A stretch of 64,000 nucleotides of DNA, taken from positions 2,315,840-2,379,839 of the forward strand of contig NC_019780.1 of assembly GCF_000317615.1 (NCBI RefSeq), given 5' to 3'. This stretch comes from Dactylococcopsis salina PCC 8305. GTDB lineage: Bacteria > Cyanobacteriota > Cyanobacteriia > Cyanobacteriales > Rubidibacteraceae. The translations under genes were made by a program, and so were the position numbers. Shown piece after piece: positions 1-64,000 of this stretch; the stretch's first letter is position 1; the number at the start of each line of letters is the position of its first letter. Under the pieces are notes generated by a model. The model was not told where the DNA came from, did no database searches, and worked only from the letters and a program-made list of their open reading frames with translations.

Positions 1-1
1 A

Positions 2-967
2 ACAGCCCCTGGAGAAGACATTTATTCTTCTATTCCAGGAGGAGATTATGATTCTTGGAATGGCACTTCCATGGCAACTCCTCACGTTGCAGGAATAGTG
101 ACGCTAATGTTGGAAGCGAACCCTGACTTAAGTGATCAGGAAGTTCGTGAAATTATCTCTTCAAGCACAACCAATTCTCCTACTATAACTACCAATTCTG
201 ATTTGAGCGGTTTTGGCATTCAGAGTGCCAAAAGTAGCGAAATTGCACCTTCTTTCGAATTTCAAAATGACGACTCAATTCCTGTTGAAATTCCCGAGTC
301 AGCAGACATCACAGATCTTAGTGCTGTCGATGATTTGGTCTTCGGAACTTCTAATAACGACACCCTCAATGCCGCTGATCAAAATGATCCTTATACAGGG
401 AATAACCAAATCACCTTCACTGGCGCTGGGGAAGACCTTGTTGATGGTTCGATCGCGGGAGATGGTTCTAACCGTAATTATGGTGGCAGCAATGCTGATG
501 AATTATTTGCAGGGAACAACGATCGTCTTTTTGGAGAAGGCGGTAACGACACCCTAGATGCTTCTCAAGGAACAGGTAATAACCGACTTTATGGAGGCGA
601 CGACAATGATGATCTCATTGCTGGAAATGATGATTTACTAACAGGTGGGAATGGAGACGATCGTCTTTTCGTGCGACAAGGCGGAAACAATCTTCTGATT
701 GGCAATAGCGGCGCTGATCAATTCTGGATTGCTACTGATGAAATTCCCAACTCTCCTAACATCATTACCGATTTTACATCAGGAGAAGACGCGATCGGTT
801 TCGGTAGTTTCCCAGACCTTTCTTTTAATGATCTCATTGTGAATCAAAATGGAGAAAACACTCTCATTGGTTTAGAGGCTAACAACCCGATCGCTGAATT
901 ACAAGGGGTACAAGCCAATACCTTAACCGAAAATGACTTTGTTTTTGCAGCACAGTCCCCTGTTTAG
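2..967 (+). CDS. Subtilisin-like serine protease with C-terminal RTX repeats (5' end missing)
   Basis: The reading frame is already open at base 2, so only the C-terminal part of the gene lies in the window. It starts with the end of a peptidase S8 domain: NGTSMATPHVAG around bases 60-95 contains the catalytic serine of the subtilase triad. The Asp and His regions must lie upstream of the window. The rest is Asp/Gly/Asn-rich with several RTX-type calcium-binding nonapeptides (for example GEGGNDTL, GGNGDDRL), then a short beta-rich tail. RTX proteins are usually secreted by a type I system and fold outside the cell on binding calcium. The product is therefore probably an extracellular protease; its true length is unknown. 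Confidence 0.85.
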   Translation, partial: TAPGEDIYSSIPGGDYDSWNGTSMATPHVAGIVTLMLEANPDLSDQEVREIISSSTTNSPTITTNSDLSGFGIQSAKSSEIAPSFEFQNDDSIPVEIPESADITDLSAVDDLVFGTSNNDTLNAADQNDPYTGNNQITFTGAGEDLVDGSIAGDGSNRNYGGSNADELFAGNNDRLFGEGGNDTLDASQGTGNNRLYGGDDNDDLIAGNDDLLTGGNGDDRLFVRQGGNNLLIGNSGADQFWIATDEIPNSPNIITDFTSGEDAIGFGSFPDLSFNDLIVNQNGENTLIGLEANNPIAELQGVQANTLTENDFVFAAQSPV

Positions 968-970
968 TTT

Positions 971-1162
971 CCCCAGTAGGTTGGGTGGAGAGTCGCGAAA
1001 CCCAACCTTAAGCAGTCTCCCCAGTAGGTTGGGTGGAGAGTCGCGAAACCCAACCTTAAGCAGTCTCCCCAGTAGGTTGGGTGGAGAGTCGCGAAACCCA
1101 ACCTTAAGCAGTCTCCCCAGTAGGTTGGGTGGAGAGTCGCGAAACCCAACATTTAGCAGTTA
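971..1162. repeat. Four tandem 48-bp palindromic repeats
   Basis: A unit beginning CCCCAGTAGGTTGGGTGGAG starts at 971, 1019, 1067 and 1115. Within each unit AGGTTGGGT pairs with ACCCAACCT, so each copy can fold into a hairpin. This is the tandem form of the GTAGGTTGGGT/ACCCAAC palindrome scattered through the whole window. It begins just after the protease stop codon and could act as a terminator or mRNA end. Small open frames over this stretch are artefacts of the repeat. Confidence 0.9.
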
Positions 1163-1210
1163 TTACGTGGGAAGTGTTGGGTTTCATTTCGCCCAATCGA
1201 CATGAGGGTT

Positions 1211-2422
1211 TCACGAGTTACGAGACAATGATTCCGTTGCAGGAGTGAGAGCAGTTTTCACACTAGAGGCAAAAGCAAACACAGCTACGACACCTAAAAT
1301 CCCACTGGCAAGAGCATAAGTGCCGCCAGCGCCAACCCACTGCACCGCCGTTTGACTGGCAAAAGGAGAAAGAAACTCACCGATATAGAAGGCTGTGGTT
1401 AAGCCCCCTAATGCTCTTCCCCTAATTTCAGCGTTAACCGTCTTTGTCACCCAAACCTTACAATTGGGAAACAGTAAGCCAAATCCTAAGCCACTTACCC
1501 CCAAACCCAAAACGATAAATTTAATGCTGGGAGCAACCGCGACAATGATATGTCCGACACAAGCAAGACTAAACGCCATTGCCAAAACATTAATAAAGGT
1601 AAATCTTGCTTTTAGCCAACCGTAACCGAGAGACGAACCTGCTTGACAAAAAGTCATGGTTGCAATGGCAACGCCGCTTAAAGACGCAGACGCATCAAAG
1701 GAAGAGCGCAAGTAAAACGGTAGCTGTACTGGCGTAAGATAAAACAGAAACATATGTAAGAGTTCTACTCCATAAATTACCCCAATGGTTAATAAGGGTA
1801 ACTGCGCCCAAGACAATCCTCGGTTTTCTCCTTCTTGTTCAATCACTTCATGGATGGGTTCTCGCAACCAGAGGATCATAAATGGCACTAATATCAAAGG
1901 CGCAAGATAAATGAGAAACGGAACACGCCAACTGATATCTGCTAACACCCCACTGACTGATAACACCACAACTCCTACCAGTGCGATACAAGTCGATTGT
2001 AATCCCATTAGCGTCGATCGAGTCTTATCTTCGTAATAGTCAGCGATGAGGGTGGTAATGCTGGTAATCCCTCCCGCAACCGCAAATCCGAGCGCGACTC
2101 GCGTTAGAAGCAGTAAGGTTAAACTATCTAAGAAATAACCCACGCCTCCAGAAAGACTGGCTAAACTAATTGAGCCAATGAGGAGCGTTTTTCGTCCTAC
2201 TCGATCGATGAGTTGACCCACAAGTAAACCGCCGAGAATAATAGAGAGAGCAGGCATTGTTAAAATTAGTCGCACCCAGTATTCAGAATTGTTAATCTCT
2301 GCAAAATAATCCTGAATCGCAGGTAAAGCGGGAGAAATCGCCGCACTGGGTAAAATGACGATCGGGCTTGCTCCCAGCAAAACCGCTTTTACTTTGAGGG
2401 AGTCACGATTGAACTCAGACAT
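1211..2422 (-). CDS. MFS transporter (drug/sugar efflux-like permease)
   Basis: A 403-residue hydrophobic protein with about twelve predicted membrane segments. The loop after TM2 carries the major facilitator motif A (GQLIDRVGRKTLL), typical of proton-coupled antiporters. The N-terminus is short and cytoplasmic, and the ATG at 2420-2422 is the natural start. It is transcribed divergently from the carotenoid oxygenase gene, with about 145 bp between them. The substrate cannot be inferred; similarity in style is to bacterial efflux permeases. Confidence 0.8.
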   Translation of the reverse strand: MSEFNRDSLKVKAVLLGASPIVILPSAAISPALPAIQDYFAEINNSEYWVRLILTMPALSIILGGLLVGQLIDRVGRKTLLIGSISLASLSGGVGYFLDSLTLLLLTRVALGFAVAGGITSITTLIADYYEDKTRSTLMGLQSTCIALVGVVVLSVSGVLADISWRVPFLIYLAPLILVPFMILWLREPIHEVIEQEGENRGLSWAQLPLLTIGVIYGVELLHMFLFYLTPVQLPFYLRSSFDASASLSGVAIATMTFCQAGSSLGYGWLKARFTFINVLAMAFSLACVGHIIVAVAPSIKFIVLGLGVSGLGFGLLFPNCKVWVTKTVNAEIRGRALGGLTTAFYIGEFLSPFASQTAVQWVGAGGTYALASGILGVVAVFAFASSVKTALTPATESLSRNS

Positions 2423-2567
2423 AGGACAGCAAATATTATCTTACCCCTCATTTGTAACATTACTTAATTTAATTTGCCTCATTCTCAACGTAGATTCGTT
2501 AATTTTCACGATATGGTGAGGCTTTCGCTAAGATAGATGTAAAGTTTTATAAACAGTTTCCCAGCTT

Positions 2568-4052
2568 ATGACCTCTCTAACCAGCAAACCGACTTCTGAG
2601 CAACCTTACTCGAAACAATACTGGCGACAAGGATATCAATCCCAACGACAGGAAGAAAGCTATGATCTGGAAATCCTCTCAGGGAGCGTTCCCAAAGCCT
2701 TAACAGGAACATTATTCCGCAACGGACCTGGCTTATTAGATATTCATGGGATACCCATCCAACATCCTTTTGATGGTGATGGAATGATTTGTAAATTCTC
2801 CTTTAAAGAGGGAAATGTTCATTTTCAAAACCGTTTTGTTCGCACGGAAGGCTTCCTCAAAGAACAAGAAGCTGGAACAATTTTATATCGCAATGTCTTC
2901 GGAACACAAAAGCCTGGTGGTTGGCTAAAAAATGCCTTTGATTTTAAGCAAAAAAATATTGCCAACACTAACATTACTTATTGGGGAGATAAACTACTCG
3001 CTCTTTGGGAAGGAGGTTTACCTCATCGTTTAAATCCTGATACTCTAGAAACGATCGGGATTGAGCAATTAGATGGAATTTTAGGAGAAGGAGAAGCCTT
3101 TTCTGCTCATCCCTGGGTTGAACCTGAATCAGTGATTAATGATCATCAACCCTGTTTAATTAACTTTTATATTGAACCTGGTTTATCAACAACGATTCAT
3201 ATCTACGAATTTGATCCTGATTTCAATCTCTTAAGAAAACAAAGCTATCCTGTTCCTGGCTTTGCATTTGTGCATGATTTCGCCATAACTCCTCACTATT
3301 ATATCTTTTTCCAAAACCCTGTAAAATTTAATCCCATTCCTTTTGTTTTCGGGTTACGCGGCGCAGCGGAATGTATTAAATTTAAGCCTGAAGAAAACAC
3401 TCGCATTTGGGTGATTCCTCGCGATAAAAACAGTGGCGAAACGGTTAAAGAATTAGAAGTCAATGCTGGTTTTATCTTTCATCATGGGAATGCGTTTGAA
3501 GTGAAAAACAAGCAAATTTGTGTTGATTCAATTTGTTATGCTGACTTTCCTGAAGTGGATGCGGATTCTGATTTTAGAGATGTGGATTTTGAAGCATTAT
3601 CTCCTGGTCAGTTATGGCGTTTTACCCTTGATTTAGAAACAGCAACCGTCGCCAAAAAAATAATTGAACCCCGTTGTTGTGAGTTTCCTTTTGTTCATCC
3701 TAAAAAAGTCGGACAACCCTATCGTTATTTATTTATGGGAACGGCTCATCAAGCGCGAGGAAATGCTCCTTTACAGGCAATTTTGAAGTATGATTGGGAG
3801 AAAGAAGAGCGGTTAGTGTGGAGTGCTGCGCCAAATGGTTTTGTTAGCGAACCCATTTTTGTTCCGAAACCTGATGGGAATGATGAAGATGATGGTTGGG
3901 TTTTGACTTTAGTTTATCAAGGGGAAAAGCATCGATCGGAATTAGTGATTTTGGAAGGAAAAACTTTAGAAGAAACCGCACGTTTGGGTTTAAGGTATCA
4001 TATTCCCTACGGTTTACATGGTAGTTGGGTTGATTACTCCCATTTTCATTAG
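2568..4052 (+). CDS. Carotenoid oxygenase (apocarotenoid-15,15'-oxygenase-like)
   Basis: A 494-residue member of the RPE65/carotenoid cleavage dioxygenase family, which splits carotenoid or apocarotenoid double bonds with a non-haem Fe(II). The four iron-binding histidines can be placed in AHPWVEP, VHDFA, HHGNAFE and the C-terminal GLHGSW. The N-terminal NGPGLLDIHG and HPFDGDGMI motifs are also typical. Length matches cyanobacterial apocarotenoid oxygenases, which form retinal. The stop codon overlaps that of the convergent MSMEG_0570-like gene by three bases. Exact substrate is not readable from sequence. Confidence 0.88.
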   Translation: MTSLTSKPTSEQPYSKQYWRQGYQSQRQEESYDLEILSGSVPKALTGTLFRNGPGLLDIHGIPIQHPFDGDGMICKFSFKEGNVHFQNRFVRTEGFLKEQEAGTILYRNVFGTQKPGGWLKNAFDFKQKNIANTNITYWGDKLLALWEGGLPHRLNPDTLETIGIEQLDGILGEGEAFSAHPWVEPESVINDHQPCLINFYIEPGLSTTIHIYEFDPDFNLLRKQSYPVPGFAFVHDFAITPHYYIFFQNPVKFNPIPFVFGLRGAAECIKFKPEENTRIWVIPRDKNSGETVKELEVNAGFIFHHGNAFEVKNKQICVDSICYADFPEVDADSDFRDVDFEALSPGQLWRFTLDLETATVAKKIIEPRCCEFPFVHPKKVGQPYRYLFMGTAHQARGNAPLQAILKYDWEKEERLVWSAAPNGFVSEPIFVPKPDGNDEDDGWVLTLVYQGEKHRSELVILEGKTLEETARLGLRYHIPYGLHGSWVDYSHFH

Positions 4053-4339
4053 ATTGCTTTTAAGTACACCACTTTTACTTGTTGGCTAGGATGATTGGGA
4101 TAATGATTGGCTTTTTCTTGGATCGCTTGCAGTTGTGCCAAAGCTAACCGACAAGGATGACCATATTTTTGTTGCACTCGATCGCTTGCCGTCGTGAGTG
4201 CTTGGCGCGATCGGGCAACAAATTCCTCTAAATCATAACTCTCCCCAGCATAAAAATAGGTTTGTATGACAGAAGAAGGGGAATAACAAACCTCACTCTC
4301 CCCATCGGGCCAAACAATCTCAAACTGAACTTCTGGCAT
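4049..4339 (-). CDS. MSMEG_0570-family nitrogen starvation response protein
   Basis: A 96-residue protein starting MPEVQFEIVWPDG, with the conserved pattern of a short beta-rich N-terminus (WPDGESEVCYSPS) followed by two helices. The family is known as a small component of Nit1C-type clusters that accompany a nitrilase and a radical SAM protein. Its biochemical role is unknown. It is the last gene of the minus-strand cluster here, 93 bp downstream of the DUF1348 gene, and its stop overlaps that of the convergent carotenoid oxygenase. Confidence 0.8.
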   Translation of the reverse strand: MPEVQFEIVWPDGESEVCYSPSSVIQTYFYAGESYDLEEFVARSRQALTTASDRVQQKYGHPCRLALAQLQAIQEKANHYPNHPSQQVKVVYLKAI

Positions 4340-4432
4340 AATTTTAAGTTTCCTCTCAATTATCTAGGATCATTTTTGCAGTGGGAAAAACAAGGCAAGA
4401 TTCCCATCGGGAAACCCCACCATTAGGAGAGA

Positions 4433-4906
4433 TCAAAGTCCTAAATCAGACAAACCAGGATGATCGTCTGGTCGGCGCCCCAGAGGCCAATGATACTGAC
4501 GCTCACTTTCTGTGATCGGTAAATCATTAATACTGGCAATTCGACGTTTCATCAAACCATTTTCATCAAACTCCCAGTTTTCATTTCCATAGGCACGAAA
4601 CCAAGACCCCGCATCATCACGCCATTCATAGGCAAATCGTACAGCAATTCGATTTTCTTGAGCAATCCACAATTCCTTAATCAGGCGATAATCTAATTCT
4701 TTACTCCATTTCCGTCGCAAAAAAGCGACAATGGCTTCTCGTCCTTGAATAAATTCTGCCCGATTTCGCCAAACACTATCAACGGTGTAAGCTAAAGCAA
4801 CTTTTTCTGGATCACGACTGTTCCAAGCATCTTCAGCCAGTCTGACTTTTTGTTTTGCGGTTTCGGTATTAAACGGAGGAAACGGTGGTTTTTGTTCGAT
4901 TGTCAT
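4433..4906 (-). CDS. NTF2-like DUF1348 family protein
   Basis: A 157-residue protein of the DUF1348 branch of the NTF2/SnoaL-like cone fold. Recognisable pieces are [19 protein letters not shown] near residue 22, the WRNRAEF stretch, and the C-terminal [18 protein letters not shown]. The fold usually makes a hydrophobic pocket used for small-molecule binding or catalysis. The gene lies nine bases after the AIR-synthase-like gene and is co-oriented with the nitrilase cluster, so it is probably co-transcribed. Function within the pathway is unknown. Confidence 0.8.
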
Positions 4907-4915
4907 AATTGTTAC

Positions 4916-5866
4916 CTATTTTTTAAATCCTGTTAGCGATTTGTTCTCTAAATCCCAAAAGACGAGAGATTCTGTTTTTGATTTCAGCTTTAATACGGAA
5001 TGACGAATGACTGTCCCCACGACGGCCGAAGTTAAGCCTTGGCTTTGAAAACGAGACTGAACCTCATTGACATGATGGGGGCGAATACTTAATAGAAATC
5101 CATAACTGGGGAAACTCAATAGCCATTGCTTTAAACTCAATGTCGGTGGACAGGGAATCGCATCAAGATCAAGGATCGCCCCACAGCCAGAGGTTTCTAA
5201 TAACATTAAAGCGGTTCCGACAATTCCCCCCATACTGACATCTTTTCCCGCATCGCATAACCTTTTTTCTGCTAACTCGGGAAGAAGATTAAGTTTGTTT
5301 TGTAATTGATCAGGAGAAGCCTCCGTTGCTGTATCCCAACAGTAGGAAAACTGAGGATGAGGTTTCCCTTCTAAGTCGGTGACAAACATTAAAACATCTT
5401 CTGGTTGCGCTTGAAAGCTACTAATGAGATGTGTAGCCCGCCCCAAAATTGCTACACCCAAAGCATCATAAGGACTATGGCAGTTAGTATGTCCACCAAC
5501 AATGGGAACATTCAAGGTTTTGGAGGCTGCAATCATTCCCTCCCAGAAGAGTTGTGCTGATTGTTCCGATTGACTCCATAAGGTATCAACTACTGCTAAC
5601 GGTCGTCCGCCCATTGCATAAATATCGCTGACATTGACTAACACGGAACACCAACCAGCAAACCAAGGATTTTTCTCGACTAAACTGGGAGACATTCCTT
5701 CCGCTGCCAAGAGTAAGTATCCCTCTCCATCTGGAATGGCGGCACAATCATCTCCGAGAAGAATCGAGGTGTTGTCTGGAAAGTATCGAGAGGCAATCTG
5801 AATGTCCTGTTTATTAAGAATACTTAAACTGTCTTGTAACTCTGAAATCAAATCCGATAGCATCAA
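4916..5866 (-). CDS. Sll0787-type AIR synthase-related protein of the Nit1C cluster
   Basis: A 316-residue protein of the PurM/SelD/HypE superfamily. The N-terminal half has the ATP/metal-binding signature GDDCAAIPDGEGYLLL around residues 38-53 and a conserved GGHT loop. The C-terminal half has KDVSMGGIVGT. In relatives this fold binds ATP and phosphorylates an amide or carboxyl oxygen. In this cluster type it is a constant partner of the N-acetyltransferase; in some actinobacteria the two are fused. It lies only six bases downstream of that gene. The actual substrate is unknown. Confidence 0.82.
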   Translation of the reverse strand: MMLSDLISELQDSLSILNKQDIQIASRYFPDNTSILLGDDCAAIPDGEGYLLLAAEGMSPSLVEKNPWFAGWCSVLVNVSDIYAMGGRPLAVVDTLWSQSEQSAQLFWEGMIAASKTLNVPIVGGHTNCHSPYDALGVAILGRATHLISSFQAQPEDVLMFVTDLEGKPHPQFSYCWDTATEASPDQLQNKLNLLPELAEKRLCDAGKDVSMGGIVGTALMLLETSGCGAILDLDAIPCPPTLSLKQWLLSFPSYGFLLSIRPHHVNEVQSRFQSQGLTSAVVGTVIRHSVLKLKSKTESLVFWDLENKSLTGFKK

Positions 5867-5872
5867 AAAATG

Positions 5873-6409
5873 TTAGTTTGTCATGACTAAAGAACGAATC
5901 ACAGAAAACTTAAGGAGTGAAGGAGAGACCGGTTCAGCAGTAGCGGCGGGAGGATAAAAGTTCAAATCAGCTTCCATGAGATGATGAGGACGATCGCGCA
6001 CGATTAATTCTTCTAAAGCGTGCCAATGTTGTCGTTGGAAAAAGCGAACATTTTGCTGTTGTACCGTTGCTAGAAACCGATCGCAGCCCCAGGTGTGGGC
6101 GGTTGTTACTGCTTTGTAAATTAATCCTTTTCCAATGCGCCCGACTCGCCGATAATCGGGATGTACGCCTAAACGTCCACCGTACCACAGTCGCGGTTGT
6201 TGTTCATAAATCCTGACCACTCCGACAACGCGGTTAGGGGCTTCGGTATCGATGGCAACAATGGGATGGGCAGTGAGGTCGATTTGATCTTGATCGTGAT
6301 CAGTAAATAAATTTTGTTCTTGACAAAAAATTTGTTGACGCAGATCAAAATAGGCTTGAATGTCTGGTTGAGACTGGGCTAATTGAAATTGATAACGACG
6401 GTTTGGCAT
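5873..6409 (-). CDS. GNAT N-acetyltransferase, MSMEG_0567/Sll0786 family
   Basis: A 178-residue GCN5-type acetyltransferase. The acetyl-CoA loop is visible as GVHPDYRRVGRIGKGLI around residues 81-97, following the beta strands VVGVVRIYEQ and LWYGGRL. Members of this family occur in Nit1C-type clusters next to the AIR-synthase-like gene, exactly as here. The start MPNRRYQFQLAQ is preceded by a good AGGAGGGA ribosome-binding sequence on the minus strand. It is 15 bp downstream of the radical SAM gene. The acetylated product is not known. Confidence 0.82.
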   Translation of the reverse strand: MPNRRYQFQLAQSQPDIQAYFDLRQQIFCQEQNLFTDHDQDQIDLTAHPIVAIDTEAPNRVVGVVRIYEQQPRLWYGGRLGVHPDYRRVGRIGKGLIYKAVTTAHTWGCDRFLATVQQQNVRFFQRQHWHALEELIVRDRPHHLMEADLNFYPPAATAEPVSPSLLKFSVIRSLVMTN

Positions 6410-6424
6410 TTGTCCCTCCTTTGA

Positions 6425-7519
6425 CTAATTCTCAAATGTTGATAATGCCGAACAAGCCCCACATTTAGCACAGCCGGCAGTCATATTGTTTGACAACATC
6501 CCTGCCTGCTTCAGGAGTTCTCCTACCTTCTGATACAAACGAAACATAAAGTCGCTATCCGGTGCGGGATGATCGGCTAAAGGGGTATTGGTAATGGGAA
6601 CAAAAGGAACAACAAAGGGATAAACCCCCATATTAATCAACTTCTCACAAGCCATAATTAGGGTTTCTAAACTATCCCCTAATCCCGCTAACAAGTAAGT
6701 GCTGACTTCCCCCCAACCAAAGACCTGAACCGCCGCTGCAAAGGCTTCGTAATAGTAGGAAACGGGAACTTGGGCTTTTCCGGGCATAATTTTTGCCCGC
6801 ACCTCTGGATCAACGGCCTCTAGGTGCATTCCTAAGCTATCTATTCCTGCTGCTTTCATCCGTTCCAACCAGATAAAATCATCTGGGGGTTCACATTGGG
6901 CTTGCAGGGGAAGATTGACTCGCGCTTTGATTGCTTGGGCGCATGCGGCGAGATAAGCAGCACCGCGATCGCGCACATTAGGCGTTCCTGTGGTCATAAT
7001 CATTTGCTTGACCCCATCTAAGCGCACTGCCGCTTCGGCAACTGCTGCGAGTTGTTCTGGCGTTTTCCTAGCAATGGTTCGATCCGCCTCTAAGGATTTT
7101 TCGATCGCGCAAAACTGACAGGCTGTTGATTCGTCTCGATAGCGCAGACAAGTTTGTAAAACGGTTGTGGCAAGGACATCATGGCTGTGCAAGAGGGCGA
7201 TTTTCCAATAGGGAATTCCCTCGGTAGTAGTTAACTGATAGAAATGTGGCGTTTCGGGAAGCCCAATCGGCGCGATCGGGGTTTCATCTTGATAAAGCAT
7301 CGCCTGTCCCCTGTCTAAATCCACACTGTAGGGAGACTTGCCAGCGGTTGCTGTATAAACCGGCACCATCACCGTTGTTCCTTCTACGATTACTGCCCTA
7401 TGATCGGAAGGTCCTGCCCCTGCTTTGCGTCCCACTGTTGGGGAACTGGCTTGTTTGAACTGTAATCCTTGAGATTGCAGTTCAGTAATTAAACGTTGTT
7501 TATTCATTGCTGTCATCAA
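6425..7519 (-). CDS. MSMEG_0568-family radical SAM protein
   Basis: A 364-residue protein with a biotin-synthase-like radical SAM core. The presumed cluster ligands are C124, C134 and C137 in a C-x9-C-x2-C arrangement (TACQFC), which departs from the usual Cx3Cx2C spacing but is characteristic of this family. A second cysteine group near the C-terminus (GCAKCGAC) could hold another iron-sulphur centre. The gene overlaps the end of the nitrilase gene. A second in-frame ATG at 7507 (MNKQRL) would shorten that overlap and may be the real start. It presumably acts on the nitrilase substrate or product. Confidence 0.85.
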
Positions 7520-8531
7520 ACTGTACTATCTGAGGAAACTGGTTGCGACTTTCAGCGTCCGTTGTTTCCCATTCCGATTGAGAGATGCCAAAGGCGTGCA
7601 ATTGCGACCATTCTGCCTGATTAACCTGCAGTTTTAATAAATCTGGTCGCGCATAATGTCCCACTGCATCCATCATTCGCTTACGCTTGGTAATTAGGGA
7701 AAAATCTAAATCCGCGATCGCGCAGCCTTCTCCTTCGGTAATTGGTTCACACAGAGGCTTTCCTTCGGGACTAATCATCCCCGTGTAGCATCCCCCACTC
7801 AGCGCCTTCTGCAGCTTCTCATCAGGGGTAATCTGCTGTTTTTGTTCCGTGGTTAGCCATCCCGTCGCATTCACCACAAAACAACCCGACTCCAACGCAT
7901 GATGACGGAGGGTAACTGCCATTTGATCGGCAAAAATTTGTCCCACCATCGAGCCGGGAAACTGGCTACAATGGATTTGCTCCTGTTGCGCCATCAGGGT
8001 ATAACGGGCAAGAGGATTATAATGTTCCCAACAGGCTAACGCCCCCACCCGACCTACTGCGGTATCAGTCACCTTCAAACCAGCCCCATCTCCTTGTCCC
8101 CAAATCATCCGTTCATGGTAAGTCGGGGTAATTTTACGGCGTTTGAGTAATAAACGACCATCGCTATCAATCACTAATTGGGTGTTATAAAGCGATCCAG
8201 CATCCCGTTCATTCACCCCTAACACCACCACCATCTGCTGAGAACGGGCGGCCCCTTGAATCGCCTCTATGGTTTCTCCGGGAATGGTTACTGCTTCTTC
8301 GTACAGTTTCAGATGTTCTTTTCCCATGAAAACTGGGGCTTGCACGAAAGAAAAATAGGGATAATAGGGAAGTAACGTTTCTGGAAAAACAATTAACTGC
8401 ACCCCTTCTTTTGCCATTTGCGCGATCGTACTTAAAACTTTTTCTGTTGTTCCCTCACAACTGTATAAAACTGGACTAATCTGCGCTGCCGCTACCCGAA
8501 TGCTTTCACCATAATCAATTTTCATTGTCAA
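7500..8531 (-). CDS. Nitrilase of the Nit1C/Nit6803 type
   Basis: A 343-residue carbon-nitrogen hydrolase. The catalytic triad can be placed at E51 ([12 protein letters not shown]), K133 ([11 protein letters not shown]) and C167 ([11 protein letters not shown]), as in true nitrilases that convert R-CN to the carboxylic acid and ammonia. Length and the HYNPLARY context fit the Synechocystis Nit6803 type. Such clusters have been linked in the literature to nitrogen starvation and, in other bacteria, to growth on cyanide. It follows the MSMEG_0572-like gene by 78 bp and overlaps the radical SAM gene, so co-translation is likely. Confidence 0.9.
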
Positions 8532-8579
8532 CTCTTGCTTTCCCTGCTTTTTGTCAATGAACCAACAATTCTCTTTTTT

Positions 8580-8597
8580 CCCCCTAAAAAAAGGGGG
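8580..8597 (-). promoter_or_regulatory. Intercistronic hairpin before the nitrilase gene
   Basis: CCCCCT and AGGGGG form a six-base-pair stem around an A-rich loop between the first gene of the cluster and the nitrilase. On the transcribed (minus) strand the stem is followed by A residues rather than a U-run, so it is not a typical terminator. It may stabilise or partially attenuate the message after the first cistron. Alternatively it is just another C5/G5 palindrome of the kind common in this genome. Confidence 0.4.
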
Positions 8598-8609
8598 TGA
8601 GAGAATTAC

Positions 8610-9092
8610 TTACATCGTCCAAGTATCGAGAATTAATGCCCCTTCTTTGCGGTGCATTAAAATAATATCGAGAACATCTAAAGGGTTAATTGCACGAATT
8701 CCCGGAATTAAAGAGGGTTCGCCATGACCATAAAGGGCTTGTAAGGCAAACCGGCAAGCGTAAACACTGCCTCCTTCATTGATGATTTTTTCGATGCGTT
8801 CATTCATCGCTTGATGACCGGGAAAGGCTTCATCGCCAATTTTAGGAAAGCCTCTTTGTACCCCCAACGTCACACCAGGACCATATAACAGCACTGAAGT
8901 TTCAAAGCCTTTTTTCATTAAACGACTTGCCTGCATTAAATTCACTAAACCAATTGATCCTTCAAAGGCAACGGTATGAAAAGTTAATAAGGCTTTTTCT
9001 CCCGATTCGGCTTGAACATCGGGAAAAACTTTTTCTTCATAATCAACAAGAAAATCCCCTTTTTGATGAGCGGGAGTAGTTACTTCTGGCAT
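8610..9092 (-). CDS. MSMEG_0572/Sll0783-family nitrogen starvation response protein
   Basis: A 160-residue protein recognised from its pattern [48 protein letters not shown] and the C-terminal [22 protein letters not shown]. The fold resembles DsrE-like sulphur-relay or small alpha/beta proteins. In Synechocystis the homologue Sll0783 is strongly induced by nitrogen starvation and affects polyhydroxybutyrate accumulation. It is the promoter-proximal gene of the minus-strand operon, 58 bp downstream of a predicted NtcA-type -10 element. Enzymatic activity is unknown. Confidence 0.85.
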
Positions 9093-9149
9093 AAAATTGC
9101 TTCCTTGCTAATGAATTTTGCTTTTACTAAACGAGTGACATTAATGATT

Positions 9150-9192
9150 AATTTACAAGCAAGATTTTCTCAATTCCTGTAGCATCAATAAC
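9150..9192 (-). promoter_or_regulatory. Candidate NtcA-activated promoter of the nitrilase operon
   Basis: Read on the minus strand, GTT-N8-TAC (9192 to 9179) is one base from the NtcA consensus GTA-N8-TAC. It is followed after 23 bases by TAAATT (9155 to 9150), which fits the TAN3T -10 element. Class II NtcA promoters place these parts 22-23 bases apart. Transcription would start near 9143, giving a leader of about 50 nt before the MSMEG_0572-like gene. Confidence 0.6.
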
Positions 9193-9364
9193 AGAATATA
9201 AGTTTTATCAAAAGTGATAGTTTAGCAAGGACTTTCCTTAACAAAATGAGCCTATTTCGAGAAGGAAAACGATAAAATCCTACACTGTCGGGCTTAAATA
9301 ACAGTTTGCCTCACCTAGGGAAATCAATAGGGGAGGATCAATCCCTTTGTTGTTAACTAAATTT

Positions 9365-9406
9365 GTAACTAAAACTACATGAAAAAAATCGAGAAACATT
9401 TAGAGT
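9365..9406 (+). promoter_or_regulatory. NtcA-activated promoter of the flavoprotein gene
   Basis: GTAACTAAAACTAC at 9365-9378 is an exact GTA-N8-TAC NtcA box. Exactly 22 bases later comes TAGAGT (9401-9406), an exact TAN3T -10 hexamer. This is the canonical arrangement of a class II NtcA-dependent promoter. A start site near 9413 would leave a leader of about 29 nt before the ATG at 9442. It implies induction under nitrogen limitation. Confidence 0.78.
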
Positions 9407-9441
9407 GCCAATTGAGAGCAAAGAATTAAAAAACAAGATTT

Positions 9442-10671
9442 ATGACCCTTCAATACTCTGTAATCATTGTTGGCGGTGGACAAGCAGGATTAGCAATGAG
9501 CTATCTTCTCAAACAGAGAAGTATTGATCACTTGATTTTTGAGAAACATTCCATTGGTCATGCTTGGCGGCATCAACGTTGGGATTCCTTTTGTTTAGTG
9601 ACTCCTAACTGGCAATGTCAATTACCGGGATATCCTTATGCTGGGTATGATCCCAATGGTTTTATGAGCAAAAGTGAAGTTGTCCAGTATCTGGAAAATT
9701 ATGCTCGATCGTTCGCCCCACCGCTACAAGAAGGAGTAGCCGTTTCTAAACTCGATGCCAATGAAGAGGGGTTTACTGTTGAAACCAGCCAAGGTAACTA
9801 CACTGCCGCGCAAGTGGTAATTGCGACAGGAGGATATCATACGCCAAAAATTCCTCCCATGGCGGAACGACTGCCGAAAGGTATCCAACAATTGCATTCG
9901 GTAGAATATAAAAATCCTCAGTCTCTGCCTGATCAAGTGTTGGTTGTGGGAACAGGACAATCAGGGTGTCAAATCGCAGAAGATTTACATCTAGCGGGAA
10001 AATCGGTTCATCTCGCCACTGGAAGCGCGCCTCGCGCCCCCCGCCGCTATCGAGGGAAAGATGTAGTGGAATGGTTGGACTTAATGGGATATTATGATCT
10101 TCCCATTGACGAACATCCCCAAAAAGAAACTGTGCGGCATAAAACGAACCACTATCTGACCGGACGTGATGGGGGAAGAGAGATTGATTTAAGAAAGTTT
10201 GCTTTAGAAGGAATGCACTTGTATGGACGCTTGGCAGACATTACCTCGGGTAAAATTTGTTTTCAAGACAACCTCAAAGACAATTTAGATGGGGCGGATG
10301 CAGCCGCAGAAAAAATTAAAAAAAATATTGACCAATACATCGCAGAAAATAAAATTGATGCCCCTGTAGAACCCCCCTACCAATCCCTTTGGAAACCGAC
10401 AAACTCTCCTCTCACCCTTGATTTTAATCAGTTAGAAGCCGTCATTTGGTGTACAGGCTTTGAGATGAATTTTAATTGGGTTGAGCTCCCTGTGTTTGAT
10501 GGTAAAGGTGAGCCCAAGCACGATCGCGGCGTTACTCCTGTGAAGGGACTTTATTTCCTCGGACTGCCTTGGCTTTATACTTGGGGATCAGGTCGCTTTT
10601 CTGGTATGGCCCGTGATGCAACTTATATCGCCGATCAAATTGTCGCTAAAAAACTCCAGTTGGTTGGTTAA
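9442..10671 (+). CDS. Flavin-dependent oxidoreductase, MSMEG_0569 family
   Basis: A 409-residue FAD/NAD(P)H enzyme of the flavin monooxygenase-like group. The FAD-binding VGGGQAG lies at residues 10-16 and a second Rossmann motif (VVGTGQSGCQ) near residues 170-179 should bind NADPH. The WxxxxW-rich middle (RHQRWDSFCLVTPNW) and FAD-closing VIWCTGFE are also present. It is a regular member of Nit1C-type clusters and here faces the operon from an NtcA promoter of its own. The last residues (AKKLQLVG) and the stop are encoded by the end of a MITE, so the natural C-terminus has probably been replaced. Confidence 0.85.
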   Translation: MTLQYSVIIVGGGQAGLAMSYLLKQRSIDHLIFEKHSIGHAWRHQRWDSFCLVTPNWQCQLPGYPYAGYDPNGFMSKSEVVQYLENYARSFAPPLQEGVAVSKLDANEEGFTVETSQGNYTAAQVVIATGGYHTPKIPPMAERLPKGIQQLHSVEYKNPQSLPDQVLVVGTGQSGCQIAEDLHLAGKSVHLATGSAPRAPRRYRGKDVVEWLDLMGYYDLPIDEHPQKETVRHKTNHYLTGRDGGREIDLRKFALEGMHLYGRLADITSGKICFQDNLKDNLDGADAAAEKIKKNIDQYIAENKIDAPVEPPYQSLWKPTNSPLTLDFNQLEAVIWCTGFEMNFNWVELPVFDGKGEPKHDRGVTPVKGLYFLGLPWLYTWGSGRFSGMARDATYIADQIVAKKLQLVG

Positions 10672-10804
10672 GTAAGGCAAGTTGCCTTAGGCTTGCATGC
10701 AATATGCGTGACGATTGAACAATCAATGAACTTGCATTTTTATCTGAACTGAATCGCCTCAAATCCTTATTTGGTAAGACTTTCAGTTTTCTTGACTCAA
10801 GCCC
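10642..10804. mobile_element. MITE copy A between convergent genes
   Basis: The left end (GCTAAAAAACTCCAGTTGG) matches the MITE end GCTGAAAAAGTCCATTGG seen near 56530 and 19615. The interior GACGATTGAACAATCAATGA is shared with the copies at 19.7 and 56.4 kb, and the right end is CTCAAGCCC. AAATT flanks both sides (10637-10641 and 10806-10810), a possible short target duplication. The element carries the last codons and stop of the flavoprotein gene and abuts the LuxR gene stop. Confidence 0.7.
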
Positions 10805-11916
10805 TAAATTAAACCCTGAACAGTCGCTTGATAAATTGCTTGATAACGGTTTTTTGCTTTCAGTTTCGTTAATATCTTGTTGAGGTGAAATTTAACGGTA
10901 CTTTCGCTAATGTGGAGGGTTCGAGCAATTTCCCGATCGCGCAACCCTTGCGCTAATAATAACATTACTTGTTGTTCTCGCAGAGATAAGATCGATTCTT
11001 CGTTTGAGACCATTTCCCCAGCAAGATAGGGCAGTTGTAAAGTAATTTGGATAACTTCCTGAGAAAAACTAAATTGGATTTCCAGCTTTCCCCCTAAACG
11101 ATTGGCGATGAAGTCGAGATCGCCAAAATAAATTTTCCCCCAAGCCCTAGCATCGATCGCGTGATCAACGGTGGCAACAATGCCTTCTAGGGTAACCGCT
11201 TCTTCCCCGTAGCTTAAGCGACAATAACTGCAGTTCAACTGATTAAAAATCTCTGTTGTTCTCAGTAGAAGATAGGCTAAACTAAGACTTAAGGTTCGCT
11301 CAGTTCCCATCAAAGTTAGTGCTGTGGATTTGAGAACCGAAGCAAGACAATCTGACAAATCGACTCGATGAGCTAGTTTCTGAGAAGAAGTGTTAATCTG
11401 AGGATTGTCTTGGAGTTTCAAAGCAGAATCGAGGGCGGCAGTTGTTCCCATACACAACACTTGTAAGACTTCTAAAAACTCTGGTGGAAAGGGGGTCTGA
11501 CTAAATGCTGCTAAAACCCCAATCACTTGCTCGCGTCTTTTGAGAGGATAACCGGCAAACCCCTGTATTTGATTTCGGATCGCCCAGTCTCGATCTTTTA
11601 CCCAGCTTTCTTCTGCTAAATGATTACTCAAAAAAGGAACACAATTTTGTGCAATTTTCCCGACTTTATATGCCCCCATGGGAACACGAGCAAATGAACC
11701 ATTGAGGCGGGTGTATAATCCTGATGAAGCAACTAAACGCAACCCTTTTCCCTCGGATTCGGTTAGCCAGATGCGAACAAAAGCACAATTAAACTCTGTT
11801 ACCAATGCGTCAGTAATTTCCTGTGCGATCGCTTTTGGGTCAAAGTTTCCTGAGACTTTCTGGATAATTCCATTTACTTTTTGCAGATCGAAAATTAATC
11901 GAGCCGAGTCTAACAC
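10804..11916 (-). CDS. GAF-domain LuxR-family transcriptional regulator
   Basis: A 370-residue protein. Residues about 15-160 form a GAF domain (IAQEITDALVTEF ... GFAGYPLKRREQVIGVLAAFS). The C-terminal 60 residues are a LuxR/GerE helix-turn-helix (LSLREQQVMLLLAQGLRDRE followed by ARTLHISESTVKFHLNKIL). The middle region has no clear domain. GAF domains sense small ligands or bind chromophores. Its position next to the nitrogen-controlled nitrilase cluster, in convergent orientation, makes it a candidate but unproven local regulator. Confidence 0.82.
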   Translation of the reverse strand: MLDSARLIFDLQKVNGIIQKVSGNFDPKAIAQEITDALVTEFNCAFVRIWLTESEGKGLRLVASSGLYTRLNGSFARVPMGAYKVGKIAQNCVPFLSNHLAEESWVKDRDWAIRNQIQGFAGYPLKRREQVIGVLAAFSQTPFPPEFLEVLQVLCMGTTAALDSALKLQDNPQINTSSQKLAHRVDLSDCLASVLKSTALTLMGTERTLSLSLAYLLLRTTEIFNQLNCSYCRLSYGEEAVTLEGIVATVDHAIDARAWGKIYFGDLDFIANRLGGKLEIQFSFSQEVIQITLQLPYLAGEMVSNEESILSLREQQVMLLLAQGLRDREIARTLHISESTVKFHLNKILTKLKAKNRYQAIYQATVQGLI

Positions 11917-12071
11917 AATGGTATTCTTTGCGGTGATCAGCCGAATTGGTTCTAAATGTTAAGCTAGCAAAATTTTAGATTGAAGAAAGTAGCAAATATA
12001 ACAAATTGTCCGCCACTGTTCGATCGAGCTTCAAATCGGTGATCAAGTTGAAGAAGATTTATAGCAATCCC
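11917..12071. other. Upstream region of the LuxR gene, no gene seen
   Basis: This is the presumed promoter side of the GAF-LuxR gene. It contains a TATAGCAATCCCAAATGA stretch (near 12060) that matches one end of the CTATAGCAATCC inverted-repeat element at 33.2 kb. I see no convincing coding frame or RNA gene here; the small open frames are low in coding character. Confidence 0.5.
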
Positions 12072-12332
12072 AAATGAAGAGGCAAGTTGCCTTAGGCAAG
12101 TTGCCTTAGGCAAGAGGCAAGTAGGTTGGGTGAAGTTTACGAAACCCAACACCAATCAGCAAGAGGCAAGAGGCAAGAGGCAAGAGGCAAGTTGCCTTAG
12201 GTAAGAGGTAAGATTTCAAAGTTTTGATGCAGGGTTTTCACTATTGAGCGTTCAATTTCCTTGCACTTTTTTGAGGGGTTAAGAACCTTAAAGCCTCATT
12301 GGGTAAGGGTTTCAGTTTTATTCAGGAAGCCC
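12072..12332. mobile_element. MITE-related copy E, rearranged, with nested repeats
   Basis: Many copies of the GGCAAGTTGCCTTA/GGCAAGA motif surround a nested GTAGGTTGGGT...AAACCCAAC palindrome at about 12120-12150. The right end CAGTTTTATTCAGGAAGCCC (12313-12332) matches the MITE terminus. The left end is not clear. The right end encodes the last four residues and the stop of the neighbouring 94-residue protein. Confidence 0.55.
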
Positions 12333-12602
12333 TAGATAATTTTGAGTTAAATAACGACTCATTACCCAATCACTATAAGCTCGATCGAACGTATGAATAT
12401 TAACAACTCCCTTCACCTTCCAAGTAGCTTGGAGATTATGATCAGGATTAGAAATCGTTAACTGTTCATTCGATGCTTGTCTTAATTTGATAAAATCAGA
12501 AGATAAGGACTGAAGATAAAGCGCAAACTTGGGAGAAGAAACATCTGGAATCATTAAATAATTTGCTAAGGTTAATAAAATCGAGTTATAGAGAGTTTCC
12601 AT
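12318..12602 (-). CDS. Hypothetical protein, C-terminus supplied by a MITE
   Basis: A 94-residue protein with no recognised domain. It is mostly helical in appearance, with METLYNSILLTLANYLMI at the N-terminus and a Trp-containing beta-like stretch (ATWKVKGVVNIHTFD) in the middle. The last residues GLPE and the TAA stop correspond to the terminal sequence of the MITE family (GGGCTTxCTGAATAA on this strand). The ancestral protein may therefore have been longer. Codon use looks ordinary for the window, so it is probably a real gene or a recent remnant. Confidence 0.5.
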   Translation of the reverse strand: METLYNSILLTLANYLMIPDVSSPKFALYLQSLSSDFIKLRQASNEQLTISNPDHNLQATWKVKGVVNIHTFDRAYSDWVMSRYLTQNYLGLPE

Positions 12603-12647
12603 AATACTTTAAGCCAATTTAATTTAAATCTTGTCTGCGTCAACTTG

Positions 12648-13723
12648 TAGCAATCTGGTTTCTTATGTGAGAAACCGATTAACTAAGTTCCCCCAAAATT
12701 GGGGGTTAGGGAGCAAAATTTTCTCGTAACTTATCTCAGATTGCGATCTAAGTTCCCCCAAAATTGGGGGTTAGGGGGCAAAATTTTCTCGTAACTTATC
12801 TCAGATTGCGATCTAAGTTCCCCCAAAATTGGGGGTTAGGGGGCAAAATTTTCTCGTAACTTATCTCAGATTGCGATCTAAGTTCCCCCAAAATTGGGGG
12901 TTAGGGGGCAAAATTTTCTCGTAACTCATCTCAGATTGCGATCTAAGTTCCCCCAAAATTGGGGGTTAGGGGGGCAAAATTTTCTCGTAACTTATCTCAG
13001 ATTGCGATCTAAGTTCCCCCAAAATTGGGGGTTAGGGGGGCAAAATTTTCTCGTAACTTATCTCAGATTGCGATCTAAGTTCCCCCAAAATTGGGGGTTA
13101 GGGGGCAAAATTTTCTCGTAACTTATCTCAGATTGCGATCTAAGTTCCCCCAAAATTGGGGGTTAGGGGGCAAAATTTTCTCGTAACTTATCTCAGATTG
13201 CGATCTAAGTTCCCCCAAAATTGGGGGTTAGGGGGCAAAATTTTCTCGTAACTTATCTCAGATTGCGATCTAAGTTCCCCCAAAATTGGGGGTTAGGGAG
13301 CAAAATTTTCTCGTAACTTATCTCAGATTGCGATCTAAGTTCCCCCAAAATTGGGGGTTAGGGGGCAAAATTTTCTCGTAACTTATCTCAGATTGCGATC
13401 TAAGTTCCCCCAAAATTGGGGGTTAGGGGGCAAAATTTTCTCGTAACTTATCTCAGATTGCGATCTAAGTTCCCCCAAAATTGGGGGTTAGGGAGCAAAA
13501 TTTTCTCGTAACTTATCTCAGATTGCGATCTAAGTTCCCCCAAAATTGGGGGTTAGGGGGCAAAATTTTCTCGTAACTTATCTCAGATTGCGATCTAAGT
13601 TCCCCCAAAATTGGGGGTTAGGGGGCAAAATTTTCTCGTAACTTATCTCAGATTGCGATCTAAGTTCCCCCAAAATTGGGGGTTAGGGGGCAAAATTTTC
13701 TCGTAACTTATCTCAGATTGCTA
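12648..13723. repeat. 65-bp tandem array (16 units) bounded by inverted repeats
   Basis: A 65-bp unit beginning TAAGTTCCCCCAAAATTGGG starts at 12684 and recurs to 13661, giving 16 near-identical copies. Two units have one extra G. Each unit holds a CCCCCAA/TTGGGGG hairpin and a TTAGGGGGC run, then CTTATCTCAGATTGCGATC. The whole block is enclosed by a perfect inverted pair TAGCAATCTG (12648-12657) and CAGATTGCTA (13714-13723). That suggests the array expanded inside a small inverted-repeat element. There are no CRISPR-like spacers. Confidence 0.92.
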
Positions 13724-13765
13724 TAACTGCAAAATCTATCTTATTAGGATTTATCTCATTAATCA

Positions 13766-14959
13766 ATGAATCAACTCAAACCTAACTCCGAATTAATCAG
13801 AATCATTCAAGATAAAATCACCCAATCTCCCCAAAAAAGAATTACCTTTGCTGAATACATGGACTTAGTTTTATATCACCCCAAACAGGGATATTATAGT
13901 TCAGGTGTTGTGGAAATTGGTAAAGCGGGAGACTTTTTTACCGCTTCTTCTTTAGGAAGTGATTTCGGTGAGTTACTAGCAAAACAGTTTCTAGAAATGT
14001 GGGAGAAGTTAGAACAACCCACTCCCTTCGATTTAGTGGAAATTGGCGCGGGAAACGGACAACTCGCCAATGATATTTTAAGCTATTTATCCCAAGATCA
14101 TCCTCAATTTTTACAAAGTGTTCAATATCAGATCATTGAATCTTCTCCCGCCTTAAAACAGGAACAAGAAAACCGACTCAAAATTTGGCAAGAAAAAGGA
14201 GTCACTCTCTCTTGGAAATGTTGGGAAGAAATTCCCAATGAATCTTTAGTCGGATGCTGTTTTTCTAACGAGTTAGTTGATGCGTTTCCCGTACATCGTT
14301 TACAAGTGGAAGCAGAAACATTGAAAGAAATTTATGTTACCGTTTCTCCCCCCGAAAGCGATTCTCCTTTTACAGAAATCAGTGATGAAATTTCGACTCC
14401 TCAACTGCGAGAATATTTCCAAACTGTTGGCATTTCTTTCTCCACTTCTGATTATCCTGACGGTTTCCAAACTGAGGTTAATCTAGCAATGATTCCCTGG
14501 CTAAAAACCGTTTCTCGCTGTTTAAAACAAGGCTATCTTCTTACAATTGATTATGGCTATACGGCGGAAAAATACTATCATCCCCAACGCGATCAAGGAA
14601 CATTACAATGTTACGTTCAACATCAACGACATAATGATCCTTATTTCTTAATCGGTAAACAAGATATGACGACTCATGTGGATTTTACCGCGTTAGAAAT
14701 CTATGGAAAACAGTATGATTTAGAGTTTTTAAACTTTACTCAACAAGCACTATTTTTAATGGCTTTAGGATTAGGCGATCGACTTAACTCACTCTCTCAA
14801 GGTGGGTTTAATGTTATGGAAATTCTACAGCGTCGAGATGCACTTCATCAACTGATTGATCCGATGGGGTTGGGTGGGTTTGGTGTTTTATTACAGGGGA
14901 AAAATTTAACTTCAACCCAAGTTTCTTCTTTGATGGGTTTTCAGGAAGACTTGTCTTAG
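13766..14959 (+). CDS. Class I SAM-dependent methyltransferase, MidA/NDUFAF7 family
   Basis: A 397-residue protein of the DUF185 family. The SAM-binding motif is LVEIGAGNGQLANDIL near residues 91-106. Other family blocks are YHPKQGYYSSG (residues 36-46), FSNELVDAFPVHR and LLTIDYGYTAEKYYHP. NDUFAF7 in mitochondria dimethylates an arginine of complex I subunit NDUFS2, and MidA in Dictyostelium is needed for complex I function. A role in NDH-1 assembly is plausible but not established for cyanobacteria. It is convergent with the PEP-synthase-like gene, with six bases between the stops. Confidence 0.85.
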   Translation: MNQLKPNSELIRIIQDKITQSPQKRITFAEYMDLVLYHPKQGYYSSGVVEIGKAGDFFTASSLGSDFGELLAKQFLEMWEKLEQPTPFDLVEIGAGNGQLANDILSYLSQDHPQFLQSVQYQIIESSPALKQEQENRLKIWQEKGVTLSWKCWEEIPNESLVGCCFSNELVDAFPVHRLQVEAETLKEIYVTVSPPESDSPFTEISDEISTPQLREYFQTVGISFSTSDYPDGFQTEVNLAMIPWLKTVSRCLKQGYLLTIDYGYTAEKYYHPQRDQGTLQCYVQHQRHNDPYFLIGKQDMTTHVDFTALEIYGKQYDLEFLNFTQQALFLMALGLGDRLNSLSQGGFNVMEILQRRDALHQLIDPMGLGGFGVLLQGKNLTSTQVSSLMGFQEDLS

Positions 14960-14965
14960 TTTGAG

Positions 14966-17170
14966 TTATTTTTGATTTAAATGGTTTCGTGCTGCTTCTA
15001 GTAAAATTCGTTTTTCCGATCGAGCGATCAAATTATAAACTGTATTTATTCCCGACTCTTCCACCGAAATTCCAGTCACTCCCCAACCGACTAATTTCTC
15101 CACTAATTCTGGATATAAAACAACTCCTTGTCCACAAATTGAACAAGAAATTCCTCCCTCTCTTGCTTTTTCAATTAAAGTCTTTAAAGCCTGTAATACC
15201 GCAGGATGACACTCGTTATATTGATCGCCAAACTCTCCCTTTTCTCGATCGACCCCTAACAATAATTGTGTCAGATCATTCGTCCCGATAGCAATTCCTT
15301 CAATCCCTACCTTGAGATATTCATCTAATAAATAGATCACCGAAGGAACTTCCGCCATGATCCACATCTGACAGCTTTTTTCCAAACCAATTTCTGTTAA
15401 TAATTTTTTACAAAATTTGACTTCCTCAACCGTGCGAACGAATGGTAAGATAAGATTAATATTGTAATAGCCCTGATGCTGTAGGTATCGGAGGGCAAAC
15501 GTCTGGGCTGAGAAAAAATCAGAATCCTTAACATAACTATACGTGCCACGTATCCCTAAAAGGGAAACATCCTGCTGTTGTAACGTGAGCCAATCTGTGG
15601 AACGATAGAAAATCGGACGGGGGAAAAAGGCATCGGCAAATTGAGCAATCAAACTTGCTAACCGTTGGCTAAACGCTTCGCGGTGGGAAGAAAGCCAAGT
15701 GGAGAGAGGCTTTTCCCTAAGCAATGGTAGTAACATTAAATCCGATCGAAGCAACCCCACCCCATCCACAGGGAGTTGAGACAGTGCGATCGCGCGATCG
15801 CTTTGAGATACATTCACCATCAACTGCGTCGCTAAAACCGAAGAGTCTCGCGGTGGGTTAACATCAATCTTTCTCTCATCCCTTGTTTTTTCCCCCTGAG
15901 ACGGACGTAACACCTCACCTTGGTCTCCATCTAGGGTGACTTCTGTTTCTCCCTGTAAAGCCTCGATCGCGCCCTTTGCCCCAACAACGGCGGGAATGTT
16001 TAACTCTCGTGCTAAAATTGCGCCATGGGAGGTCATCCCCCCAGATTCAGTAACTAACCCACCTGCGGACTTAACGAGAGGTAAATTGTCAGTGGTGATA
16101 CTTTTAGTGACTAAAATTGATCCTGTCGGGAAAGCGCGATCGTCATCTTTTCCGACAAGATAAACTTTTCCCGTCACTCTTCCCCTTGCTACCCCCAGAC
16201 CTTTAACAATTAATGAACTAGAAGCGGATGGTTTAAACATAGTAACCTGAGCGGAGAATTGAGTTAAGTATAACTGAAAACTGTTTTCTTGGGGAAAAAA
16301 TGTCCACTCACAGGAAAAGTTTTGATTGACTGTTGCTTGTAGTTTCGCCGCCAAATTAATCAGTTGAGATAATTGTTGTGAGGTTAAAATTTCTGTTTCT
16401 ACTTCCGTCTGAGGTGAGGTGATTTGTAAGGAAGCATCAAGGGAATAAATGCGAGTTTGATAGCCAAGCTGATGAGATTCGATCGTGTGATGATGAGGAT
16501 TAATTTTGTAAGTTTCTGGTAAGGATTCCCCTCGCACTAAACTATATCCTAATCCTCGCACGGCTTTAATCTGCCATTGTTGGGGATTAACTTCTAGAAT
16601 ACCAGAAGCGATCGCGCTTTCTATCCGTTGAATAATCACAGCTAATCCCAATTTATTCCAAGAGATTCCTTGCTGCTGCCAATAAAATAAACTCGAAGCA
16701 GAAAACAACGATTTCCAAACCTTTTTTAATCCGAATTCAATCGCTTTTAAGTCGCACTGGCTACAATATGAAGTTAATAAACCTGAAACCGATACTGATT
16801 GATCAGGGAACACTAAAGAGGGACGAAAAATAATGTGATTCGTTTCCCAAACAGTCATTATTTGATACAGTTGCTGACACCATTCTTGATCTAATGATTG
16901 AGTTTCAATGTGATGAGAAATTTGATCGGCGGTTGCTTTTAGCGTCTCATAATCATTGAGATCAAGTTTCTGGATTCGTTGCCAAATTGAGTCATTTTCC
17001 TGTGACAAAATAGCCTCTAAAACCTGACTCCCGACGACAATTCCTGATGGGATATTATAACCTTGTTGGGATAACTGACTCAGCGCGATCGCCTTTTCTC
17101 CAACAGCTTTTAGATCAGAAAGATTAATTTTTTCTAAATCATAAATATCATTTTTCATTACATCTAACAT
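14966..17170 (-). CDS. PEP synthase-like protein with atypical ATP-grasp half
   Basis: A 734-residue protein with the order of phosphoenolpyruvate synthase. The swivelling phosphohistidine domain (GGMTSHGAILARELNIPAVVG) retains the catalytic His, and the C-terminal PEP/pyruvate barrel retains GTNDLTQLLLGVDR and the SCSICGQG cysteine. The N-terminal nucleotide-binding half is shorter and altered: the usual GGKNASLGE loop is VGEKAIALSQL and the expected FAGQ-type loop is not seen. It may be a divergent phosphotransferase. A start at 17158 (MKNDIYDLEK) is an alternative. Confidence 0.78.
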   Translation of the reverse strand: MLDVMKNDIYDLEKINLSDLKAVGEKAIALSQLSQQGYNIPSGIVVGSQVLEAILSQENDSIWQRIQKLDLNDYETLKATADQISHHIETQSLDQEWCQQLYQIMTVWETNHIIFRPSLVFPDQSVSVSGLLTSYCSQCDLKAIEFGLKKVWKSLFSASSLFYWQQQGISWNKLGLAVIIQRIESAIASGILEVNPQQWQIKAVRGLGYSLVRGESLPETYKINPHHHTIESHQLGYQTRIYSLDASLQITSPQTEVETEILTSQQLSQLINLAAKLQATVNQNFSCEWTFFPQENSFQLYLTQFSAQVTMFKPSASSSLIVKGLGVARGRVTGKVYLVGKDDDRAFPTGSILVTKSITTDNLPLVKSAGGLVTESGGMTSHGAILARELNIPAVVGAKGAIEALQGETEVTLDGDQGEVLRPSQGEKTRDERKIDVNPPRDSSVLATQLMVNVSQSDRAIALSQLPVDGVGLLRSDLMLLPLLREKPLSTWLSSHREAFSQRLASLIAQFADAFFPRPIFYRSTDWLTLQQQDVSLLGIRGTYSYVKDSDFFSAQTFALRYLQHQGYYNINLILPFVRTVEEVKFCKKLLTEIGLEKSCQMWIMAEVPSVIYLLDEYLKVGIEGIAIGTNDLTQLLLGVDREKGEFGDQYNECHPAVLQALKTLIEKAREGGISCSICGQGVVLYPELVEKLVGWGVTGISVEESGINTVYNLIARSEKRILLEAARNHLNQK

Positions 17171-17209
17171 CGTTTTCCTTATTCGTTTTTGTAAGAATAT
17201 TGAGTTACA

Positions 17210-17234
17210 GTAGGGTGGGCAATGCCCACCCTAC
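17210..17234. terminator. Perfect 12-bp palindrome in the PEP synthase-like leader
   Basis: GTAGGGTGGGCA and TGCCCACCCTAC are perfectly complementary around one base, giving a very stable hairpin. It lies between the dehydrogenase stop and the next minus-strand gene. No U-run follows on the minus strand, so termination would be Rho-like or partial. It may simply be one of the genome's dispersed palindromes; GTAGGGTGGGCAAGGC occurs again near 53270. Confidence 0.4.
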
Positions 17235-17240
17235 TTGTTA

Positions 17241-18110
17241 TTATTGATTACTTTTTCCAGATTTAATCGCTTCAAACAAAGCTGAATAATCTTGATCTGC
17301 TAAACCTAAATCTATCGCTGCTTCTAAAATTGTTTCCATTCCGTTTAAAGAAGAAACGGTTAAGCCTTCTGTTTTTGCAGCTTCTAAAAATAACTGTGTA
17401 TCCTTTAATAAATGTTTGGTGGGAAAATTAGGATTACTATAATCTCCAGCGACCATTCGTTTCAGTTTTTTATCAAATGTTGGCGCATACAAAGCACTTT
17501 CTCTTAAAACTGACATAAATGTTTCGACATCAAGCCCTTCCTGTTGAACAAATGATAAACTTAAAGCAAATGCTCCCGTTAAAGAAACAATTAACTGATT
17601 TAAAGCGAGTTTTAATGTCGCGGCTTTTCCCACTGTTCCCACTAAAAATGGTGTTCCTAGATAGGATAAAATGGAATGCCATTGCTGGAATTGTTTTTCT
17701 GTTCCTCCGACCATAATTTGTAATGAACCAGACTTCGCTTGGGGAATACTTCCTAAAACGGGTGCTTCGAGATAGTCTCCATTTTGTGCTAAAATCTGTC
17801 CTTGTAGCTGTTGGCTTTCTTGCGGCGCGATCGTTCCCATCTGGATTATTGTTCGTCCCGATAAGTGTGGCGCGGTTTCGGTGGTGAGTAAAACTTCTCG
17901 AATTGCTGTGGCATCGGTTAACATTAAAATGATGCAATCGCATTCCGAAACTAAAGCAGTGGGAGAGTCCGCAATAGGAACGCCTTGATCTTTTAAGGGT
18001 TGTAACTTTTCCGAAGTGCGATTGTATGCAATCATTGAAACATCCGCAGCGAGGAAAGTTCCAGCCATCGCTTGTCCCATTAATCCTGTACCGATTAATC
18101 CTAATTTCAT
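17241..18110 (-). CDS. NAD(P)-dependent beta-hydroxyacid dehydrogenase
   Basis: A 289-residue member of the 3-hydroxyisobutyrate dehydrogenase family. The N-terminal Rossmann motif is GLIGTGLMGQAMAG, the substrate loop is APVLGSIPQAKSGSLQIMVGG, and the catalytic lysine sits in GKAATLKLALNQL. Relatives reduce glyoxylate and succinic semialdehyde, or oxidise 3-hydroxyisobutyrate. The NRTSEK sequence after beta-2 suggests NADP(H) preference. It lies 70 bp upstream of the PEP-synthase-like gene on the same strand. Confidence 0.85.
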   Translation of the reverse strand: MKLGLIGTGLMGQAMAGTFLAADVSMIAYNRTSEKLQPLKDQGVPIADSPTALVSECDCIILMLTDATAIREVLLTTETAPHLSGRTIIQMGTIAPQESQQLQGQILAQNGDYLEAPVLGSIPQAKSGSLQIMVGGTEKQFQQWHSILSYLGTPFLVGTVGKAATLKLALNQLIVSLTGAFALSLSFVQQEGLDVETFMSVLRESALYAPTFDKKLKRMVAGDYSNPNFPTKHLLKDTQLFLEAAKTEGLTVSSLNGMETILEAAIDLGLADQDYSALFEAIKSGKSNQ

Positions 18111-18235
18111 AAAACGTTACTTTTAACCTTTAATTGCAATAAATATTTGCCTAAGCAGGATATCAGACCGAAAGTTTGCCAAGATCATCCTAAAAGCAGA
18201 AACTAGACTCGATCGAACAAATTACCAATTCAATT

Positions 18236-18703
18236 ATGACCACAGACACGATTTTATTCAGTAACGCCCCAGAAATCTCCGCCGATGACTACTGCGTCTT
18301 TGGGGTAGCGACTTGTTTTATTCGCGAGGAAGGGGAAACCAAACAAGTCAATGTCATTGAACCGCTTCCCTCTTCTACTTTAGAATCAGTATTAGAAGGG
18401 GCTGCCACCTCCTATCAAATGATTGCGGCTAAACCTGTGAAAGCGGTATTTGATGGACAGAATTTAATCAAACCAGATGAGTTTCCGCAAGATGCTGATT
18501 TCGGAACTGATTTCACTGAACGCATTATTGCATCCGTTCGCACTTATAAATATCACGATCATTTACAATCTTCTTTTCCTTTGGGAACATTGAAAGAAGA
18601 CCTCAATCACTCTACTAAACAAAAACGAGTGTTAAACGCGGAACGCATGGTTCGCACTGAGGATAATGTCAAACAACACTCTCACACTCATTCCGTTCTG
18701 TAA
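18236..18703 (+). CDS. Conserved cyanobacterial hypothetical protein
   Basis: A 155-residue soluble acidic protein without a recognised domain. It has YCVFGVATCFIREEGE near residue 19, IEPLPSSTLESVLEGAATSY around 41, and a histidine-rich C-terminus (KQHSHTHSVL) that might bind metal. The start ATG at 18236 follows an upstream region shared divergently with the dehydrogenase. The next gene begins immediately after its stop, so the two are probably an operon with the EamA transporter. Confidence 0.6.
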   Translation: MTTDTILFSNAPEISADDYCVFGVATCFIREEGETKQVNVIEPLPSSTLESVLEGAATSYQMIAAKPVKAVFDGQNLIKPDEFPQDADFGTDFTERIIASVRTYKYHDHLQSSFPLGTLKEDLNHSTKQKRVLNAERMVRTEDNVKQHSHTHSVL

Positions 18704-19603
18704 TTGGACTTAATGCTGGATTTTAAGGGGGAATTCGCTGCTTTATTCGCTGCCTTGCTATGGGCGAGTTCTTCGGTGGTTTATAGCCGTTTAGGACAAC
18801 AAATTTCCCCCTTATTCTTAAATTTTATCAAGGGCGCGATCGCGCTTTTTCTTCTTCTTCTCACCGCTATTCTTACCAGTAGCGCTATTCCTAACCTTCC
18901 CCCGACTCCTGTCTTCTTCCTCACCATTAGTGGAATTATTGGCATCGGTTTCGGTGACACCGTTTTCTTCTCTTCCCTCAAGTATTTAGGCGCGAGACGA
19001 GCTTTATTATTTGAAACCCTCGCCCCCCCTCTGGCGGCAATTATTGCCCTCATTTTCCTCAAAGAAAGCCTCTCTGTTTATTCTTGGTTAGGCATTGTTT
19101 TAACTTTAATTGGTGTCGCTTCGGTGATTAGCGAACGCACTAGCAACCAAGATATTTTTACAATTAATCTTAAATTGGGGATTAGTTTTGGACTTCTCGG
19201 CGCGATCGCGCAAGCAGTGGGGGCGGTTCTCTCGCGTTCGGCTTTAACTGATTTTAACCTTGATCCGCTTTGGAGTACCCAAATCCGTCTTCTTGCGGGT
19301 ATAGCTTCTCTGATTCCACTACTATTTTCTCAGCGTCACCAATTGAAACTTCCTTCTTTGCAATGGTCATGGCGTTTAGTGGGAATAATTTTTATCACCG
19401 CTTTTGCCAGTACCTATTTAGGGATTTGGTTACAACAAATTTCCCTAAAATTCACCGCCACAGGAGTTGCTCAAACCTTAAGTTCTACCAGTCCGCTTTT
19501 CGTGCTTCCGATTGCCGCTTTTCTCAAGGAAAAAATTACCCCTCGCGCTGTGATTGGCGTTTTCATTGCCCTTTCAGGCATTGCACTTTTATTCTTACCA
19601 TAG
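18704..19603 (+). CDS. EamA/DMT-family transporter
   Basis: A 299-residue integral membrane protein with ten predicted helices and two EamA repeats, of the drug/metabolite transporter superfamily. ALLFETLAPPLAAIIALIFL in the first repeat and TGVAQTLSSTSPLFVLPIAA in the second are the typical repeat cores. The frame opens with TTG directly after the preceding stop; the ATG at 18713 (MLDFKGEF) is the more likely start. Substrate is unknown. Its stop abuts a MITE copy. Confidence 0.8.
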   Translation: MDLMLDFKGEFAALFAALLWASSSVVYSRLGQQISPLFLNFIKGAIALFLLLLTAILTSSAIPNLPPTPVFFLTISGIIGIGFGDTVFFSSLKYLGARRALLFETLAPPLAAIIALIFLKESLSVYSWLGIVLTLIGVASVISERTSNQDIFTINLKLGISFGLLGAIAQAVGAVLSRSALTDFNLDPLWSTQIRLLAGIASLIPLLFSQRHQLKLPSLQWSWRLVGIIFITAFASTYLGIWLQQISLKFTATGVAQTLSSTSPLFVLPIAAFLKEKITPRAVIGVFIALSGIALLFLP

Positions 19604-19757
19604 GGCACAGCACGAAAAAGTCCATTGGTTGGTTTAGTAGGGCAAGTTGCCTTAGGCAAGAGGCTTGCATGCAAAAGGCTTGCATGCAAGGTGCGTGACG
19701 ATTGAACAATCAATGAACTTACATTTTTACCTGAACTTAATCGCCTCAAATCCTTAT
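19604..19757. mobile_element. MITE copy B, right end lost
   Basis: The left end CGAAAAAGTCCATTGGTTGG and the interior GTGCGTGACGATTGAACAAT match the complete copy at 56316-56536. The sequence stops matching after CGCCTCAAATCCTTAT, where the MFS remnant begins. About 40 bp of the right end is missing, consistent with a deletion that also truncated the neighbouring gene. Confidence 0.7.
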
Positions 19758-19759
19758 AC

Positions 19760-20071
19760 TGGAGTTATAGTTTTCTCACCGAGTATCGTCACGAAGAAGC
19801 AGGGTTAGCGGGTTGGTTAGTGAGTGGCTATTGGTTAGGATTAACAGTGGGACGGGCTGCGATCGCGTCGCTTGCTAATAAATTAGGAAGCATTGCTAGT
19901 TTAAGCAGTTTAGGAAAAACGCTTTTTCCGTGGTTGGCGGGAAATGTGGCGGAAGGATTCGGGTTACAAATGTTTTTACCCTATGTCATCATTCTTGCGG
20001 TGGCAATGGTCGCTTGTTGGCTGATGGTCTTAACTCGATCGGTGGCGCGATCGAGCCGTTTCGCCCCCTAA
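19760..20071 (+). pseudogene. MFS transporter remnant
   Basis: An open frame without its own start encodes WSYSFLTEYRHEEAG followed by LAGWLVSGYWLGLTVGR, typical of the middle of a major facilitator protein, then jumps to a C-terminal helix pair (GFGLQMFLPYVIILAVAMVA). The N-terminal half and part of the middle are gone. It directly adjoins the truncated MITE. A GTG at 19820 could start an 83-residue peptide, but this is best read as a decayed gene. Confidence 0.7.
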
Positions 20072-20076
20072 CTGTA

Positions 20077-20200
20077 GTCACTTTACAGTGACCAGTAATC
20101 AGTGACCAGTGATCAGTAATCAGTGAATTAATAATCGCTCAATCTTTCAGTTTTACTAATCAAGTTTGAGAACTACTGGTAACTGGTCACTGATTAATGT
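20077..20200. repeat. Inverted CAGTGACCAGT repeats
   Basis: CAGTGACCAGTAATCAGTGACC is repeated directly and then appears in inverted form (ACTGGTAACTGGTCACTGAT) about 70 bp later, so a long imperfect hairpin can form. It fills the space between the MFS remnant and the sigma factor terminator. Nothing coding is seen. Confidence 0.7.
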
Positions 20201-20252
20201 TGAGTTTCGTTTCCCTCTACCCAACCTACTTTTGATCATTGCCGTTTAAAAC

Positions 20253-20277
20253 AAAAAAGACGCGCCTTAGCACGTCT
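20253..20277 (-). terminator. Rho-independent terminator of the sigma factor gene
   Basis: On the minus strand AGACGTGC-TAAG-GCGCGTCT forms an imperfect eight-pair stem with a four-base loop, followed immediately by TTTTTT. It is 18 bp after the sigma factor stop codon. Confidence 0.8.
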
Positions 20278-20295
20278 CTATATGTATCTATTGCC

Positions 20296-21282
20296 TTAAC
20301 CGGCTGCGATGTATTCCTGTACGCCGCCGCGTCGTCTGCGGAGTTTTGCCAATGCTTGGTGTTCCAGTTGACGAACTCGCTCCCGACTTAAGTTGAGCTT
20401 TTTCCCCACCTTGGCTAAAGAAAGCTCATTACCATCTTCTAAACCAAAGCGTAGGGAAAGCACCTCTCGCTGTTGGGGAGTCAATTCCGAAAGCATAGAA
20501 TCAATGTCTTGACGCATTGACTCTTGAGTGAGATAAGTTTCAGGAGAGTTTTCATCATCTTCGAGTAACTCAGATAACTCCGTATCTTGATTATCTCCCA
20601 CACGCACATCTAAGGAAATCGGTTGACGAGCAATGCTCAGATATTCCCGAATTTGCGAAGGTTCTAACTCCAATTCCTTAGCGATTTCCGTTGGGGTTGC
20701 ATTCCGTCCCAGTTTTTGCGCCAGTTCCCGTTGTACTTTTTTAATTTTGTTCAGTTTTTCGGTAATATGGATCGGTAAGCGAATGGCACGAGCCTGTTGG
20801 GCGATCGCGCGAGTAATTGCCTGGCGAATCCACCAGTAAGCGTAAGTAGAGAACTTATAACCGCGAGTGGGGTCAAACTTTTCTACACCCCGTTCCAGCC
20901 CTAATGTTCCTTCTTGAATCAAGTCCAAGAATTCCATATTTCGCTTCTGGTACTTCTTGGCAATGGCAACCACTAAACGCAAGTTGGCTTCAATCATCTT
21001 CCGTTTGGCACGATTACCATCTTTGATCGCCTTTTGCAACTCGGCTGAGGTAAGTTCGGTTTTTTCCACCCATTCTTCCTCAGTTACCTCTCGTTCCAGT
21101 TCTTTTTCTAATTCTTCTTTCTGTTCTATCAGCCCCATCATCTTCTGCACTTGCTTACCCAAGATGATCTCTTGTTCGTGGGTTAGCAGAGGGACACGAC
21201 CGATCTCATGGAGATAGGTTCGCACCATGTCGGCAGAGAAGATTGGCTTATCGTTATTTTTATCTAGTTTTGCAGTGGGCAT
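20296..21282 (-). CDS. Group 2 RNA polymerase sigma-70 factor
   Basis: A 328-residue RpoD-family sigma factor of the cyanobacterial type. Region 1.2 is DMVRTYLHEIGRVPLLTHEQ (residues 19-38). Region 2 includes NLRLVVAIAKKYQKRNMEF, DLIQEGTLGLERGVEKFDP and YKFSTYAYWWIRQAITRAIA. Region 4.2 ends in LSLAKVGKKLNLSRERVRQL. It lacks the long region 1.1 of the primary SigA and is about the length of group 2 factors such as SigB or SigD. I cannot decide which. It probably directs a stress or light/dark regulon. Confidence 0.88.
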   Translation of the reverse strand: MPTAKLDKNNDKPIFSADMVRTYLHEIGRVPLLTHEQEIILGKQVQKMMGLIEQKEELEKELEREVTEEEWVEKTELTSAELQKAIKDGNRAKRKMIEANLRLVVAIAKKYQKRNMEFLDLIQEGTLGLERGVEKFDPTRGYKFSTYAYWWIRQAITRAIAQQARAIRLPIHITEKLNKIKKVQRELAQKLGRNATPTEIAKELELEPSQIREYLSIARQPISLDVRVGDNQDTELSELLEDDENSPETYLTQESMRQDIDSMLSELTPQQREVLSLRFGLEDGNELSLAKVGKKLNLSRERVRQLEHQALAKLRRRRGGVQEYIAAG

Positions 21283-21665
21283 CTGTAATCGTCGGTGACT
21301 CCGTTGATAAGCAGTTTTTTTATGGAAACTTGGGTTGCTTTCACTGGGAGGGAACTCAATCCCTACCTACAATATATATGCGGGTAATCAAACTTTACAT
21401 CCTGCTGTTGACAGATTCATAATCAGTTTGACTGGTTTAATTGCCGATTGTGCGAAGCGGTTATGAGTTAACGTTTGATAGATGATCATTTGCTTAAATC
21501 ATACTGACGCTTTTTAGATTAGTATGGTTTCCTTTATTTTTCCCTAAATCCTTGTTTTTTTAATCATCGTCTTTTCCCTAACTCCGCTTGGCTCACGTTA
21601 ATCCCTAATTTACCTGAACTATACAGCCTAACAGTTTTTTTTAGAAAGATCAATATTATTTTGGC
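21283..21665. other. Long leader of the sigma factor gene, nothing definite
   Basis: This 383-bp stretch separates two minus-strand genes. On the minus strand TTTGATTACCCGCATATATATT could hold a -10 hexamer about 80 bp upstream of the sigma factor. I see no open frame with coding character, no clear hairpin terminator for the DnaJ gene and no repeat. Confidence 0.4.
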
Positions 21666-23150
21666 TTAGAGTAAGATCGATATTCCCAATACAGTGAGGA
21701 GAGTCGTAACAACAACAATCGTGGGAACAAGAAACGCAGCGAGAGATTCGGAAACATTAAGCAGTTGCGAACATCCACCATAGAGAAGGAGAATGGTTTG
21801 CGAGCAAGGGAATATAAACAAAATGAAGAGAAACAGGTTGGGAATCCACGGAGAAAACACAGTCAAAAAGAAGAAAAACTCTAGGGGTAAAACCGCGCTA
21901 CTGGCTAGAAATAAATCCCCTGTCCAGTGGCGATCGTGATTCACAAACGAACGAGTGATGATACTAATTACAAAAATGGACAGGATTGGAATCATTCCCA
22001 CTCCCAACCCACCGAAAATGACGGACAGGGTTAAGTCAAATCGAGAGGAGATTCCGACGAGAAAGCAACTTTCACCCAAAATAATAAAGCCTAGAGCAAC
22101 AGCAAGGGCGGTTTTGGGTTCTAAAGCGCCATAAGCTGGTAAAACTCCCCCGACAGGGTTTCTCATTACTTGTAGCAGGGTTTTGAGAAACGTTTGTATT
22201 CCCAAGCCAACGGCGGTAAAAATTGCACCCAGTTGGTTTTGAAACGTGCTAAAAACTTGAGAACTGTCACGGCGACGATTTTGAAACAAACGTCCTATTT
22301 GTTGTGTTCCCAAGCGCCCCACTTGAGAACTGCGACTAGAAACCCTCTGCAAAAGACGTTCTATGCTTTGTGTTCCTGAACGCCACCATTGCCCAATACT
22401 ACGACCGCCGATGCGGATTTGTAGCCCAGTATAACGCTCAAGGGTATCCATTGCTAAGTTATAGCCTTCGATGTTCCCCTGTTGCTTACAAATATCGGCG
22501 TAGTCTCGCCAATCAGAAATCGCTCGTTTGCGATATCGTAGCTGATAGTTAGCTACTCCTCGATAATAGTAAGGAGAGGGAAAGTCTTGATTTAAGCGAA
22601 TGGCTTGACTATAGGCTTTTACCGCAGAATCGGTATAACCGAGACGTTGACGGGCGCGTCCTCGATAATAATAAGCGATCGCGCTGTCGGGTTGATAGCG
22701 TAAAATCCGTTGACAGTCTTCTAAAACCGCTCTTTCTTCTCCCAAAGCAAGATAAGCCTCACAACGTTTTAAGTAGGCTTCAATAAAGCGACTATTCAGA
22801 CGAATGGTAGCAGAAAGATCAGCGATCGCGCCGCGATAATTTTGGACGAGAATTTTCTCTACGCCTCGCACATAATGCACTTGAGGACTGGTTTCTTGAT
22901 CAGAATTACTCTCAGCAGATTTTTGGCGACCTCGATCGTAGCGACTGCGTTGGGCTGCGTCTGTTAATACCTCATAAGCCTCTCGCAGTAAACGAAAACG
23001 CTCGGCAGCTTTGGCATCATTGGGATGTAAATCGGGATGACAATCACGAACCAAACGACGGAAGGAGCGTTTAATTTCTTCTATGTCTGCGTTTTCTGAG
23101 ACATGAAGCAGTTTATAGTAATCCTGATGTTCTGGCATTTGTCTAGGCAA
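21666..23150 (-). CDS. J-domain protein with TPR repeats and membrane anchor
   Basis: A 494-residue protein. Residues 8-75 are a J domain with the essential HPD (RDCHPDLHPND) that stimulates Hsp70 ATPase. Residues about 90-220 contain tetratricopeptide repeats (AYYYRGRARQRLGYTDSAVK, PYYYRGVANYQLRYRKRAIS). The C-terminal 170 residues hold about four hydrophobic segments. The architecture suggests a membrane-tethered co-chaperone that recruits DnaK to the membrane. The next gene downstream in transcription is the sigma factor. Confidence 0.85.
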   Translation of the reverse strand: MPRQMPEHQDYYKLLHVSENADIEEIKRSFRRLVRDCHPDLHPNDAKAAERFRLLREAYEVLTDAAQRSRYDRGRQKSAESNSDQETSPQVHYVRGVEKILVQNYRGAIADLSATIRLNSRFIEAYLKRCEAYLALGEERAVLEDCQRILRYQPDSAIAYYYRGRARQRLGYTDSAVKAYSQAIRLNQDFPSPYYYRGVANYQLRYRKRAISDWRDYADICKQQGNIEGYNLAMDTLERYTGLQIRIGGRSIGQWWRSGTQSIERLLQRVSSRSSQVGRLGTQQIGRLFQNRRRDSSQVFSTFQNQLGAIFTAVGLGIQTFLKTLLQVMRNPVGGVLPAYGALEPKTALAVALGFIILGESCFLVGISSRFDLTLSVIFGGLGVGMIPILSIFVISIITRSFVNHDRHWTGDLFLASSAVLPLEFFFFLTVFSPWIPNLFLFILFIFPCSQTILLLYGGCSQLLNVSESLAAFLVPTIVVVTTLLTVLGISILL

Positions 23151-23183
23151 CCAAGACTCACTCAGAGATTGTACCTTGTTTTC

Positions 23184-23846
23184 TTAGGATTTGGCGATCG
23201 CCGCGATACTAATGACTCTCATTCCTGCTTTTTCTAAGGTTATTCTTGCAGCTTGAACGGTTGTTCCTGTTGTATAAATATCATCTAATAAAATTACATT
23301 CTGTTGCGGTTGTAACCCTTTCCCCAGTGTAAATGCTTCTGCTATTTCTTGTTCTCGTTGTTCGGGTTTTAAATCAAATAATGCTTTCGTATTTTTAACT
23401 CGCTTTAAACCTTGAGGTTTCAGTTTTAATCCCGTAACGGAACAGAAAGAACGAGCAATTAATTCGGCTTGATTAAACCCTCGTTGTTTTTGTTTTTCTG
23501 GATGAAGAGGAATCGGAATCACGATCGGATTTAGCGAAGAAGGAAAACGGGATTTTTCTAACCAAATATTGCCAAGACGTTCTCCCAATGGACGAGCGAT
23601 TTGGGCTTTATTTTCGTATTTTAAAGCAAGAATACTACGTTTAAGCAATCCATCATATTTCCCCCAAGCGAAAACCGAGATTTTATTTTTTCCTTGAAAT
23701 TGGGGAGTTGAAAGTTGATGTTGATTCAGTTTTCGATCGCAACTTTTACAGAGAACAGTTTCCGCGCTGCGTTCACACAAAGGGCAATTAGGAGATAAAA
23801 ATAAAGATAAAATCTCCTCAGAAAGTTGTTTCCAGTTTAGCATCAT
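23184..23846 (-). CDS. ComF-family phosphoribosyltransferase-like protein
   Basis: A 220-residue protein with an N-terminal four-cysteine zinc-ribbon-like element (CPLCERSAETVLCKSCDRKL, residues 20-39). The C-terminus is a type I PRTase fold whose PRPP loop is VILLDDIYTTGTTV. ComF proteins are needed for DNA uptake in naturally competent bacteria and some have wider roles in DNA repair. The start overlaps the end of the kinase-like gene by four bases, so the two are translationally coupled. Confidence 0.87.
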   Translation of the reverse strand: MMLNWKQLSEEILSLFLSPNCPLCERSAETVLCKSCDRKLNQHQLSTPQFQGKNKISVFAWGKYDGLLKRSILALKYENKAQIARPLGERLGNIWLEKSRFPSSLNPIVIPIPLHPEKQKQRGFNQAELIARSFCSVTGLKLKPQGLKRVKNTKALFDLKPEQREQEIAEAFTLGKGLQPQQNVILLDDIYTTGTTVQAARITLEKAGMRVISIAAIAKS

Positions 23847-24505
23847 TTACGTTCAAAATCTAATAAACTACGAGAAAAGCGGTAACTACTGCGAACACCA
23901 TCGAGAAGTAAATCAGGAATTTTTAAGTTAAGGGGAGAAAGAATGGGACGATAAAGCCAATAATAGGCAGTTTTTAAATTCTTCCAAGCGGAACAAGATT
24001 CAAGTTTCAAAAAATCAGATACATCGACCACATATCCTCGCCCTTCCCACATCATTACATTTTTACCATGAACATCATGGGGAAATAAACCTTGTTCTCT
24101 GGCATAATCTAAAGCGTCATCAATATCTTTAATCACTTGTTTGGGAATTTTTAAACCTTGATTGACGCTATCATAAAGGGTAATTCCTTTAAGCCTTTTC
24201 AGAATCAAACAGTTATTTTCAGCGTAAAAACATTGAGAATAAGCGGGATGTTTTCCCAACCGTTCATAAACTTCTTTTTCTTCTTCAAAACCGTCTCTCC
24301 CTGGGGCATAAATTTTAACAACAACCTTTTCATATTCAGGATGAGAAAATACTGCTGCATAATTCCCTGTTCCCACTTTTTGCCATGGTGTAGGATAATG
24401 ATTAATTACTACTGGATTATGAGGATCAACGCTTTCTAAATTAAGATTTGGTCGTAATTCTTCGTTGGTTTTTCGGATTAGTTCTTGTAGTTGCAGTTCA
24501 TCCAT
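23843..24505 (-). CDS. Protein kinase-like domain protein
   Basis: A 220-residue protein with a minimal kinase-like fold. VGTGNYAAVFSHPEYEKVVVK resembles the glycine-rich loop and the ATP-binding lysine, HDVHGKNVMM is a catalytic-loop equivalent (HxDxxxxN-like), and YVVDVSDF resembles the DFG metal-binding segment. There is no full C-lobe, so it may be closer to small-molecule kinases of the RIO/APH type. It is the upstream partner of comF in an overlapping gene pair. The role is unknown. Confidence 0.65.
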   Translation of the reverse strand: MDELQLQELIRKTNEELRPNLNLESVDPHNPVVINHYPTPWQKVGTGNYAAVFSHPEYEKVVVKIYAPGRDGFEEEKEVYERLGKHPAYSQCFYAENNCLILKRLKGITLYDSVNQGLKIPKQVIKDIDDALDYAREQGLFPHDVHGKNVMMWEGRGYVVDVSDFLKLESCSAWKNLKTAYYWLYRPILSPLNLKIPDLLLDGVRSSYRFSRSLLDFERK

Positions 24506-24570
24506 TGTTCACTAACATTATTTTTGGTTATATTTTAACGGGTAGTGAAATTTTAAACCAGTTTTATTTT

Positions 24571-24853
24571 TAGCCCCCTAGCCCCCAAGTTTGGGGGAAC
24601 TACAATTTCTATTTAGCCCCCTAGCCCCCAAGTTTGGGGGAACTACAATTTCTATTTAGCCCCCTAGCCCCCAAGTTTGGGGGAACTACAATTTCTATTT
24701 AGCCCCCTAGCCCCCAAGTTTGGGGGAACTACAATTTCTATTTAGCCCCCTAGCCCCCAAGTTTGGGGGAACTACAATTTCTATTTAGCCCCCTAGCCCC
24801 CAAGTTTGGGGGAACTACAATTTCTATTTAGCCCCCTAGCCCCCAAGTTTGGG
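24571..24853. repeat. 43-bp tandem array, left part (7 units)
   Basis: A 43-bp unit starting TAGCCCCCTAGCCCCCAAGT begins at 24571, 24614, 24657, 24700, 24743, 24786 and 24829. Each contains a CCCCCAA/TTGGGGG hairpin and then ACTACAATTTCTATT. The seventh unit is cut by the insertion sequence. The 65 bp before it (24506-24570) is the leader of the kinase-like gene. Confidence 0.95.
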
Positions 24854-26054
24854 CAGGGCTGTTTCATTCTATCAAAATGGGTAGTAGCCAAAGCCTCTCT
24901 CCAAGCCATCTTCGGGCTTCAGTAACTGATAAAAAGCCTAATAGTCTGAAAAGATTAAGACAAATGGTTTTTAATACTGAAAAGTTGACTGCTGACTGAA
25001 GATGGTGTACCGGGGAAACATCTTCAGAAAAAATAACATCTTTAACCCAATGTAGTTGGTTCTCAATTCCCCAATGTCCCTGAATCTTTTTACTAAAATT
25101 TTGAGCCGTTTGGTAACAACTACTTAAATAATAAACAATTTGATGATAAGGCTTATTTTTTCGAGTGCCTTTCCTTTCTACTTTGATAAAACACTGACTA
25201 CTGATCCAAATTTCTTGAAGAGTTTCTGGAATTCTAAAGACAGATACGGTTCGAGTAACTTGTCGTCCGTGACTCGTTTCTGTTCGAATATCTTCCTGAT
25301 CAGAAATCTGATTATGAGCGATTTCTTCTAAACGGTTGTACAATTTCGGTTGATTTTTCTTCTACCGCAATTACATAATCATTACGAGAGCGATTAATCG
25401 TTTTAATTGTTTCTTTTTGACAGTGAACTGCATCCAGAGTCAAAACTTGATTTGATAAAGGCGTGTTATTCACCATCTCTCGAACACAGTAAATTTCTGA
25501 AGTCTTTTTATTCTCTAATTTTTCTAGAGCTAAAACTAACCCATTGTCCTGACTAAACCAAGAGACAATTGAAGCAAAATTCTGCTTATTTCCGTAGGTA
25601 TCAGTTAAAGTTGACTTAATACTTTTACCATCAATCGCGATCCAATTAGAAAGTTCATCTGGGGAAGATAATTGAGCAGCCCATTGGTTAAAAACTTGAA
25701 TTAAATCATTATTATCTACTCCCATCATGGCTCTTCTAATTGTTGAATAAGATGGCGACTTTAGCTTAGGAGATTTTCCTAAACGAGTGAGGTAGTAATG
25801 CTTATTTTTTCCAAAGGCAGCTAAGTCTCGGTAACTTAAGTTACCCATCATTAAACCAAGAATAACAATGAAAAGTACCCACCATAGGGGATGTCTTTGT
25901 CCACTGCGATCGCGCCAGTCCTTGACTTGTTTTAAGTAACTGATTAAACTAGACATATCAGAAATTTTTCTAGAAATGCGCGATCGCGCTACTGATTTAT
26001 TATCGCGATCGCGCTTTACATTTACAATTTTACCCCGAGAATGAAACAGCCCTG
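24854..26054 (-). mobile_element. ISAs1-family insertion sequence, 1201 bp
   Basis: The element is bounded by perfect 17-bp terminal inverted repeats (CAGGGCTGTTTCATTCT at 24854-24870 and its complement at 26038-26054). CCAAGTTTGGG is found on both sides (24843-24853, 26055-26065), a target duplication of about 10-11 bp inside the repeat unit. It carries one transposase gene on the minus strand, broken by a frameshift. Confidence 0.93.
24864..25956 (-). pseudogene. ISAs1-family transposase, frameshifted
   Basis: Two overlapping frames together make one transposase. The first (from MSSLISYLKQVKDWRD at 25956) carries two DDE aspartates in IAIDGKSIKST and LTLDAVHCQK. The second (ending at 24864) carries the glutamate in GHWGIENQLHW. 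The frames part in GAAGAAAAATCAA, where one extra A in a run of five (25354-25358 on the plus strand) explains the shift. Otherwise it is intact, so inactivation looks recent. A further in-frame ATG at 26058 lies in the terminal repeat and is not the real start. Confidence 0.88.
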
Positions 26055-26546
26055 CCAAGTTTGGGGGAACTACAATTTCTATTTAGCCCCCTAGCCCCCA
26101 AGCTTGGGGGAACTACAATTTCTATTTAGCCCCCTAGCCCCCAAGTTTGGGGGAACTACAATTTCTATTTAGCCCCCTAGCCCCCAAGTTTGGGGGAACT
26201 ACAATTTCTATTTAGCCCCCTAGCCCCCAAGTTTGGGGGAACTACAATTTCTATTTAGCCCCCTAGCCCCCAAGTTTGGGGGAACTACAATTTCTATTTA
26301 GCCCCCTAGCCCCCAAGTTTGGGGGAACTACGATTTCTATTTAGCCCCCTAGCCCCCAAGTTTGGGGGAACTACAATTTCTATTTAGCCCCCTAGCCCCC
26401 AAGTTTGGGGGAACTACAATTTCTATTTAGCCCCCTAGCCCCCAAGTTTGGGGGAACTACAATTTCTATTTAGCCCCCTAGCCCCCAAGTTTGGGGGAAC
26501 TACAATTTCTATTTAGCCCCCTAGCCCCCAAGTTTGGGGGAACTAG
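26055..26546. repeat. 43-bp tandem array, right part (11 units)
   Basis: The array resumes right after the insertion sequence. Units start at 26084 and every 43 bp to 26514. One unit reads AAGCTTGGGGG and another ACTACGATTT; the rest are identical. With the left part there are about 18 units. From 26547 to 26690 the DNA is AT-rich and is probably the promoter region of the next gene. Confidence 0.95.
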
Positions 26547-26690
26547 AAGGAAATCACTTATAATTTGGAGATGATACTAATTTTAAAAGCGGATATTACA
26601 TTTTGTAAGGTTTGCCTTGCCACCCTTACTATAGAGTAGATGGTTGTAGCGTTTTTAGGTATCCAGTTTTGAAAAATCGCATAAATTCTA

Positions 26691-27542
26691 ATGAAAAATC
26701 AGAAGTTTTTCGCTCCGAAAATCATTAAAAATAGTGTGAGTTTGTTCTGTATTATTAGTTTAGTTGCTTGTGTCGAAAATTCTCAAGTCAATGTTTCTGA
26801 GTCGTCATCTTTTTCGGAATCTAAAGTGACAAATACGGAAGATTTTAAGTTAGAAAATATTGAGAGAAAGTGGCAAACTGGCAACTGTAAAATTGAAGGT
26901 AATCCCTGTTTTACGATCGAGGTCAGTTATCCTCAATTTCTAGATAATAATGCCAATTCTTTAGCCAAGATCAACACAGCAATTAAACAAGAAATTAATC
27001 ATTCTCTTCAGGGTTATCAATTTGAACAAAACCGTAATTCTGAAAATCAAAGTTTAGATAAAATCGTTGAAGATATATTTTTTACTTTTAATCAGGACAT
27101 CGAACAAAATAATTTATTGCCAAATTCTTGGGTAATTGAACTGAAAGGGAAACCAGAAAGTAAAACTAAAAATACGCTGACAATCTTGATTTCTGAGTAT
27201 TCTTATCTCGGTGGCGCTCATCCTAATTCTTATCAAACTTATCTGAATTTTAATCAGAAAACTGGAGCGTTAATACAGTTAGAGGAAATAATTTCTGAGC
27301 CTGAAGCAGTTTTAGAATTGGCGGAAAAACAATTCCGAAAGATTTATGATCTTTCTCCAGAAGAAAGGTTAACTAATGCTGGTTTATTTGAGAATCAATT
27401 GGTGTTACCAGAAAATTTTGCGATGACAAAAGAAGGGTTGATTTTTTTGTATAATCCTTATGAAATTGGTCCCTATGCTGCTGGTTATTATGAGTTTCAA
27501 ATTTCTTGGGAACGCTTAGAAGGTTTGGTCAATAAAAAGTAG
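26691..27542 (+). CDS. Lipoprotein with DUF4163/DUF3298 domains
   Basis: A 283-residue protein with a lipoprotein signal (SLFCIISLVAC, lipobox cysteine near residue 27). Residues about 65-170 fit DUF4163 (NPCFTIEVSYPQF), and the C-terminal part fits DUF3298 (GGAHPNSYQTYLNFNQKTGA, QLVLPENFAMTKEGLIFLYNPYEIGPYAAG). This domain pair is also found in RsiV-like anti-sigma factors that bind lysozyme, where it is extracellular. Here it should be anchored in the plasma or thylakoid membrane facing the periplasm. Function unknown. Confidence 0.8.
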   Translation: MKNQKFFAPKIIKNSVSLFCIISLVACVENSQVNVSESSSFSESKVTNTEDFKLENIERKWQTGNCKIEGNPCFTIEVSYPQFLDNNANSLAKINTAIKQEINHSLQGYQFEQNRNSENQSLDKIVEDIFFTFNQDIEQNNLLPNSWVIELKGKPESKTKNTLTILISEYSYLGGAHPNSYQTYLNFNQKTGALIQLEEIISEPEAVLELAEKQFRKIYDLSPEERLTNAGLFENQLVLPENFAMTKEGLIFLYNPYEIGPYAAGYYEFQISWERLEGLVNKK

Positions 27543-27853
27543 GCCCTTGTGGAGCGAAGCGAAACCCAACAAACACCCATTATAACGGAACTTTGGAAAA
27601 ATTTTGCCTCTCAAAACCACTAAAACCTTTATATAGTTCCCCCAAGATTGGGGGTTAGGGGGCTGAAGATATGATTAGTGTTGGGTTTCGTGTACAGACG
27701 TTTCATGGAACGTCTCTACCCAACCTACAAGTGTGTTGGGTTTCGTAAACTTCACCCAAGTGTAGTTCCCCCAAGATTGGGGGTTGGGGGGCTGAAGACA
27801 TGATTAGTGTTGGGTTTCGTGTACAGACGTTCCATGGAACGTCTCTACCCAAC
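27543..27853. repeat. Two composite repeat units (about 125 bp each)
   Basis: The sequence TAGTTCCCCCAAGATTGGGG, then GGGCTGAAGAyATGATTAGTG, then the GTTGGGTTTCGTG...AGACGTTyCATGGAACGTCT palindrome and ACCCAACCTAC appears twice (from about 27636 and 27761). Both C5/G5 and GTTGGGT-type dispersed repeats are thus duplicated as a block. The last copy supplies the stop codon of mraY. Confidence 0.85.
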
Positions 27854-28939
27854 CTACAGGGAGAAAAAAGTGATGATTGCGAGACCACACGCGATCGAAT
27901 AAAAGACACCAACAATTTTAATTTCTGACCAACCACTTAATTCTAAATGATGATGTAAGGGCGCCATCCTAAACAGCCGTTTTCCCACTCCTTTCTCATC
28001 TTTAGTGGCTTTATAATATCCCACTTGTGCAATCACAGATAAGGATTCAGCGAAGAAAATTCCACTGAGAATTAAAAGCGGAAAAAGTTGTTGTGTACTA
28101 ATACCAATGGCGGCGAGTCCGCCTCCTAATGCTAACGAACCCGTGTCTCCCATAAATACTTTCGCGGGATTCCGATTATGGACGACAAACCCCACGCAAG
28201 CGCCACTAAAACAAGCACAAAATAAGGCTAATTCGGGATGAGAGGTGAGGAGAATCGCGCTTAATCCTAAAAATGCGATCGAACAGGTTCCAGCGGCTAA
28301 ACCATCAACGCCATCGGTTAAGTTGGTGGCGTTACTTTCGGCGGTAAAAACAAAAATCGCTAATCCCCAATATAAAATTCCTAAAGGGAGAACGATCCCA
28401 AAGGGAAGGGGAACATTGGTGATGGTGGGAGGTGAAGTCAATCCTAACCACACACAAAACCCGATCGAGGCGAGAATCTGTAATCCTAATTTCACCGATG
28501 GAGAAATGCCTTTGTTGGATTTTTTGACTAAAATCTGCCAATCATCCACTAAACCAATTAGACCATAACTCAGCGTCACCAGTGACACTGCTATCACATT
28601 GAGATCAAATTGAGACCAAAGAATCGGAACAATCAGCGCGACTGGAAGAAAAATAACGCCTCCCATGGTTGGTGTTCCCGCTTTTTTGAGGTGAGTTTGC
28701 GGACCATCTTCCCGAATAAATTGTCCTGCTTTTAATCGTTGCAAAATCGGAATGATAATGACACCAACCCCAGCACTGCCTAAAATAGACACCAACAATG
28801 GGAGAGTGATTCCATCATTGGGATTGACTAAATAATCTAAAGCAACGGAAACACCGATGATTGTCAGCGTCAAAGCAATTAATAAACCCTTACCGCTAGT
28901 TTTAATCCCTTGCCATAATTTGGTTTGTATCACATTCAC
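27854..28939 (-). CDS. mraY: Phospho-N-acetylmuramoyl-pentapeptide transferase
   Basis: A 361-residue polytopic membrane enzyme that transfers phospho-MurNAc-pentapeptide from UDP to undecaprenyl phosphate, forming lipid I for peptidoglycan. Diagnostic motifs are GTPTMGGVIF, ESNATNLTDGVDGLAAG and FMGDTGSLALGG, which carry the catalytic aspartates, and MAPLHHHLELSGWSE near the C-terminus. About ten membrane segments are visible. The TAG stop lies inside a dispersed repeat, but all catalytic parts are complete. Confidence 0.95.
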   Translation of the reverse strand: MNVIQTKLWQGIKTSGKGLLIALTLTIIGVSVALDYLVNPNDGITLPLLVSILGSAGVGVIIIPILQRLKAGQFIREDGPQTHLKKAGTPTMGGVIFLPVALIVPILWSQFDLNVIAVSLVTLSYGLIGLVDDWQILVKKSNKGISPSVKLGLQILASIGFCVWLGLTSPPTITNVPLPFGIVLPLGILYWGLAIFVFTAESNATNLTDGVDGLAAGTCSIAFLGLSAILLTSHPELALFCACFSGACVGFVVHNRNPAKVFMGDTGSLALGGGLAAIGISTQQLFPLLILSGIFFAESLSVIAQVGYYKATKDEKGVGKRLFRMAPLHHHLELSGWSEIKIVGVFYSIACGLAIITFFSL

Positions 28940-28994
28940 AGTCCCCGCGAGCGTTTTGTTCTAAGAATATCAGAGAATAATTAATCTATTAAAA

Positions 28995-30176
28995 GTGATG
29001 ATTTTAAAATGGCTACAACGTGAACCGAATCGAATGTTCTTGATTTTAGCGATCGGATCGTTGATTACGATGACAGGAGGAGTAGTAGCGCCGATTTTGC
29101 CACAAGTAATTACTTCCCTCAGCTTCGATCGCGCTCTGGCGACTCATTTAGTTAGTATTCATGCTCTCACTTTAGCTTTGTTTAGTCCCATTTTGGGCTT
29201 AGTTGCGGATCAAATCTCGCCGAAACGAGTGCTTGTTCCCTCTTTGCTTTTATATGGTATTTTTGGCACAGCAGGAGCATTTTTAAGCAATTTTTGGTTA
29301 CTCTTAGCCAGTCGAGCGTTACTCGGTGCTACTGCTGGCGGAATTGCTGCCGGGAGTTTGGGATTACTGGGAAAGTTGTATGATCAAGAAACTCGCGCTC
29401 AAGCGATCGCTTATGCAACGGCGGTGTTAACGGTTGCGGGAATTATTTTTCCCTTTTTAGGCGGTGCAATCGGATCAATTCATTGGCGGTATGCGTTTCT
29501 GATTTATACGATCGCGTTTCCTTTGCTATTAATCTGTATTTCTGTGTTTCCCAATGGTCAATCTTCCTCAGCAGTGGAGGATCAGGTGAGTGTTTCTGGA
29601 ACGTTGCAAAAAGTCTTATTCACTCCTGCTGTCATCCAGTTATTATTATTTGTGGCTCTCACCGCAGCGATTATGTATTCAGTGGTGATTTACGCGCCAT
29701 TGTATCTAGAGGAAACGTTGGGGTTGGGAACGATCGAAAACGGTATTTTACTGGCAATACGGGCGTTAGGAGCGGCGTTAATTTCTGCTTTTGCGTCGAA
29801 ACAGGTGGTTAAACGGTTGTCGGTTCACGGCGCGATCGCTTTTGGGTTTGGTTTAATGGGATTGAGTCTTTTTGGTATCCCTTTTCTGGCAAAATTTGCC
29901 CTCTTGCTGATGTCGGCGATGATGTTTGGAGTCGGATTTGGTTTAGTATTACCGAATCTTTATAGTAGTTTATCGAATCTTGCTCCGAAAACGGTTCGCT
30001 CTAGTATTTTGGCGATCGCGATCGGGATCAGTTTTTTAGGACAATTTATCTCTCCTTTTCTGTTTAGTCCAATTTTACAGGTGGGAGGATTAACTGCTGT
30101 ATTTAATACGGCTGCTATTTTAGCGGTGTTAGGAGGGATTTTTCTTGGGATCAGAGGAATGAATCACCGTTCATAA
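28995..30176 (+). CDS. MFS transporter
   Basis: A 393-residue major facilitator protein with about twelve membrane segments. The motif A loop is GLVADQISPKRVLVPSLL. The first frame codon is GTG at 28995, and the adjacent ATG at 28998 is an equally good start. It is divergent from mraY with 55 bp between them. The style is that of bacterial drug-efflux MFS proteins (DHA1), but the substrate is not inferable. Confidence 0.8.
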   Translation: MMILKWLQREPNRMFLILAIGSLITMTGGVVAPILPQVITSLSFDRALATHLVSIHALTLALFSPILGLVADQISPKRVLVPSLLLYGIFGTAGAFLSNFWLLLASRALLGATAGGIAAGSLGLLGKLYDQETRAQAIAYATAVLTVAGIIFPFLGGAIGSIHWRYAFLIYTIAFPLLLICISVFPNGQSSSAVEDQVSVSGTLQKVLFTPAVIQLLLFVALTAAIMYSVVIYAPLYLEETLGLGTIENGILLAIRALGAALISAFASKQVVKRLSVHGAIAFGFGLMGLSLFGIPFLAKFALLLMSAMMFGVGFGLVLPNLYSSLSNLAPKTVRSSILAIAIGISFLGQFISPFLFSPILQVGGLTAVFNTAAILAVLGGIFLGIRGMNHRS

Positions 30177-30402
30177 AGTAGGTTGGGTGGAGTTCACGAA
30201 ACCCAACACCAATTAGTCATTAGTCATTAGTCATTAGTCATTAGTCATTGGTCATTAGTCATTGGAAAACAAAGAACAAAGGTGTTCCTGAGCCTGTCGA
30301 AGGACAAAGGACAAAGGACAAAAAAGTAGGTTGGGTGTAGCCAGCGCGAAACCCAACATCAATTATAAGCAATTACCTGTATATTGAGTCAACTACCCAC
30401 AA
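30177..30402. repeat. Dispersed palindromes and a 7-bp microsatellite
   Basis: Two GTAGGTTGGGTGkAG...GCGAAACCCAACA palindromes (about 30178-30209 and 30327-30359) flank repeated ATTAGTC/ATTGGTC heptamers (30213-30264). There is also a CCTGAGCCTGTCGAAGGAC element like the one inserted at 58.48 kb. Nothing coding is seen. Confidence 0.8.
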
Positions 30403-31838
30403 TCAATCGCTAAACGCGATGTGATTGGGGCTTGCCTCTGCCGTCCACCTCAATTCCATGAACCTCGAAAGGCGCATGGCTTTGGCTTCATCCGACGAAA
30501 CATCCGACGATCCCGAAAGATCATCTGGGCAGGCTGACAAACTACCCGTACTTGCCCAGTCTTGCCGAACAAGTAACGTTCTCATTGCTATGTTTCTAGC
30601 TCCCACTAAGTCCGCATGAAGGTCAAACCTACAGTTCTCGCAGTGAAAGGTTAATCCCTTGTTAGGTCGATTCCCTTTAGAGGTATGTCCACAATGAGGG
30701 CAACTTTGGGAAGTGTAATCAGCATCTACTTTAATTGCCAAAGAGTCGTTTAAGACCGCTTTATAGTCAATGAAACTTTGGAGTTCAGCTTGCATACCAA
30801 CTGGTTTGTTTACGGTTAGCCTTTTTCTGTTTCTTAGATGCTCTTTTCCCTTTACGGCGAGGGTTAGTTCTTTCTCTAATGTGGGTTAAATCTTCTAACC
30901 CAATTAAGGAGTTAGACTTAGCGACTTTCTTAGAAACTTGGTGGTTAATATCAGCGCGAAACCGTCTCTCTCGTCCTGATAACTTTTTCAGTCTTCTTTT
31001 AGCAGAACGAGTGCCTTTGCGCTGTAGCGATTTTCTTCTCCTTTGATAATGGTTTGCTCTATGAATAGTTGATTTGCCGTTGTAGAAACTAGCCTGATTT
31101 TTGGTATCAGTCTCAACAGCTAGGTATCGTTGACCAACATCGACACCACTAACCCGTTTAATGTCTGTGGGTTGGATATCAGATTTCTCTATTTCTAGAC
31201 TGACTAATAGATAGTAAGTCTTGTTAGAGGAAGAATAATGAATCTTTGCTCCTTTGGCTTTAGCCTCCCCACACTTAATCAAGTCTAAGTGTTTTTGATA
31301 TCCAGAATAGGAAACCTTGATTCTACCTTGTAAGGTAATGATACTAATTCCTTCTTTAACGAACGAGAAGTCGCGACCATAGTTAAGGTTGCAAGTTCTG
31401 GAAACAAATTGTGGTGGTTTGTCTAATCCTTTGTATCTTTTTTTGGTTTTTCCTCGTTTACGATGTTGGCTATTTTGTTTAACCTTAGTCCATAAGGCTC
31501 TATAGGTTGCACCAACCTGACGACAGACATTACAAGCCATCTGAGATGGTAAATTATAATGATCTCGAATGTCGTAGTAAGCCAACTTCTGAAGTTTATT
31601 AGCACTGCTTGTTCGATTGTTGTCGAAAGCCACCTGTGAAACATAGTTCAGAGCATCACGATAAGCCAAAGAAACCTCTCGTAAGAGCGTTTTCTGCTCG
31701 GTCGAGAGATTTAACTTTAGCTTGGCAGTGATTACTTGTTTCATGGTTTCAATTTTCACAGTGCATCTACATTATAAGAGCTTAGTGAAAATGTGCGCCC
31801 TTCCTCCCGCGACTAATCGCTCACGCGATGTAGTCGGA
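30398..31838 (-). mobile_element. Probable IS605-type element carrying only tnpB
   Basis: Similar hairpins lie at both edges. CAATCAATCGC-TAAAC-GCGATGTGATTG (about 30402-30430) overlaps the tnpB stop. GACTAATCGC-TCAC-GCGATGTAGTC (about 31811-31836) sits upstream of tnpB. Such subterminal imperfect palindromes are what IS200/IS605 transposases recognise. The exact ends are not resolved. The upstream hairpin also contains the stop of the alpha/beta hydrolase gene. Confidence 0.5.
30403..31759 (-). pseudogene. tnpB: TnpB-type RNA-guided nuclease of an IS200/IS605 element, frameshifted
   Basis: Two frames make one TnpB. The 5' frame (31759 to 30785) has the RuvC-I aspartate in VSGVDVGQR and the RuvC-II glutamate in IGLEDLTHIRER. 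The 3' frame (to 30403) has the zinc ribbon CPHCG...CENC and the RuvC-III aspartate in LHADLVGARN. One extra base near 30788-30792 (TATGCAAGCTGAACTC instead of TATGCAGCTGAACTC) breaks the join between SWYA and AELQSFIDYKA. A start at MKQVITAKL (31744) is likely. No TnpA partner is adjacent. Confidence 0.88.
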
Positions 31839-32735
31839 GAATCCTTGCCACGTATGTTGAAATAGCGTAGCAGACAATAAACCTGTTACCACAGGAGGAA
31901 CTTCTAAGTGAGGTAAAACACCTGTTCCCGCAATGAGATGAAAATCCACATTCGGATTTAAATTCGCTAATCGTCTTCCTTGTTGCGGACGACTAAACCG
32001 AGATTGTGACCCCCAAACGAAGACTGTCGGAGTGTTTAATTGTTCCATATATTGTGCTAAATCAAAACATAAATCTCCTTTTAAAGAGGCTAAAGCAGCA
32101 TATTCCGCATTTGGTTTAAGCGCAGAAGCCAAATAAGCATTGATCGTTTCTTGAGTTAAACGTCTAGAATCAGCAAATAAAAATTGTTCTAAAAAGTTTT
32201 TTACTGCCAACTGATTCGCCGCGCCTACTGCATAAATTAGACGATCGAATCCTGGTAAATTCAAGATTTGGGAGGAAACTTGTTCCCGATAATCTTCACT
32301 AAAATCCCGATATCCAGAAGGAGAAACTAAAAATAATCCTCGGAAAAGTTGAGGCTGTTCAATGGCTAAACGAACTACTAATCCTGCGGTTAAAGAAGAT
32401 GCTACCACCCACGCGGGAGTAGCTGCAACTTTTTCTAATAGGGTTTGCATGAGATTCATATAATCTTGAGGATAATATTTAATGGTGGGATGATTCGAGT
32501 CTCCCCAACCAATTAAATCAGGCGCAATTACGCGATGAGTGGCGGCAAAACTGGGATAAACTTTCGACCATTCATAAGCAGAAGAACCACCGCCTAAACT
32601 ATGAAGAAAAACTAGAGGGTTCGGGTTAGAAAATACAGGCGGATAAAAGGAGGGATCAGGTGTAGAATAAACCATTGTCCCCAGTTTTGTTTCTAGATTC
32701 CGTTGTTGAAACCCGATCGGTTGATACTGTCGCAT
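31821..32735 (-). CDS. Alpha/beta hydrolase with altered catalytic motifs
   Basis: A 304-residue alpha/beta-hydrolase-fold protein. LVFLHSLGGGSSAYEW provides the oxyanion region and APDLIGWGDSNHP the usual loop. The nucleophile elbow reads VVASSLTAGL rather than GxSxG. The expected aspartate after the WG motif is not evident (VWGSQSRFS), while a histidine is present in LPHLEVP. A classic triad is therefore doubtful. It is downstream of the 157-residue hypothetical gene by nine bases and ends in an IS605-type hairpin. Confidence 0.75.
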   Translation of the reverse strand: MRQYQPIGFQQRNLETKLGTMVYSTPDPSFYPPVFSNPNPLVFLHSLGGGSSAYEWSKVYPSFAATHRVIAPDLIGWGDSNHPTIKYYPQDYMNLMQTLLEKVAATPAWVVASSLTAGLVVRLAIEQPQLFRGLFLVSPSGYRDFSEDYREQVSSQILNLPGFDRLIYAVGAANQLAVKNFLEQFLFADSRRLTQETINAYLASALKPNAEYAALASLKGDLCFDLAQYMEQLNTPTVFVWGSQSRFSRPQQGRRLANLNPNVDFHLIAGTGVLPHLEVPPVVTGLLSATLFQHTWQGFSDYIA

Positions 32736-32744
32736 ATTGTAAGT

Positions 32745-33218
32745 TTAGTAATTTGAACTCAGTTTTTGTCGTAACTGGGAGAGTTTTTCTCTCACGGATT
32801 GATGACTATATTCATCGTCAGGATGTGCGGGTTGACCAGGCTTTTGAAAGTATGGACGCTCTTCATACATTTGTCCCCATTTTAAGTCTGCTTGTCGTAC
32901 AATTTCATAAAATAATCCTTGATTATTCAGGATTTTTTCAATAATTTCATCTAACCCTTTTAGAGGAGAATCTAAATTTTGACTAAGGAGAGAATCTGAT
33001 TTCACCCAATGTTTTAAAACCGATTGTAAAGCACCAGAAGCGTCGGGAAGGTTTTGGTCAATAAATAAGTTGATTTCTGTGGTGATTTGTACCATTTTGG
33101 GAACGGGGGATTCTCCTTTTAAAAAGTTTCCTCCCTCGCGCCCGATCGCGTTAGCTAAGGAGTATTTTTGTTCTGATAAAATCTCTTTTTCAATGCGACG
33201 ATTTTGTTCTTCATTCAT
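32745..33218 (-). CDS. Conserved hypothetical protein
   Basis: A 157-residue mostly helical, charged protein with no signal peptide or membrane segment. Notable blocks are IGREGGNFLKGESPVPKMVQ and the C-terminal YFQKPGQPAHPDDEYSHQSV. It is immediately upstream of the alpha/beta hydrolase gene on the same strand, so the two form an operon. I do not recognise a function. Confidence 0.6.
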   Translation of the reverse strand: MNEEQNRRIEKEILSEQKYSLANAIGREGGNFLKGESPVPKMVQITTEINLFIDQNLPDASGALQSVLKHWVKSDSLLSQNLDSPLKGLDEIIEKILNNQGLFYEIVRQADLKWGQMYEERPYFQKPGQPAHPDDEYSHQSVREKLSQLRQKLSSNY

Positions 33219-33243
33219 AGTTTTTTTCCTCTAGCGATATGAT

Positions 33244-33360
33244 CTATAGCAATCCCAAATCATTTGTGAAAAATTGATTAATGAAAGCCCCCATTATTGG
33301 CCGGAGCGAAGTGAGGATTTGGGGGCAAAACGATTTACGAATCACCTAGGATTGCTATAG
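33244..33360. mobile_element. 117-bp MITE with CTATAGCAATCC ends
   Basis: Perfect 12-bp inverted termini CTATAGCAATCC (33244-33255) and GGATTGCTATAG (33349-33360) enclose non-coding DNA, and weaker complementarity continues inward for about 20 bp. Related ends occur around the 65-bp array at 12.65-13.72 kb and near 12060. From 33361 to 33477 follow a GTTGGGTTACGTTTCCCTTCACCCAACCTAC palindrome-type repeat and a C6/G6 hairpin. Confidence 0.75.
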
Positions 33361-33477
33361 GGTGGAGTTGGGTTACGTTTCCCTTCACCCAACCTACGGG
33401 GAACTACGGGGAACTGATTCCCCCCGATCATCGGGGGGTTAGGGGGGATTCATTCACGCGCAGTGCCATATTTGTCA

Positions 33478-34341
33478 TTATTCATTAATTGCGCTTAAAT
33501 GAACTTGTGGGTCTTGAGCAACCCAACCTTGAGGGGTTTGATAACGAACTTCAAAATGAAGATGAGACTCATTAATATGAGGTTCTCCGCTTGTTCCCAC
33601 TGTCCCAATTTTATTCCCTGCCGCCACCGATTGGTCAACGTTGACCGCGATCGCGTCCAGATGACCATAACGGGTTTGTTTTCCCCCAGGATGACTAATA
33701 ATAATTAAATTGCCGTAAATGGGATGTTTCCCTGCAAAAGTCACCTTTCCCGCTTCTGCTGCTAATACCTCAGTTCCCACTGGTGCGATTAAATCGACAC
33801 CGCTATGTAAACGACGCTGGTTGCTATTTTCGACAGTGCGCCAACCATAACTCAAGCCAACAGATGGGGATATAGGAAGAGGAGAATGGCTTAATCCTGT
33901 ATAAGTATAAACGGCGTTGGGGTCTTCTCCTTGCCATGCGACACCAGGAAGAAAGACGACTTGCGGTTGTGGGGTACAGCCGTTTAATTCAAATAAAACG
34001 TCCGCACGCACCCCATAAGCGGTTTCTAAGTCTTCCCAAGTGGTTCCAAGGGGAACTTCAATGCGAACCCCATTAAACGGCGGGATCAGAATGGAACTGC
34101 CGACGGGAACACTATCTTGTTGTAAATTGGGATTGAGACGAATCAGGGTTTCTGGTAGTAAATTGTATTGTTGGGCAATACTGGGAATCGTTTCTCCTGG
34201 GGAAATTTGATGCCGATCGAGCCTTTTCAAAATTGGCTCAGGACAACTGTTATCGTCTGTGATCAATTGTGCTGAAACTATGTTCGGGGAAAAAAGCGTC
34301 CCTGTCAGCAGCAGTACAAGGAGAGGGAGAGGTTTGTTCAT
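33478..34341 (-). CDS. Secreted LysM/M23 peptidoglycan endopeptidase
   Basis: A 287-residue protein with an N-terminal signal peptide (LLVLLLTGTLFSPNIVSA). LysM-like segments follow (HQISPGETIPSIAQQYNLLP and a second at VRIEVPLGTTWEDLETAYG). Residues about 165-285 form an M23 metallopeptidase domain with zinc ligands in HSGVDLIAPVG and LHFEV. Such enzymes cut peptide crosslinks in the wall during growth or division. The M23 histidines are all present, so it should be active. Confidence 0.87.
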   Translation of the reverse strand: MNKPLPLLVLLLTGTLFSPNIVSAQLITDDNSCPEPILKRLDRHQISPGETIPSIAQQYNLLPETLIRLNPNLQQDSVPVGSSILIPPFNGVRIEVPLGTTWEDLETAYGVRADVLFELNGCTPQPQVVFLPGVAWQGEDPNAVYTYTGLSHSPLPISPSVGLSYGWRTVENSNQRRLHSGVDLIAPVGTEVLAAEAGKVTFAGKHPIYGNLIIISHPGGKQTRYGHLDAIAVNVDQSVAAGNKIGTVGTSGEPHINESHLHFEVRYQTPQGWVAQDPQVHLSAINE

Positions 34342-34398
34342 AAAAAATGCAGAACTGGCAAGGAAACCTCTTAAATTTTAACGAACTGTCTTTAAATA

Positions 34399-34723
34399 GG
34401 GTTTGCTGAAAAAGTCCATGTTTTCGGTGTAGTAAGGCAAAAGGCAAGTTGCCTTAGGTAAGAGGCAAGAGGTAAGATGGGGGAGATGGGGGAGATGGGG
34501 GAGATGGGGGAGATGGGGGAGATGGGGGAGAAAAATCGCTCCCTTGTTTTCCTTGTCTTCCTTGTCTTCCTTGTCTCCCTTGTTTTCCTTGTCTTCCTTG
34601 TCTCCCTTGTCTCCCATTGCTCCCTTTTCCTCCTTGTCTCCCATTTCTCCCTTGCACTTTGTCAAAGAATTAAGAGCCTTAAAAGCTGATTGGATAAAGG
34701 TTTTAGGTTTATTCAGTAAGACC
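34399..34723. mobile_element. MITE copy C carrying minisatellites
   Basis: The ends GGGTTTGCTGAAAAAGTCC (34399-34417) and TTTATTCAGTAAGACC (34708-34723) match the MITE family, and TAAATA lies on both sides (34393-34398, 34724-34729). Inside are the GGCAAGTTGCCTTAGG motif, about six GGGGGAGAT heptamer-like units (34478-34530) and a CCTTGTCTT/CCTTGTCTC minisatellite (34545-34640). Long open frames across it are repeat artefacts. Confidence 0.7.
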
Positions 34724-34728
34724 TAAAT

Positions 34729-34765
34729 AAAAAAAGATCGCACTGTTTACCCCAGCAGCGCGATC
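34729..34765 (-). terminator. Strong intrinsic terminator of the candidate small RNA
   Basis: A ten-pair stem (34736-34745 with 34756-34765) is followed on the minus strand by seven consecutive U residues. There is no minus-strand coding sequence upstream of it within the intergenic region. Confidence 0.8.
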
Positions 34766-34860
34766 GTGATCTCATCTGGTAGTTTTCTTGTTGCCCTTTG
34801 ACATCAAGGTCTAAAGAACAGTGTAAGATTGAGTTCTGTCTTCTGTCTGTCATTTTTTGT
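34730..34860 (-). ncRNA. Candidate small RNA with own promoter and terminator
   Basis: On the minus strand a perfect TATAAT hexamer (34872 to 34867) is followed about 130 nt later by a textbook terminator. GATCGCGCTG pairs with CAGTGCGATC (ten pairs, one G-U) around a ten-base loop, and seven T residues follow (34735 to 34729). No gene ends here on that strand: proS runs the other way and the M23 gene starts 390 bp further on. The predicted transcript of about 130 nt has no good open frame. I cannot assign it to a known family; PsrR1, which is of similar length, would be the first to compare. Confidence 0.5.
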
Positions 34861-34982
34861 CAGGAGATTATATTCCCACTTGTGTTTTAATGTTGGAAAG
34901 GAGTTAAAATCCCAGAAACCCTGTCTAGATATTAAACGAAGATTTACAATACAATAATCAACTCATCAAGGAAAGACGAATC

Positions 34983-36791
34983 ATGCGAATGTCTCAGATG
35001 CTCTTGGTTACTCTACGGGAAACTCCCGCAGAAGCTGAAATTCCAAGCCATCAACTTCTTCTTCGAGCCGGTTATATTCGTCGCATTGGGAGTGGACTCT
35101 ACGGCTATCTTCCCCTGATGTGGCGTGTTCTCAACAAAATCTCTCAAATTGTTCGCGAAGAAATGAATGTAACGGGAGCGCAAGAGTGTTTACTCCCACA
35201 GCTACAGCCTTCGGAATTATGGGAGGAATCGGGACGTTGGGAGACTTACACCAAAGCGGAAGGGATTATGTTTTCTCTCATTGATCGTCAAGAGCGAAAA
35301 TTAGGATTGGGTCCCACTCACGAAGAGGTGATTACTGCGATCGCCAGAGACACGATTCGCTCTTATCGCCAACTCCCCCAAAATCTCTACCAAATTCAAA
35401 CCAAATTCCGTGATGAAATTCGTCCCCGTTTTGGCTTGATGCGGGGTCGGGAATTTATTATGAAGGATGCTTATTCTTTTAATGCTGATGCGGCGAGTTT
35501 AAAGGAAACTTACAACGCAATGGGAAACGCCTACGCTAAGATTTTACAACGCTGTGGTTTGAGTTTTACGGCGGTAGAAGCGGATTCAGGGGCGATCGGC
35601 GGTTCTGCGTCGCAAGAGTTTATGGTACTCGCAGAAGCGGGAGAGGATGAGGTACTTTACACAGAGGATGGAAACTATGCGGCAAATTTAGAAAAAGCGG
35701 TTTCCATTCCTCCTGATGCCGAGTTATCGCCTTTTTCCAGTTATGAGAAGCGGGAAACGCCCAATACAGCAACGATCGCGACGGTTTGCGAGTTTTTAGG
35801 CTGTTCTCCCACCAATGTGGTGAAAAATGTTCTCTATGAGGCGGTTTATGACAATGGGAAACAGGTGCTAGTTTTAGTCAGTATTCGCGGTGATCAAGAT
35901 GTCAATGAGGTGAAGTTGAATAATGAATTGGCAAGTTTAGCCAAAAATTATGGCAGCCTGGCTTTAATTGGCTTAAATGTTCCTGATGTGGAGGCGCAGA
36001 AAACTTGGGCGGCGAAACCTTTACCTTTGGGGTATATTGCTCCTGATTTAGGGGATGATTACATTCAGGGGGGAGAAAAAGTTGAATCTTCATTTTTGCG
36101 TTTAGTGGATCAAACGGCGGTTGATCTAGAGAATTTTGTCACTGGGGCGAATCAGGTCGGATATCACGTGGTTGGGGCAAACTGGGGAACAGAGTTTATG
36201 TTACCGAAAATGGTTGTTGATGTGCGATCGGCACAGGTGGGCGATCGAGCCGTCCATGATCCCCAGCAACGGCTACAAACAGCGCGCGGGATTGAAGTGG
36301 GACATATTTTCCAACTGGGAACTAAGTATTCGGAAGCGATGGGAGCAACTTATACCAGTGAACAAGGGGAGGAAAAGCCGTTTTATATGGGCTGCTATGG
36401 GATTGGTGTTTCTCGTTTGGCACAGTCGGCGGTGGAACAGTCTTATGATAAAAATGGCATTATTTGGCCCGTTGCGATCGCGCCCTATCAAGTAGTGATT
36501 ACTGTCCCCAATATCACTGATCCGAAACAAGTAGAAGTGGCAGAAACCCTTTATCAAGACTTACAAAAAGCTGGGATTGAAGTCTTATTGGACGATCGAG
36601 ACGATCGAGCAGGGGTTAAATTTAAAGATGCGGATTTGATTGGTATTCCCTACCGTGTGGTGACAGGGCGATCGTTGAAGGAAGGAAAAGTGGAACTGGT
36701 GAAACGTGCGGATCAATCCTCGGAAGACATCCCCACTACCGATGTCGTTACTACCCTGCGAAACTTGTTACAAAACGAACTTAATCGCTAA
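34983..36791 (+). CDS. proS: Prolyl-tRNA synthetase
   Basis: A 602-residue class II aminoacyl-tRNA synthetase of the bacterial type, which charges tRNA-Pro. Motif 1 begins in [20 protein letters not shown], and motif 2 includes [18 protein letters not shown]. The insertion editing domain lies at about residues 225-390. Motif 3 is [10 protein letters not shown], and the anticodon-binding domain follows ([10 protein letters not shown] ... [20 protein letters not shown]). Length is standard. The dndE-like gene starts two bases after the stop, so co-transcription is very likely. Confidence 0.96.
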
Positions 36792-36793
36792 TT

Positions 36794-37174
36794 ATGCAGC
36801 CACCCGTAGAACGCATCCGTCTCTCGAAAACAGGACGAGACCAACTGATTAAACTGAAACGTTACACAAAAATTGAACAGTGGAACGTTCTCTGTCGTTG
36901 GGGGTTTTGTCGTTCTCTTGCTGAACCCACAAAGCCCTCACCCGTTCCCATTCCCAATGATAGTAACTTAGAAATTACTTGGCGAGTATTTGGGGGGGAA
37001 ATGTCTGATGTGTTTATTCTCGCCCTAAAACAACGCTGTTATCAAGATGGACTGGGAACTGATCCCGACACTCTCGCCCAACAGTTTCGCCTGCATTTGC
37101 ATCGAGGCATTAGTTATCTTGCGGGTGATCCTAATTTAAAGCGCATCGAACAGTTATTTTCCACCTTACTTTAG
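36794..37174 (+). CDS. dndE: Orphan DndE-like DNA sulfur modification protein
   Basis: A 126-residue protein matching DndE in layout: RIRLSKTGRDQLIKLKRYTK at the N-terminus, an internal WNVLCRWGFCRSL, a central GGEMSDVFILALKQRC, and HLHRGISYLAGDPNLKRIEQ at the C-terminus. DndE belongs to the phosphorothioation machinery (DndABCDE), where it binds nicked DNA. None of dndA, dndB, dndC or dndD is in this window. It is tightly linked to proS. It could be a remnant, act with genes elsewhere, or have another role. Confidence 0.75.
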   Translation: MQPPVERIRLSKTGRDQLIKLKRYTKIEQWNVLCRWGFCRSLAEPTKPSPVPIPNDSNLEITWRVFGGEMSDVFILALKQRCYQDGLGTDPDTLAQQFRLHLHRGISYLAGDPNLKRIEQLFSTLL

Positions 37175-37704
37175 AGTTATTTCCTAATACAACTATTACT
37201 TGACATTAGCTGACATAGTTTAACTTTTTGGAAAAGTTCGCTCGCTTGTTGACATTAATGGTTTAGGTCTTTTAGAATTAAGGAATAAATTGGATTGACT
37301 TGTGTGTCAGTGTGCTAACTAGAAGCTCGATTCTGACCGCTAAAGGAAAAACCAATTTGATGAGCTTTAGGGAATTGTCCTTAAGGCGTTGTGGGACACC
37401 ACCGTGCTTTCCAGAGTACGCTATGACTGCTTTACTTTTACAGTTAATGTCGAGTATTGTCCAGTCTTGAAGTGTCAGAGTGTCTCCTTTCCAGTTCCCC
37501 CAGAATTGGGGGTTAGGGGGCGCAGATTCTCTGTTGGGTTTCGCTTCTGGGCCCCCAACCTACTTTCTTTCTTTCCAGTTCCCCCAGAGTTGGGGGTTAG
37601 GGGGCGCAGATTCTCTGTTGGGTTTCGCTTCTGGGCCCCCAACCTACTTTCTTTCCAGTTCCCCCAGAATTGGGGGTTAGGGGGCTAAAGCAAGGCAAAA
37701 GTAT
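37175..37704. repeat. Intergenic region ending in three C5/G5 composite repeats
   Basis: The first 300 bp (37175-37480) show no convincing gene or RNA that I recognise; a TTGACT at 37296 could be a promoter element. From 37491 a unit of CAGTTCCCCCAGAATTGGGG, TTAGGGGGCGCAGATTCTC and GTTGGGTTTCGCTTCTGGGC occurs at about 37491, 37575 and 37656 (the last partial), with a period near 80 bp. Open frames across it are repeat-driven. Confidence 0.8.
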
Positions 37705-39228
37705 TTATTCCAAAGAACAAAATTTGCGATCGCGATCTTGGTCTGGGAACTGCCAAGAATAAGCAAAATGACTCACTCCAGCAATATTGGGAACTTGACG
37801 GCGAATTGCTTCCATTTGCACTTCTAAAGGAGGACGATCCTTATAGGGTTGACCCCAAGCCCCTGCTAAAGCTGGCACTACTTCTAGATCAGGAGAAGCA
37901 ACACTCATGGTTCGTCGTACCAAATCAACAATACAACTTGCCCGACCACACACCGCATAAGACATGGGATGCCATTGTTCTACCTTGTTAAATCTTGTCC
38001 AAGGTTGCAAACGAGAATCAAATCCCTCCTCTCCTACCACTCGATTCGCATCAGGAAAAAATACCGCTCCTGTAGGAATCCCTGCTTGTTCTACCTGTTG
38101 AGCCGCTAGAGAAAGAAAATCCAACACGCCTTGAGCAGCGTGAGCAACGCTCAAATACCATAACTGTTGTTGTAAGAGATTCTGACGCGCTTCTAAACTC
38201 ATTTCTGCTTCCATTCCATCTAAATTCCGTCCTTGCCAAAGGGGAAGAATCTCTTTCGGTTCAAGCTCATCAACTCTGGCGACATCGTTGCGGGTAATGT
38301 AACCTTTATTGACAAAACGCTGGATCAGGAAGCGTCCTTTTTCATTTAAAGCGCGGTTAAATAGGGTATTGAGGGCAGCATCCCCATAAATCCAAAGGTT
38401 TTTAACGCCACTGACAACTGATTTACTCCCTGTGCTACGAGGATAGCGAATATAATCAAATAGTACGCCGTCAGGTTTGCGCTTTAAAACTGCTGAGAGC
38501 ATTTGTAAGTAGTCTCGTCTGGCTTGTTCATTGTAAGGATCAACAAAGGCTTTTGAGACTTCCCCACTAGCAGATAAATTGGTCTCACCGTAGCCATTAC
38601 GAGCTAAAACTTGCGTTCGATCGCCACGTTGTGCATAAGCATAGCCAAAGTTGAGGCTAAAGAGCCAAGCATAGACTTTTAATCCCCGTTCATGTCCTTT
38701 TTCGATCACTTCTGCTAATAGGTCTCGATTTCTCACTGAGGGCGATCGAAGCACAGAATCCCAGGGGGTGTTATTTTCGTTAGCAGGGAGCAACACCTGA
38801 GCATTGTAAAAAACTTCTAAATAGACTTCGTTATACCCTAAATCAACAATGTGATCTAAAATTTCTTCGACACCGCCTGGAAAAGTATCGCAGGGGTAAA
38901 CTCTTAACCAGATGGCTTGAGTTTGGGGCCAAGTTTGTTGGCGACAGTTCGCCAGTTGTTCGCCGTGACGTTGAATGAGATTATTGTACTCAGTTTGAGC
39001 TTGAATATTGCCATTAATCGCACGTTGTCGCAGTTGATCTTTGAGCGCGATCGTCCTTTCCTGAAACTGGCAGTAGTTGTTAGTTTCCGCTGCCGTAACG
39101 GGGAAAAAATGAGCTTGAACCGTTATGATGAGGCAAAAGCTCAAAACAGCTAACAGCATCGATCGAGACAAACGAGAAAGAGAGTTAAAGGAATGAGACA
39201 GATTGAACATTCCATGAGTCCTTGACAA
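37705..39228 (-). CDS. Secreted GH10-like glycoside hydrolase
   Basis: A 507-residue protein with a long N-terminal signal region (SMLLAVLSFCLIITVQAHFF). The body is a family 10-like glycosyl hydrolase barrel, with GYNEVYLEVFYNAQVLLPA, HERGLKVYAWLFSLNFGYAY and PDGVLFDYIRYPRS as conserved strands. A linker helix follows, then EQWHPMSYAVCG and HFAYSWQFPD. Related bacterial proteins act on wall or exopolysaccharides, but the substrate is unknown. The first ATG could be 39228 or the internal MFNLSH (39210). Confidence 0.82.
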   Translation of the reverse strand: MSRTHGMFNLSHSFNSLSRLSRSMLLAVLSFCLIITVQAHFFPVTAAETNNYCQFQERTIALKDQLRQRAINGNIQAQTEYNNLIQRHGEQLANCRQQTWPQTQAIWLRVYPCDTFPGGVEEILDHIVDLGYNEVYLEVFYNAQVLLPANENNTPWDSVLRSPSVRNRDLLAEVIEKGHERGLKVYAWLFSLNFGYAYAQRGDRTQVLARNGYGETNLSASGEVSKAFVDPYNEQARRDYLQMLSAVLKRKPDGVLFDYIRYPRSTGSKSVVSGVKNLWIYGDAALNTLFNRALNEKGRFLIQRFVNKGYITRNDVARVDELEPKEILPLWQGRNLDGMEAEMSLEARQNLLQQQLWYLSVAHAAQGVLDFLSLAAQQVEQAGIPTGAVFFPDANRVVGEEGFDSRLQPWTRFNKVEQWHPMSYAVCGRASCIVDLVRRTMSVASPDLEVVPALAGAWGQPYKDRPPLEVQMEAIRRQVPNIAGVSHFAYSWQFPDQDRDRKFCSLE

Positions 39229-39322
39229 GAATTAAAGCCCAACCCCCATTGTAGTTTTTTCTCAGTTCCTAGTAGCAAATAACAAGGAATCACTGGGGGT
39301 TGATTGGACTAAGTACAGTATT

Positions 39323-39742
39323 TTAAGTTTCTTCTCGTCGCAAAGCCCGTTCTACCTGAGCAAACTCTTGAGACACTCTGTCCTTGACTTTATCAGGAAT
39401 CGGACGAGTCGCATAAGCAGAAGTATAATAATTCGCTAAAGCATTAAGAGCAGTTTGCATCGTTGTAAAAGAGCGTAATCCTGCTACTTGTTCATCTCGG
39501 CGATAACGAGCCGCATATTCGTTTAATTGTTTACGGGCTTTTTCTCGCACTTCTTCTCTTTGCGGATCATCCACAGACAGTTCTAGGGTAGTGCGTAAGG
39601 TATCGAGTACAGTGAGAGTATCTTGACGATAGTCGCCAGTTAAGCCTTTATTGTCTCCGCTACATCCAGCTAACCCAACGGTACTAACCACCACGACTAA
39701 TGTTAAAGCAAGCAATCGTTTAAGCATTGATTTTATAAACAT
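39323..39742 (-). CDS. psb27: Photosystem II assembly lipoprotein Psb27
   Basis: A 139-residue protein with a lipoprotein signal (VVVSTVGLAGC, cysteine near residue 27) and the four-helix core of Psb27: GDYRQDTLTVLDTLRTTLEL, AARYRRDEQVAGLRSFTTMQ and YATRPIPDKVKDRVSQEFAQ. Psb27 binds CP43 on the lumenal side during assembly and repair of photosystem II, before the manganese cluster forms. Length and sequence are normal. Confidence 0.95.
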   Translation of the reverse strand: MFIKSMLKRLLALTLVVVVSTVGLAGCSGDNKGLTGDYRQDTLTVLDTLRTTLELSVDDPQREEVREKARKQLNEYAARYRRDEQVAGLRSFTTMQTALNALANYYTSAYATRPIPDKVKDRVSQEFAQVERALRREET

Positions 39743-39783
39743 CGTTTAGTTTTCAAAATTCTGTAGCAAGATTCTACCATGTA

Positions 39784-39927
39784 ACAGTCGGTTGGGTGGA
39801 GAATAGCGCAACCCAAAATCATTCAGTCAAAGTAGGTTGGGTAGAGACGTTCCATGGAACGTCTCCACGCGCAACCCAACACTCTCAAAGTAGGTTGGGT
39901 GGAGAGTAGCGCAACCCAACACCAATC
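39784..39927. repeat. Three dispersed GTTGGGT palindromes
   Basis: Three copies of GGTTGGGTGGAGA...GCGCAACCCAA-type repeats lie between psb27 and the E2 gene. The middle one contains AGACGTTCCATGGAACGTCT (near 39845-39864), a perfect palindrome also found at about 27.8, 46.6, 52.4 and 58.4 kb. Confidence 0.8.
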
Positions 39928-39933
39928 GAATCA

Positions 39934-41223
39934 TTACAGAGTTAAACTTTGAGGATCAGTTTCGATCAACTGTGCTAAATCTTGTAAGAAAGCCGCCGCA
40001 TGAGCGCCATAAATAATGCGGTGGTCGCAAGTGATATTAACACTCATCTGACGACGCACACCAAACATTCCATCATCGGTCGCTACAACTTGGGGACGGG
40101 ACGCACCAATTGCTAGAATGCCACCCTGTCCAGGGGGTAAAATGGCATCAAATCGATCGACCCCAAACATTCCAAGATTCGATAGAGTAAACGTGCCGGT
40201 GCTGTATTCTTCTGGCTGTAATTGCTTACTGCGCGATCGTTTCACTAAATCTTTCCAATTGCGAGAAAGGGTATAAATATCCTGTTCTGCTGCATTGCGT
40301 AAAACAGGAGTAATCAAACCGCCATCTTCCATCGCCACCGCAACAGCGATATTAATTCCAGAGTGATATTGTATCCCTTGCTCACTGTAACTGGCATTAA
40401 CAAGGGGATGTTTTTGTAAAGTAGCCGCCACAGCTTTCGCCAGTAACGCCGTCATTGTCACCCCTTTCGATTTAATTTGTTTATAGAGTTTATCTAACGC
40501 ATCAGTGGTGATGGTATAACCGACATGGAAAGTGGGAACTTGTACCGTTGCGGTCATATTCCGTACCACAGAACTTTGGAGAGTCGTAAAGGGGACAACT
40601 TCTCCCTTCGCGTAGCTTGGTGCAGCTTGTGGTGTCGGTTGGGGGGCTGGTTGCGGTGTCGGTTGCGGTTGAGGAGTCGCCGTCGGTTGACCAGTCGCCG
40701 CTTCCACATCAGAAGCAACAATGCGACCATGGGGACCGCTTCCTTGTAAGGTTGCGAGATCGATATTATGCTCTTTTGCTAATTTACGAGCGCGAGGAGA
40801 AGCCACAACGCGACCATTCTCTTGTTTCGGAGTGGAAGTTGGCGTAGAAGCTACTTGAGGAGTCGGTGTTGCGGGTTCTGGAGTTGAGGAGGGAGCAACA
40901 GGTGTTTCCGTTTTCGTTTCTGTTTTCGCAGTGGTTGCGGTGGTTTGATTGCTTCCTTGTTGTTTAGCAGTTTCAATTTCTGCTTCGGTTTCTGCGAGTA
41001 AACCAATGGTAGAACCCACTGGCGCTTGTTCTCCTTCTGGAACAAGAATTGTCGCTAAATAACCATCATGGAACGACTCCACATCCATATCTGCTTTGTC
41101 TGATTCCACTACAAGGACGGTTTCTCCTTTCTCTACTTTTTCCCCTTGAGATTTTGCCCAAGAGACAATTTTTCCTTCGGTCATGGTTGAACTGAGAGCA
41201 GGCATGAAGATGTCACGGATCAT
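39934..41223 (-). CDS. pdhC: Pyruvate dehydrogenase E2 (dihydrolipoamide acetyltransferase)
   Basis: A 429-residue protein with one N-terminal lipoyl domain (lipoylated lysine in [13 protein letters not shown]). A Pro/Thr/Gln-rich linker follows, then the E1/E3-binding domain ([20 protein letters not shown], residues about 138-175) and another proline-rich linker. The C-terminal acetyltransferase domain has the catalytic histidine in [15 protein letters not shown]. The arrangement matches the plastid type E2 of cyanobacteria. It makes acetyl-CoA for fatty acid synthesis. Confidence 0.93.
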
Positions 41224-41367
41224 AAGGTCGTTCCCTTAACAATGGAAAATGGACAATTATCAACTATAGCAATGATCAGGCGCTGATGGTATATCTTCTC
41301 AAACGTTTCTCAATAATCGTTTAAGATGATCGTACGATGATTCCCGTAGCGTTATTGCCAATTTTAA

Positions 41368-42393
41368 ATGAGGAAGCCCGATCGAAGCCATTTTTGGTCT
41401 TTTTTCAGTAATTATTATTTAATCCGTTATTTGCTTTTATTCACTTTTGGCTGGGCAACCATTCAGATTCTTGCTTATTTTCAAACCATTATTTTAATTT
41501 TTGTTTTTGCTAGTATTCTCGCTTTTTTGCTTAATTATCCTGTGCAATGGTTCAAACAATATCTTCCACATTCTACGGCGGTTGTTATTGTTTTTTTATC
41601 CAGTTTAATTCTGTTTATTTTCCTTTTTCTGACGTTGGGATTGATCGTAATCTCTGAGTTTCAGACTTTTCTCTCCAAAGCTCCTAATTTAATTCAATCT
41701 TTGCTAACTATTTTCGAGGAAACTGAATCTTGGCTAGAGCAGTTTAATCTCTCGATCGACCTCCAATTTTTACAACAAGAGTTTCAAAGCAAACTGGGAA
41801 GTACGATTAATTTTAGTACCATCTTTTTAAGAAATACCTTAACCCGTTTTGTGGAACTAATTATTATCCTCGTCATTGCTTTTTTTATGCTTTTAGACGG
41901 TCAAACGATTTGGCGAAATTGTGTTAAAGTATTTCCGCAATCTTACCGAGTTAAAATCACTACCTCTTTACGAGATAATTTTTTAGGATTTTTTCGAGGG
42001 CGATTACTGCTCTCACTTTTCTTTGGTGTTTCTGCATTTTTGGTTTACTTAATCTTACAAACTCCTTATCCTTGGCTGTTAGCAGTAATTGTTGGCGTTT
42101 TTGATCTCATTCCTGGTATTGGCGCAACAATTGGGATCAGTGTTGCTGCGTTGATTGTTCTTCCTCAAGGAATTGGGTTAAGTTTAAAAGTGATTATTTT
42201 TTGTGTTCTTCTCCAACAAATTGAAGAAAACATTTTAATGCCTCGCATTATGCAAAGTTCAGTTAATCTTAACCCTGTACTTATCTTTTTTGCGTTATTA
42301 ATTGGGGTGAGAATTGCAGGTTTTTTAGGACTTTTTCTTGCTATTCCTACCACGGCGGTGATTGTTAGTTGTCTCCAAAATAACAAAAAGTAG
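41368..42393 (+). CDS. AI-2E family transporter (PerM-like permease)
   Basis: A 341-residue membrane protein of the UPF0118/AI-2E family with about seven to eight hydrophobic segments. Family-specific blocks are FLNYPVQWFKQYLPH, VGVFDLIPGIGATIGISVAA and LQQIEENILMPRIMQSSVNL. Members export small molecules, or Na+ in exchange for H+ in some halophiles; the name does not prove AI-2 transport. The gene is divergent from the E2 gene with 144 bp between. Confidence 0.85.
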   Translation: MRKPDRSHFWSFFSNYYLIRYLLLFTFGWATIQILAYFQTIILIFVFASILAFLLNYPVQWFKQYLPHSTAVVIVFLSSLILFIFLFLTLGLIVISEFQTFLSKAPNLIQSLLTIFEETESWLEQFNLSIDLQFLQQEFQSKLGSTINFSTIFLRNTLTRFVELIIILVIAFFMLLDGQTIWRNCVKVFPQSYRVKITTSLRDNFLGFFRGRLLLSLFFGVSAFLVYLILQTPYPWLLAVIVGVFDLIPGIGATIGISVAALIVLPQGIGLSLKVIIFCVLLQQIEENILMPRIMQSSVNLNPVLIFFALLIGVRIAGFLGLFLAIPTTAVIVSCLQNNKK

Positions 42394-42543
42394 ATTGGGT
42401 GGAGGGAAGTTGTAGGTTGGGTGGAGGGAAGCGAAACCCAACACCGATCAGTTGTAGGTTGGGTGGAGGGAAGCGAAACCCAACACCAATTGCTCATTAG
42501 TCGTTGTCTCCAATTGGAAGGTGATAATATGTATTAGGGAGCA
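42394..42543. repeat. Tandem GTTGGGT palindromes after the AI-2E gene
   Basis: Three partial to complete copies of GGTTGGGTGGAGGGAAGCGAAACCCAACACC-type repeat (the first truncated) follow the transporter stop, with a period near 48 bp. They resemble the array at 971-1162. Small frames across them are artefacts. Confidence 0.8.
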
Positions 42544-43050
42544 TTAGATACGCTTTTTGATGTAAGCAATTATCTCTTCTTTGCTAATAATTTGATTCGG
42601 AGGAACACAATAAGAGGGATAAAGATAATAAGTTTTCCCTGTCAAAATCGTTTTACGTTTGTCGATAACAACACCATAACGATCTGGAAAAATAATCCAT
42701 TTTGTACTTGGGCGTTTCGGAACGATCGCACCCCATGCTAAACTGGTCTGGATGCAATACCAAATAATTAGTGCTGGCGGGTTCACCCATTGTTTACTTT
42801 CTACCTCTCCACACATCCAACCTTTATAATTACTTGGCATTTGTGCAATGGGATTTTCAATTTCTCCTGAAACTGTTTTAACAGAAATCCAGAAGAGTTT
42901 ATTACCAATTTTATTGTAAATTGGAATATCTTCGTCGGTTTGAAAAGGAGTAATTATCGGCTCTCCCGCATTGATATTTCTCTTTTGTAATCCTTCTCGA
43001 ATCCCTCTAACCACTCGATCGCCTTCGGTTTGAAATTGCTCCCAATTCAT
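42544..43050 (-). CDS. Unknown protein, possibly nuclease-fold
   Basis: A 168-residue protein I cannot assign. The order of a helix (GDRVVRGIREGLQKRN), DEDIPIYNKIGNKLFWISVKT around residues 37-57, and further beta strands resembles a PD-(D/E)xK-type core in which D and the K of SVKT would be active residues. This is only a pattern impression. The C-terminus (SKEEIIAYIKKRI) is basic. It follows a small upstream gene by 18 bp, and the two probably form a transcription unit. Confidence 0.5.
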   Translation of the reverse strand: MNWEQFQTEGDRVVRGIREGLQKRNINAGEPIITPFQTDEDIPIYNKIGNKLFWISVKTVSGEIENPIAQMPSNYKGWMCGEVESKQWVNPPALIIWYCIQTSLAWGAIVPKRPSTKWIIFPDRYGVVIDKRKTILTGKTYYLYPSYCVPPNQIISKEEIIAYIKKRI

Positions 43051-43068
43051 TAATAATCTACTTGCCTA

Positions 43069-43317
43069 TTAAAAATCAATTGCTGCTTTTGGTTGATCAG
43101 TAATTGACCAAAAGTTAGTCTGTTCGCTGATCAAATCTAGTAAAATTGAATTGCAAGTCGCTGCCATTTCAGGATATTCATTAGCTAATGCTTCTAGAGG
43201 AGTGATAATTGAAGAATCGCTAAGATCAATTTTTGATTCAGCCATCGCGATCGTTTCCGCTTTAGCTTGCTCTAAGACTAAATTTAAATCAATTGTTTTA
43301 AAGGTCATTGTGATCAA
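43069..43317 (-). CDS. Small acidic protein upstream of the unknown gene
   Basis: An 82-residue protein with an amphipathic N-terminal helix (LNLVLEQAKAETIAMAESKI) and an acidic middle. Starts at 43317 or at the second ATG (MTFKTIDL, 43308). Its size, acidity and position just upstream of a basic 168-residue protein resemble the layout of toxin-antitoxin or immunity pairs, but no family is recognised. Confidence 0.45.
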   Translation of the reverse strand: MITMTFKTIDLNLVLEQAKAETIAMAESKIDLSDSSIITPLEALANEYPEMAATCNSILLDLISEQTNFWSITDQPKAAIDF

Positions 43318-43773
43318 GGAATGAGCTTAATTATGAGTCTTGAATTTCATGTTACCCAACTTTTCATCAATTCATACCATGCGTGAAGAATTGGTGCTAC
43401 AGTATCGACCACTTAAGCCCCCCAAAATTGGGGGGTTGGGGGGCTTTAATGTAACTTGACTTTTCCAAAATGGTATCACTACAGCAAAATGATCAAAAGT
43501 TGCGATCAAGTTTAATTCCCCCAAACTTTGGGGTGAGGGGTTGGGTTGCGCTGATTTTTGTTGGGTTTCGTTACCTCCACCCAACCTACTTTAATAATAG
43601 GTTTCTACTTTCTGATTTTTGTTGGGTTTCGTTACCTCCACCCAACCTACTTTAATAATAGGTTTCTACTTTCTGATTTTTGTTGGGTTTCGTTACCTCC
43701 ACCCAACCTACTTTAATAATAGGTTTCTACTTTCTGATTTTTGTTGGGTTTCGTTACCTCCACCCAACCTACT
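43318..43773. repeat. C6/G6 element and four 61-bp tandem repeats
   Basis: A CTTAAGCCCCCCAAAATTGG...GGGCTTTAATGTAACTTGAC element (about 43410-43475) recurs near 44.70 and 46.50 kb. From 43551 a 61-bp unit starting CTGATTTTTGTTGGGTTTCG is repeated four times (43551, 43612, 43673, 43734). It is a direct array of the GTTGGGT/ACCCAAC palindrome. The last unit runs into the stop of the acyltransferase gene. Confidence 0.9.
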
Positions 43774-44607
43774 TTAATAATCAGCTTCTTTAATCAGTTG
43801 ATTTAAATGAGTTTGCATTTCCTGAACTACTGTGTCATAACAGTATTGAACATAATCTGAATCTTGCGTGGCTTCTCGTCCGTAACGCTCAAATTGAATC
43901 GGCGGACAGACTCGCACTCGCACTTTAGCAGGAAGAGGAAAATTCATCAATGGACCGAAAGAAATTCCCCAAGGTAATCCTAAATAAATGGGAAATACTT
44001 CTGGATCAAGGTTAAATAACCAAGGTAACTTAAAGGTTTCTAAAAACCATTTCATCGGTTCGTAAATATCTGCTAAAACAAATAATGTATCATGCGCTCC
44101 CCAAGAGATAACGGGAACGATCGAAACGTTTTCTCGTAATGCTAATTTAATAAACCCTTTGCGACCACAAAATTTAATTTGATCGCGTTCCCAGTAAGGA
44201 CGAAAAACATCAGGCCCTCCTCCTGGATAGACTAACACACAAGCACCTCTTTCTAGTGCGGAAATTGCCAAGCGCGGGTTGGCTCGTATTGCTCCCAATT
44301 GACTGGCAATTTTAGCTAAAGGGGAATAAACTTCCCACACATGAGGGTGCATTAAGCCATAAACAAGCCTTTCTGTGCCAAAATGACGAAACCAGTCATA
44401 GAGACTAATCATCATGTCTGGACAGGCTAAACCGCCGTTGTGTGAACCGACAATTAAGGCGGCTCCAGTTTCAGGGATATTTTCCCAACCATCGGTTTCG
44501 GCTTGGAAGTAATGCTTGTAAAACCATTGACATTGAGTGAGCCAAGTTTGAATTGTTTTTTGATCTCGATCGTCTAACGACCAGCCAGAGAGAGGGGGAT
44601 GTGTCAC
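43774..44607 (-). CDS. Lysophospholipid/diacylglycerol acyltransferase-like protein
   Basis: A 277-residue LPLAT-superfamily protein. The block VGSHNGGLACPDM corresponds to the catalytic His region but with a longer gap to Asp than the classic HX4D, as seen in DGAT2/phytyl-ester-synthase-like relatives. LVYPGGGPDVFRPY and CGRKGFIKLALRENVSIVPV are also typical of that branch. A Synechocystis homologue of this type (Slr2103) makes neutral lipids such as acylplastoquinol, phytyl esters or triacylglycerol. Whether this is the orthologue is not certain. Confidence 0.75.
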   Translation of the reverse strand: MTHPPLSGWSLDDRDQKTIQTWLTQCQWFYKHYFQAETDGWENIPETGAALIVGSHNGGLACPDMMISLYDWFRHFGTERLVYGLMHPHVWEVYSPLAKIASQLGAIRANPRLAISALERGACVLVYPGGGPDVFRPYWERDQIKFCGRKGFIKLALRENVSIVPVISWGAHDTLFVLADIYEPMKWFLETFKLPWLFNLDPEVFPIYLGLPWGISFGPLMNFPLPAKVRVRVCPPIQFERYGREATQDSDYVQYCYDTVVQEMQTHLNQLIKEADY

Positions 44608-44639
44608 GCTATTACTTTAGTTAATGGGTTTGTTTCAGG

Positions 44640-44768
44640 TAATTGCTTATCATTTGTGTTGGGTTACGTTTCCCTCCACCCAACCTACGGCTACTTAAGC
44701 CCCCCAAAATTGGGGGGTTTGGGGGGCTTTAATGTAACTTGACTTTTCCAAAATGGTATAAAATAAAC
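44640..44768. repeat. Dispersed repeats behind the methyltransferase fragment
   Basis: A GTTGGGTTACGTTTCCCTCC...CAACCTAC palindrome is followed by a CTTAAGCCCCCCAAAATTGG...TGACTTTTCCAAAATGGTAT element (44695-44758). The latter ends ten bases before the stop of the truncated methyltransferase gene. Confidence 0.8.
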
Positions 44769-45206
44769 TTAAGATAAGGTATTTTTAATGATTTCAAACG
44801 TTTTCTTTTTATTATGACTTAACAAATTTCTGACGTTTTCTAGAATAAAAGCCTGGGGTTGCTTATGTTTAAGAATTCTGACGATGTGAAAAAATAGATT
44901 CCCTTGTTTGATATGCTCAAAACCATGTCTAATTTTTAAGGAATTGTTTTTACTAACACCAGCAATACTAAAGGGCTGACAAGGAAAACCTCCCACTAAC
45001 AGATCATGATCTGGGATATCGTTTTCTGAAATGTCGGTAATATCTCCTTGCGGGGTTTCGTTAAAGTTAGCGAGATATGTCTGCTGACAAAATTTATCCC
45101 ATTCTGAAGAAAAAACACATTGACATCCTAACTCTTCAAGGGCGATTCTAAATCCCCCTATCCCTGCGAATAAATCAATAAATTTGTAACTGTTTGCCAT
45201 GTCCAT
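44769..45206 (-). pseudogene. DNA cytosine-5 methyltransferase, C-terminally truncated
   Basis: A 145-residue N-terminal fragment of a C5-cytosine methyltransferase. Motif I (IDLFAGIGGFRIALEELG), motif IV with the catalytic cysteine (GGFPCQPFSIAG) and motif VI (FILENVRNLLSHN) are all present and well conserved. The protein ends just after motif VI, so motif VIII, the target recognition domain and motifs IX-X are missing. Full-length relatives are over 300 residues. The truncation lies next to a dispersed repeat. No restriction enzyme gene is near. Confidence 0.82.
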
Positions 45207-45221
45207 TCGCTTATTTAATGA

Positions 45222-46436
45222 TTAATGACCAATGGCTATTTTTAAAGATTTGGCGGCGGTTAAAACTTCTTGTCTTGCTGTTTGATTCACTTCTAAAATA
45301 TCTTCTAAACTCGGTGTGGGTGTATTATAATCAGAAGCGCGATCGCAAACGGTTTCGATCAATCGAGGAATATCTAAAAACCCGATCTTTTCTTCTAAAA
45401 ATAAAGCGACTGCTTGTTCATTCGCTGCGTTTAATACTGCTGGCATTAATCCCCCTGCTTTTCCCACGTCGTAAGCGAGTTGCATACAGGGATATTTTTG
45501 ATGATCGGGGGCTTTAAAGGTTAAACTTCCCGCTTTCACTAAGTCTAGCGGTTGCCAGTCTGTGTAGAGTCGATCGGGGTAAGATAGAGCATAAAGCAAG
45601 GGTAAGCGCATATCTGCCCATCCCAACTGTGCTAAAACCGATGTATCCTGTAACTCAATCAGAGAGTGAATAATACTCTGAGGATGAATCACAATATCAA
45701 TCTGGTTATAATCTAAACCGAAGAGATAATGGGCTTCAATGACTTCTAATCCTTTGTTCATCAAGGTAGCAGAATCGATCGTAATTTTCTGACCCATTGA
45801 CCAATTCGGATGTTTCAACGCATCCGCTACCTGAACGAATGGTAACTTCTCAACTGGCAAATCTCGAAATGCGCCCCCAGATGCGGTTAATAAAATGCGT
45901 CGTAATCCTTTTTCTGGCACTCCTTGTAAACATTGAAAAATTGCTGAATGTTCCGAGTCGGCGGGAAGTAACTTCACTCCATGTTTTTCTACTAACGGTA
46001 ACACCACTGGCGCACCAGCGATTAAGGTTTCTTTGTTCGCTAGAGCAATATTTTTTCCCGCTTCGATCGCAGCTAAAGTGGGAAGTAAACCAGCACAGCC
46101 AACGATTCCAGTCACCACACTTTCTGCATCCCCATATTTTGCTACCTCCACTACTCCGTCTTCACCAGCGAGAATAACGGGAGAGTAATCTAACCCCCCC
46201 AAAGCTGCTTTCAATTCGGGTAACTTATCCTCATAGCAGGTGGCGACAATTTGCGGACGAAACTGCTGCACTTGTTGCGCTAACAATTCAATGTTTCTTC
46301 CCGCAGCGAGTCCGACAATTCTAAATTCTTCGGGGTATTGCGTGGCAATTTCTAGAGTTTGTGTGCCAATTGAACCGGTTGAGCCGATAACGGTAATAGA
46401 TTTCACAGTCTTCACCTTTTGGGAGCATCGAGCCAT
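45222..46436 (-). CDS. dxr: 1-deoxy-D-xylulose-5-phosphate reductoisomerase
   Basis: A 404-residue NADPH enzyme converting DXP to MEP, the committed step of the plastid-type isoprenoid pathway that feeds carotenoids and phytol. The NADPH site is [16 protein letters not shown] at about residues 17-32. [27 protein letters not shown] and the [20 protein letters not shown] block are diagnostic, with metal ligands in DSEH. Downstream on the same strand lies the methyltransferase fragment. Confidence 0.95.
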
Positions 46437-46459
46437 TTTTAATGCTTACTATAGCACGA

Positions 46460-46621
46460 CAAACATAGGTTATACCGTTTCTAAAAAGCTAAGTTACATT
46501 TTAGCCCCCCAAACTTGGGGGGTTGGGGGGCTTAATTAGTTGATACTGTTTAACTGGTAACTGATTGGTGTTGGGTTTCGCGTGGAGACGTTCCATGGAA
46601 CGTCTCTACCCAACCTACGTT
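46460..46621. repeat. C6/G6 element and GTTGGGT palindrome
   Basis: AAGTTACATTTTAGCCCCCC...GGGGGGTTGGGGGGCTTAA (about 46490-46535) is followed by GTTGGGTTTCGCGTGGAGACGTTCCATGGAACGTCTCTACCC-type repeat (about 46571-46618). The latter contains the 20-bp palindrome and ends at the stop of the next gene. Confidence 0.8.
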
Positions 46622-48328
46622 TTACTCCACTGGAATTAGACGCACTTGTAACCCTTCTCGTCCCAGTTTTTGACGAATTTCCTCGGCATTAGCGCGGCTG
46701 CGAAAAATCCCCACCTGCATCACCGCACGTCCTTGATAACGACTGGTAAACGCTTGGGGAACAATCTCTTTCACTTTGTTTTTGTCGTTGGCATTTCTAA
46801 TTTCTACCACAACGCGATAGTCGCCACCGACAGCGGCTGCTCGTTCTTCTGGAGATGTCCCAGGGCGAAAGGGGTTTCCTCTGGGAATATTACCACTAGG
46901 AACGGGTAAAGCGTTGGAGGCGGGTTGACGCGGTGACGCATTGGGTTCTAACACCAGTATTTCTTCTAAACGGTTGCGCTGTGGGGTGACGTTAGGAGGA
47001 TTATTATTGCTACTGGTGTTGTTGGATGGGGTGGGGTTGGGAGGGGGAAGTGTGATGGGATTAGAGTCTTCTGTGACGTTGGGATTGTTGGTCGCTTCGG
47101 GAGGGATGAGAGGAAGGGAGTTAAGCGGCGGCAGAGGGTTATTGGTTGATAGAGAAAAAGAGTTATTTCTTTGTGATCCTTGAGGGGGTTGATTATTGGG
47201 TGCTGTCCAAACTTGTTCTTTGGTTGTGGTGTTTGTTTCAGGTTCAGGAAGAGAATTCGATCGAGGGGGATTTGCTAATAGAGGAGGTAAATTAGAGTTT
47301 TCTGGGGGGTTTGGTGTTTGCGCGGTGACAATTCCTCGACGATCGATGCTTCCTTCAATTTCCCCTGTAATCCGATTCCCATTAATCGGAATGGTATAGT
47401 CTTTGGTCAGGTTTTTGATGTCGGTTTCTTGATTACCGCGAAAGATGTTTTCTCCTGGTTCGTTGTTTGTTCCTAAATCTGGACGCGAGTTGGCAATTGC
47501 GACGAACCCATCTTCTGTAGAAAGTTCGATAATATTCTCTCTGAGAATCGGTTGCGCTTGTCCTTCTACCAGTACCCCAATTCGATTACTTTTGATTTCA
47601 TTACCGATAATTTGGGGAATGGCGTTTTGAATGATGCTAATGCCGAAACCAGTACGCTCAAAGGTATTATTTTTAATGGTGGGTTGGGTTTGTCCGTAAA
47701 TTACTAAACCGTTTCCAGAGTTGCTGTAGAAGTAGTTATTTAGCAGGGTAGCGCGACCTGTACCATTAATAGCAACGCCTGTGTTATCGTTGCGCTGAAA
47801 GGTGTTTTTAACTAATGTCGGGTTGGCATCTTCGATCCAGACACCAACGCCTCGATCGCGCTTGTTGGTGACGGTAACTCCTGTTAGGGTGGCATTATCT
47901 AAAATGGCGATTCCGACGTTTTGACCTGCGCCAGTGCGACTGTAGAACTCTCCTCCCCCAACAATTTTGGTATGATAGCCTTGGTTTTCCGCTTCTCCCC
48001 GAATTTCTAAGGGCTTCTCGATGACAATGGGGAAAGTTTCTCCCGTTTCCTCGCTGTAAGTTCCTCTGGCGAGTTGAATTACCGCTTCATTGGGTGCAAC
48101 TTCGATCGCTGCGGTTATACTTTGATAAGGATTATTTCGATCGCCAGTTGCCGTTTGATCATTCCCTGAACTAGGATCAACATAAATAATCGTTTCCGTC
48201 ACCTGCGCTTGTGCCGATTTGATAGCAACAGGAACAACTAAACTGGGAATCGTAGCACTGAGAGCGATCGCAAGGTAAACACTTTTTGGCATGAGCGGTG
48301 ACACAACTTTTCTCCTTGACCTAAACAC
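46622..48328 (-). CDS. Secreted parallel beta-helix protein with SPOR domain
   Basis: A 568-residue protein with a signal peptide (VYLAIALSATIPSLVVPVAI). Residues about 45-300 form a right-handed beta-helix of the DUF1565/NosD type (IYVDPSSGNDQTATGDRNNP, then repeats such as NPTLVKNTFQRNDNTGVAI). A long Pro/Asn/Ser-rich linker follows (about 330-470). The C-terminal 80 residues look like a SPOR domain (YQGRAVMQVGIFRSRANAEE), which binds denuded peptidoglycan. It is probably a periplasmic or outer-envelope polysaccharide-binding protein. Confidence 0.82.
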   Translation of the reverse strand: MFRSRRKVVSPLMPKSVYLAIALSATIPSLVVPVAIKSAQAQVTETIIYVDPSSGNDQTATGDRNNPYQSITAAIEVAPNEAVIQLARGTYSEETGETFPIVIEKPLEIRGEAENQGYHTKIVGGGEFYSRTGAGQNVGIAILDNATLTGVTVTNKRDRGVGVWIEDANPTLVKNTFQRNDNTGVAINGTGRATLLNNYFYSNSGNGLVIYGQTQPTIKNNTFERTGFGISIIQNAIPQIIGNEIKSNRIGVLVEGQAQPILRENIIELSTEDGFVAIANSRPDLGTNNEPGENIFRGNQETDIKNLTKDYTIPINGNRITGEIEGSIDRRGIVTAQTPNPPENSNLPPLLANPPRSNSLPEPETNTTTKEQVWTAPNNQPPQGSQRNNSFSLSTNNPLPPLNSLPLIPPEATNNPNVTEDSNPITLPPPNPTPSNNTSSNNNPPNVTPQRNRLEEILVLEPNASPRQPASNALPVPSGNIPRGNPFRPGTSPEERAAAVGGDYRVVVEIRNANDKNKVKEIVPQAFTSRYQGRAVMQVGIFRSRANAEEIRQKLGREGLQVRLIPVE

Positions 48329-48390
48329 TGCTAGTTACACTTCACATTACCGCCATTTTTAAGCAGATTTTGACGATATTTAAGAATCAA

Positions 48391-49518
48391 TTATTCCACT
48401 TTCACAGGAAGTTTTACCGTAAAGCGGCTTCCTTTTCCCACTTCTGATTCTAAGCTAATGCTACCATTATGACTCTCTAAAATTCTTTGGGATAAATGTA
48501 ACCCTAACCCGCTTCCAGAGTTACGATGTTTTCCTTTCCGAAACCGCTCAAATAAACGGTTTTGATCTTCTGGGGATACCCCTGGCCCCGTATCTTCTAC
48601 TGTAATTAATAAGGTGGGAGGTTCGGTTTCTGTCACTTGTTTTAAGGAAACTTTCACACTCCCTTCATCAGTAAATTTAATGGCATTTCCAATTAAATTC
48701 GTAAAAACTCGTCTTAGTTCGAGACGATCTCCTTCTACTTTAGTTTCTGTCTGATTTCCTTCAATTTCCTCTTGCTTTTTTAGGTCTAAGCCTTTTTCTT
48801 CTGCTAGAGGATTAAGTTCTTGGACGACTTCATCAATAACTGCTTTTAGATCAACAGTGACAAAATTTAAAACCTTGCGTCCCGCCTCAAAGCGATAAAC
48901 TTCCAGTAAGGTATTCACCATGTCCAACAAGTTACGATTACTGCGACTCATGGTCGCCACAGCTTCCGCCATTGGGGGCGATAATTCTCCTAATGCTCCC
49001 TGTTGGAATAAACTTAACATTCGATCGGCTGCCACTAGGGGGGTGCGTAAATCGTGGGTGAGACGGGACACAAAATCCGATCGTTGTCGCGCAATTTCAT
49101 CTCTTTCATCAACACTGTGTTTAAGACGAAGCAACGATCGAACCCGTGCCAATAATTCCTCTAATTCAACGGGTTTCCGAATAAAATCATCAGCGCCACT
49201 ATCTAACCCTTTCACCACACTGGGCTGATCATAAGCTGTGATCAGTAAAATCGGAATGAAGGGTAACGCTTTCTGTTGACGAATGCGCTCGGTCACTTCA
49301 AACCCATCCATCCCTGGCATCATCACGTCTAATAAGATTAATTGTGGCGGATTTGCTTCTACTTGCGCGATCGCACCTTCCCCATCTTCAGCAACCTCGA
49401 TGTGATAACCATCTTCTTCGAGGATGCTTTGTACTAACAACACATTATCAGGAGAATCATCAACGACTAAAATTGTATCGGGTTTAGTTTTTGCAGTGTC
49501 TAGGGAGTGGTTCATCAA
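48391..49518 (-). CDS. Response regulator-histidine kinase hybrid (REC-HisKA-HATPase)
   Basis: A 375-residue soluble protein. The N-terminal receiver domain has acidic residues in VVDDSPDN, the phosphoacceptor aspartate in LLDVMMPGMDG and the lysine in RKPVEL. The kinase half has the H-box DFVSRLTHDLRTPL, N-box FTNLIGNAIKFTDEG, G1 VEDTGPGVS and G2 GSGLGLHL. With REC first and no sensor or membrane domain it is probably an internal relay whose kinase activity is set by phosphorylation of the receiver. Confidence 0.9.
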   Translation of the reverse strand: MMNHSLDTAKTKPDTILVVDDSPDNVLLVQSILEEDGYHIEVAEDGEGAIAQVEANPPQLILLDVMMPGMDGFEVTERIRQQKALPFIPILLITAYDQPSVVKGLDSGADDFIRKPVELEELLARVRSLLRLKHSVDERDEIARQRSDFVSRLTHDLRTPLVAADRMLSLFQQGALGELSPPMAEAVATMSRSNRNLLDMVNTLLEVYRFEAGRKVLNFVTVDLKAVIDEVVQELNPLAEEKGLDLKKQEEIEGNQTETKVEGDRLELRRVFTNLIGNAIKFTDEGSVKVSLKQVTETEPPTLLITVEDTGPGVSPEDQNRLFERFRKGKHRNSGSGLGLHLSQRILESHNGSISLESEVGKGSRFTVKLPVKVE

Positions 49519-49978
49519 TATATTAATTTTTTTATGAAAACGGTAAATTTAATATTTTCTTTAGCTTCAGACGATATTATTCCCATTTTCACACTGATTT
49601 TGCCTCATCCCCCCGAAAGATTCCCTCTCCAGATTCCCTCTCCAGATTCCCCCCTTACGAAGGGGGGTTAAGGGGGATTTCCCTTACCAAGGGGGGTTAG
49701 GGGGGATTTCCCTTACGAAGGGGGGTTAGGGGGGATTTCCCTTGCGAAAGAGGGTTAGGGGAGATGATCCCGATTAACTTGTGCGTCCCTGATCTTCCCC
49801 CCTTACAAAAGAGACTCTTTCCTGATCTTCCCCCCTTACGAAGGGGGGTTAGGGGGGATTTCCCTTACGAAGGGGGGTTAGGGGGGATTTCCCTTACGAA
49901 GGGGGGTTAGGGGGGATTCTCCTTACAAAGGTAGGGGGGGATTCCCCTTACAAAAGCGAAGAGGGGAGATGATCCCGA
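49519..49978. repeat. 31-bp C5/G6 tandem array with a petG 3'-end duplicate
   Basis: Units of GATTTCCCTTACGAAGGGGG followed by GTTAGGGGG repeat roughly every 31 bp in two blocks (about 49650-49750 and 49830-49920). Between them, 49758-49786 (GGGGAGATGATCCCGATTAA then CTTGTGCGTC) is identical to the petG 3' end at 49963-49992. The last three codons and stop of petG have therefore been copied with the array. Confidence 0.85.
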
Positions 49979-50080
49979 TTAACTTGTGCGTCGGTACTGC
50001 ATATAAGCAGCAAAAAATAAGCCTGCTAAAGTGACAAAAATCAAGCCCAGCACAATTCCTAAGAGTAAAGGTTCAATCAT
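49979..50080 (-). CDS. petG: Cytochrome b6f complex subunit PetG
   Basis: A 33-residue single-helix protein reading [20 protein letters not shown] and then [13 protein letters not shown]. It matches PetG in the MxEPLLxGIVLG start and the AYxQYRR end; the family is usually 37-38 residues. PetG is a small essential subunit at the periphery of the b6f dimer. It is divergent from cytM. It begins at the ATG at 50078-50080 and ends in DNA that also belongs to the adjacent repeat array, so the C-terminus may have been altered by repeat activity. Confidence 0.9.
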
Positions 50081-50226
50081 TATGGTTTTTCCTATAAAGT
50101 CCGATCGATCAGCATCTTATCAAATTTTGCTTTGCAGTTTGTAATTGTCGCTTTCCTCCATAAAGACATAAGGCGTAAAATAACGGTAACATTTAGTTAG
50201 AACTGTTAAATAAACTTAATTTTGGC

Positions 50227-50622
50227 GTGGACAGTACAAACAAGATCGTGACCAAGCAAGTAGCCCCCGTAACCGAACTCGCTAAACGGTTGACAATGAT
50301 AGTAACTTGTGCTTTATTCTTTGTCGTTGCTGGCTTGGTAGGCGTTTACCTGTATCAGGTTTCTGATCCTTATGTACAGGAAGTTTTAACCGCCCCAAGT
50401 AATCCAGAACGAGGAGAGGCAATTTTTCAAATTAATTGCGCGGGTTGTCATGGCGCGAAGGGGGATGGGAATGTCGGTCCAAGCCTTCACAATATCTCAG
50501 AACGGAAATCGAAGTTAAAATTGATTCAACAAGTGACCAGTGGCGACACGCCACCGATGCCTAAATTTCAGCCGAAACCCCAAGATATGTCGGATTTATT
50601 GGGTTATTTAGAAACGCTTTGA
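50227..50622 (+). CDS. cytM: Cytochrome cM
   Basis: A 131-residue membrane-anchored c-type cytochrome. One N-terminal helix (MIVTCALFFVVAGLVGVYLY) is followed by a class I haem domain with CAGCH near residues 77-81 and the axial methionine in TPPMPKF. Start is GTG at 50227. In Synechocystis CytM is a low-abundance protein that modulates photosynthesis and respiration in the dark or under stress. It is divergent from petG and ends four bases before the ABC transporter stop. Confidence 0.88.
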   Translation: MDSTNKIVTKQVAPVTELAKRLTMIVTCALFFVVAGLVGVYLYQVSDPYVQEVLTAPSNPERGEAIFQINCAGCHGAKGDGNVGPSLHNISERKSKLKLIQQVTSGDTPPMPKFQPKPQDMSDLLGYLETL

Positions 50623-50626
50623 TCAT

Positions 50627-52348
50627 TTACTGTTGACCGTGAAATTGGGCGTAACGAGAGGCTTGGTTTAAAAGTTGCTCGTGAGTTCCCATCTCGATGA
50701 TTTTACCCTGTTCTAAGACTAAAATTCGATCGGCGTTGCGAACAGTGGTTAAACGATGAGCAATAATTAAAACAGTGCGATCTTTTAGGAGTCGATCGAG
50801 CGCTTCTTGGACTAATGCTTCGGATTCTGAATCTAGCGCCGAAGTCGCTTCATCCAGAATCAGGATTTTGGGATCAAGTAACACGGCTCGTGCGATCGCG
50901 ATCCGTTGTCGTTGTCCACCAGAAAGATTAACGCCTCGTTCCCCCACATCGGTAAAATAGCCCTGAGACAACTGAGAAATAAACTGATCGGCGTTGGCGA
51001 CCTTGGCGGCGTTTGTAATGGCTTCTAGACCCATTTCTGGCTGTCCAAAAGCAATGTTTTCAGCAATTGTCCCAGAAAATAACAGGGTGTCTTGAGGAAC
51101 AATACCAATTTGACGACGCAGACTGTTGAGGGTGACGTGGCGAATGTTAATCCCATCAATTAAAATCTCTCCCTGTTGCGGATCATAGAAACGGGGTAAT
51201 AAATTCACTAAGCTGGTTTTTCCCGCACCAGAAGCACCAACTAACGCTAACATTTCTCCAGGTTTAATTGTGAGATTGATATCTTCTAAAACAGATTGCT
51301 GGCTTTGGGGATAAGCAAAGGAGACGTGATGATAGGTTACTTTTCCTTGTATCACAGGAAGTTCGATCGCATTGGGTTCGTTTTGAACTCGCGGCTCGAT
51401 CGTCATCAATTCAAACACTCTCGCCACTGAGGCTTCCCCCTGCTTAAACTCATTATAATTGCTAGTAGTAATAGAAATCGGATCAATCAGCATCAAGACA
51501 CCAGCGCCATAACTGATAAACTCGCTAGTAGTAAGATTCCCCGCTGCAATTTGCCATCCTCCCAACAGAAAGAGTAACAACACCGCTAAAGCCTCTAAAA
51601 AACCAACAATCGGAAATTGAATCGCTTTGAGACGTTCAGCGGCGTATCTCGCCTTACGATTGTGTTCTGCTTCCGTACAGAATTTATTGAGGGTATAATC
51701 TTCGGCGGCGAAGGCTTGAACTAAACGCATTCCACTAAAGACTTCTGTCAGTAGAGAAGACAAATCAGAAATGCGGTTTTGGCTGCGTCGGGAAAGAGTT
51801 TGAACCTTTTCCCCAAACCAACTAATCAGAAATGCGATTAATGGCGCAACAATTAATAAAGCAAGGGTTAATTGCCAGTTAAGATAGATCACATAAGCAA
51901 AAACAGCGAAGAGTTGCAGCACACTGGGAATAAACTGGTGGAAGATGTTATTAACCACCTCCCCGACTCGATCGATGTCTTCTGTTAAGCGATAGGATAA
52001 ATCACCCGTGCGAGTGGTTTCAAAATAATCAATACTGAGGGTTTGTAGATGACCATAAACCGCAGTTCTCACCTGATACGCTACAGCCAACGCCACCTTT
52101 GCCATCAGTAAATCTTGCCCATACTGCGCGATTTTTTGCAAGAGAAAAACCAACGCGGTAATGGCGGCGACTTGGGCGCTACGAGTGACATTTCCCTCTC
52201 CCACTGCGGTGGAAATCAATCCCGCTAACCAAGCTAGGAGGGGCCAGACTCCTACAAAGACAATTGTACAAGCAAGCGCTTTAGTAATTGTCGGAATTTG
52301 GGGACGAATGTAAGGGATCAGTTGCCAATAGGGAGAACGTTGTTTCAA
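50627..52348 (-). CDS. ABC exporter, fused membrane and ATPase domains
   Basis: A 573-residue half-transporter of the MsbA/lipid-exporter type. Six membrane segments occupy residues about 20-300. The ATPase has Walker A GASGAGKTS, signature LSGGQRQRIAIARA, Walker B ILILDEATSALD and the H-loop AHRLTT. It would act as a homodimer. The frame begins with TTG at 52346-52348 (MKQRSPYWQLIPY); no ATG with better placement is seen. Its 5' end has been duplicated upstream (52508-52580). Confidence 0.9.
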   Translation of the reverse strand: MKQRSPYWQLIPYIRPQIPTITKALACTIVFVGVWPLLAWLAGLISTAVGEGNVTRSAQVAAITALVFLLQKIAQYGQDLLMAKVALAVAYQVRTAVYGHLQTLSIDYFETTRTGDLSYRLTEDIDRVGEVVNNIFHQFIPSVLQLFAVFAYVIYLNWQLTLALLIVAPLIAFLISWFGEKVQTLSRRSQNRISDLSSLLTEVFSGMRLVQAFAAEDYTLNKFCTEAEHNRKARYAAERLKAIQFPIVGFLEALAVLLLFLLGGWQIAAGNLTTSEFISYGAGVLMLIDPISITTSNYNEFKQGEASVARVFELMTIEPRVQNEPNAIELPVIQGKVTYHHVSFAYPQSQQSVLEDINLTIKPGEMLALVGASGAGKTSLVNLLPRFYDPQQGEILIDGINIRHVTLNSLRRQIGIVPQDTLLFSGTIAENIAFGQPEMGLEAITNAAKVANADQFISQLSQGYFTDVGERGVNLSGGQRQRIAIARAVLLDPKILILDEATSALDSESEALVQEALDRLLKDRTVLIIAHRLTTVRNADRILVLEQGKIIEMGTHEQLLNQASRYAQFHGQQ

Positions 52349-52669
52349 AGTTAATTGTTTTATTGTTGATTATGGCTTCTTAATTCCCCCAAACTTGGGG
52401 GTTAGGGGGCGAACCTTTTGCTGTTGGGTTTCGCGTGGAGACGTTCCATGGAACGTCTCTACCCAACCTACTTTTTATCTTAATTCCCCCAAACTTGGGG
52501 GTTAGGGGGCGACTTAGTAATTGTGGGAATTTGAGGACGAATATAAGGGATAAGTTGCCAATAGGAAGAACGTTGTTTCAAAACTGGTTATTTGTTATTG
52601 GTTATTTGTTATTGGTCGTTAGTCATTAAATAACAAACTACAAAGGACGAAGGATAAAAGACAAAACTG
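52349..52669. repeat. Repeats and a duplicated 5' fragment of the ABC exporter gene
   Basis: Two TTAATTCCCCCAAACTTGGG...GTTAGGGGGCGA elements (52382-52411, 52481-52512) enclose a GTTGGGT palindrome. Positions 52508-52580 on the minus strand encode LKQRSSYWQLIPYIRPQIPT, nearly identical to the first codons of the ABC exporter, then run into the repeat. Small TTATTTGTTATTGG direct repeats follow (52590-52620). Confidence 0.85.
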
Positions 52670-53221
52670 CTATAATTCCAACAAACCAACAGGAAGTTTC
52701 ACCTGTAATTGTCGATTATTGATGTCAACAATGGGAACAATGTCTTCTACAAACGGAACTAAAACCCTATTATCGGGCGCTGGCTTCTCAGATAAGTGTT
52801 CTTCCAACTCAACGACTAATAAATCATTTCCAGCCGCATAAATATCAATAACCTGACCGATTTTTGACTTGGTTTCTTGATCAATTACTGTTAAACCGAT
52901 CAAATCATCTACATGATATTCATTCGCTTCTAACTGCGGTCGATCGTGCTTTTCTACAAATAACTTGCTTTTGCACAATTCCTCAGCTTGATTTCGATCG
53001 GTGATCTCCTCTAACATTACCACATACATACTTTTTCCAGGGAGATAATAACCACGCTTCAACGTTACCCACTCACACTGACTGGAATTAGGACGTTTAA
53101 GTAAACGTTTTCCTGGCTTTTCAAATCGTTCAGGAAAATCAGAATTTGTATAAACTTTCACCTCCCCTTTAATCCCATGAGGAGAAACAACTGTTCCAAT
53201 TTCGATCAAGTCTTCTGTCAT
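52670..53221 (-). CDS. rimM: 16S rRNA processing protein RimM
   Basis: A 183-residue ribosome maturation factor. The N-terminal domain has IEIGTVVSPHGIKGEVKVYT and a following FPERFEKPG block. The C-terminal PRC-barrel is AEELCKSKLFVEKHDRPQL, then LIGLTVIDQETKSKIGQVID and VLVPFVEDIVPIVDINNRQL. RimM binds ribosomal protein S19 and assists maturation of the 30S head. Start and length are standard. Confidence 0.93.
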   Translation of the reverse strand: MTEDLIEIGTVVSPHGIKGEVKVYTNSDFPERFEKPGKRLLKRPNSSQCEWVTLKRGYYLPGKSMYVVMLEEITDRNQAEELCKSKLFVEKHDRPQLEANEYHVDDLIGLTVIDQETKSKIGQVIDIYAAGNDLLVVELEEHLSEKPAPDNRVLVPFVEDIVPIVDINNRQLQVKLPVGLLEL

Positions 53222-53341
53222 TATTACCTTTTTAATCCCCCCTCATACTAATACAAAGTAGAAACGTAGGGTGGGCAAGGCAAACCCTACAAGATGTAAC
53301 TGTTGGGTTACAGTTCCTTTCACCGAACCTACGGTTTATCG

Positions 53342-53369
53342 AAAAAAAATCCCCCCAGTTGGGAGGATT
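53342..53369 (-). terminator. Intrinsic terminator of petBD
   Basis: On the minus strand ATCCTCCC-AACT-GGGGGGAT forms an eight-pair stem with one G-U and a four-base loop, followed by eight T residues (53349 to 53342). It is 22 bp after the petD stop. Confidence 0.85.
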
Positions 53370-53391
53370 ACAACTTAAGAGAAAGACTGGT

Positions 53392-53874
53392 TTAGAACAA
53401 ACCTAAAGTTAAAGATTCATCTAAAGGATAAGTTGCACCAATTCCTAACCAGAGGGTGACAACGGTTCCAAATAGGAAAACCGCCGTTGCGACTGGACGA
53501 CGGAAGGGGTTTTGGAATTTATTGACGTTTTCAATGAAGGGAACTAGCATTAACCCTAAAGGAATCGCTCCCATGGCGGCAATTCCTAACAGTTTGTCGG
53601 GAACAATCCGCAGAATTTGGAACACGGGGTAAAGATACCATTCGGGAAGAATTTCTAAGGGAGTAGCAAAGGGATCAGCGGGTTCACCAGTCATTGCGGG
53701 ATCGAGTACCCCTAAACCAACACACAGCCCGATCGTGCCTAAAATTACAACAGGGAAGGTATAAAGCAGGTCATTGGGCCAAGCGGGTTCGCCGTAGTAG
53801 TTATGACCCATGCCTTGGGCTAATTTGGCCCGTAGTTTCGGGTCGCTTAAATCAGGTTTTTTTAAGGTGGACAT
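53392..53874 (-). CDS. petD: Cytochrome b6f complex subunit IV
   Basis: A 160-residue protein starting [20 protein letters not shown] with three membrane segments. The PEWY motif ([12 protein letters not shown]) at the lumenal quinol-oxidation site is present. Subunit IV corresponds to the C-terminal part of mitochondrial cytochrome b. It lies 55 bp downstream of petB on the same strand, the usual petBD operon, and is followed by a strong terminator. Confidence 0.97.
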
Positions 53875-53929
53875 TGTTATTCTGTTCTCCTCTTGACGAT
53901 AGTTTTAATCACTTCTTGCAAGTCGCGCT

Positions 53930-54598
53930 TTACAAAGGACCAGAAATGCCTTGTTTACGAATCATTAAGAAGTGCAACAGCATAAATACTGCAATGAACC
54001 AGGGTAAAACGAAGGTGTGTAAGCTGTAGTAACGGGTGAGTGTTCCTTGTCCGACACTTGCGCCACCGCGAATTAATTCAACAATTAAAGGACCCACACC
54101 TGGAATCGCTTCGGGAACACCAGACACAATTTTTACCGCCCAATAACCGACTTGATCCCAAGGCAAGGAATAACCCGTTACACCAAAGGAAACGGTGATT
54201 ACAGCGAGGACGACTCCAGTAATCCAAGTGAGCTCACGGGGTCTTTTGAAGCCACCAGTGAGGTAAACTCGGAAGGTGTGGAGAATCATCATCAAGACCA
54301 TCATACTTGCCGACCAGCGATGAATGGAGCGGATGAGCCAACCGAAGTTAACTTCGGTCATTAAATATTGGACAGAAGAAAATGCCTCGGTGACGGTGGG
54401 CTTGTAGTAAAAGGTCATGGCGAAGCCCGTCGCAAATTGAATGATAAAGCAGGTGAGAGTGATTCCGCCTAAACAGTAAAAAATGTTAACGTGAGGCGGA
54501 ACGTATTTACTGGCAATGTCATCAGAGATCGCCTGGACTTCTAGGCGCTCGTCAAACCACTGGTAAATTTTAGAATCTGTTACTTGTTTTGTGAACAT
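53930..54598 (-). CDS. petB: Cytochrome b6
   Basis: A 222-residue four-helix cytochrome. Cys35 in [10 protein letters not shown] provides the covalent link to haem cn, and the haem b histidines are in [20 protein letters not shown] and [10 protein letters not shown]. It transfers electrons from plastoquinol in the b6f complex. It is the first gene of the petBD operon. The leader of about 460 bp shared with ctpA contains a possible structured RNA. Confidence 0.97.
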
Positions 54599-55062
54599 GA
54601 AGTCTGGCTTCCTAGACTAAAAACGTTATTACTTTGCGTCCCCCTGATAATTTTGACATTTTTTTCTCTCTTTGCCTTCAGATACTGATCAGGTTCAGGA
54701 GAGTCAAGGGGACTTGTGAAGGGAATTGTTACTTTTTCCTATAGGAACTTTAACATAAATTTTTCTCTCTCAGCGAGGGAATTGGGAAGGAAACTTGCTC
54801 TTAATCCTTTGGCTGGAAGCAGGTGGAGCTTCCCAAATTAATTGGGATTTCGCTTCAGATGATTGATTAATTGTTAAGACGATCGGCGCAAGTCTTAAAA
54901 AAAATTAAGAATATTAGCATCCTTTCTCACTTGGGGAAACAGTGGGAAAAATCATTACTATAATTAGTTGTCATAGGTTTTCCCCTTTTTTACGCGCTTT
55001 GATGCGCTCGATCGAGCAGGGAAAGTCCGAAAAAAAAGCCAGTCCATCTTCTAATTTCGCAC
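54599..55062. other. petB-ctpA divergent intergenic region
   Basis: No coding frame is seen. It contains a structured segment at 54771-54850, described separately, and a TTAAGAC...GTCTTAA hairpin (about 54872-54900) followed by an A-run. Promoters for petB (minus) and ctpA (plus) must lie here but are not clear-cut. Confidence 0.5.
54771..54850. ncRNA. Candidate structured RNA or leader element
   Basis: TTGGGAAG (54782-54789) pairs with CTTCCCAA (54829-54836). The same CCCAA can instead pair with TTGGG at 54842-54846, giving two mutually exclusive hairpins. The loop contains GGAAACTTGC and CCTTTGGCTGG. It may be a small RNA or a 5' leader element of petB or ctpA; the strand is undecided. Comparison with cyano-1/Yfr2-like families would be worthwhile, but membership is not shown. 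Confidence 0.3.
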
Positions 55063-56310
55063 ATGATCAAATCCACTTTTTGGCAAAAACTATTTACCAC
55101 CATCGTTCTCGTTAGTATCGCTTGGCTGAGTTGGACGACGAACGCCACTGCTTACTATAACGAAGAAGAAAAGATATTTCTCCAGGCTTGGCGCATCGTT
55201 AATCAGGCTTATGTGGATGATTCATTTAATGATCAAAATTGGTGGTTTGTTCGCCAACGCTTTCTCGATCGAGGTTTCTCTGATCGTAGCGCCACTTATG
55301 ACGCGATCGAGGAAATGTTAGCCACTTTAGATGATCCCTTCACCCGCTTATTGCGACCAGAACAGTATCGCAGTTTACAAGTCAATACCGCCGGGGAACT
55401 GTCTGGAGTGGGGCTACAAATTGATATTAACTCCCAAACCAAACAATTAGAAGTGGTCACTCCCATTGATAATTCTCCCGCCGAAAAAGCAGGGATTAAA
55501 CCGCGCGATCGGGTTTTAGCCATTGATGGCGTAAAGACTAAAACCCTTTCCCTTGATGAAGCCGCTGCCAAAATGCGCGGTCAAGTGGGAACACCTGTCA
55601 CTCTTACCGTTCAATCAGGATCAGGGAAAAATACCAATATCCGTGACGTGGAAATTGTGCGCGATCGCATTTCTCTGAATCCAGTTTATGCTCGTCTTGA
55701 TGACAACAGTGGCGAAACCCCCATTGGTTATCTTCGTTTAGCTCAATTTAGTGCCAATGCGACTAAAGAAATCGCCCATTCTATAGCCAATTTGGAAGAC
55801 CAAGGCGCAAAAGGCTTTATCCTTGACTTACGCAACAATCCAGGGGGTTTATTACAAGCTGGAATTGAAACCGCTCGGTTGTGGCTCAATTCGGGAACAG
55901 TGGTTTACACAGTTAATCGTCAAGGGATGATCGGCAGTTACGGCGCTACCGATGAAGCGGTGACGGATGCTCCCTTAATTGTTCTTGTTAATCAAGGAAG
56001 TGCCAGCGCCAGTGAAATTCTCGCTGGAGCATTACAGGACAACGATCGCGCGACAATTGTCGGCGAAACTACCTTTGGGAAAGGGTTAATTCAGTCGTTA
56101 TTTGACTTACCTGATGATTCAGGAATCGCCGTCACCGTAGCCAAATACGAAACCCCCAATCATCGGGATATTAACAAAGCAGGGATTGAACCCGATTATA
56201 AAGTTTCTCAGTCTCTGCTGCCTTTTTCTGAGATGGGAACGGGGGATGATCAACAATATCAAGAGGCTGTGAAATTGTTGACCAAACAAACCCTAGTCGC
56301 TCAAAACTAA
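55063..56310 (+). CDS. ctpA: C-terminal processing peptidase (D1 maturation)
   Basis: A 415-residue S41 peptidase that removes the D1 C-terminal extension in the thylakoid lumen so that the manganese cluster can assemble. An N-terminal signal (LFTTIVLVSIAWLSWTTNAT) is followed by a PDZ domain (residues about 105-185). The catalytic dyad is Ser315 (QGSASASE) and Lys340 (GETTFGKG), 25 residues apart as in known CtpA. The stop codon is in the direct repeat that flanks MITE copy D. Confidence 0.92.
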   Translation: MIKSTFWQKLFTTIVLVSIAWLSWTTNATAYYNEEEKIFLQAWRIVNQAYVDDSFNDQNWWFVRQRFLDRGFSDRSATYDAIEEMLATLDDPFTRLLRPEQYRSLQVNTAGELSGVGLQIDINSQTKQLEVVTPIDNSPAEKAGIKPRDRVLAIDGVKTKTLSLDEAAAKMRGQVGTPVTLTVQSGSGKNTNIRDVEIVRDRISLNPVYARLDDNSGETPIGYLRLAQFSANATKEIAHSIANLEDQGAKGFILDLRNNPGGLLQAGIETARLWLNSGTVVYTVNRQGMIGSYGATDEAVTDAPLIVLVNQGSASASEILAGALQDNDRATIVGETTFGKGLIQSLFDLPDDSGIAVTVAKYETPNHRDINKAGIEPDYKVSQSLLPFSEMGTGDDQQYQEAVKLLTKQTLVAQN

Positions 56311-56315
56311 CCATT

Positions 56316-56536
56316 GCTTGCTGAATAAAACTGAAAGTTTTACCAAATAAGGATTTGAGGCGATTAAGTTCAGGTAAAAATGCAAGTTCATTGATTGTTC
56401 AATCGTCACGCACCTTGCCTCTTGCATGCAAGCCTCTTGCATGCAAGCCTTTTGCCTCTTGCCTCTTGCATGCAAGCCTCTTGCATGCAAGCCTCTTGCC
56501 TTACTAAACCAACCAATGGACTTTTTCAGCAAGCCC
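56316..56536. mobile_element. MITE copy D, complete, between convergent genes
   Basis: The inverted ends are GCTTGCTGAATAAAACTG and the complement of GGCTTGCTGAAAAAGTCC. TAACCATT is duplicated at 56308-56315 and 56537-56544 (direct similarity extends to 13 bp). The interior has several CTTGCATGCAAG palindromes and TTGCCTCTTGCC repeats. It carries no gene. It sits precisely between the ctpA stop and the stop of the LpxB-like gene. Confidence 0.85.
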
Positions 56537-57816
56537 TAACCATTGCTTTGTTGCAACTGTTCCAATAACACTGATGCAATTTTCTTCGAGGCGCCGGGTG
56601 TGCCTCGAATCGCTTGTAAGCGCGATCGAATCGCGAGTCGTTGATCGGGATATTCCAACCATTCTAAAGCCAGTTTTGCCACCGCTTCTGGCTCTAAATT
56701 TCCCACTAATTCGGGGACAACCTCCTCTTTTGCCCAAATATTGGGCCAAGCAAACAGCCGTTTTTTTCGCAACACGAGCCAATTGATCACCCTCGCAAAA
56801 CTTCCTCCTAAAATTGGTAAGTTCGCTAAAGCACCAGGAATCCCATCCCAAGCTCGCATCGCGTCCAGTTGATAGGTGGGAAGTAGGACAATCATCGGAA
56901 TTGCCAACGCCCCTAATTCTGCGGTATTTGCCCCCACTGTGGTTAAACAAAGGGTACATTGGGAAAGCACGTCGTAAGCGGGAAATTGCGTCCAAAGCAG
57001 GAGTTTTAATCCTTCCTCGGTTTCGAGATAAGGTAACTCATCGGGAAGTGACGGTAAAACCAGTTTCGCACCGACTCCCCCCAGTTTTTTTACAATTGGA
57101 TTGTGTTTCGGATCAGCATAACGGGCTAGGGTTTCTAAATCGAGAGTGGGAGCAACTGGAATGATAAACTGAGTATTGGGGCGTTTTTCCCGCAGACGTT
57201 GCGCGATCGCGATCGTCAACGGCACACCCTGCATCAGTTTCGCACGTTTGGAACCGGGTAAAATTCCAATTAATTCTGTTCCAGGATCGAGAGTTAGTCC
57301 AAGGGGTTGAGTATTGAGAGCAATTTGTGAATCTGCCATGATGTCACCGACGGTAGTAAATTTGTGGCGATGAGTTTGAGGAGCTTTTAGGGTTAAGTCG
57401 GCGTTCATTACTACAAAGTGATCCACCCAGGAATGCCAGCGTGTTTCCCACTCTGCATAAATGACAATGGGGTATCCCAGTCGTTTGCCGATGACTACTG
57501 GGAAAAATTGGTCTCCACCTAAAAAGAGGACGATTCCTCGCTCAAACCAGTTCCAGTTGTCGGCGGTTTTCCCCCACAAAAGAAAAGGAAAAAACGCCTT
57601 TGCGCTTTGGACGCGATTAACACCTGGAATGGCTCTTGCTACCTCTACCTCTCGCCCTGTAGCGTGAGGACAAGGAGATAGAATCACAGAAACTCTAATT
57701 CCTAGTTTTGAAGACCATTGAGACTTTAAAGCCGCCACCACTGGGCGAACCCAAGTTGAAAGTTCCCCTGGTCCGTTAGTAAGAATGAGAACATCAACGG
57801 CGTTGGTTTGCGACAT
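56536..57816 (-). CDS. Lipid-A-disaccharide synthase-like glycosyltransferase
   Basis: A 426-residue GT-B fold protein related to LpxB. The N-terminal TNGPGELSTWVRPV resembles LpxB's nucleotide-sugar strand. LIGILPGSKRAKLMQGVPL (near residue 182) and the C-terminal TVGANTAELGALAIPMIVLL are further family marks. This cyanobacterial group is longer than canonical LpxB and its acceptor is unknown. The TAG stop is formed by the last base of a MITE and two bases of the duplicated target. Confidence 0.82.
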   Translation of the reverse strand: MSQTNAVDVLILTNGPGELSTWVRPVVAALKSQWSSKLGIRVSVILSPCPHATGREVEVARAIPGVNRVQSAKAFFPFLLWGKTADNWNWFERGIVLFLGGDQFFPVVIGKRLGYPIVIYAEWETRWHSWVDHFVVMNADLTLKAPQTHRHKFTTVGDIMADSQIALNTQPLGLTLDPGTELIGILPGSKRAKLMQGVPLTIAIAQRLREKRPNTQFIIPVAPTLDLETLARYADPKHNPIVKKLGGVGAKLVLPSLPDELPYLETEEGLKLLLWTQFPAYDVLSQCTLCLTTVGANTAELGALAIPMIVLLPTYQLDAMRAWDGIPGALANLPILGGSFARVINWLVLRKKRLFAWPNIWAKEEVVPELVGNLEPEAVAKLALEWLEYPDQRLAIRSRLQAIRGTPGASKKIASVLLEQLQQSNG

Positions 57817-57935
57817 GAAAGTAACTCGTTACATCTCTTAAACTAACTCACTGACTGAGAAATTGCCCATTCACTGGGGCTGATTTTTTGCTATAAATTC
57901 ACAGAAAAATTTAACTCTCTCTCTCTCGATCGAGA
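57817..57935. other. Gap between LpxB-like gene and a small gene
   Basis: A TTTTTTGCTATAAATTC stretch near 57885 and a CTCTCTCTCTCTCGATCGAG run lie here. Nothing else is recognised. Confidence 0.4.
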
Positions 57936-58100
57936 TTAATTCTGATCATTACTGTTTTGCGATCGTTGCACCTGTTGCCAAAGTAACTCAATTTCCGCTT
58001 GCAAATGCAGAAATTTGGCTTGTTGATCCGCTTGTTTTAGGGATTTTTTAAGCTCTCGTAGCGGGGATGATTCAGCATTAGAAATCAGCGCGTTAGACAT
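57936..58100 (-). CDS. Small helical protein (54 residues)
   Basis: ATG at 58098-58100 opens a 54-codon frame, MSNALISNAESSPLRELKKS continuing with LKQADQQAKFLHLQAEIELL and ending NSNDQN. It is almost entirely helical, with heptad-like leucines that suggest a coiled coil. It is too short for usual gene finders. Its even codon use and clean start support it as real, but no family is recognised. Confidence 0.5.
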   Translation of the reverse strand: MSNALISNAESSPLRELKKSLKQADQQAKFLHLQAEIELLWQQVQRSQNSNDQN

Positions 58101-58538
58101 CGGTTTTAACCTTCAGCAGTTTTAAGATAAAATCAAGTTTCCAAACTTTGATTGTAACCGATAAATCTCATTCGATAACTAAGGCTTGTGTCATTTTTAA
58201 AACTGGCTACTTTTCTCAGAGGCGATCGCGCGATCGCCCTTACACTCATCAGTTACCAATAGTTCTCAAGCCTAATTTAGCAATAGTCAATGATCGATTA
58301 TTAGCCCTTGCTTATAATTTATGTTGGGTTTCGCGTGGAGACGTTCCCGCGTGGAGACGTTCCATGGAACGTCTCTACATTGGTCACTGATCACTGATTT
58401 GGGTTTCGCTCTAGCTCCACCCAACCTACTTTTTTGTCTAATTTATGTTGGGTTTCGCGTGGAGACGTTCCTGTTACTGAGCTTGTCGAAGTATGGAACG
58501 TCTCTACCCAACCTACTTTTTATCTAGGAATGATTAAG
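58101..58538. repeat. Dispersed palindromes, one interrupted
   Basis: Three GTTGGGTTTCGCGTGGAGACGTTC-type repeats occur at about 58323-58380, 58400-58432 and 58446-58518. In the third, the AGACGTTC/GGAACGTCT palindrome is split by a short CTGTTACTGAGCTTGTCGAA element. The first 200 bp hold a GGCGATCGCGCGATCGCC palindrome and no gene. Confidence 0.8.
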
Positions 58539-58877
58539 TTAAGATTTGCTAAACTCTAAACCATGTTCTTCTGCGTATCGTTCCATAAAGCGCATGAAAC
58601 GATCCCATTCTTCTTCTGATTGCATATAATGCACCGCTTCTAAAGCTGTCGGTTGTCCATTGACGAATTTACCTTTTACGTCTTGAGTGGAGATGATTCC
58701 TTCCTCATCAATTAAATACATTCCCGTCACTTCTTGGTTACTTTCTGCATTTAAGACTTTCGGGTTTTCAAAACGAAAGGTGGCTGTTCCACTGCTACCA
58801 TCTTTAGAACGGGTTAAGCGGACATCTGGAATCGTTTCTTCGTCAATGCCTCGTGAAAATTGAATAGTTGCTGACAT
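58539..58877 (-). CDS. psb28: Photosystem II assembly factor Psb28
   Basis: A 112-residue protein matching Psb28: [20 protein letters not shown] at the start, [23 protein letters not shown]-type block ([13 protein letters not shown]) and [20 protein letters not shown] at the end. Psb28 binds the cytoplasmic face of CP47 in early photosystem II assembly intermediates and is important at high temperature. Length is standard. Confidence 0.95.
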
Positions 58878-58963
58878 TTTCTCTTTTTATTTTTCCTCTA
58901 AAACAATATCGTACTCCGATCGAGGCTTCTCGTCACTTTGACTAAACTCTCGAAATATCTTCA

Positions 58964-59360
58964 CTAGGGTAATTTAAAAATAAATGTTACTTTATCTTCT
59001 TTTCCTAGTGCGATGACATCATCGGAATTGATTTCGCGGCGTTCTCCTTTGGCAACTGATGCGTTGTTCACATAAGTGCCATTGGAACTTCCTAAGTCTT
59101 CAATGTAGTATTTTTCGGTGTCAATGTGAATCATTGCGTGTTGACGGGAAACAATTTCCGCATCCTGAAGCTGGGATAAAGCTACGCCAGGGGGCTGATT
59201 GCTATTGGGTTTTCCCAACATGATTGCGGGTTGATTGTCTGGAAGCTCGATCGGTTCACCGGGAGCGAATATGTAGTAAATCGGGAGCGTTGACTTCTTC
59301 TGGGATTTCGTTATTGGTTTCGTTCATTGTTCTTTGATCCTCACTTTGGCATTCGTTCAT
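58964..59360 (-). pseudogene. FHA-domain protein, apparently frameshifted near its N-terminus
   Basis: The clear FHA domain (residues RQHAMIHIDTEKYYIEDLGS, SNGTYVNNASVAKGERREIN) is open from an ATG at 59221, but that start would remove the first beta strands. Upstream, FAPGEPIELPDNQPAIM is in the same frame without a start. An ATG at 59360 or 59327 opens a second frame (MNETNNEIPEEVNAPDLLH) that would continue into it if one base were lost or two gained near 59260-59272. Either the gene is broken or there is a sequence error. FHA domains bind phosphothreonine. Confidence 0.65.
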
Positions 59361-59384
59361 TATTTTATTGAAATTGGTTTAAAT

Positions 59385-60095
59385 TCAAAGTTCTGCGCCA
59401 GCTTCTTGATCGAATAACCACCACAATTCTCCTTGCGGTTGAATCATTCGCGCGGGATATTGCTGGGAATCTGCTTCTGAGGAAAAGATTTGAGCCAGTG
59501 CGGGGCGTTTATTCGCTCCTGTGACTAAAAACATCACACACTTTCCTTGATTGAGGAAAGGCACGGTAAAGGTTAGGCGTTGACTGTCTCCTTTATTGCC
59601 AACGGTAATCAGTCGATCGCGCACGGTTAGGGCTTTAGTTTGGGGAAATAGTGAGGCGGTATGTCCATCATCTCCCATTCCCAATAAAATAATATCTAAG
59701 CTCGGAATTTCTCCTTCCCCACACTGGAAAAAGGCTCTGATTGCGGCTTCATGTTGCTTGGCATCTGCTTCGGGATTTTCCCCTGTGGTGGGCATGGGAT
59801 GAATATTTGCTTCGGGAATCGAAATTTGATTTAACCAGGCTTCTCGCGCCATTTTTTGGTTGCTGTCGGGATCATTTGCTGGCACATACCGCTCATCTCC
59901 CCAGAAAATATGCAGTTTTTCCCAAGCTAGGTTTTTTTGGGCAAGTTGTTCGTAAATCGGTTTCGGTGTTCCTCCACCCGCAAGGGCGATCGTACATTTT
60001 CCCTGTTGCTCGATCGCCCTCTCGATTCTTTCGACAATTAATTCTACAGCGCGGTTAACCAGCGTGGTTCGATCTGACAAAATCTCGGTTGGCAT
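59385..60095 (-). CDS. pgl: 6-phosphogluconolactonase
   Basis: A 236-residue enzyme of the oxidative pentose phosphate pathway that hydrolyses 6-phosphogluconolactone. Typical motifs are IALAGGGTPKPIYEQLA, WGDERYVPANDPDSN and LLGMGDDGHTASLFP. Near the end TGANKRPAL fits the substrate loop. Start and length match DevB/Pgl proteins. Confidence 0.93.
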   Translation of the reverse strand: MPTEILSDRTTLVNRAVELIVERIERAIEQQGKCTIALAGGGTPKPIYEQLAQKNLAWEKLHIFWGDERYVPANDPDSNQKMAREAWLNQISIPEANIHPMPTTGENPEADAKQHEAAIRAFFQCGEGEIPSLDIILLGMGDDGHTASLFPQTKALTVRDRLITVGNKGDSQRLTFTVPFLNQGKCVMFLVTGANKRPALAQIFSSEADSQQYPARMIQPQGELWWLFDQEAGAEL

Positions 60096-60289
60096 TTGGC
60101 GTGACTCCGTATTTTCGATAACAATAAAATGTTACGATGGATTCTAACTGTTTTAAATTTTTGGTCAGCCGATCGAGCCAAAATTCACTTAAAAGTGACA
60201 TAATATCAATAAGCGCAATATTTCTTTACAAATCTGGTCAAAAGAAACCCACCGTTTCTCATAGCAACGGTAAGGAGAATTAAACTTCT

Positions 60290-61060
60290 GTGATCGAACG
60301 TCTCAAGCAAAACCTAAAAAATGATTTAATCGCGGGGTTGTTAGTGGTAATTCCATTGGCGACCACGATTTGGCTAACCCTTACCATCGCCAGTTGGGTG
60401 ATTAACTTTCTCACCCGCATTCCGAAACAGCTTAACCCGTTTGAAGGGTTACATCCGATTTTAACCAATTTCCTTAATCTTACCGTCGGTTTAGCCGTTC
60501 CCTTATTATTTATCTTATTTATCGGCTTAATGGCGCGAAATATCGCGGGGCGCTGGTTACTGGATGTGGGAGAACAAGTCTTACAAGCGATTCCCTTGGC
60601 TGGTTCAGTCTATAAAACCCTGAAACAAATTCTAGAAACCCTCCTACAAGACTCAAAAAGTAAGTTTCGACGAGTGGTGATGGTAGAGTATCCTCGTCCT
60701 GGTTTATGGACGCTTGCGTTTGTGACGGGAATGGTCAGTTCTCAATTTCAGTCTCATTTATCTAAACCCATGTTGAGTTTGTTTATTCCCACGACTCCTA
60801 ACCCGACAACGGGATGGTATGCGATGGTTCCAGAAGAGGAAGTGATTAATTTACAAATTTCTGTGGAAGATGCGTTCAAAGTCTTAATTTCTGCTGGTAT
60901 TGTTAGCCCCACTTCTCCCGCAGTTTCTGTGAGTTTACCACCGAAAAAGGATGATCAAACACAAGTCAATAACACTGACTCAGTTACACCGTCAACGTTG
61001 TCTGAGGCGATTTCTACTCTACAGGTGGGAAGGGACAATGGAAACGGAAAACCACGGTAG
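60290..61060 (+). CDS. DUF502 family membrane protein
   Basis: A 256-residue protein starting with GTG at 60290 (MIERLKQNLKNDLIAG). Two hydrophobic segments (LLVVIPLATTIWLTLTIASW and LTVGLAVPLLFILFIGLMAR) lie near the N-terminus. The conserved core IPLAGSVYKTLKQ and PTTPNPTTGWYAMVPEEEV define DUF502. Members occur widely in bacteria and plants; the function is uncertain. The C-terminal 50 residues are a low-complexity tail. Confidence 0.85.
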   Translation: MIERLKQNLKNDLIAGLLVVIPLATTIWLTLTIASWVINFLTRIPKQLNPFEGLHPILTNFLNLTVGLAVPLLFILFIGLMARNIAGRWLLDVGEQVLQAIPLAGSVYKTLKQILETLLQDSKSKFRRVVMVEYPRPGLWTLAFVTGMVSSQFQSHLSKPMLSLFIPTTPNPTTGWYAMVPEEEVINLQISVEDAFKVLISAGIVSPTSPAVSVSLPPKKDDQTQVNNTDSVTPSTLSEAISTLQVGRDNGNGKPR

Positions 61061-61355
61061 TTCATCCCCAAAGGAATTATCCCCCTACCCCCCTTTGAAA
61101 AAAGGAATTATCCCTCCTACCCCCCTTTGAAAAAAGGAATTATCCCCCCTACCCCCCCTTTGAAAGGGGGGAAATTTTTGTTAGTTGAGTTTCTGTAGAT
61201 AACCGCACTTGTCCGATTCCAAGCACACAACACTTTGAAAGGGAGGAAATAATGATATAGCACTACAAAATCAGGTTAAGACATTCCAAAATATTGAAAC
61301 TCACCTATACCTGACTAAGGCAACTTGCCTCTTGCCTAGCGCGCGTAGCGCTATA
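61061..61355. repeat. Short GGAATTATCCCCCTACCCCCC tandem repeats
   Basis: Three units of about 36 bp (GGAATTATCCCCCTACCCCC then CTTTGAAAAAA) lie at 61072-61170, followed by one GGCAACTTGCCTCTTGCC MITE-type motif near 61318. Nothing coding is seen. Confidence 0.75.
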
Positions 61356-61562
61356 TTAGTTGAGTTTAAGGGCATTAACTGGTACTTCTTCCCAAGAATC
61401 AACTGTCCGCAAACGAGCCACCCAACCTTCTGCTTTTTGGGTTTCTGTCAGATTCTGTAAAAACGATTGATGACAGTCTTCTGCGGCTTGCTTGTTACAG
61501 GACGCAATACAAGCGTAAAGTAAGCCTGATGGATCGAGTTGTTCATTAATCCAAATTGTCAT
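61356..61562 (-). CDS. Small conserved hypothetical protein
   Basis: A 68-residue protein if started at MTIWINEQLDPSGLLYACIA (61562), overlapping the GNAT stop by four bases (ATGA). A longer frame from 61625 runs inside the upstream gene and is less likely. It contains two cysteines (CIASCN) and WVARLRTVDSWEEVPVN. It is translationally coupled to the acetyltransferase. Function unknown. Confidence 0.6.
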   Translation of the reverse strand: MTIWINEQLDPSGLLYACIASCNKQAAEDCHQSFLQNLTETQKAEGWVARLRTVDSWEEVPVNALKLN

Positions 61563-62062
61563 TTTTTTTCTCCTTTTGCAGCTAATTGCGCGATCGCGCC
61601 ACCTGTAACACGACAAATGCGCCAATCTGGCAAGACATCTGCTCCTATTTTCTCATAGAACCCGATCGCGCTCTGATTCCAGTCTAATACGCTCCATTCC
61701 AAGCGTCCTGCTTCTCTGGCGACGGCAATTTTTGCCACATAACTTAACAAAGCGTGACCAACTCCCTTTCCTCGGTAGTCGGATAAGACAAACAAATCTT
61801 CCAAATAAATTCCAGGTTGAGTGAGAAACGTTGAATAATTGGTAAAAAACAGGGCAAACCCAATAATTTTTCCTTCCCATTCCGCAACGACGACTTCTGC
61901 GAAAGGGGTGTCGCCAAATAAATGTCTTTCTAATGCTTCTGCATTCCCTGTTACCGCATTGGATAGCTTTTCATAAGCCGCTAAAGCCTCAATTAAAGCC
62001 ATGATTGCAGAAACATCCTCACGACGGGCTTCACGAATGATCAAACTGTTTTCCTCTATCAC
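61559..62062 (-). CDS. GNAT-family N-acetyltransferase
   Basis: A 167-residue acetyltransferase resembling diamine (spermidine/spermine) acetyltransferases. IREARREDVSAIMALIEALA opens the domain, and the acetyl-CoA site is LSDYRGKGVGHALLSYVAK near residues 93-111. YLEDLFV and VLDWNQSAIGFYEKIGADVL are characteristic of that subgroup. The substrate is probably a small amine. Confidence 0.82.
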   Translation of the reverse strand: MIEENSLIIREARREDVSAIMALIEALAAYEKLSNAVTGNAEALERHLFGDTPFAEVVVAEWEGKIIGFALFFTNYSTFLTQPGIYLEDLFVLSDYRGKGVGHALLSYVAKIAVAREAGRLEWSVLDWNQSAIGFYEKIGADVLPDWRICRVTGGAIAQLAAKGEKK

Positions 62063-62195
62063 TCAATTTCCCGTTCTGATAAACTTACACAAATTTAACC
62101 AAATAGGCTAAACTTGACGTTAACTTCCTGCTTCTTTCCCACAAGGGGCTTTTCCTAGTAACGTCGGCGTTATCTAGTCCACAGGCTTCTTCTAT

Positions 62196-63295
62196 TTATA
62201 CGAGCGAACTGCCCGCAAAAGACAAATTAATACTTGCATTTAGGTCTCGGTCACAACTAAAACCACAGCTTTCACACTGAAAAGTTCTTTCTGACAAGGA
62301 TAGTTTTTCTTTTACTGTCCCACAGTTAGAACAAGTTTTAGAAGAGGGAAACCATCTGTCAACAATGATTAATTGAGAACCAAAAAGTTGACACTTATAC
62401 TCTAGCTGACGACGGAACTCATAGAAGCCCATATCTGCGATCGCTTTAGCCAGTTTGTGGTTAGCTAACATTCCTTTGACGTTTAAGTCTTCAATAACAA
62501 TCTTGCTGTGGTTCTTGAGTCGCGATAAGTCGTCAACTTATGAAGTACGTCTTTACGAATGTTGGCTATCTTTCGATGAAGTCTAGCCATCTTAATCTGA
62601 GCTTTCTTCCAATTTTTAGAACCTCGTTCCTTATGGCGATTTAAGTATTGAAGACGAGAGAGTTTTGCTTCAAACTTCCGATAAGACTTAGCACCTTCAA
62701 ATCCCTCACCAGTAGATAGTGTTGCTAAAGTTTTGACACCAAGATCAACCCCGACAATCTCGTGAGCTTTTGGTGTATTTTTAACCTCAACTTCAATTTT
62801 AAAAGAGACAAACCATCTATCTGCTGTGCGAGAAATCGTAATTGTTTTTGGGTTAATACCTTGAGGAAGTCTCTCAAAAGTTCTTACCCAACCAATTTTG
62901 GGAAGTTTGACATGAAAATGATCAATCTTGATGCTTCCATCTAAAGTAAAACTGTCATTCCTACCTTTTTTCTTAAACCTCGGAGGTTTTGAAACACCAC
63001 TAAAACATCGTTTCCATGCTTCTCTGAGATGCAAACAAGCAAATTGAGGAGCGGATTTAGAGACTTCGTAATACCAAAGATTTTTGGGTTTACATAGAGC
63101 GACTAATAACTTGTGAAGTTCAATTGCTGAAGGAAACTTAAGTTTGTCATCAGGATTTGCTTTGTTATAGTCAAGAATGAACTTAGTTAACGACAATCCC
63201 CAGTTATAAGCATGACGAGCAACTCCTGCGTGTTTAGCACAAAGAGTTTTTTGTTGATTATTAAGGTCTAATTCAGTCTTAAACGAGATGATCAT
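62196..63295 (-). pseudogene. tnpB: TnpB-type protein of the IS607 element, frameshifted
   Basis: The 5' frame (63295 to 62483) carries the RuvC-I aspartate in IVGVDLGVKTLATLS. The 3' frame (to 62196) carries the zinc ribbon CSNCG...CESCG and the RuvC-III aspartate in CDRDLNASINL. The RuvC-II glutamate segment (NHSKIVIEDLNVKGMLANHK) is encoded between, out of frame with the first part. A one-base deletion near 62530 (TTGACGACTTATCGCGACTC) explains the break. It overlaps tnpA by four bases. Confidence 0.87.
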
Positions 63296-63900
63296 TTTAA
63301 GTCTTTAGCTACCTCTTTTAACTCTTGGACAATTTGTTTATTTTTATCACTTCTCGAACCGTATAATCTAGCTGAAAATACGGTTATAATTTCTAGAACA
63401 TCTTTAGTTAGCTCCTCTTCAAAGGTTGAGTCTTCGCTGCGGTTAATAATAACAACTTCCGTTCCAAAAATTTCACAAAGGGTAAAAATTAAATCACCAC
63501 CTAGTCTTAATAACCTGTCTTTGTGAGTTAATACTAATCGTTCTACTTGATAGGAACAGATTAACTTAATTAATCTGATTAATCCTTTCTTGCGATAATT
63601 AATCCCAGAACCTAAGTCAGATATTAACTCGTAAGACCAGCCATTTTTAGAACAGAAAGACTCTAAAACAATTTCTTGTCTCTTCAGGTCTTCTTTTTGG
63701 TCATTACTGCTAACACGGGCGTAAGCAACAGTTAAAGAAGCATCTTTGTTTTTACCCAAGAGTTCCGACACCTCGAACCGACGATGGTTTCCTTCAGTAC
63801 GGACTGCTTTGATCCGTCCTTCCGATTCCCACCTGCGAATGGTTCTTGTGGAAACACCTAAGAGTTCTGCTGCTTCAGAAACCGTAACTAGATTAGACAT
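63292..63900 (-). CDS. tnpA: IS607-family serine recombinase (TnpA)
   Basis: A 202-residue recombinase. The N-terminus is a MerR-like helix-turn-helix (VSEAAELLGVSTRTIRRWES, residues 7-26). The C-terminal serine resolvase domain has the catalytic serine in AYARVSSNDQKEDLKRQ, the RLVLTHKDRLLRLG-type arginine block and a conserved DLGSG. It is intact and overlaps the following tnpB. Together they are the standard gene pair of IS607 elements, which move without target duplication. Confidence 0.9.
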   Translation of the reverse strand: MSNLVTVSEAAELLGVSTRTIRRWESEGRIKAVRTEGNHRRFEVSELLGKNKDASLTVAYARVSSNDQKEDLKRQEIVLESFCSKNGWSYELISDLGSGINYRKKGLIRLIKLICSYQVERLVLTHKDRLLRLGGDLIFTLCEIFGTEVVIINRSEDSTFEEELTKDVLEIITVFSARLYGSRSDKNKQIVQELKEVAKDLK

Positions 63901-64000
63901 ATACTGGTTAAATCTGTGTGTTTGTTTAAGTATAACAGACTTTATTCAAGTTTTAACTTTCTGTGTGTTTCCCTATATTAACGATCGAGAAACTTCAAAT

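Follow-up and report, generated by a model that had tools for sequence, protein, structure and literature searches.

Back-to-Back NtcA-Type Promoters with LuxR-Type Palindromes as the Probable Control Region of a Cyanobacterial Nit1C Cluster

Described Systems and the Nit1C Cluster of Dactylococcopsis salina

The presumed role of Nit1C genes is to recover nitrogen from nitriles or from cyanide. In Synechocystis, the protein Sll0783 is present already before nitrogen starvation and increases upon it; it is needed for polyhydroxybutyrate storage, the function of the cluster being unsettled (PMC3901256, excerpts). Ammonium was found to repress the sll0783 operon and sll0782 (log2 change −1.58, wild type), and the repression of the operon was absent in an slr1821 mutant (PMC10094980, excerpts). 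The gene sll0782 was described as a helix-turn-helix gene with no known function; its mutant belonged to a group of seven in which metabolism had changed most at 48 h (PMC5318462, excerpts). Canonical NtcA-activated promoters carry a GTAN8TAC box centred at about −41.5 and a −10 box of the form TAN3T (PMC3898017, excerpts). The literature covered, in part as excerpts and with the main NtcA regulon studies outside it, contained no statement of NtcA or LuxR-protein control of Nit1C.

The Nit1C clusters of Pseudomonadota and Actinomycetota contain the same enzyme families in a similar order; unlike in the cyanobacterial clusters, the NtcA module was found in none of their loci (0/8 non-cyanobacterial Nit1C loci). 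A gene of the PLP-dependent aminotransferase family lies just upstream of proteobacterial Nit1C in all six annotated records (L113 and L115−L119), and this gene is possibly a MocR-type regulator. Control of Nit1C may have been swapped between lineages. In the plasmid collection, the sll0783-type gene was found in 515 plasmid records, 374 of them named Klebsiella.

The stretch of D. salina PCC 8305 DNA analysed here (the window, 64 kb in its whole length) encodes seven Nit1C hallmark families scoring over their NCBIfam cut-offs, namely MSMEG_0572, Nit6803 nitrilase, MSMEG_0568, MSMEG_0567 GNAT, sll0787, MSMEG_0570 and MSMEG_0569. On the minus strand, the MSMEG_0572/Sll0783 family gene (8610−9092, TIGR04044) is the first gene of an operon whose remaining genes, assigned by family matches, occupy 4049−8531: the Nit6803 nitrilase (7500−8531), the MSMEG_0568 radical SAM protein (6425−7519), the GNAT protein (5873−6409), the sll0787-type AIR synthase-like protein (4916−5866), a DUF1348 protein (4433−4906) and MSMEG_0570 (4049−4339). 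The spacing of these genes suggests that 4049−9092 is a single transcript. The plus strand carries the MSMEG_0569 family flavoprotein gene (9442−10671, TIGR04046), which is adjoined by a minus-strand gene (10804−11916) for a regulator with Pfam GAF_2 and GerE domains, hereafter GAF-LuxR. An MFS transporter and a carotenoid oxygenase-type gene stand beside the cluster (1211−4052) and do not seem to be Nit1C members, because they were unmatched in the other loci scanned. A short plus-strand ORF (933−1205) is built of repeats of about 17 residues of the SRLGGESRNPTLSSLP type.

NtcA-Type Modules in the Intergenic Gap and in Relatives

The flavoprotein gene (start 9442, plus strand) and the sll0783-type gene (start 9092, minus strand) are separated by a gap of 349 bp. 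Facing the flavoprotein gene, the NtcA-type box GTAACTAAAACTAC (9365−9378, plus strand), an exact GTAN8TAC, is followed after 22 bp by the −10 box TAGAGT (9401−9406); facing the operon, the box GTTATTGATGCTAC (9179−9192, minus strand), one base off the consensus, is followed after 23 bp by TAAATT (9150−9155), both −10 boxes being of TAN3T form. With 41.5 bp from box centre to start, transcription is predicted to begin near 9413 on the flavoprotein side and near 9144 on the sll0783 side. The initial annotation had placed one NtcA-type module on each strand of this gap, and both were recovered at the places claimed, with the same spacers and far beyond chance. The minus-strand box is non-consensus (GTT, spacer 23), and GTA is also missing on the operon side in five divergent relatives (L003, L038, L043, L073 and L112). 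Box, spacing, an encoded NtcA (the genome encodes one above the NtcA_cyano family cut-off, 367.8 bits) and conservation before orthologues, which are among the marks of an NtcA-activated class II promoter, were found. No Rfam element was found between 8500 and 10000 of the window.

Both the window and shuffled sequence served to estimate how often the module arises by chance. A GTAN8TAC box by itself means little, because five were found in 64 kb vs 6.9 expected. The strict module (spacer 22−23) occurs only once in the window with both strands counted, at 9365, and there are nine loose modules in 64 kb (two on the plus strand and seven on the minus strand), a loose module being defined as GTN10AC with A3 or T12, 21−23 bp and TAN3T. 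When the 349-bp gap was shuffled 5000 times with dinucleotides preserved, 7 shuffles gave a strict module on the plus strand, 6 gave loose modules on both strands and 118 gave loose modules on either strand. It is very improbable that the boxes are chance matches with a plain sigma-70 promoter on each side: GTAN8TAC alone is indeed common and one sigma-70-like match was found on the minus strand (9173−9144), but the latter is at chance level (1 found, 1.8 expected) and the modules are conserved across the class. A sigma-70 promoter in the gap was rejected on this match count, and plain chance for the modules was rejected on their conservation in relatives and on the gap shuffles.

Conservation was evaluated in named cyanobacterial loci, the best 80 of 520 relatives from one scan, to which the window and a Synechocystis 6714 plasmid locus were added to give 82 (L082, the same site as L015, was omitted). 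Upstream regions that were shorter than 150 bp, contained N or had an unclear start were excluded, so that 80 flavoprotein and 59 sll0783-type upstreams of at most 350 bp remained. In this set (best 80 of 520 plus 2), the loose module was found upstream of 77/80 flavoprotein and 54/59 sll0783-type genes and the strict module upstream of 66/80 and 48/59, respectively, whereas 200 shuffles gave means of 1.64 (largest 5) and 1.26 (largest 6) loose modules. The upstreams of other ORFs of the same best 80 of 520 plus 2 (n = 427) yielded 10 loose and 2 strict modules, and 1/230 operon-internal genes had the module. Spacers behind the strict box peaked at 22 and 23 bp (32 and 35; 27 and 22); spacers of 21 or 24 bp did not occur, and 20 bp occurred three times (best 80 of 520 plus 2). 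When sorted by arrangement, again in the best 80 of 520 plus 2, the loose module preceded the flavoprotein gene in 29/30 divergent loci, 28/29 codirectional loci and 20/21 loci where an sll0783-type gene was not found; it preceded the sll0783-type gene in 30/30 divergent and 24/29 codirectional loci. Conservation of both boxes in other cyanobacterial Nit1C clusters, which the initial annotation had put forward as its check, was thereby borne out, both modules being present in 28/29 divergent loci with two usable upstreams (best 80 of 520 plus 2), with Prochloron (L052) as the exception. The module was missed before the flavoprotein gene in L010, L052 and L055 and before the sll0783-type gene in L035, L053, L061, L069 and L078; in the last three, only about 120−160 bp separate the end of the flavoprotein gene from the sll0783-type gene that follows, so that both genes may be on one transcript.

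A spaced-trinucleotide count ranked GTA-N8-TAC first in 50 sll0783-type promoters and second, after the overlapping GTA-N9-ACA, in 69 non-redundant flavoprotein promoters. For the glnA positive control, 30 genomes were searched with 26 matches at the cut-off, and the same scan found the NtcA module in 26/26 glnA upstreams. The Nit1C promoters are similar to NtcA class II promoters of the glnA, nirA and urtA type in the sequence GTAN8TAC, the distance of 22−23 bp and TAN3T (PMC3898017, excerpts). The commonest −10 boxes are TAATCT and TAAGGT in Nit1C and TAGGAT in glnA. In D. salina itself, eight nitrogen-gene loci were scanned, the ORF taken as the PII gene being the wrong one, and a complete module was found at glnA only; the amt loci have the box without TAN3T at 20−25 bp, and neither module nor box was found upstream of ntcA.

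In the class-wide sample of 195 genomes drawn evenly, the sll0783-type gene was present in 82, and the module was found upstream of it in 66/82 (window included). The module occurred in 63/73 genomes with the GAF-LuxR protein, so that 10/73 regulator-bearing genomes miss it, and in only 3/9 without the protein; the NtcA geometry is therefore common, not universal. Five genomes of 1.6−3.0 Mb (G115, G170, G196, G209 and G277) have the sll0783-type gene without the GAF-LuxR protein and without an upstream NtcA module, and control of the gene must differ in these genomes because both are missing.

Judged from sequence, NtcA very probably controls both gene halves. The reading of the initial annotation, in which NtcA acts on both sides of the gap, gains support from the conservation of the modules, the encoded NtcA and the glnA control. 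It was incomplete in having missed a LuxR-type palindrome located between the two NtcA boxes as well as the co-inherited GAF-LuxR gene, and the mechanism therefore probably involves more than NtcA.

The LuxR/GerE-Type Palindrome and the GAF-LuxR Gene

The alignment of promoters on the NtcA box brought out a second conserved block, the palindrome CTANCNNTANNGNTAG, which starts 29 bp before the box. With at most 2 of 10 mismatches, it stands exactly at −29 in 46/77 flavoprotein and 24/53 sll0783-type promoters (best 80 of 520 plus 2). A further copy (consensus ACCTATCGATTTCGATAGGT) is found in many promoters, mostly at −91 to −95 or −103 to −106 (about 64 bp beyond the first), and both copies are present in 34/76 flavoprotein and 23/52 sll0783-type promoters (best 80 of 520 plus 2). 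The distal copies cluster near −93, −104 and −115, in steps of about one helical turn. The 20-bp consensus in relatives, ACCTATCGATATCGATAGGT, is a full palindrome, and its arms (CCT-N12-AGG and CTA-N10-TAG) also emerged unprompted from the spaced-trinucleotide count. The lux/las/rhl-type boxes of LuxR-family regulators are inverted repeats of about 20 bp of the CT-N12-AG form, and the Nit1C palindrome shares this length and form; its occurrence together with a LuxR/GerE regulator, as for a LuxR/GerE-type operator, was also found, with exceptions. Unlike in the lux/las/rhl systems, the candidate regulator has a GAF sensor and no autoinducer domain, and an NtcA site accompanies the box.

A 16-bp matrix was trained on 76 flavoprotein promoters without the window and was scored on the sll0783-type promoters of the class sample. 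A score of at least 6 at −29 (±1) was reached by 53/63 class promoters with module and regulator and, at each of five shifted offsets, by 0/63; among class promoters with the module but without the regulator, 0/3 reached a score of 6 at −29. In random sequence, 99% of scores were below 3.9 and 99.9% below 8.6. This palindrome distinguishes the Nit1C promoters from those of glnA, 26/26 of which lack it at −29 (score ≥ 6); a 16-mer scoring at least 10 was found elsewhere within 450 bp in 3/26. A 20-bp matrix was built from 36 distal copies, with the 99% shuffle level in 400 bp as threshold. It exceeded the threshold in 60/73 regulator-bearing and 2/9 other class genomes, 13/73 regulator-bearing genomes being without a strong palindrome in 400 bp; only the position-fixed −29 test uses different DNA, since some genomes are common to the named and class samples and the 400-bp stretches of divergent loci overlap the training DNA.

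In the window, the palindrome ACCTAGGGAAATCAATAGGG (9313−9332, core 9315−9330) was the top match in 64 kb of the 20-bp matrix trained without the window, with a score of 19.3 against 10.6 for the runner-up. It has CCTA-N10-TAGG arms with 12 of 20 positions self-complementary, and it precedes the flavoprotein NtcA box by 50 bp instead of 29, a difference of about two helical turns. A weaker palindrome on the operon side (9203−9222, minus-strand core CTATCACTTTTGATAA) lies 28 bp before the NtcA box and scores 6.4 with the 16-bp matrix and only 5.7 with the 20-bp matrix. An explanation by NtcA alone, with the palindrome irrelevant in this species or of other purpose, would agree with the completeness of both modules in the window, with window palindromes that are weak or away from the usual −29 and with glnA being driven without a palindrome. 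It is nevertheless held to be unlikely, given that the palindrome outscores all else in 64 kb with a matrix whose training excluded the window, that its position is fixed in relatives and that the GAF-LuxR gene here adjoins the flavoprotein gene. The palindrome is very probably a real LuxR-type operator. A small terminator-like hairpin of six pairs (9329−9347, plus strand) covers the last bases of the palindrome and precedes the flavoprotein promoter.

Homologues of GAF-LuxR were found in 20 of the 80 named loci (best 80 of 520) and in Synechocystis 6714, where the gene also adjoins the flavoprotein gene. At E ≤ 1e-20, matches were found in 96/195 class genomes and in 69 of the 77 named genomes searched, some of the latter being partial (best 80 of 520). 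Orthologues were defined by E ≤ 1e-70 (77 genomes), a limit set after seeing the gap from 6e-72 to 3e-33; the class search scored the ten best first-look candidates per genome, with misses possible. GAF-LuxR was present in 73/82 cluster genomes vs 4/113 others (both genes in 73, sll0783-type gene alone in 9, regulator alone in 4 and neither in 109; Fisher p = 5e-38, uncorrected for ancestry). The distance from the regulator to the sll0783-type gene is at most 10 kb in 27/73 genomes; in 12 the regulator is farther off along the same contig and in 34 it is on a different contig, so that linkage alone does not explain the pairing. Among the four regulator-only genomes, an AIR-synthase-like gene was found near the regulator in L292 and a DUF1348 gene in L291. 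Within the window's family, the full-length regulator was found in the own genome only, and a fragment with 74% identity occurs in G004, where the cluster is absent.

Strong palindromes were also present where no regulator was detected, in L016, L051 and L058 of the named loci and G258 and G180 of the class sample, and several GerE-domain matches were obtained in each family genome searched. Both observations would suit a real operator with a binder other than GAF-LuxR, for example another GerE-type regulator, but the exceptions come from MAGs or fragmented assemblies, the regulator is co-inherited with the cluster (the above test, uncorrected for ancestry) and the regulator-less L015, L052 and L069 are also without a strong palindrome, so another binder is considered quite improbable. 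Incomplete assemblies may be behind some of the regulator/palindrome exceptions. Two further regulator-less loci were less clear, L040 having no strong palindrome before the flavoprotein gene and a borderline one before the sll0783-type gene (9.5 vs 9.3), and L037 an intermediate one. Binding of the palindrome by the neighbouring GAF-LuxR protein is the probable arrangement, as far as motif and gene distribution indicate.

In the AlphaFold model of GAF-LuxR (mean pLDDT 82.8, pTM 0.49), the N-terminal domain matches GAF structures and is followed by an alpha/beta region and then by a helical domain at the C-terminus; the PDB sequence relatives of the protein, mostly LuxR/NarL-type regulators, cover the C-terminal part. 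The GAF-domain structure matches of the model suggested no ligand. Autoregulation of GAF-LuxR through the palindrome found little support, with scores of at least 10 in 4/61 upstreams vs 3.2% of shuffles and many starts approximate. A loose NtcA module was found within 500 bp of GAF-LuxR in 7/61 upstreams; in five of these, 85 bp separate the box centre from the approximate start. In some lineages, NtcA may therefore act on the regulator gene as well. In the window, the GAF-LuxR gene has its own loose module (GTTATATTTGCTAC/22/TAGCTT) at 11961−12002 on the minus strand. The layout in Synechocystis 6714, together with the Synechocystis gene order, which presumably places sll0782 at the position of the GAF-LuxR gene, suggests that sll0782 is the counterpart of the window's gene. 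Sll0782 of Synechocystis sp. PCC 6803, a putative regulator, shows ammonium repression like that of the operon (PMC10094980, excerpts).

Proposed Control of Nit1C and Its Significance

The gap probably consists of back-to-back composite promoters, in which putative NtcA class II activation is combined with a pathway-specific regulator in one Nit1C regulon. Under nitrogen shortage, NtcA would occupy 9365−9378 and 9179−9192, replacing the −35 element, and would turn on transcription both ways from the −10 boxes 22 and 23 bp off, as in class II promoters. A second regulator, most likely GAF-LuxR (10804−11916), would sit on the palindromes at 9313−9332 and, more weakly, at 9203−9222, and its GAF domain would sense a pathway-specific signal. 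GAF-LuxR is probably a co-activator, because the palindromes of relatives precede the NtcA box by a constant 29 bp and by distances in helical steps; that it acts in this way together with a pathway ligand is a suggestion with about an even chance.

GAF-LuxR could well be the missing Nit1C-specific regulator of cyanobacteria, one that senses a small molecule tied to the pathway, which may be a nitrile, a cyanide adduct or the product of the cluster, and that works with NtcA through lux-type operators in helical phase. If true, Nit1C would behave as an AND-gate with nitrogen starvation as one input and substrate or product as the other. These results provide a sequence-level account of the control of the sll0783 cluster that is valid in most of the class, with both halves as one NtcA regulon, and they name a specific regulator and operator as candidates for Nit1C control. 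The ligand of GAF-LuxR would point to the substrate or product of the Nit1C pathway.
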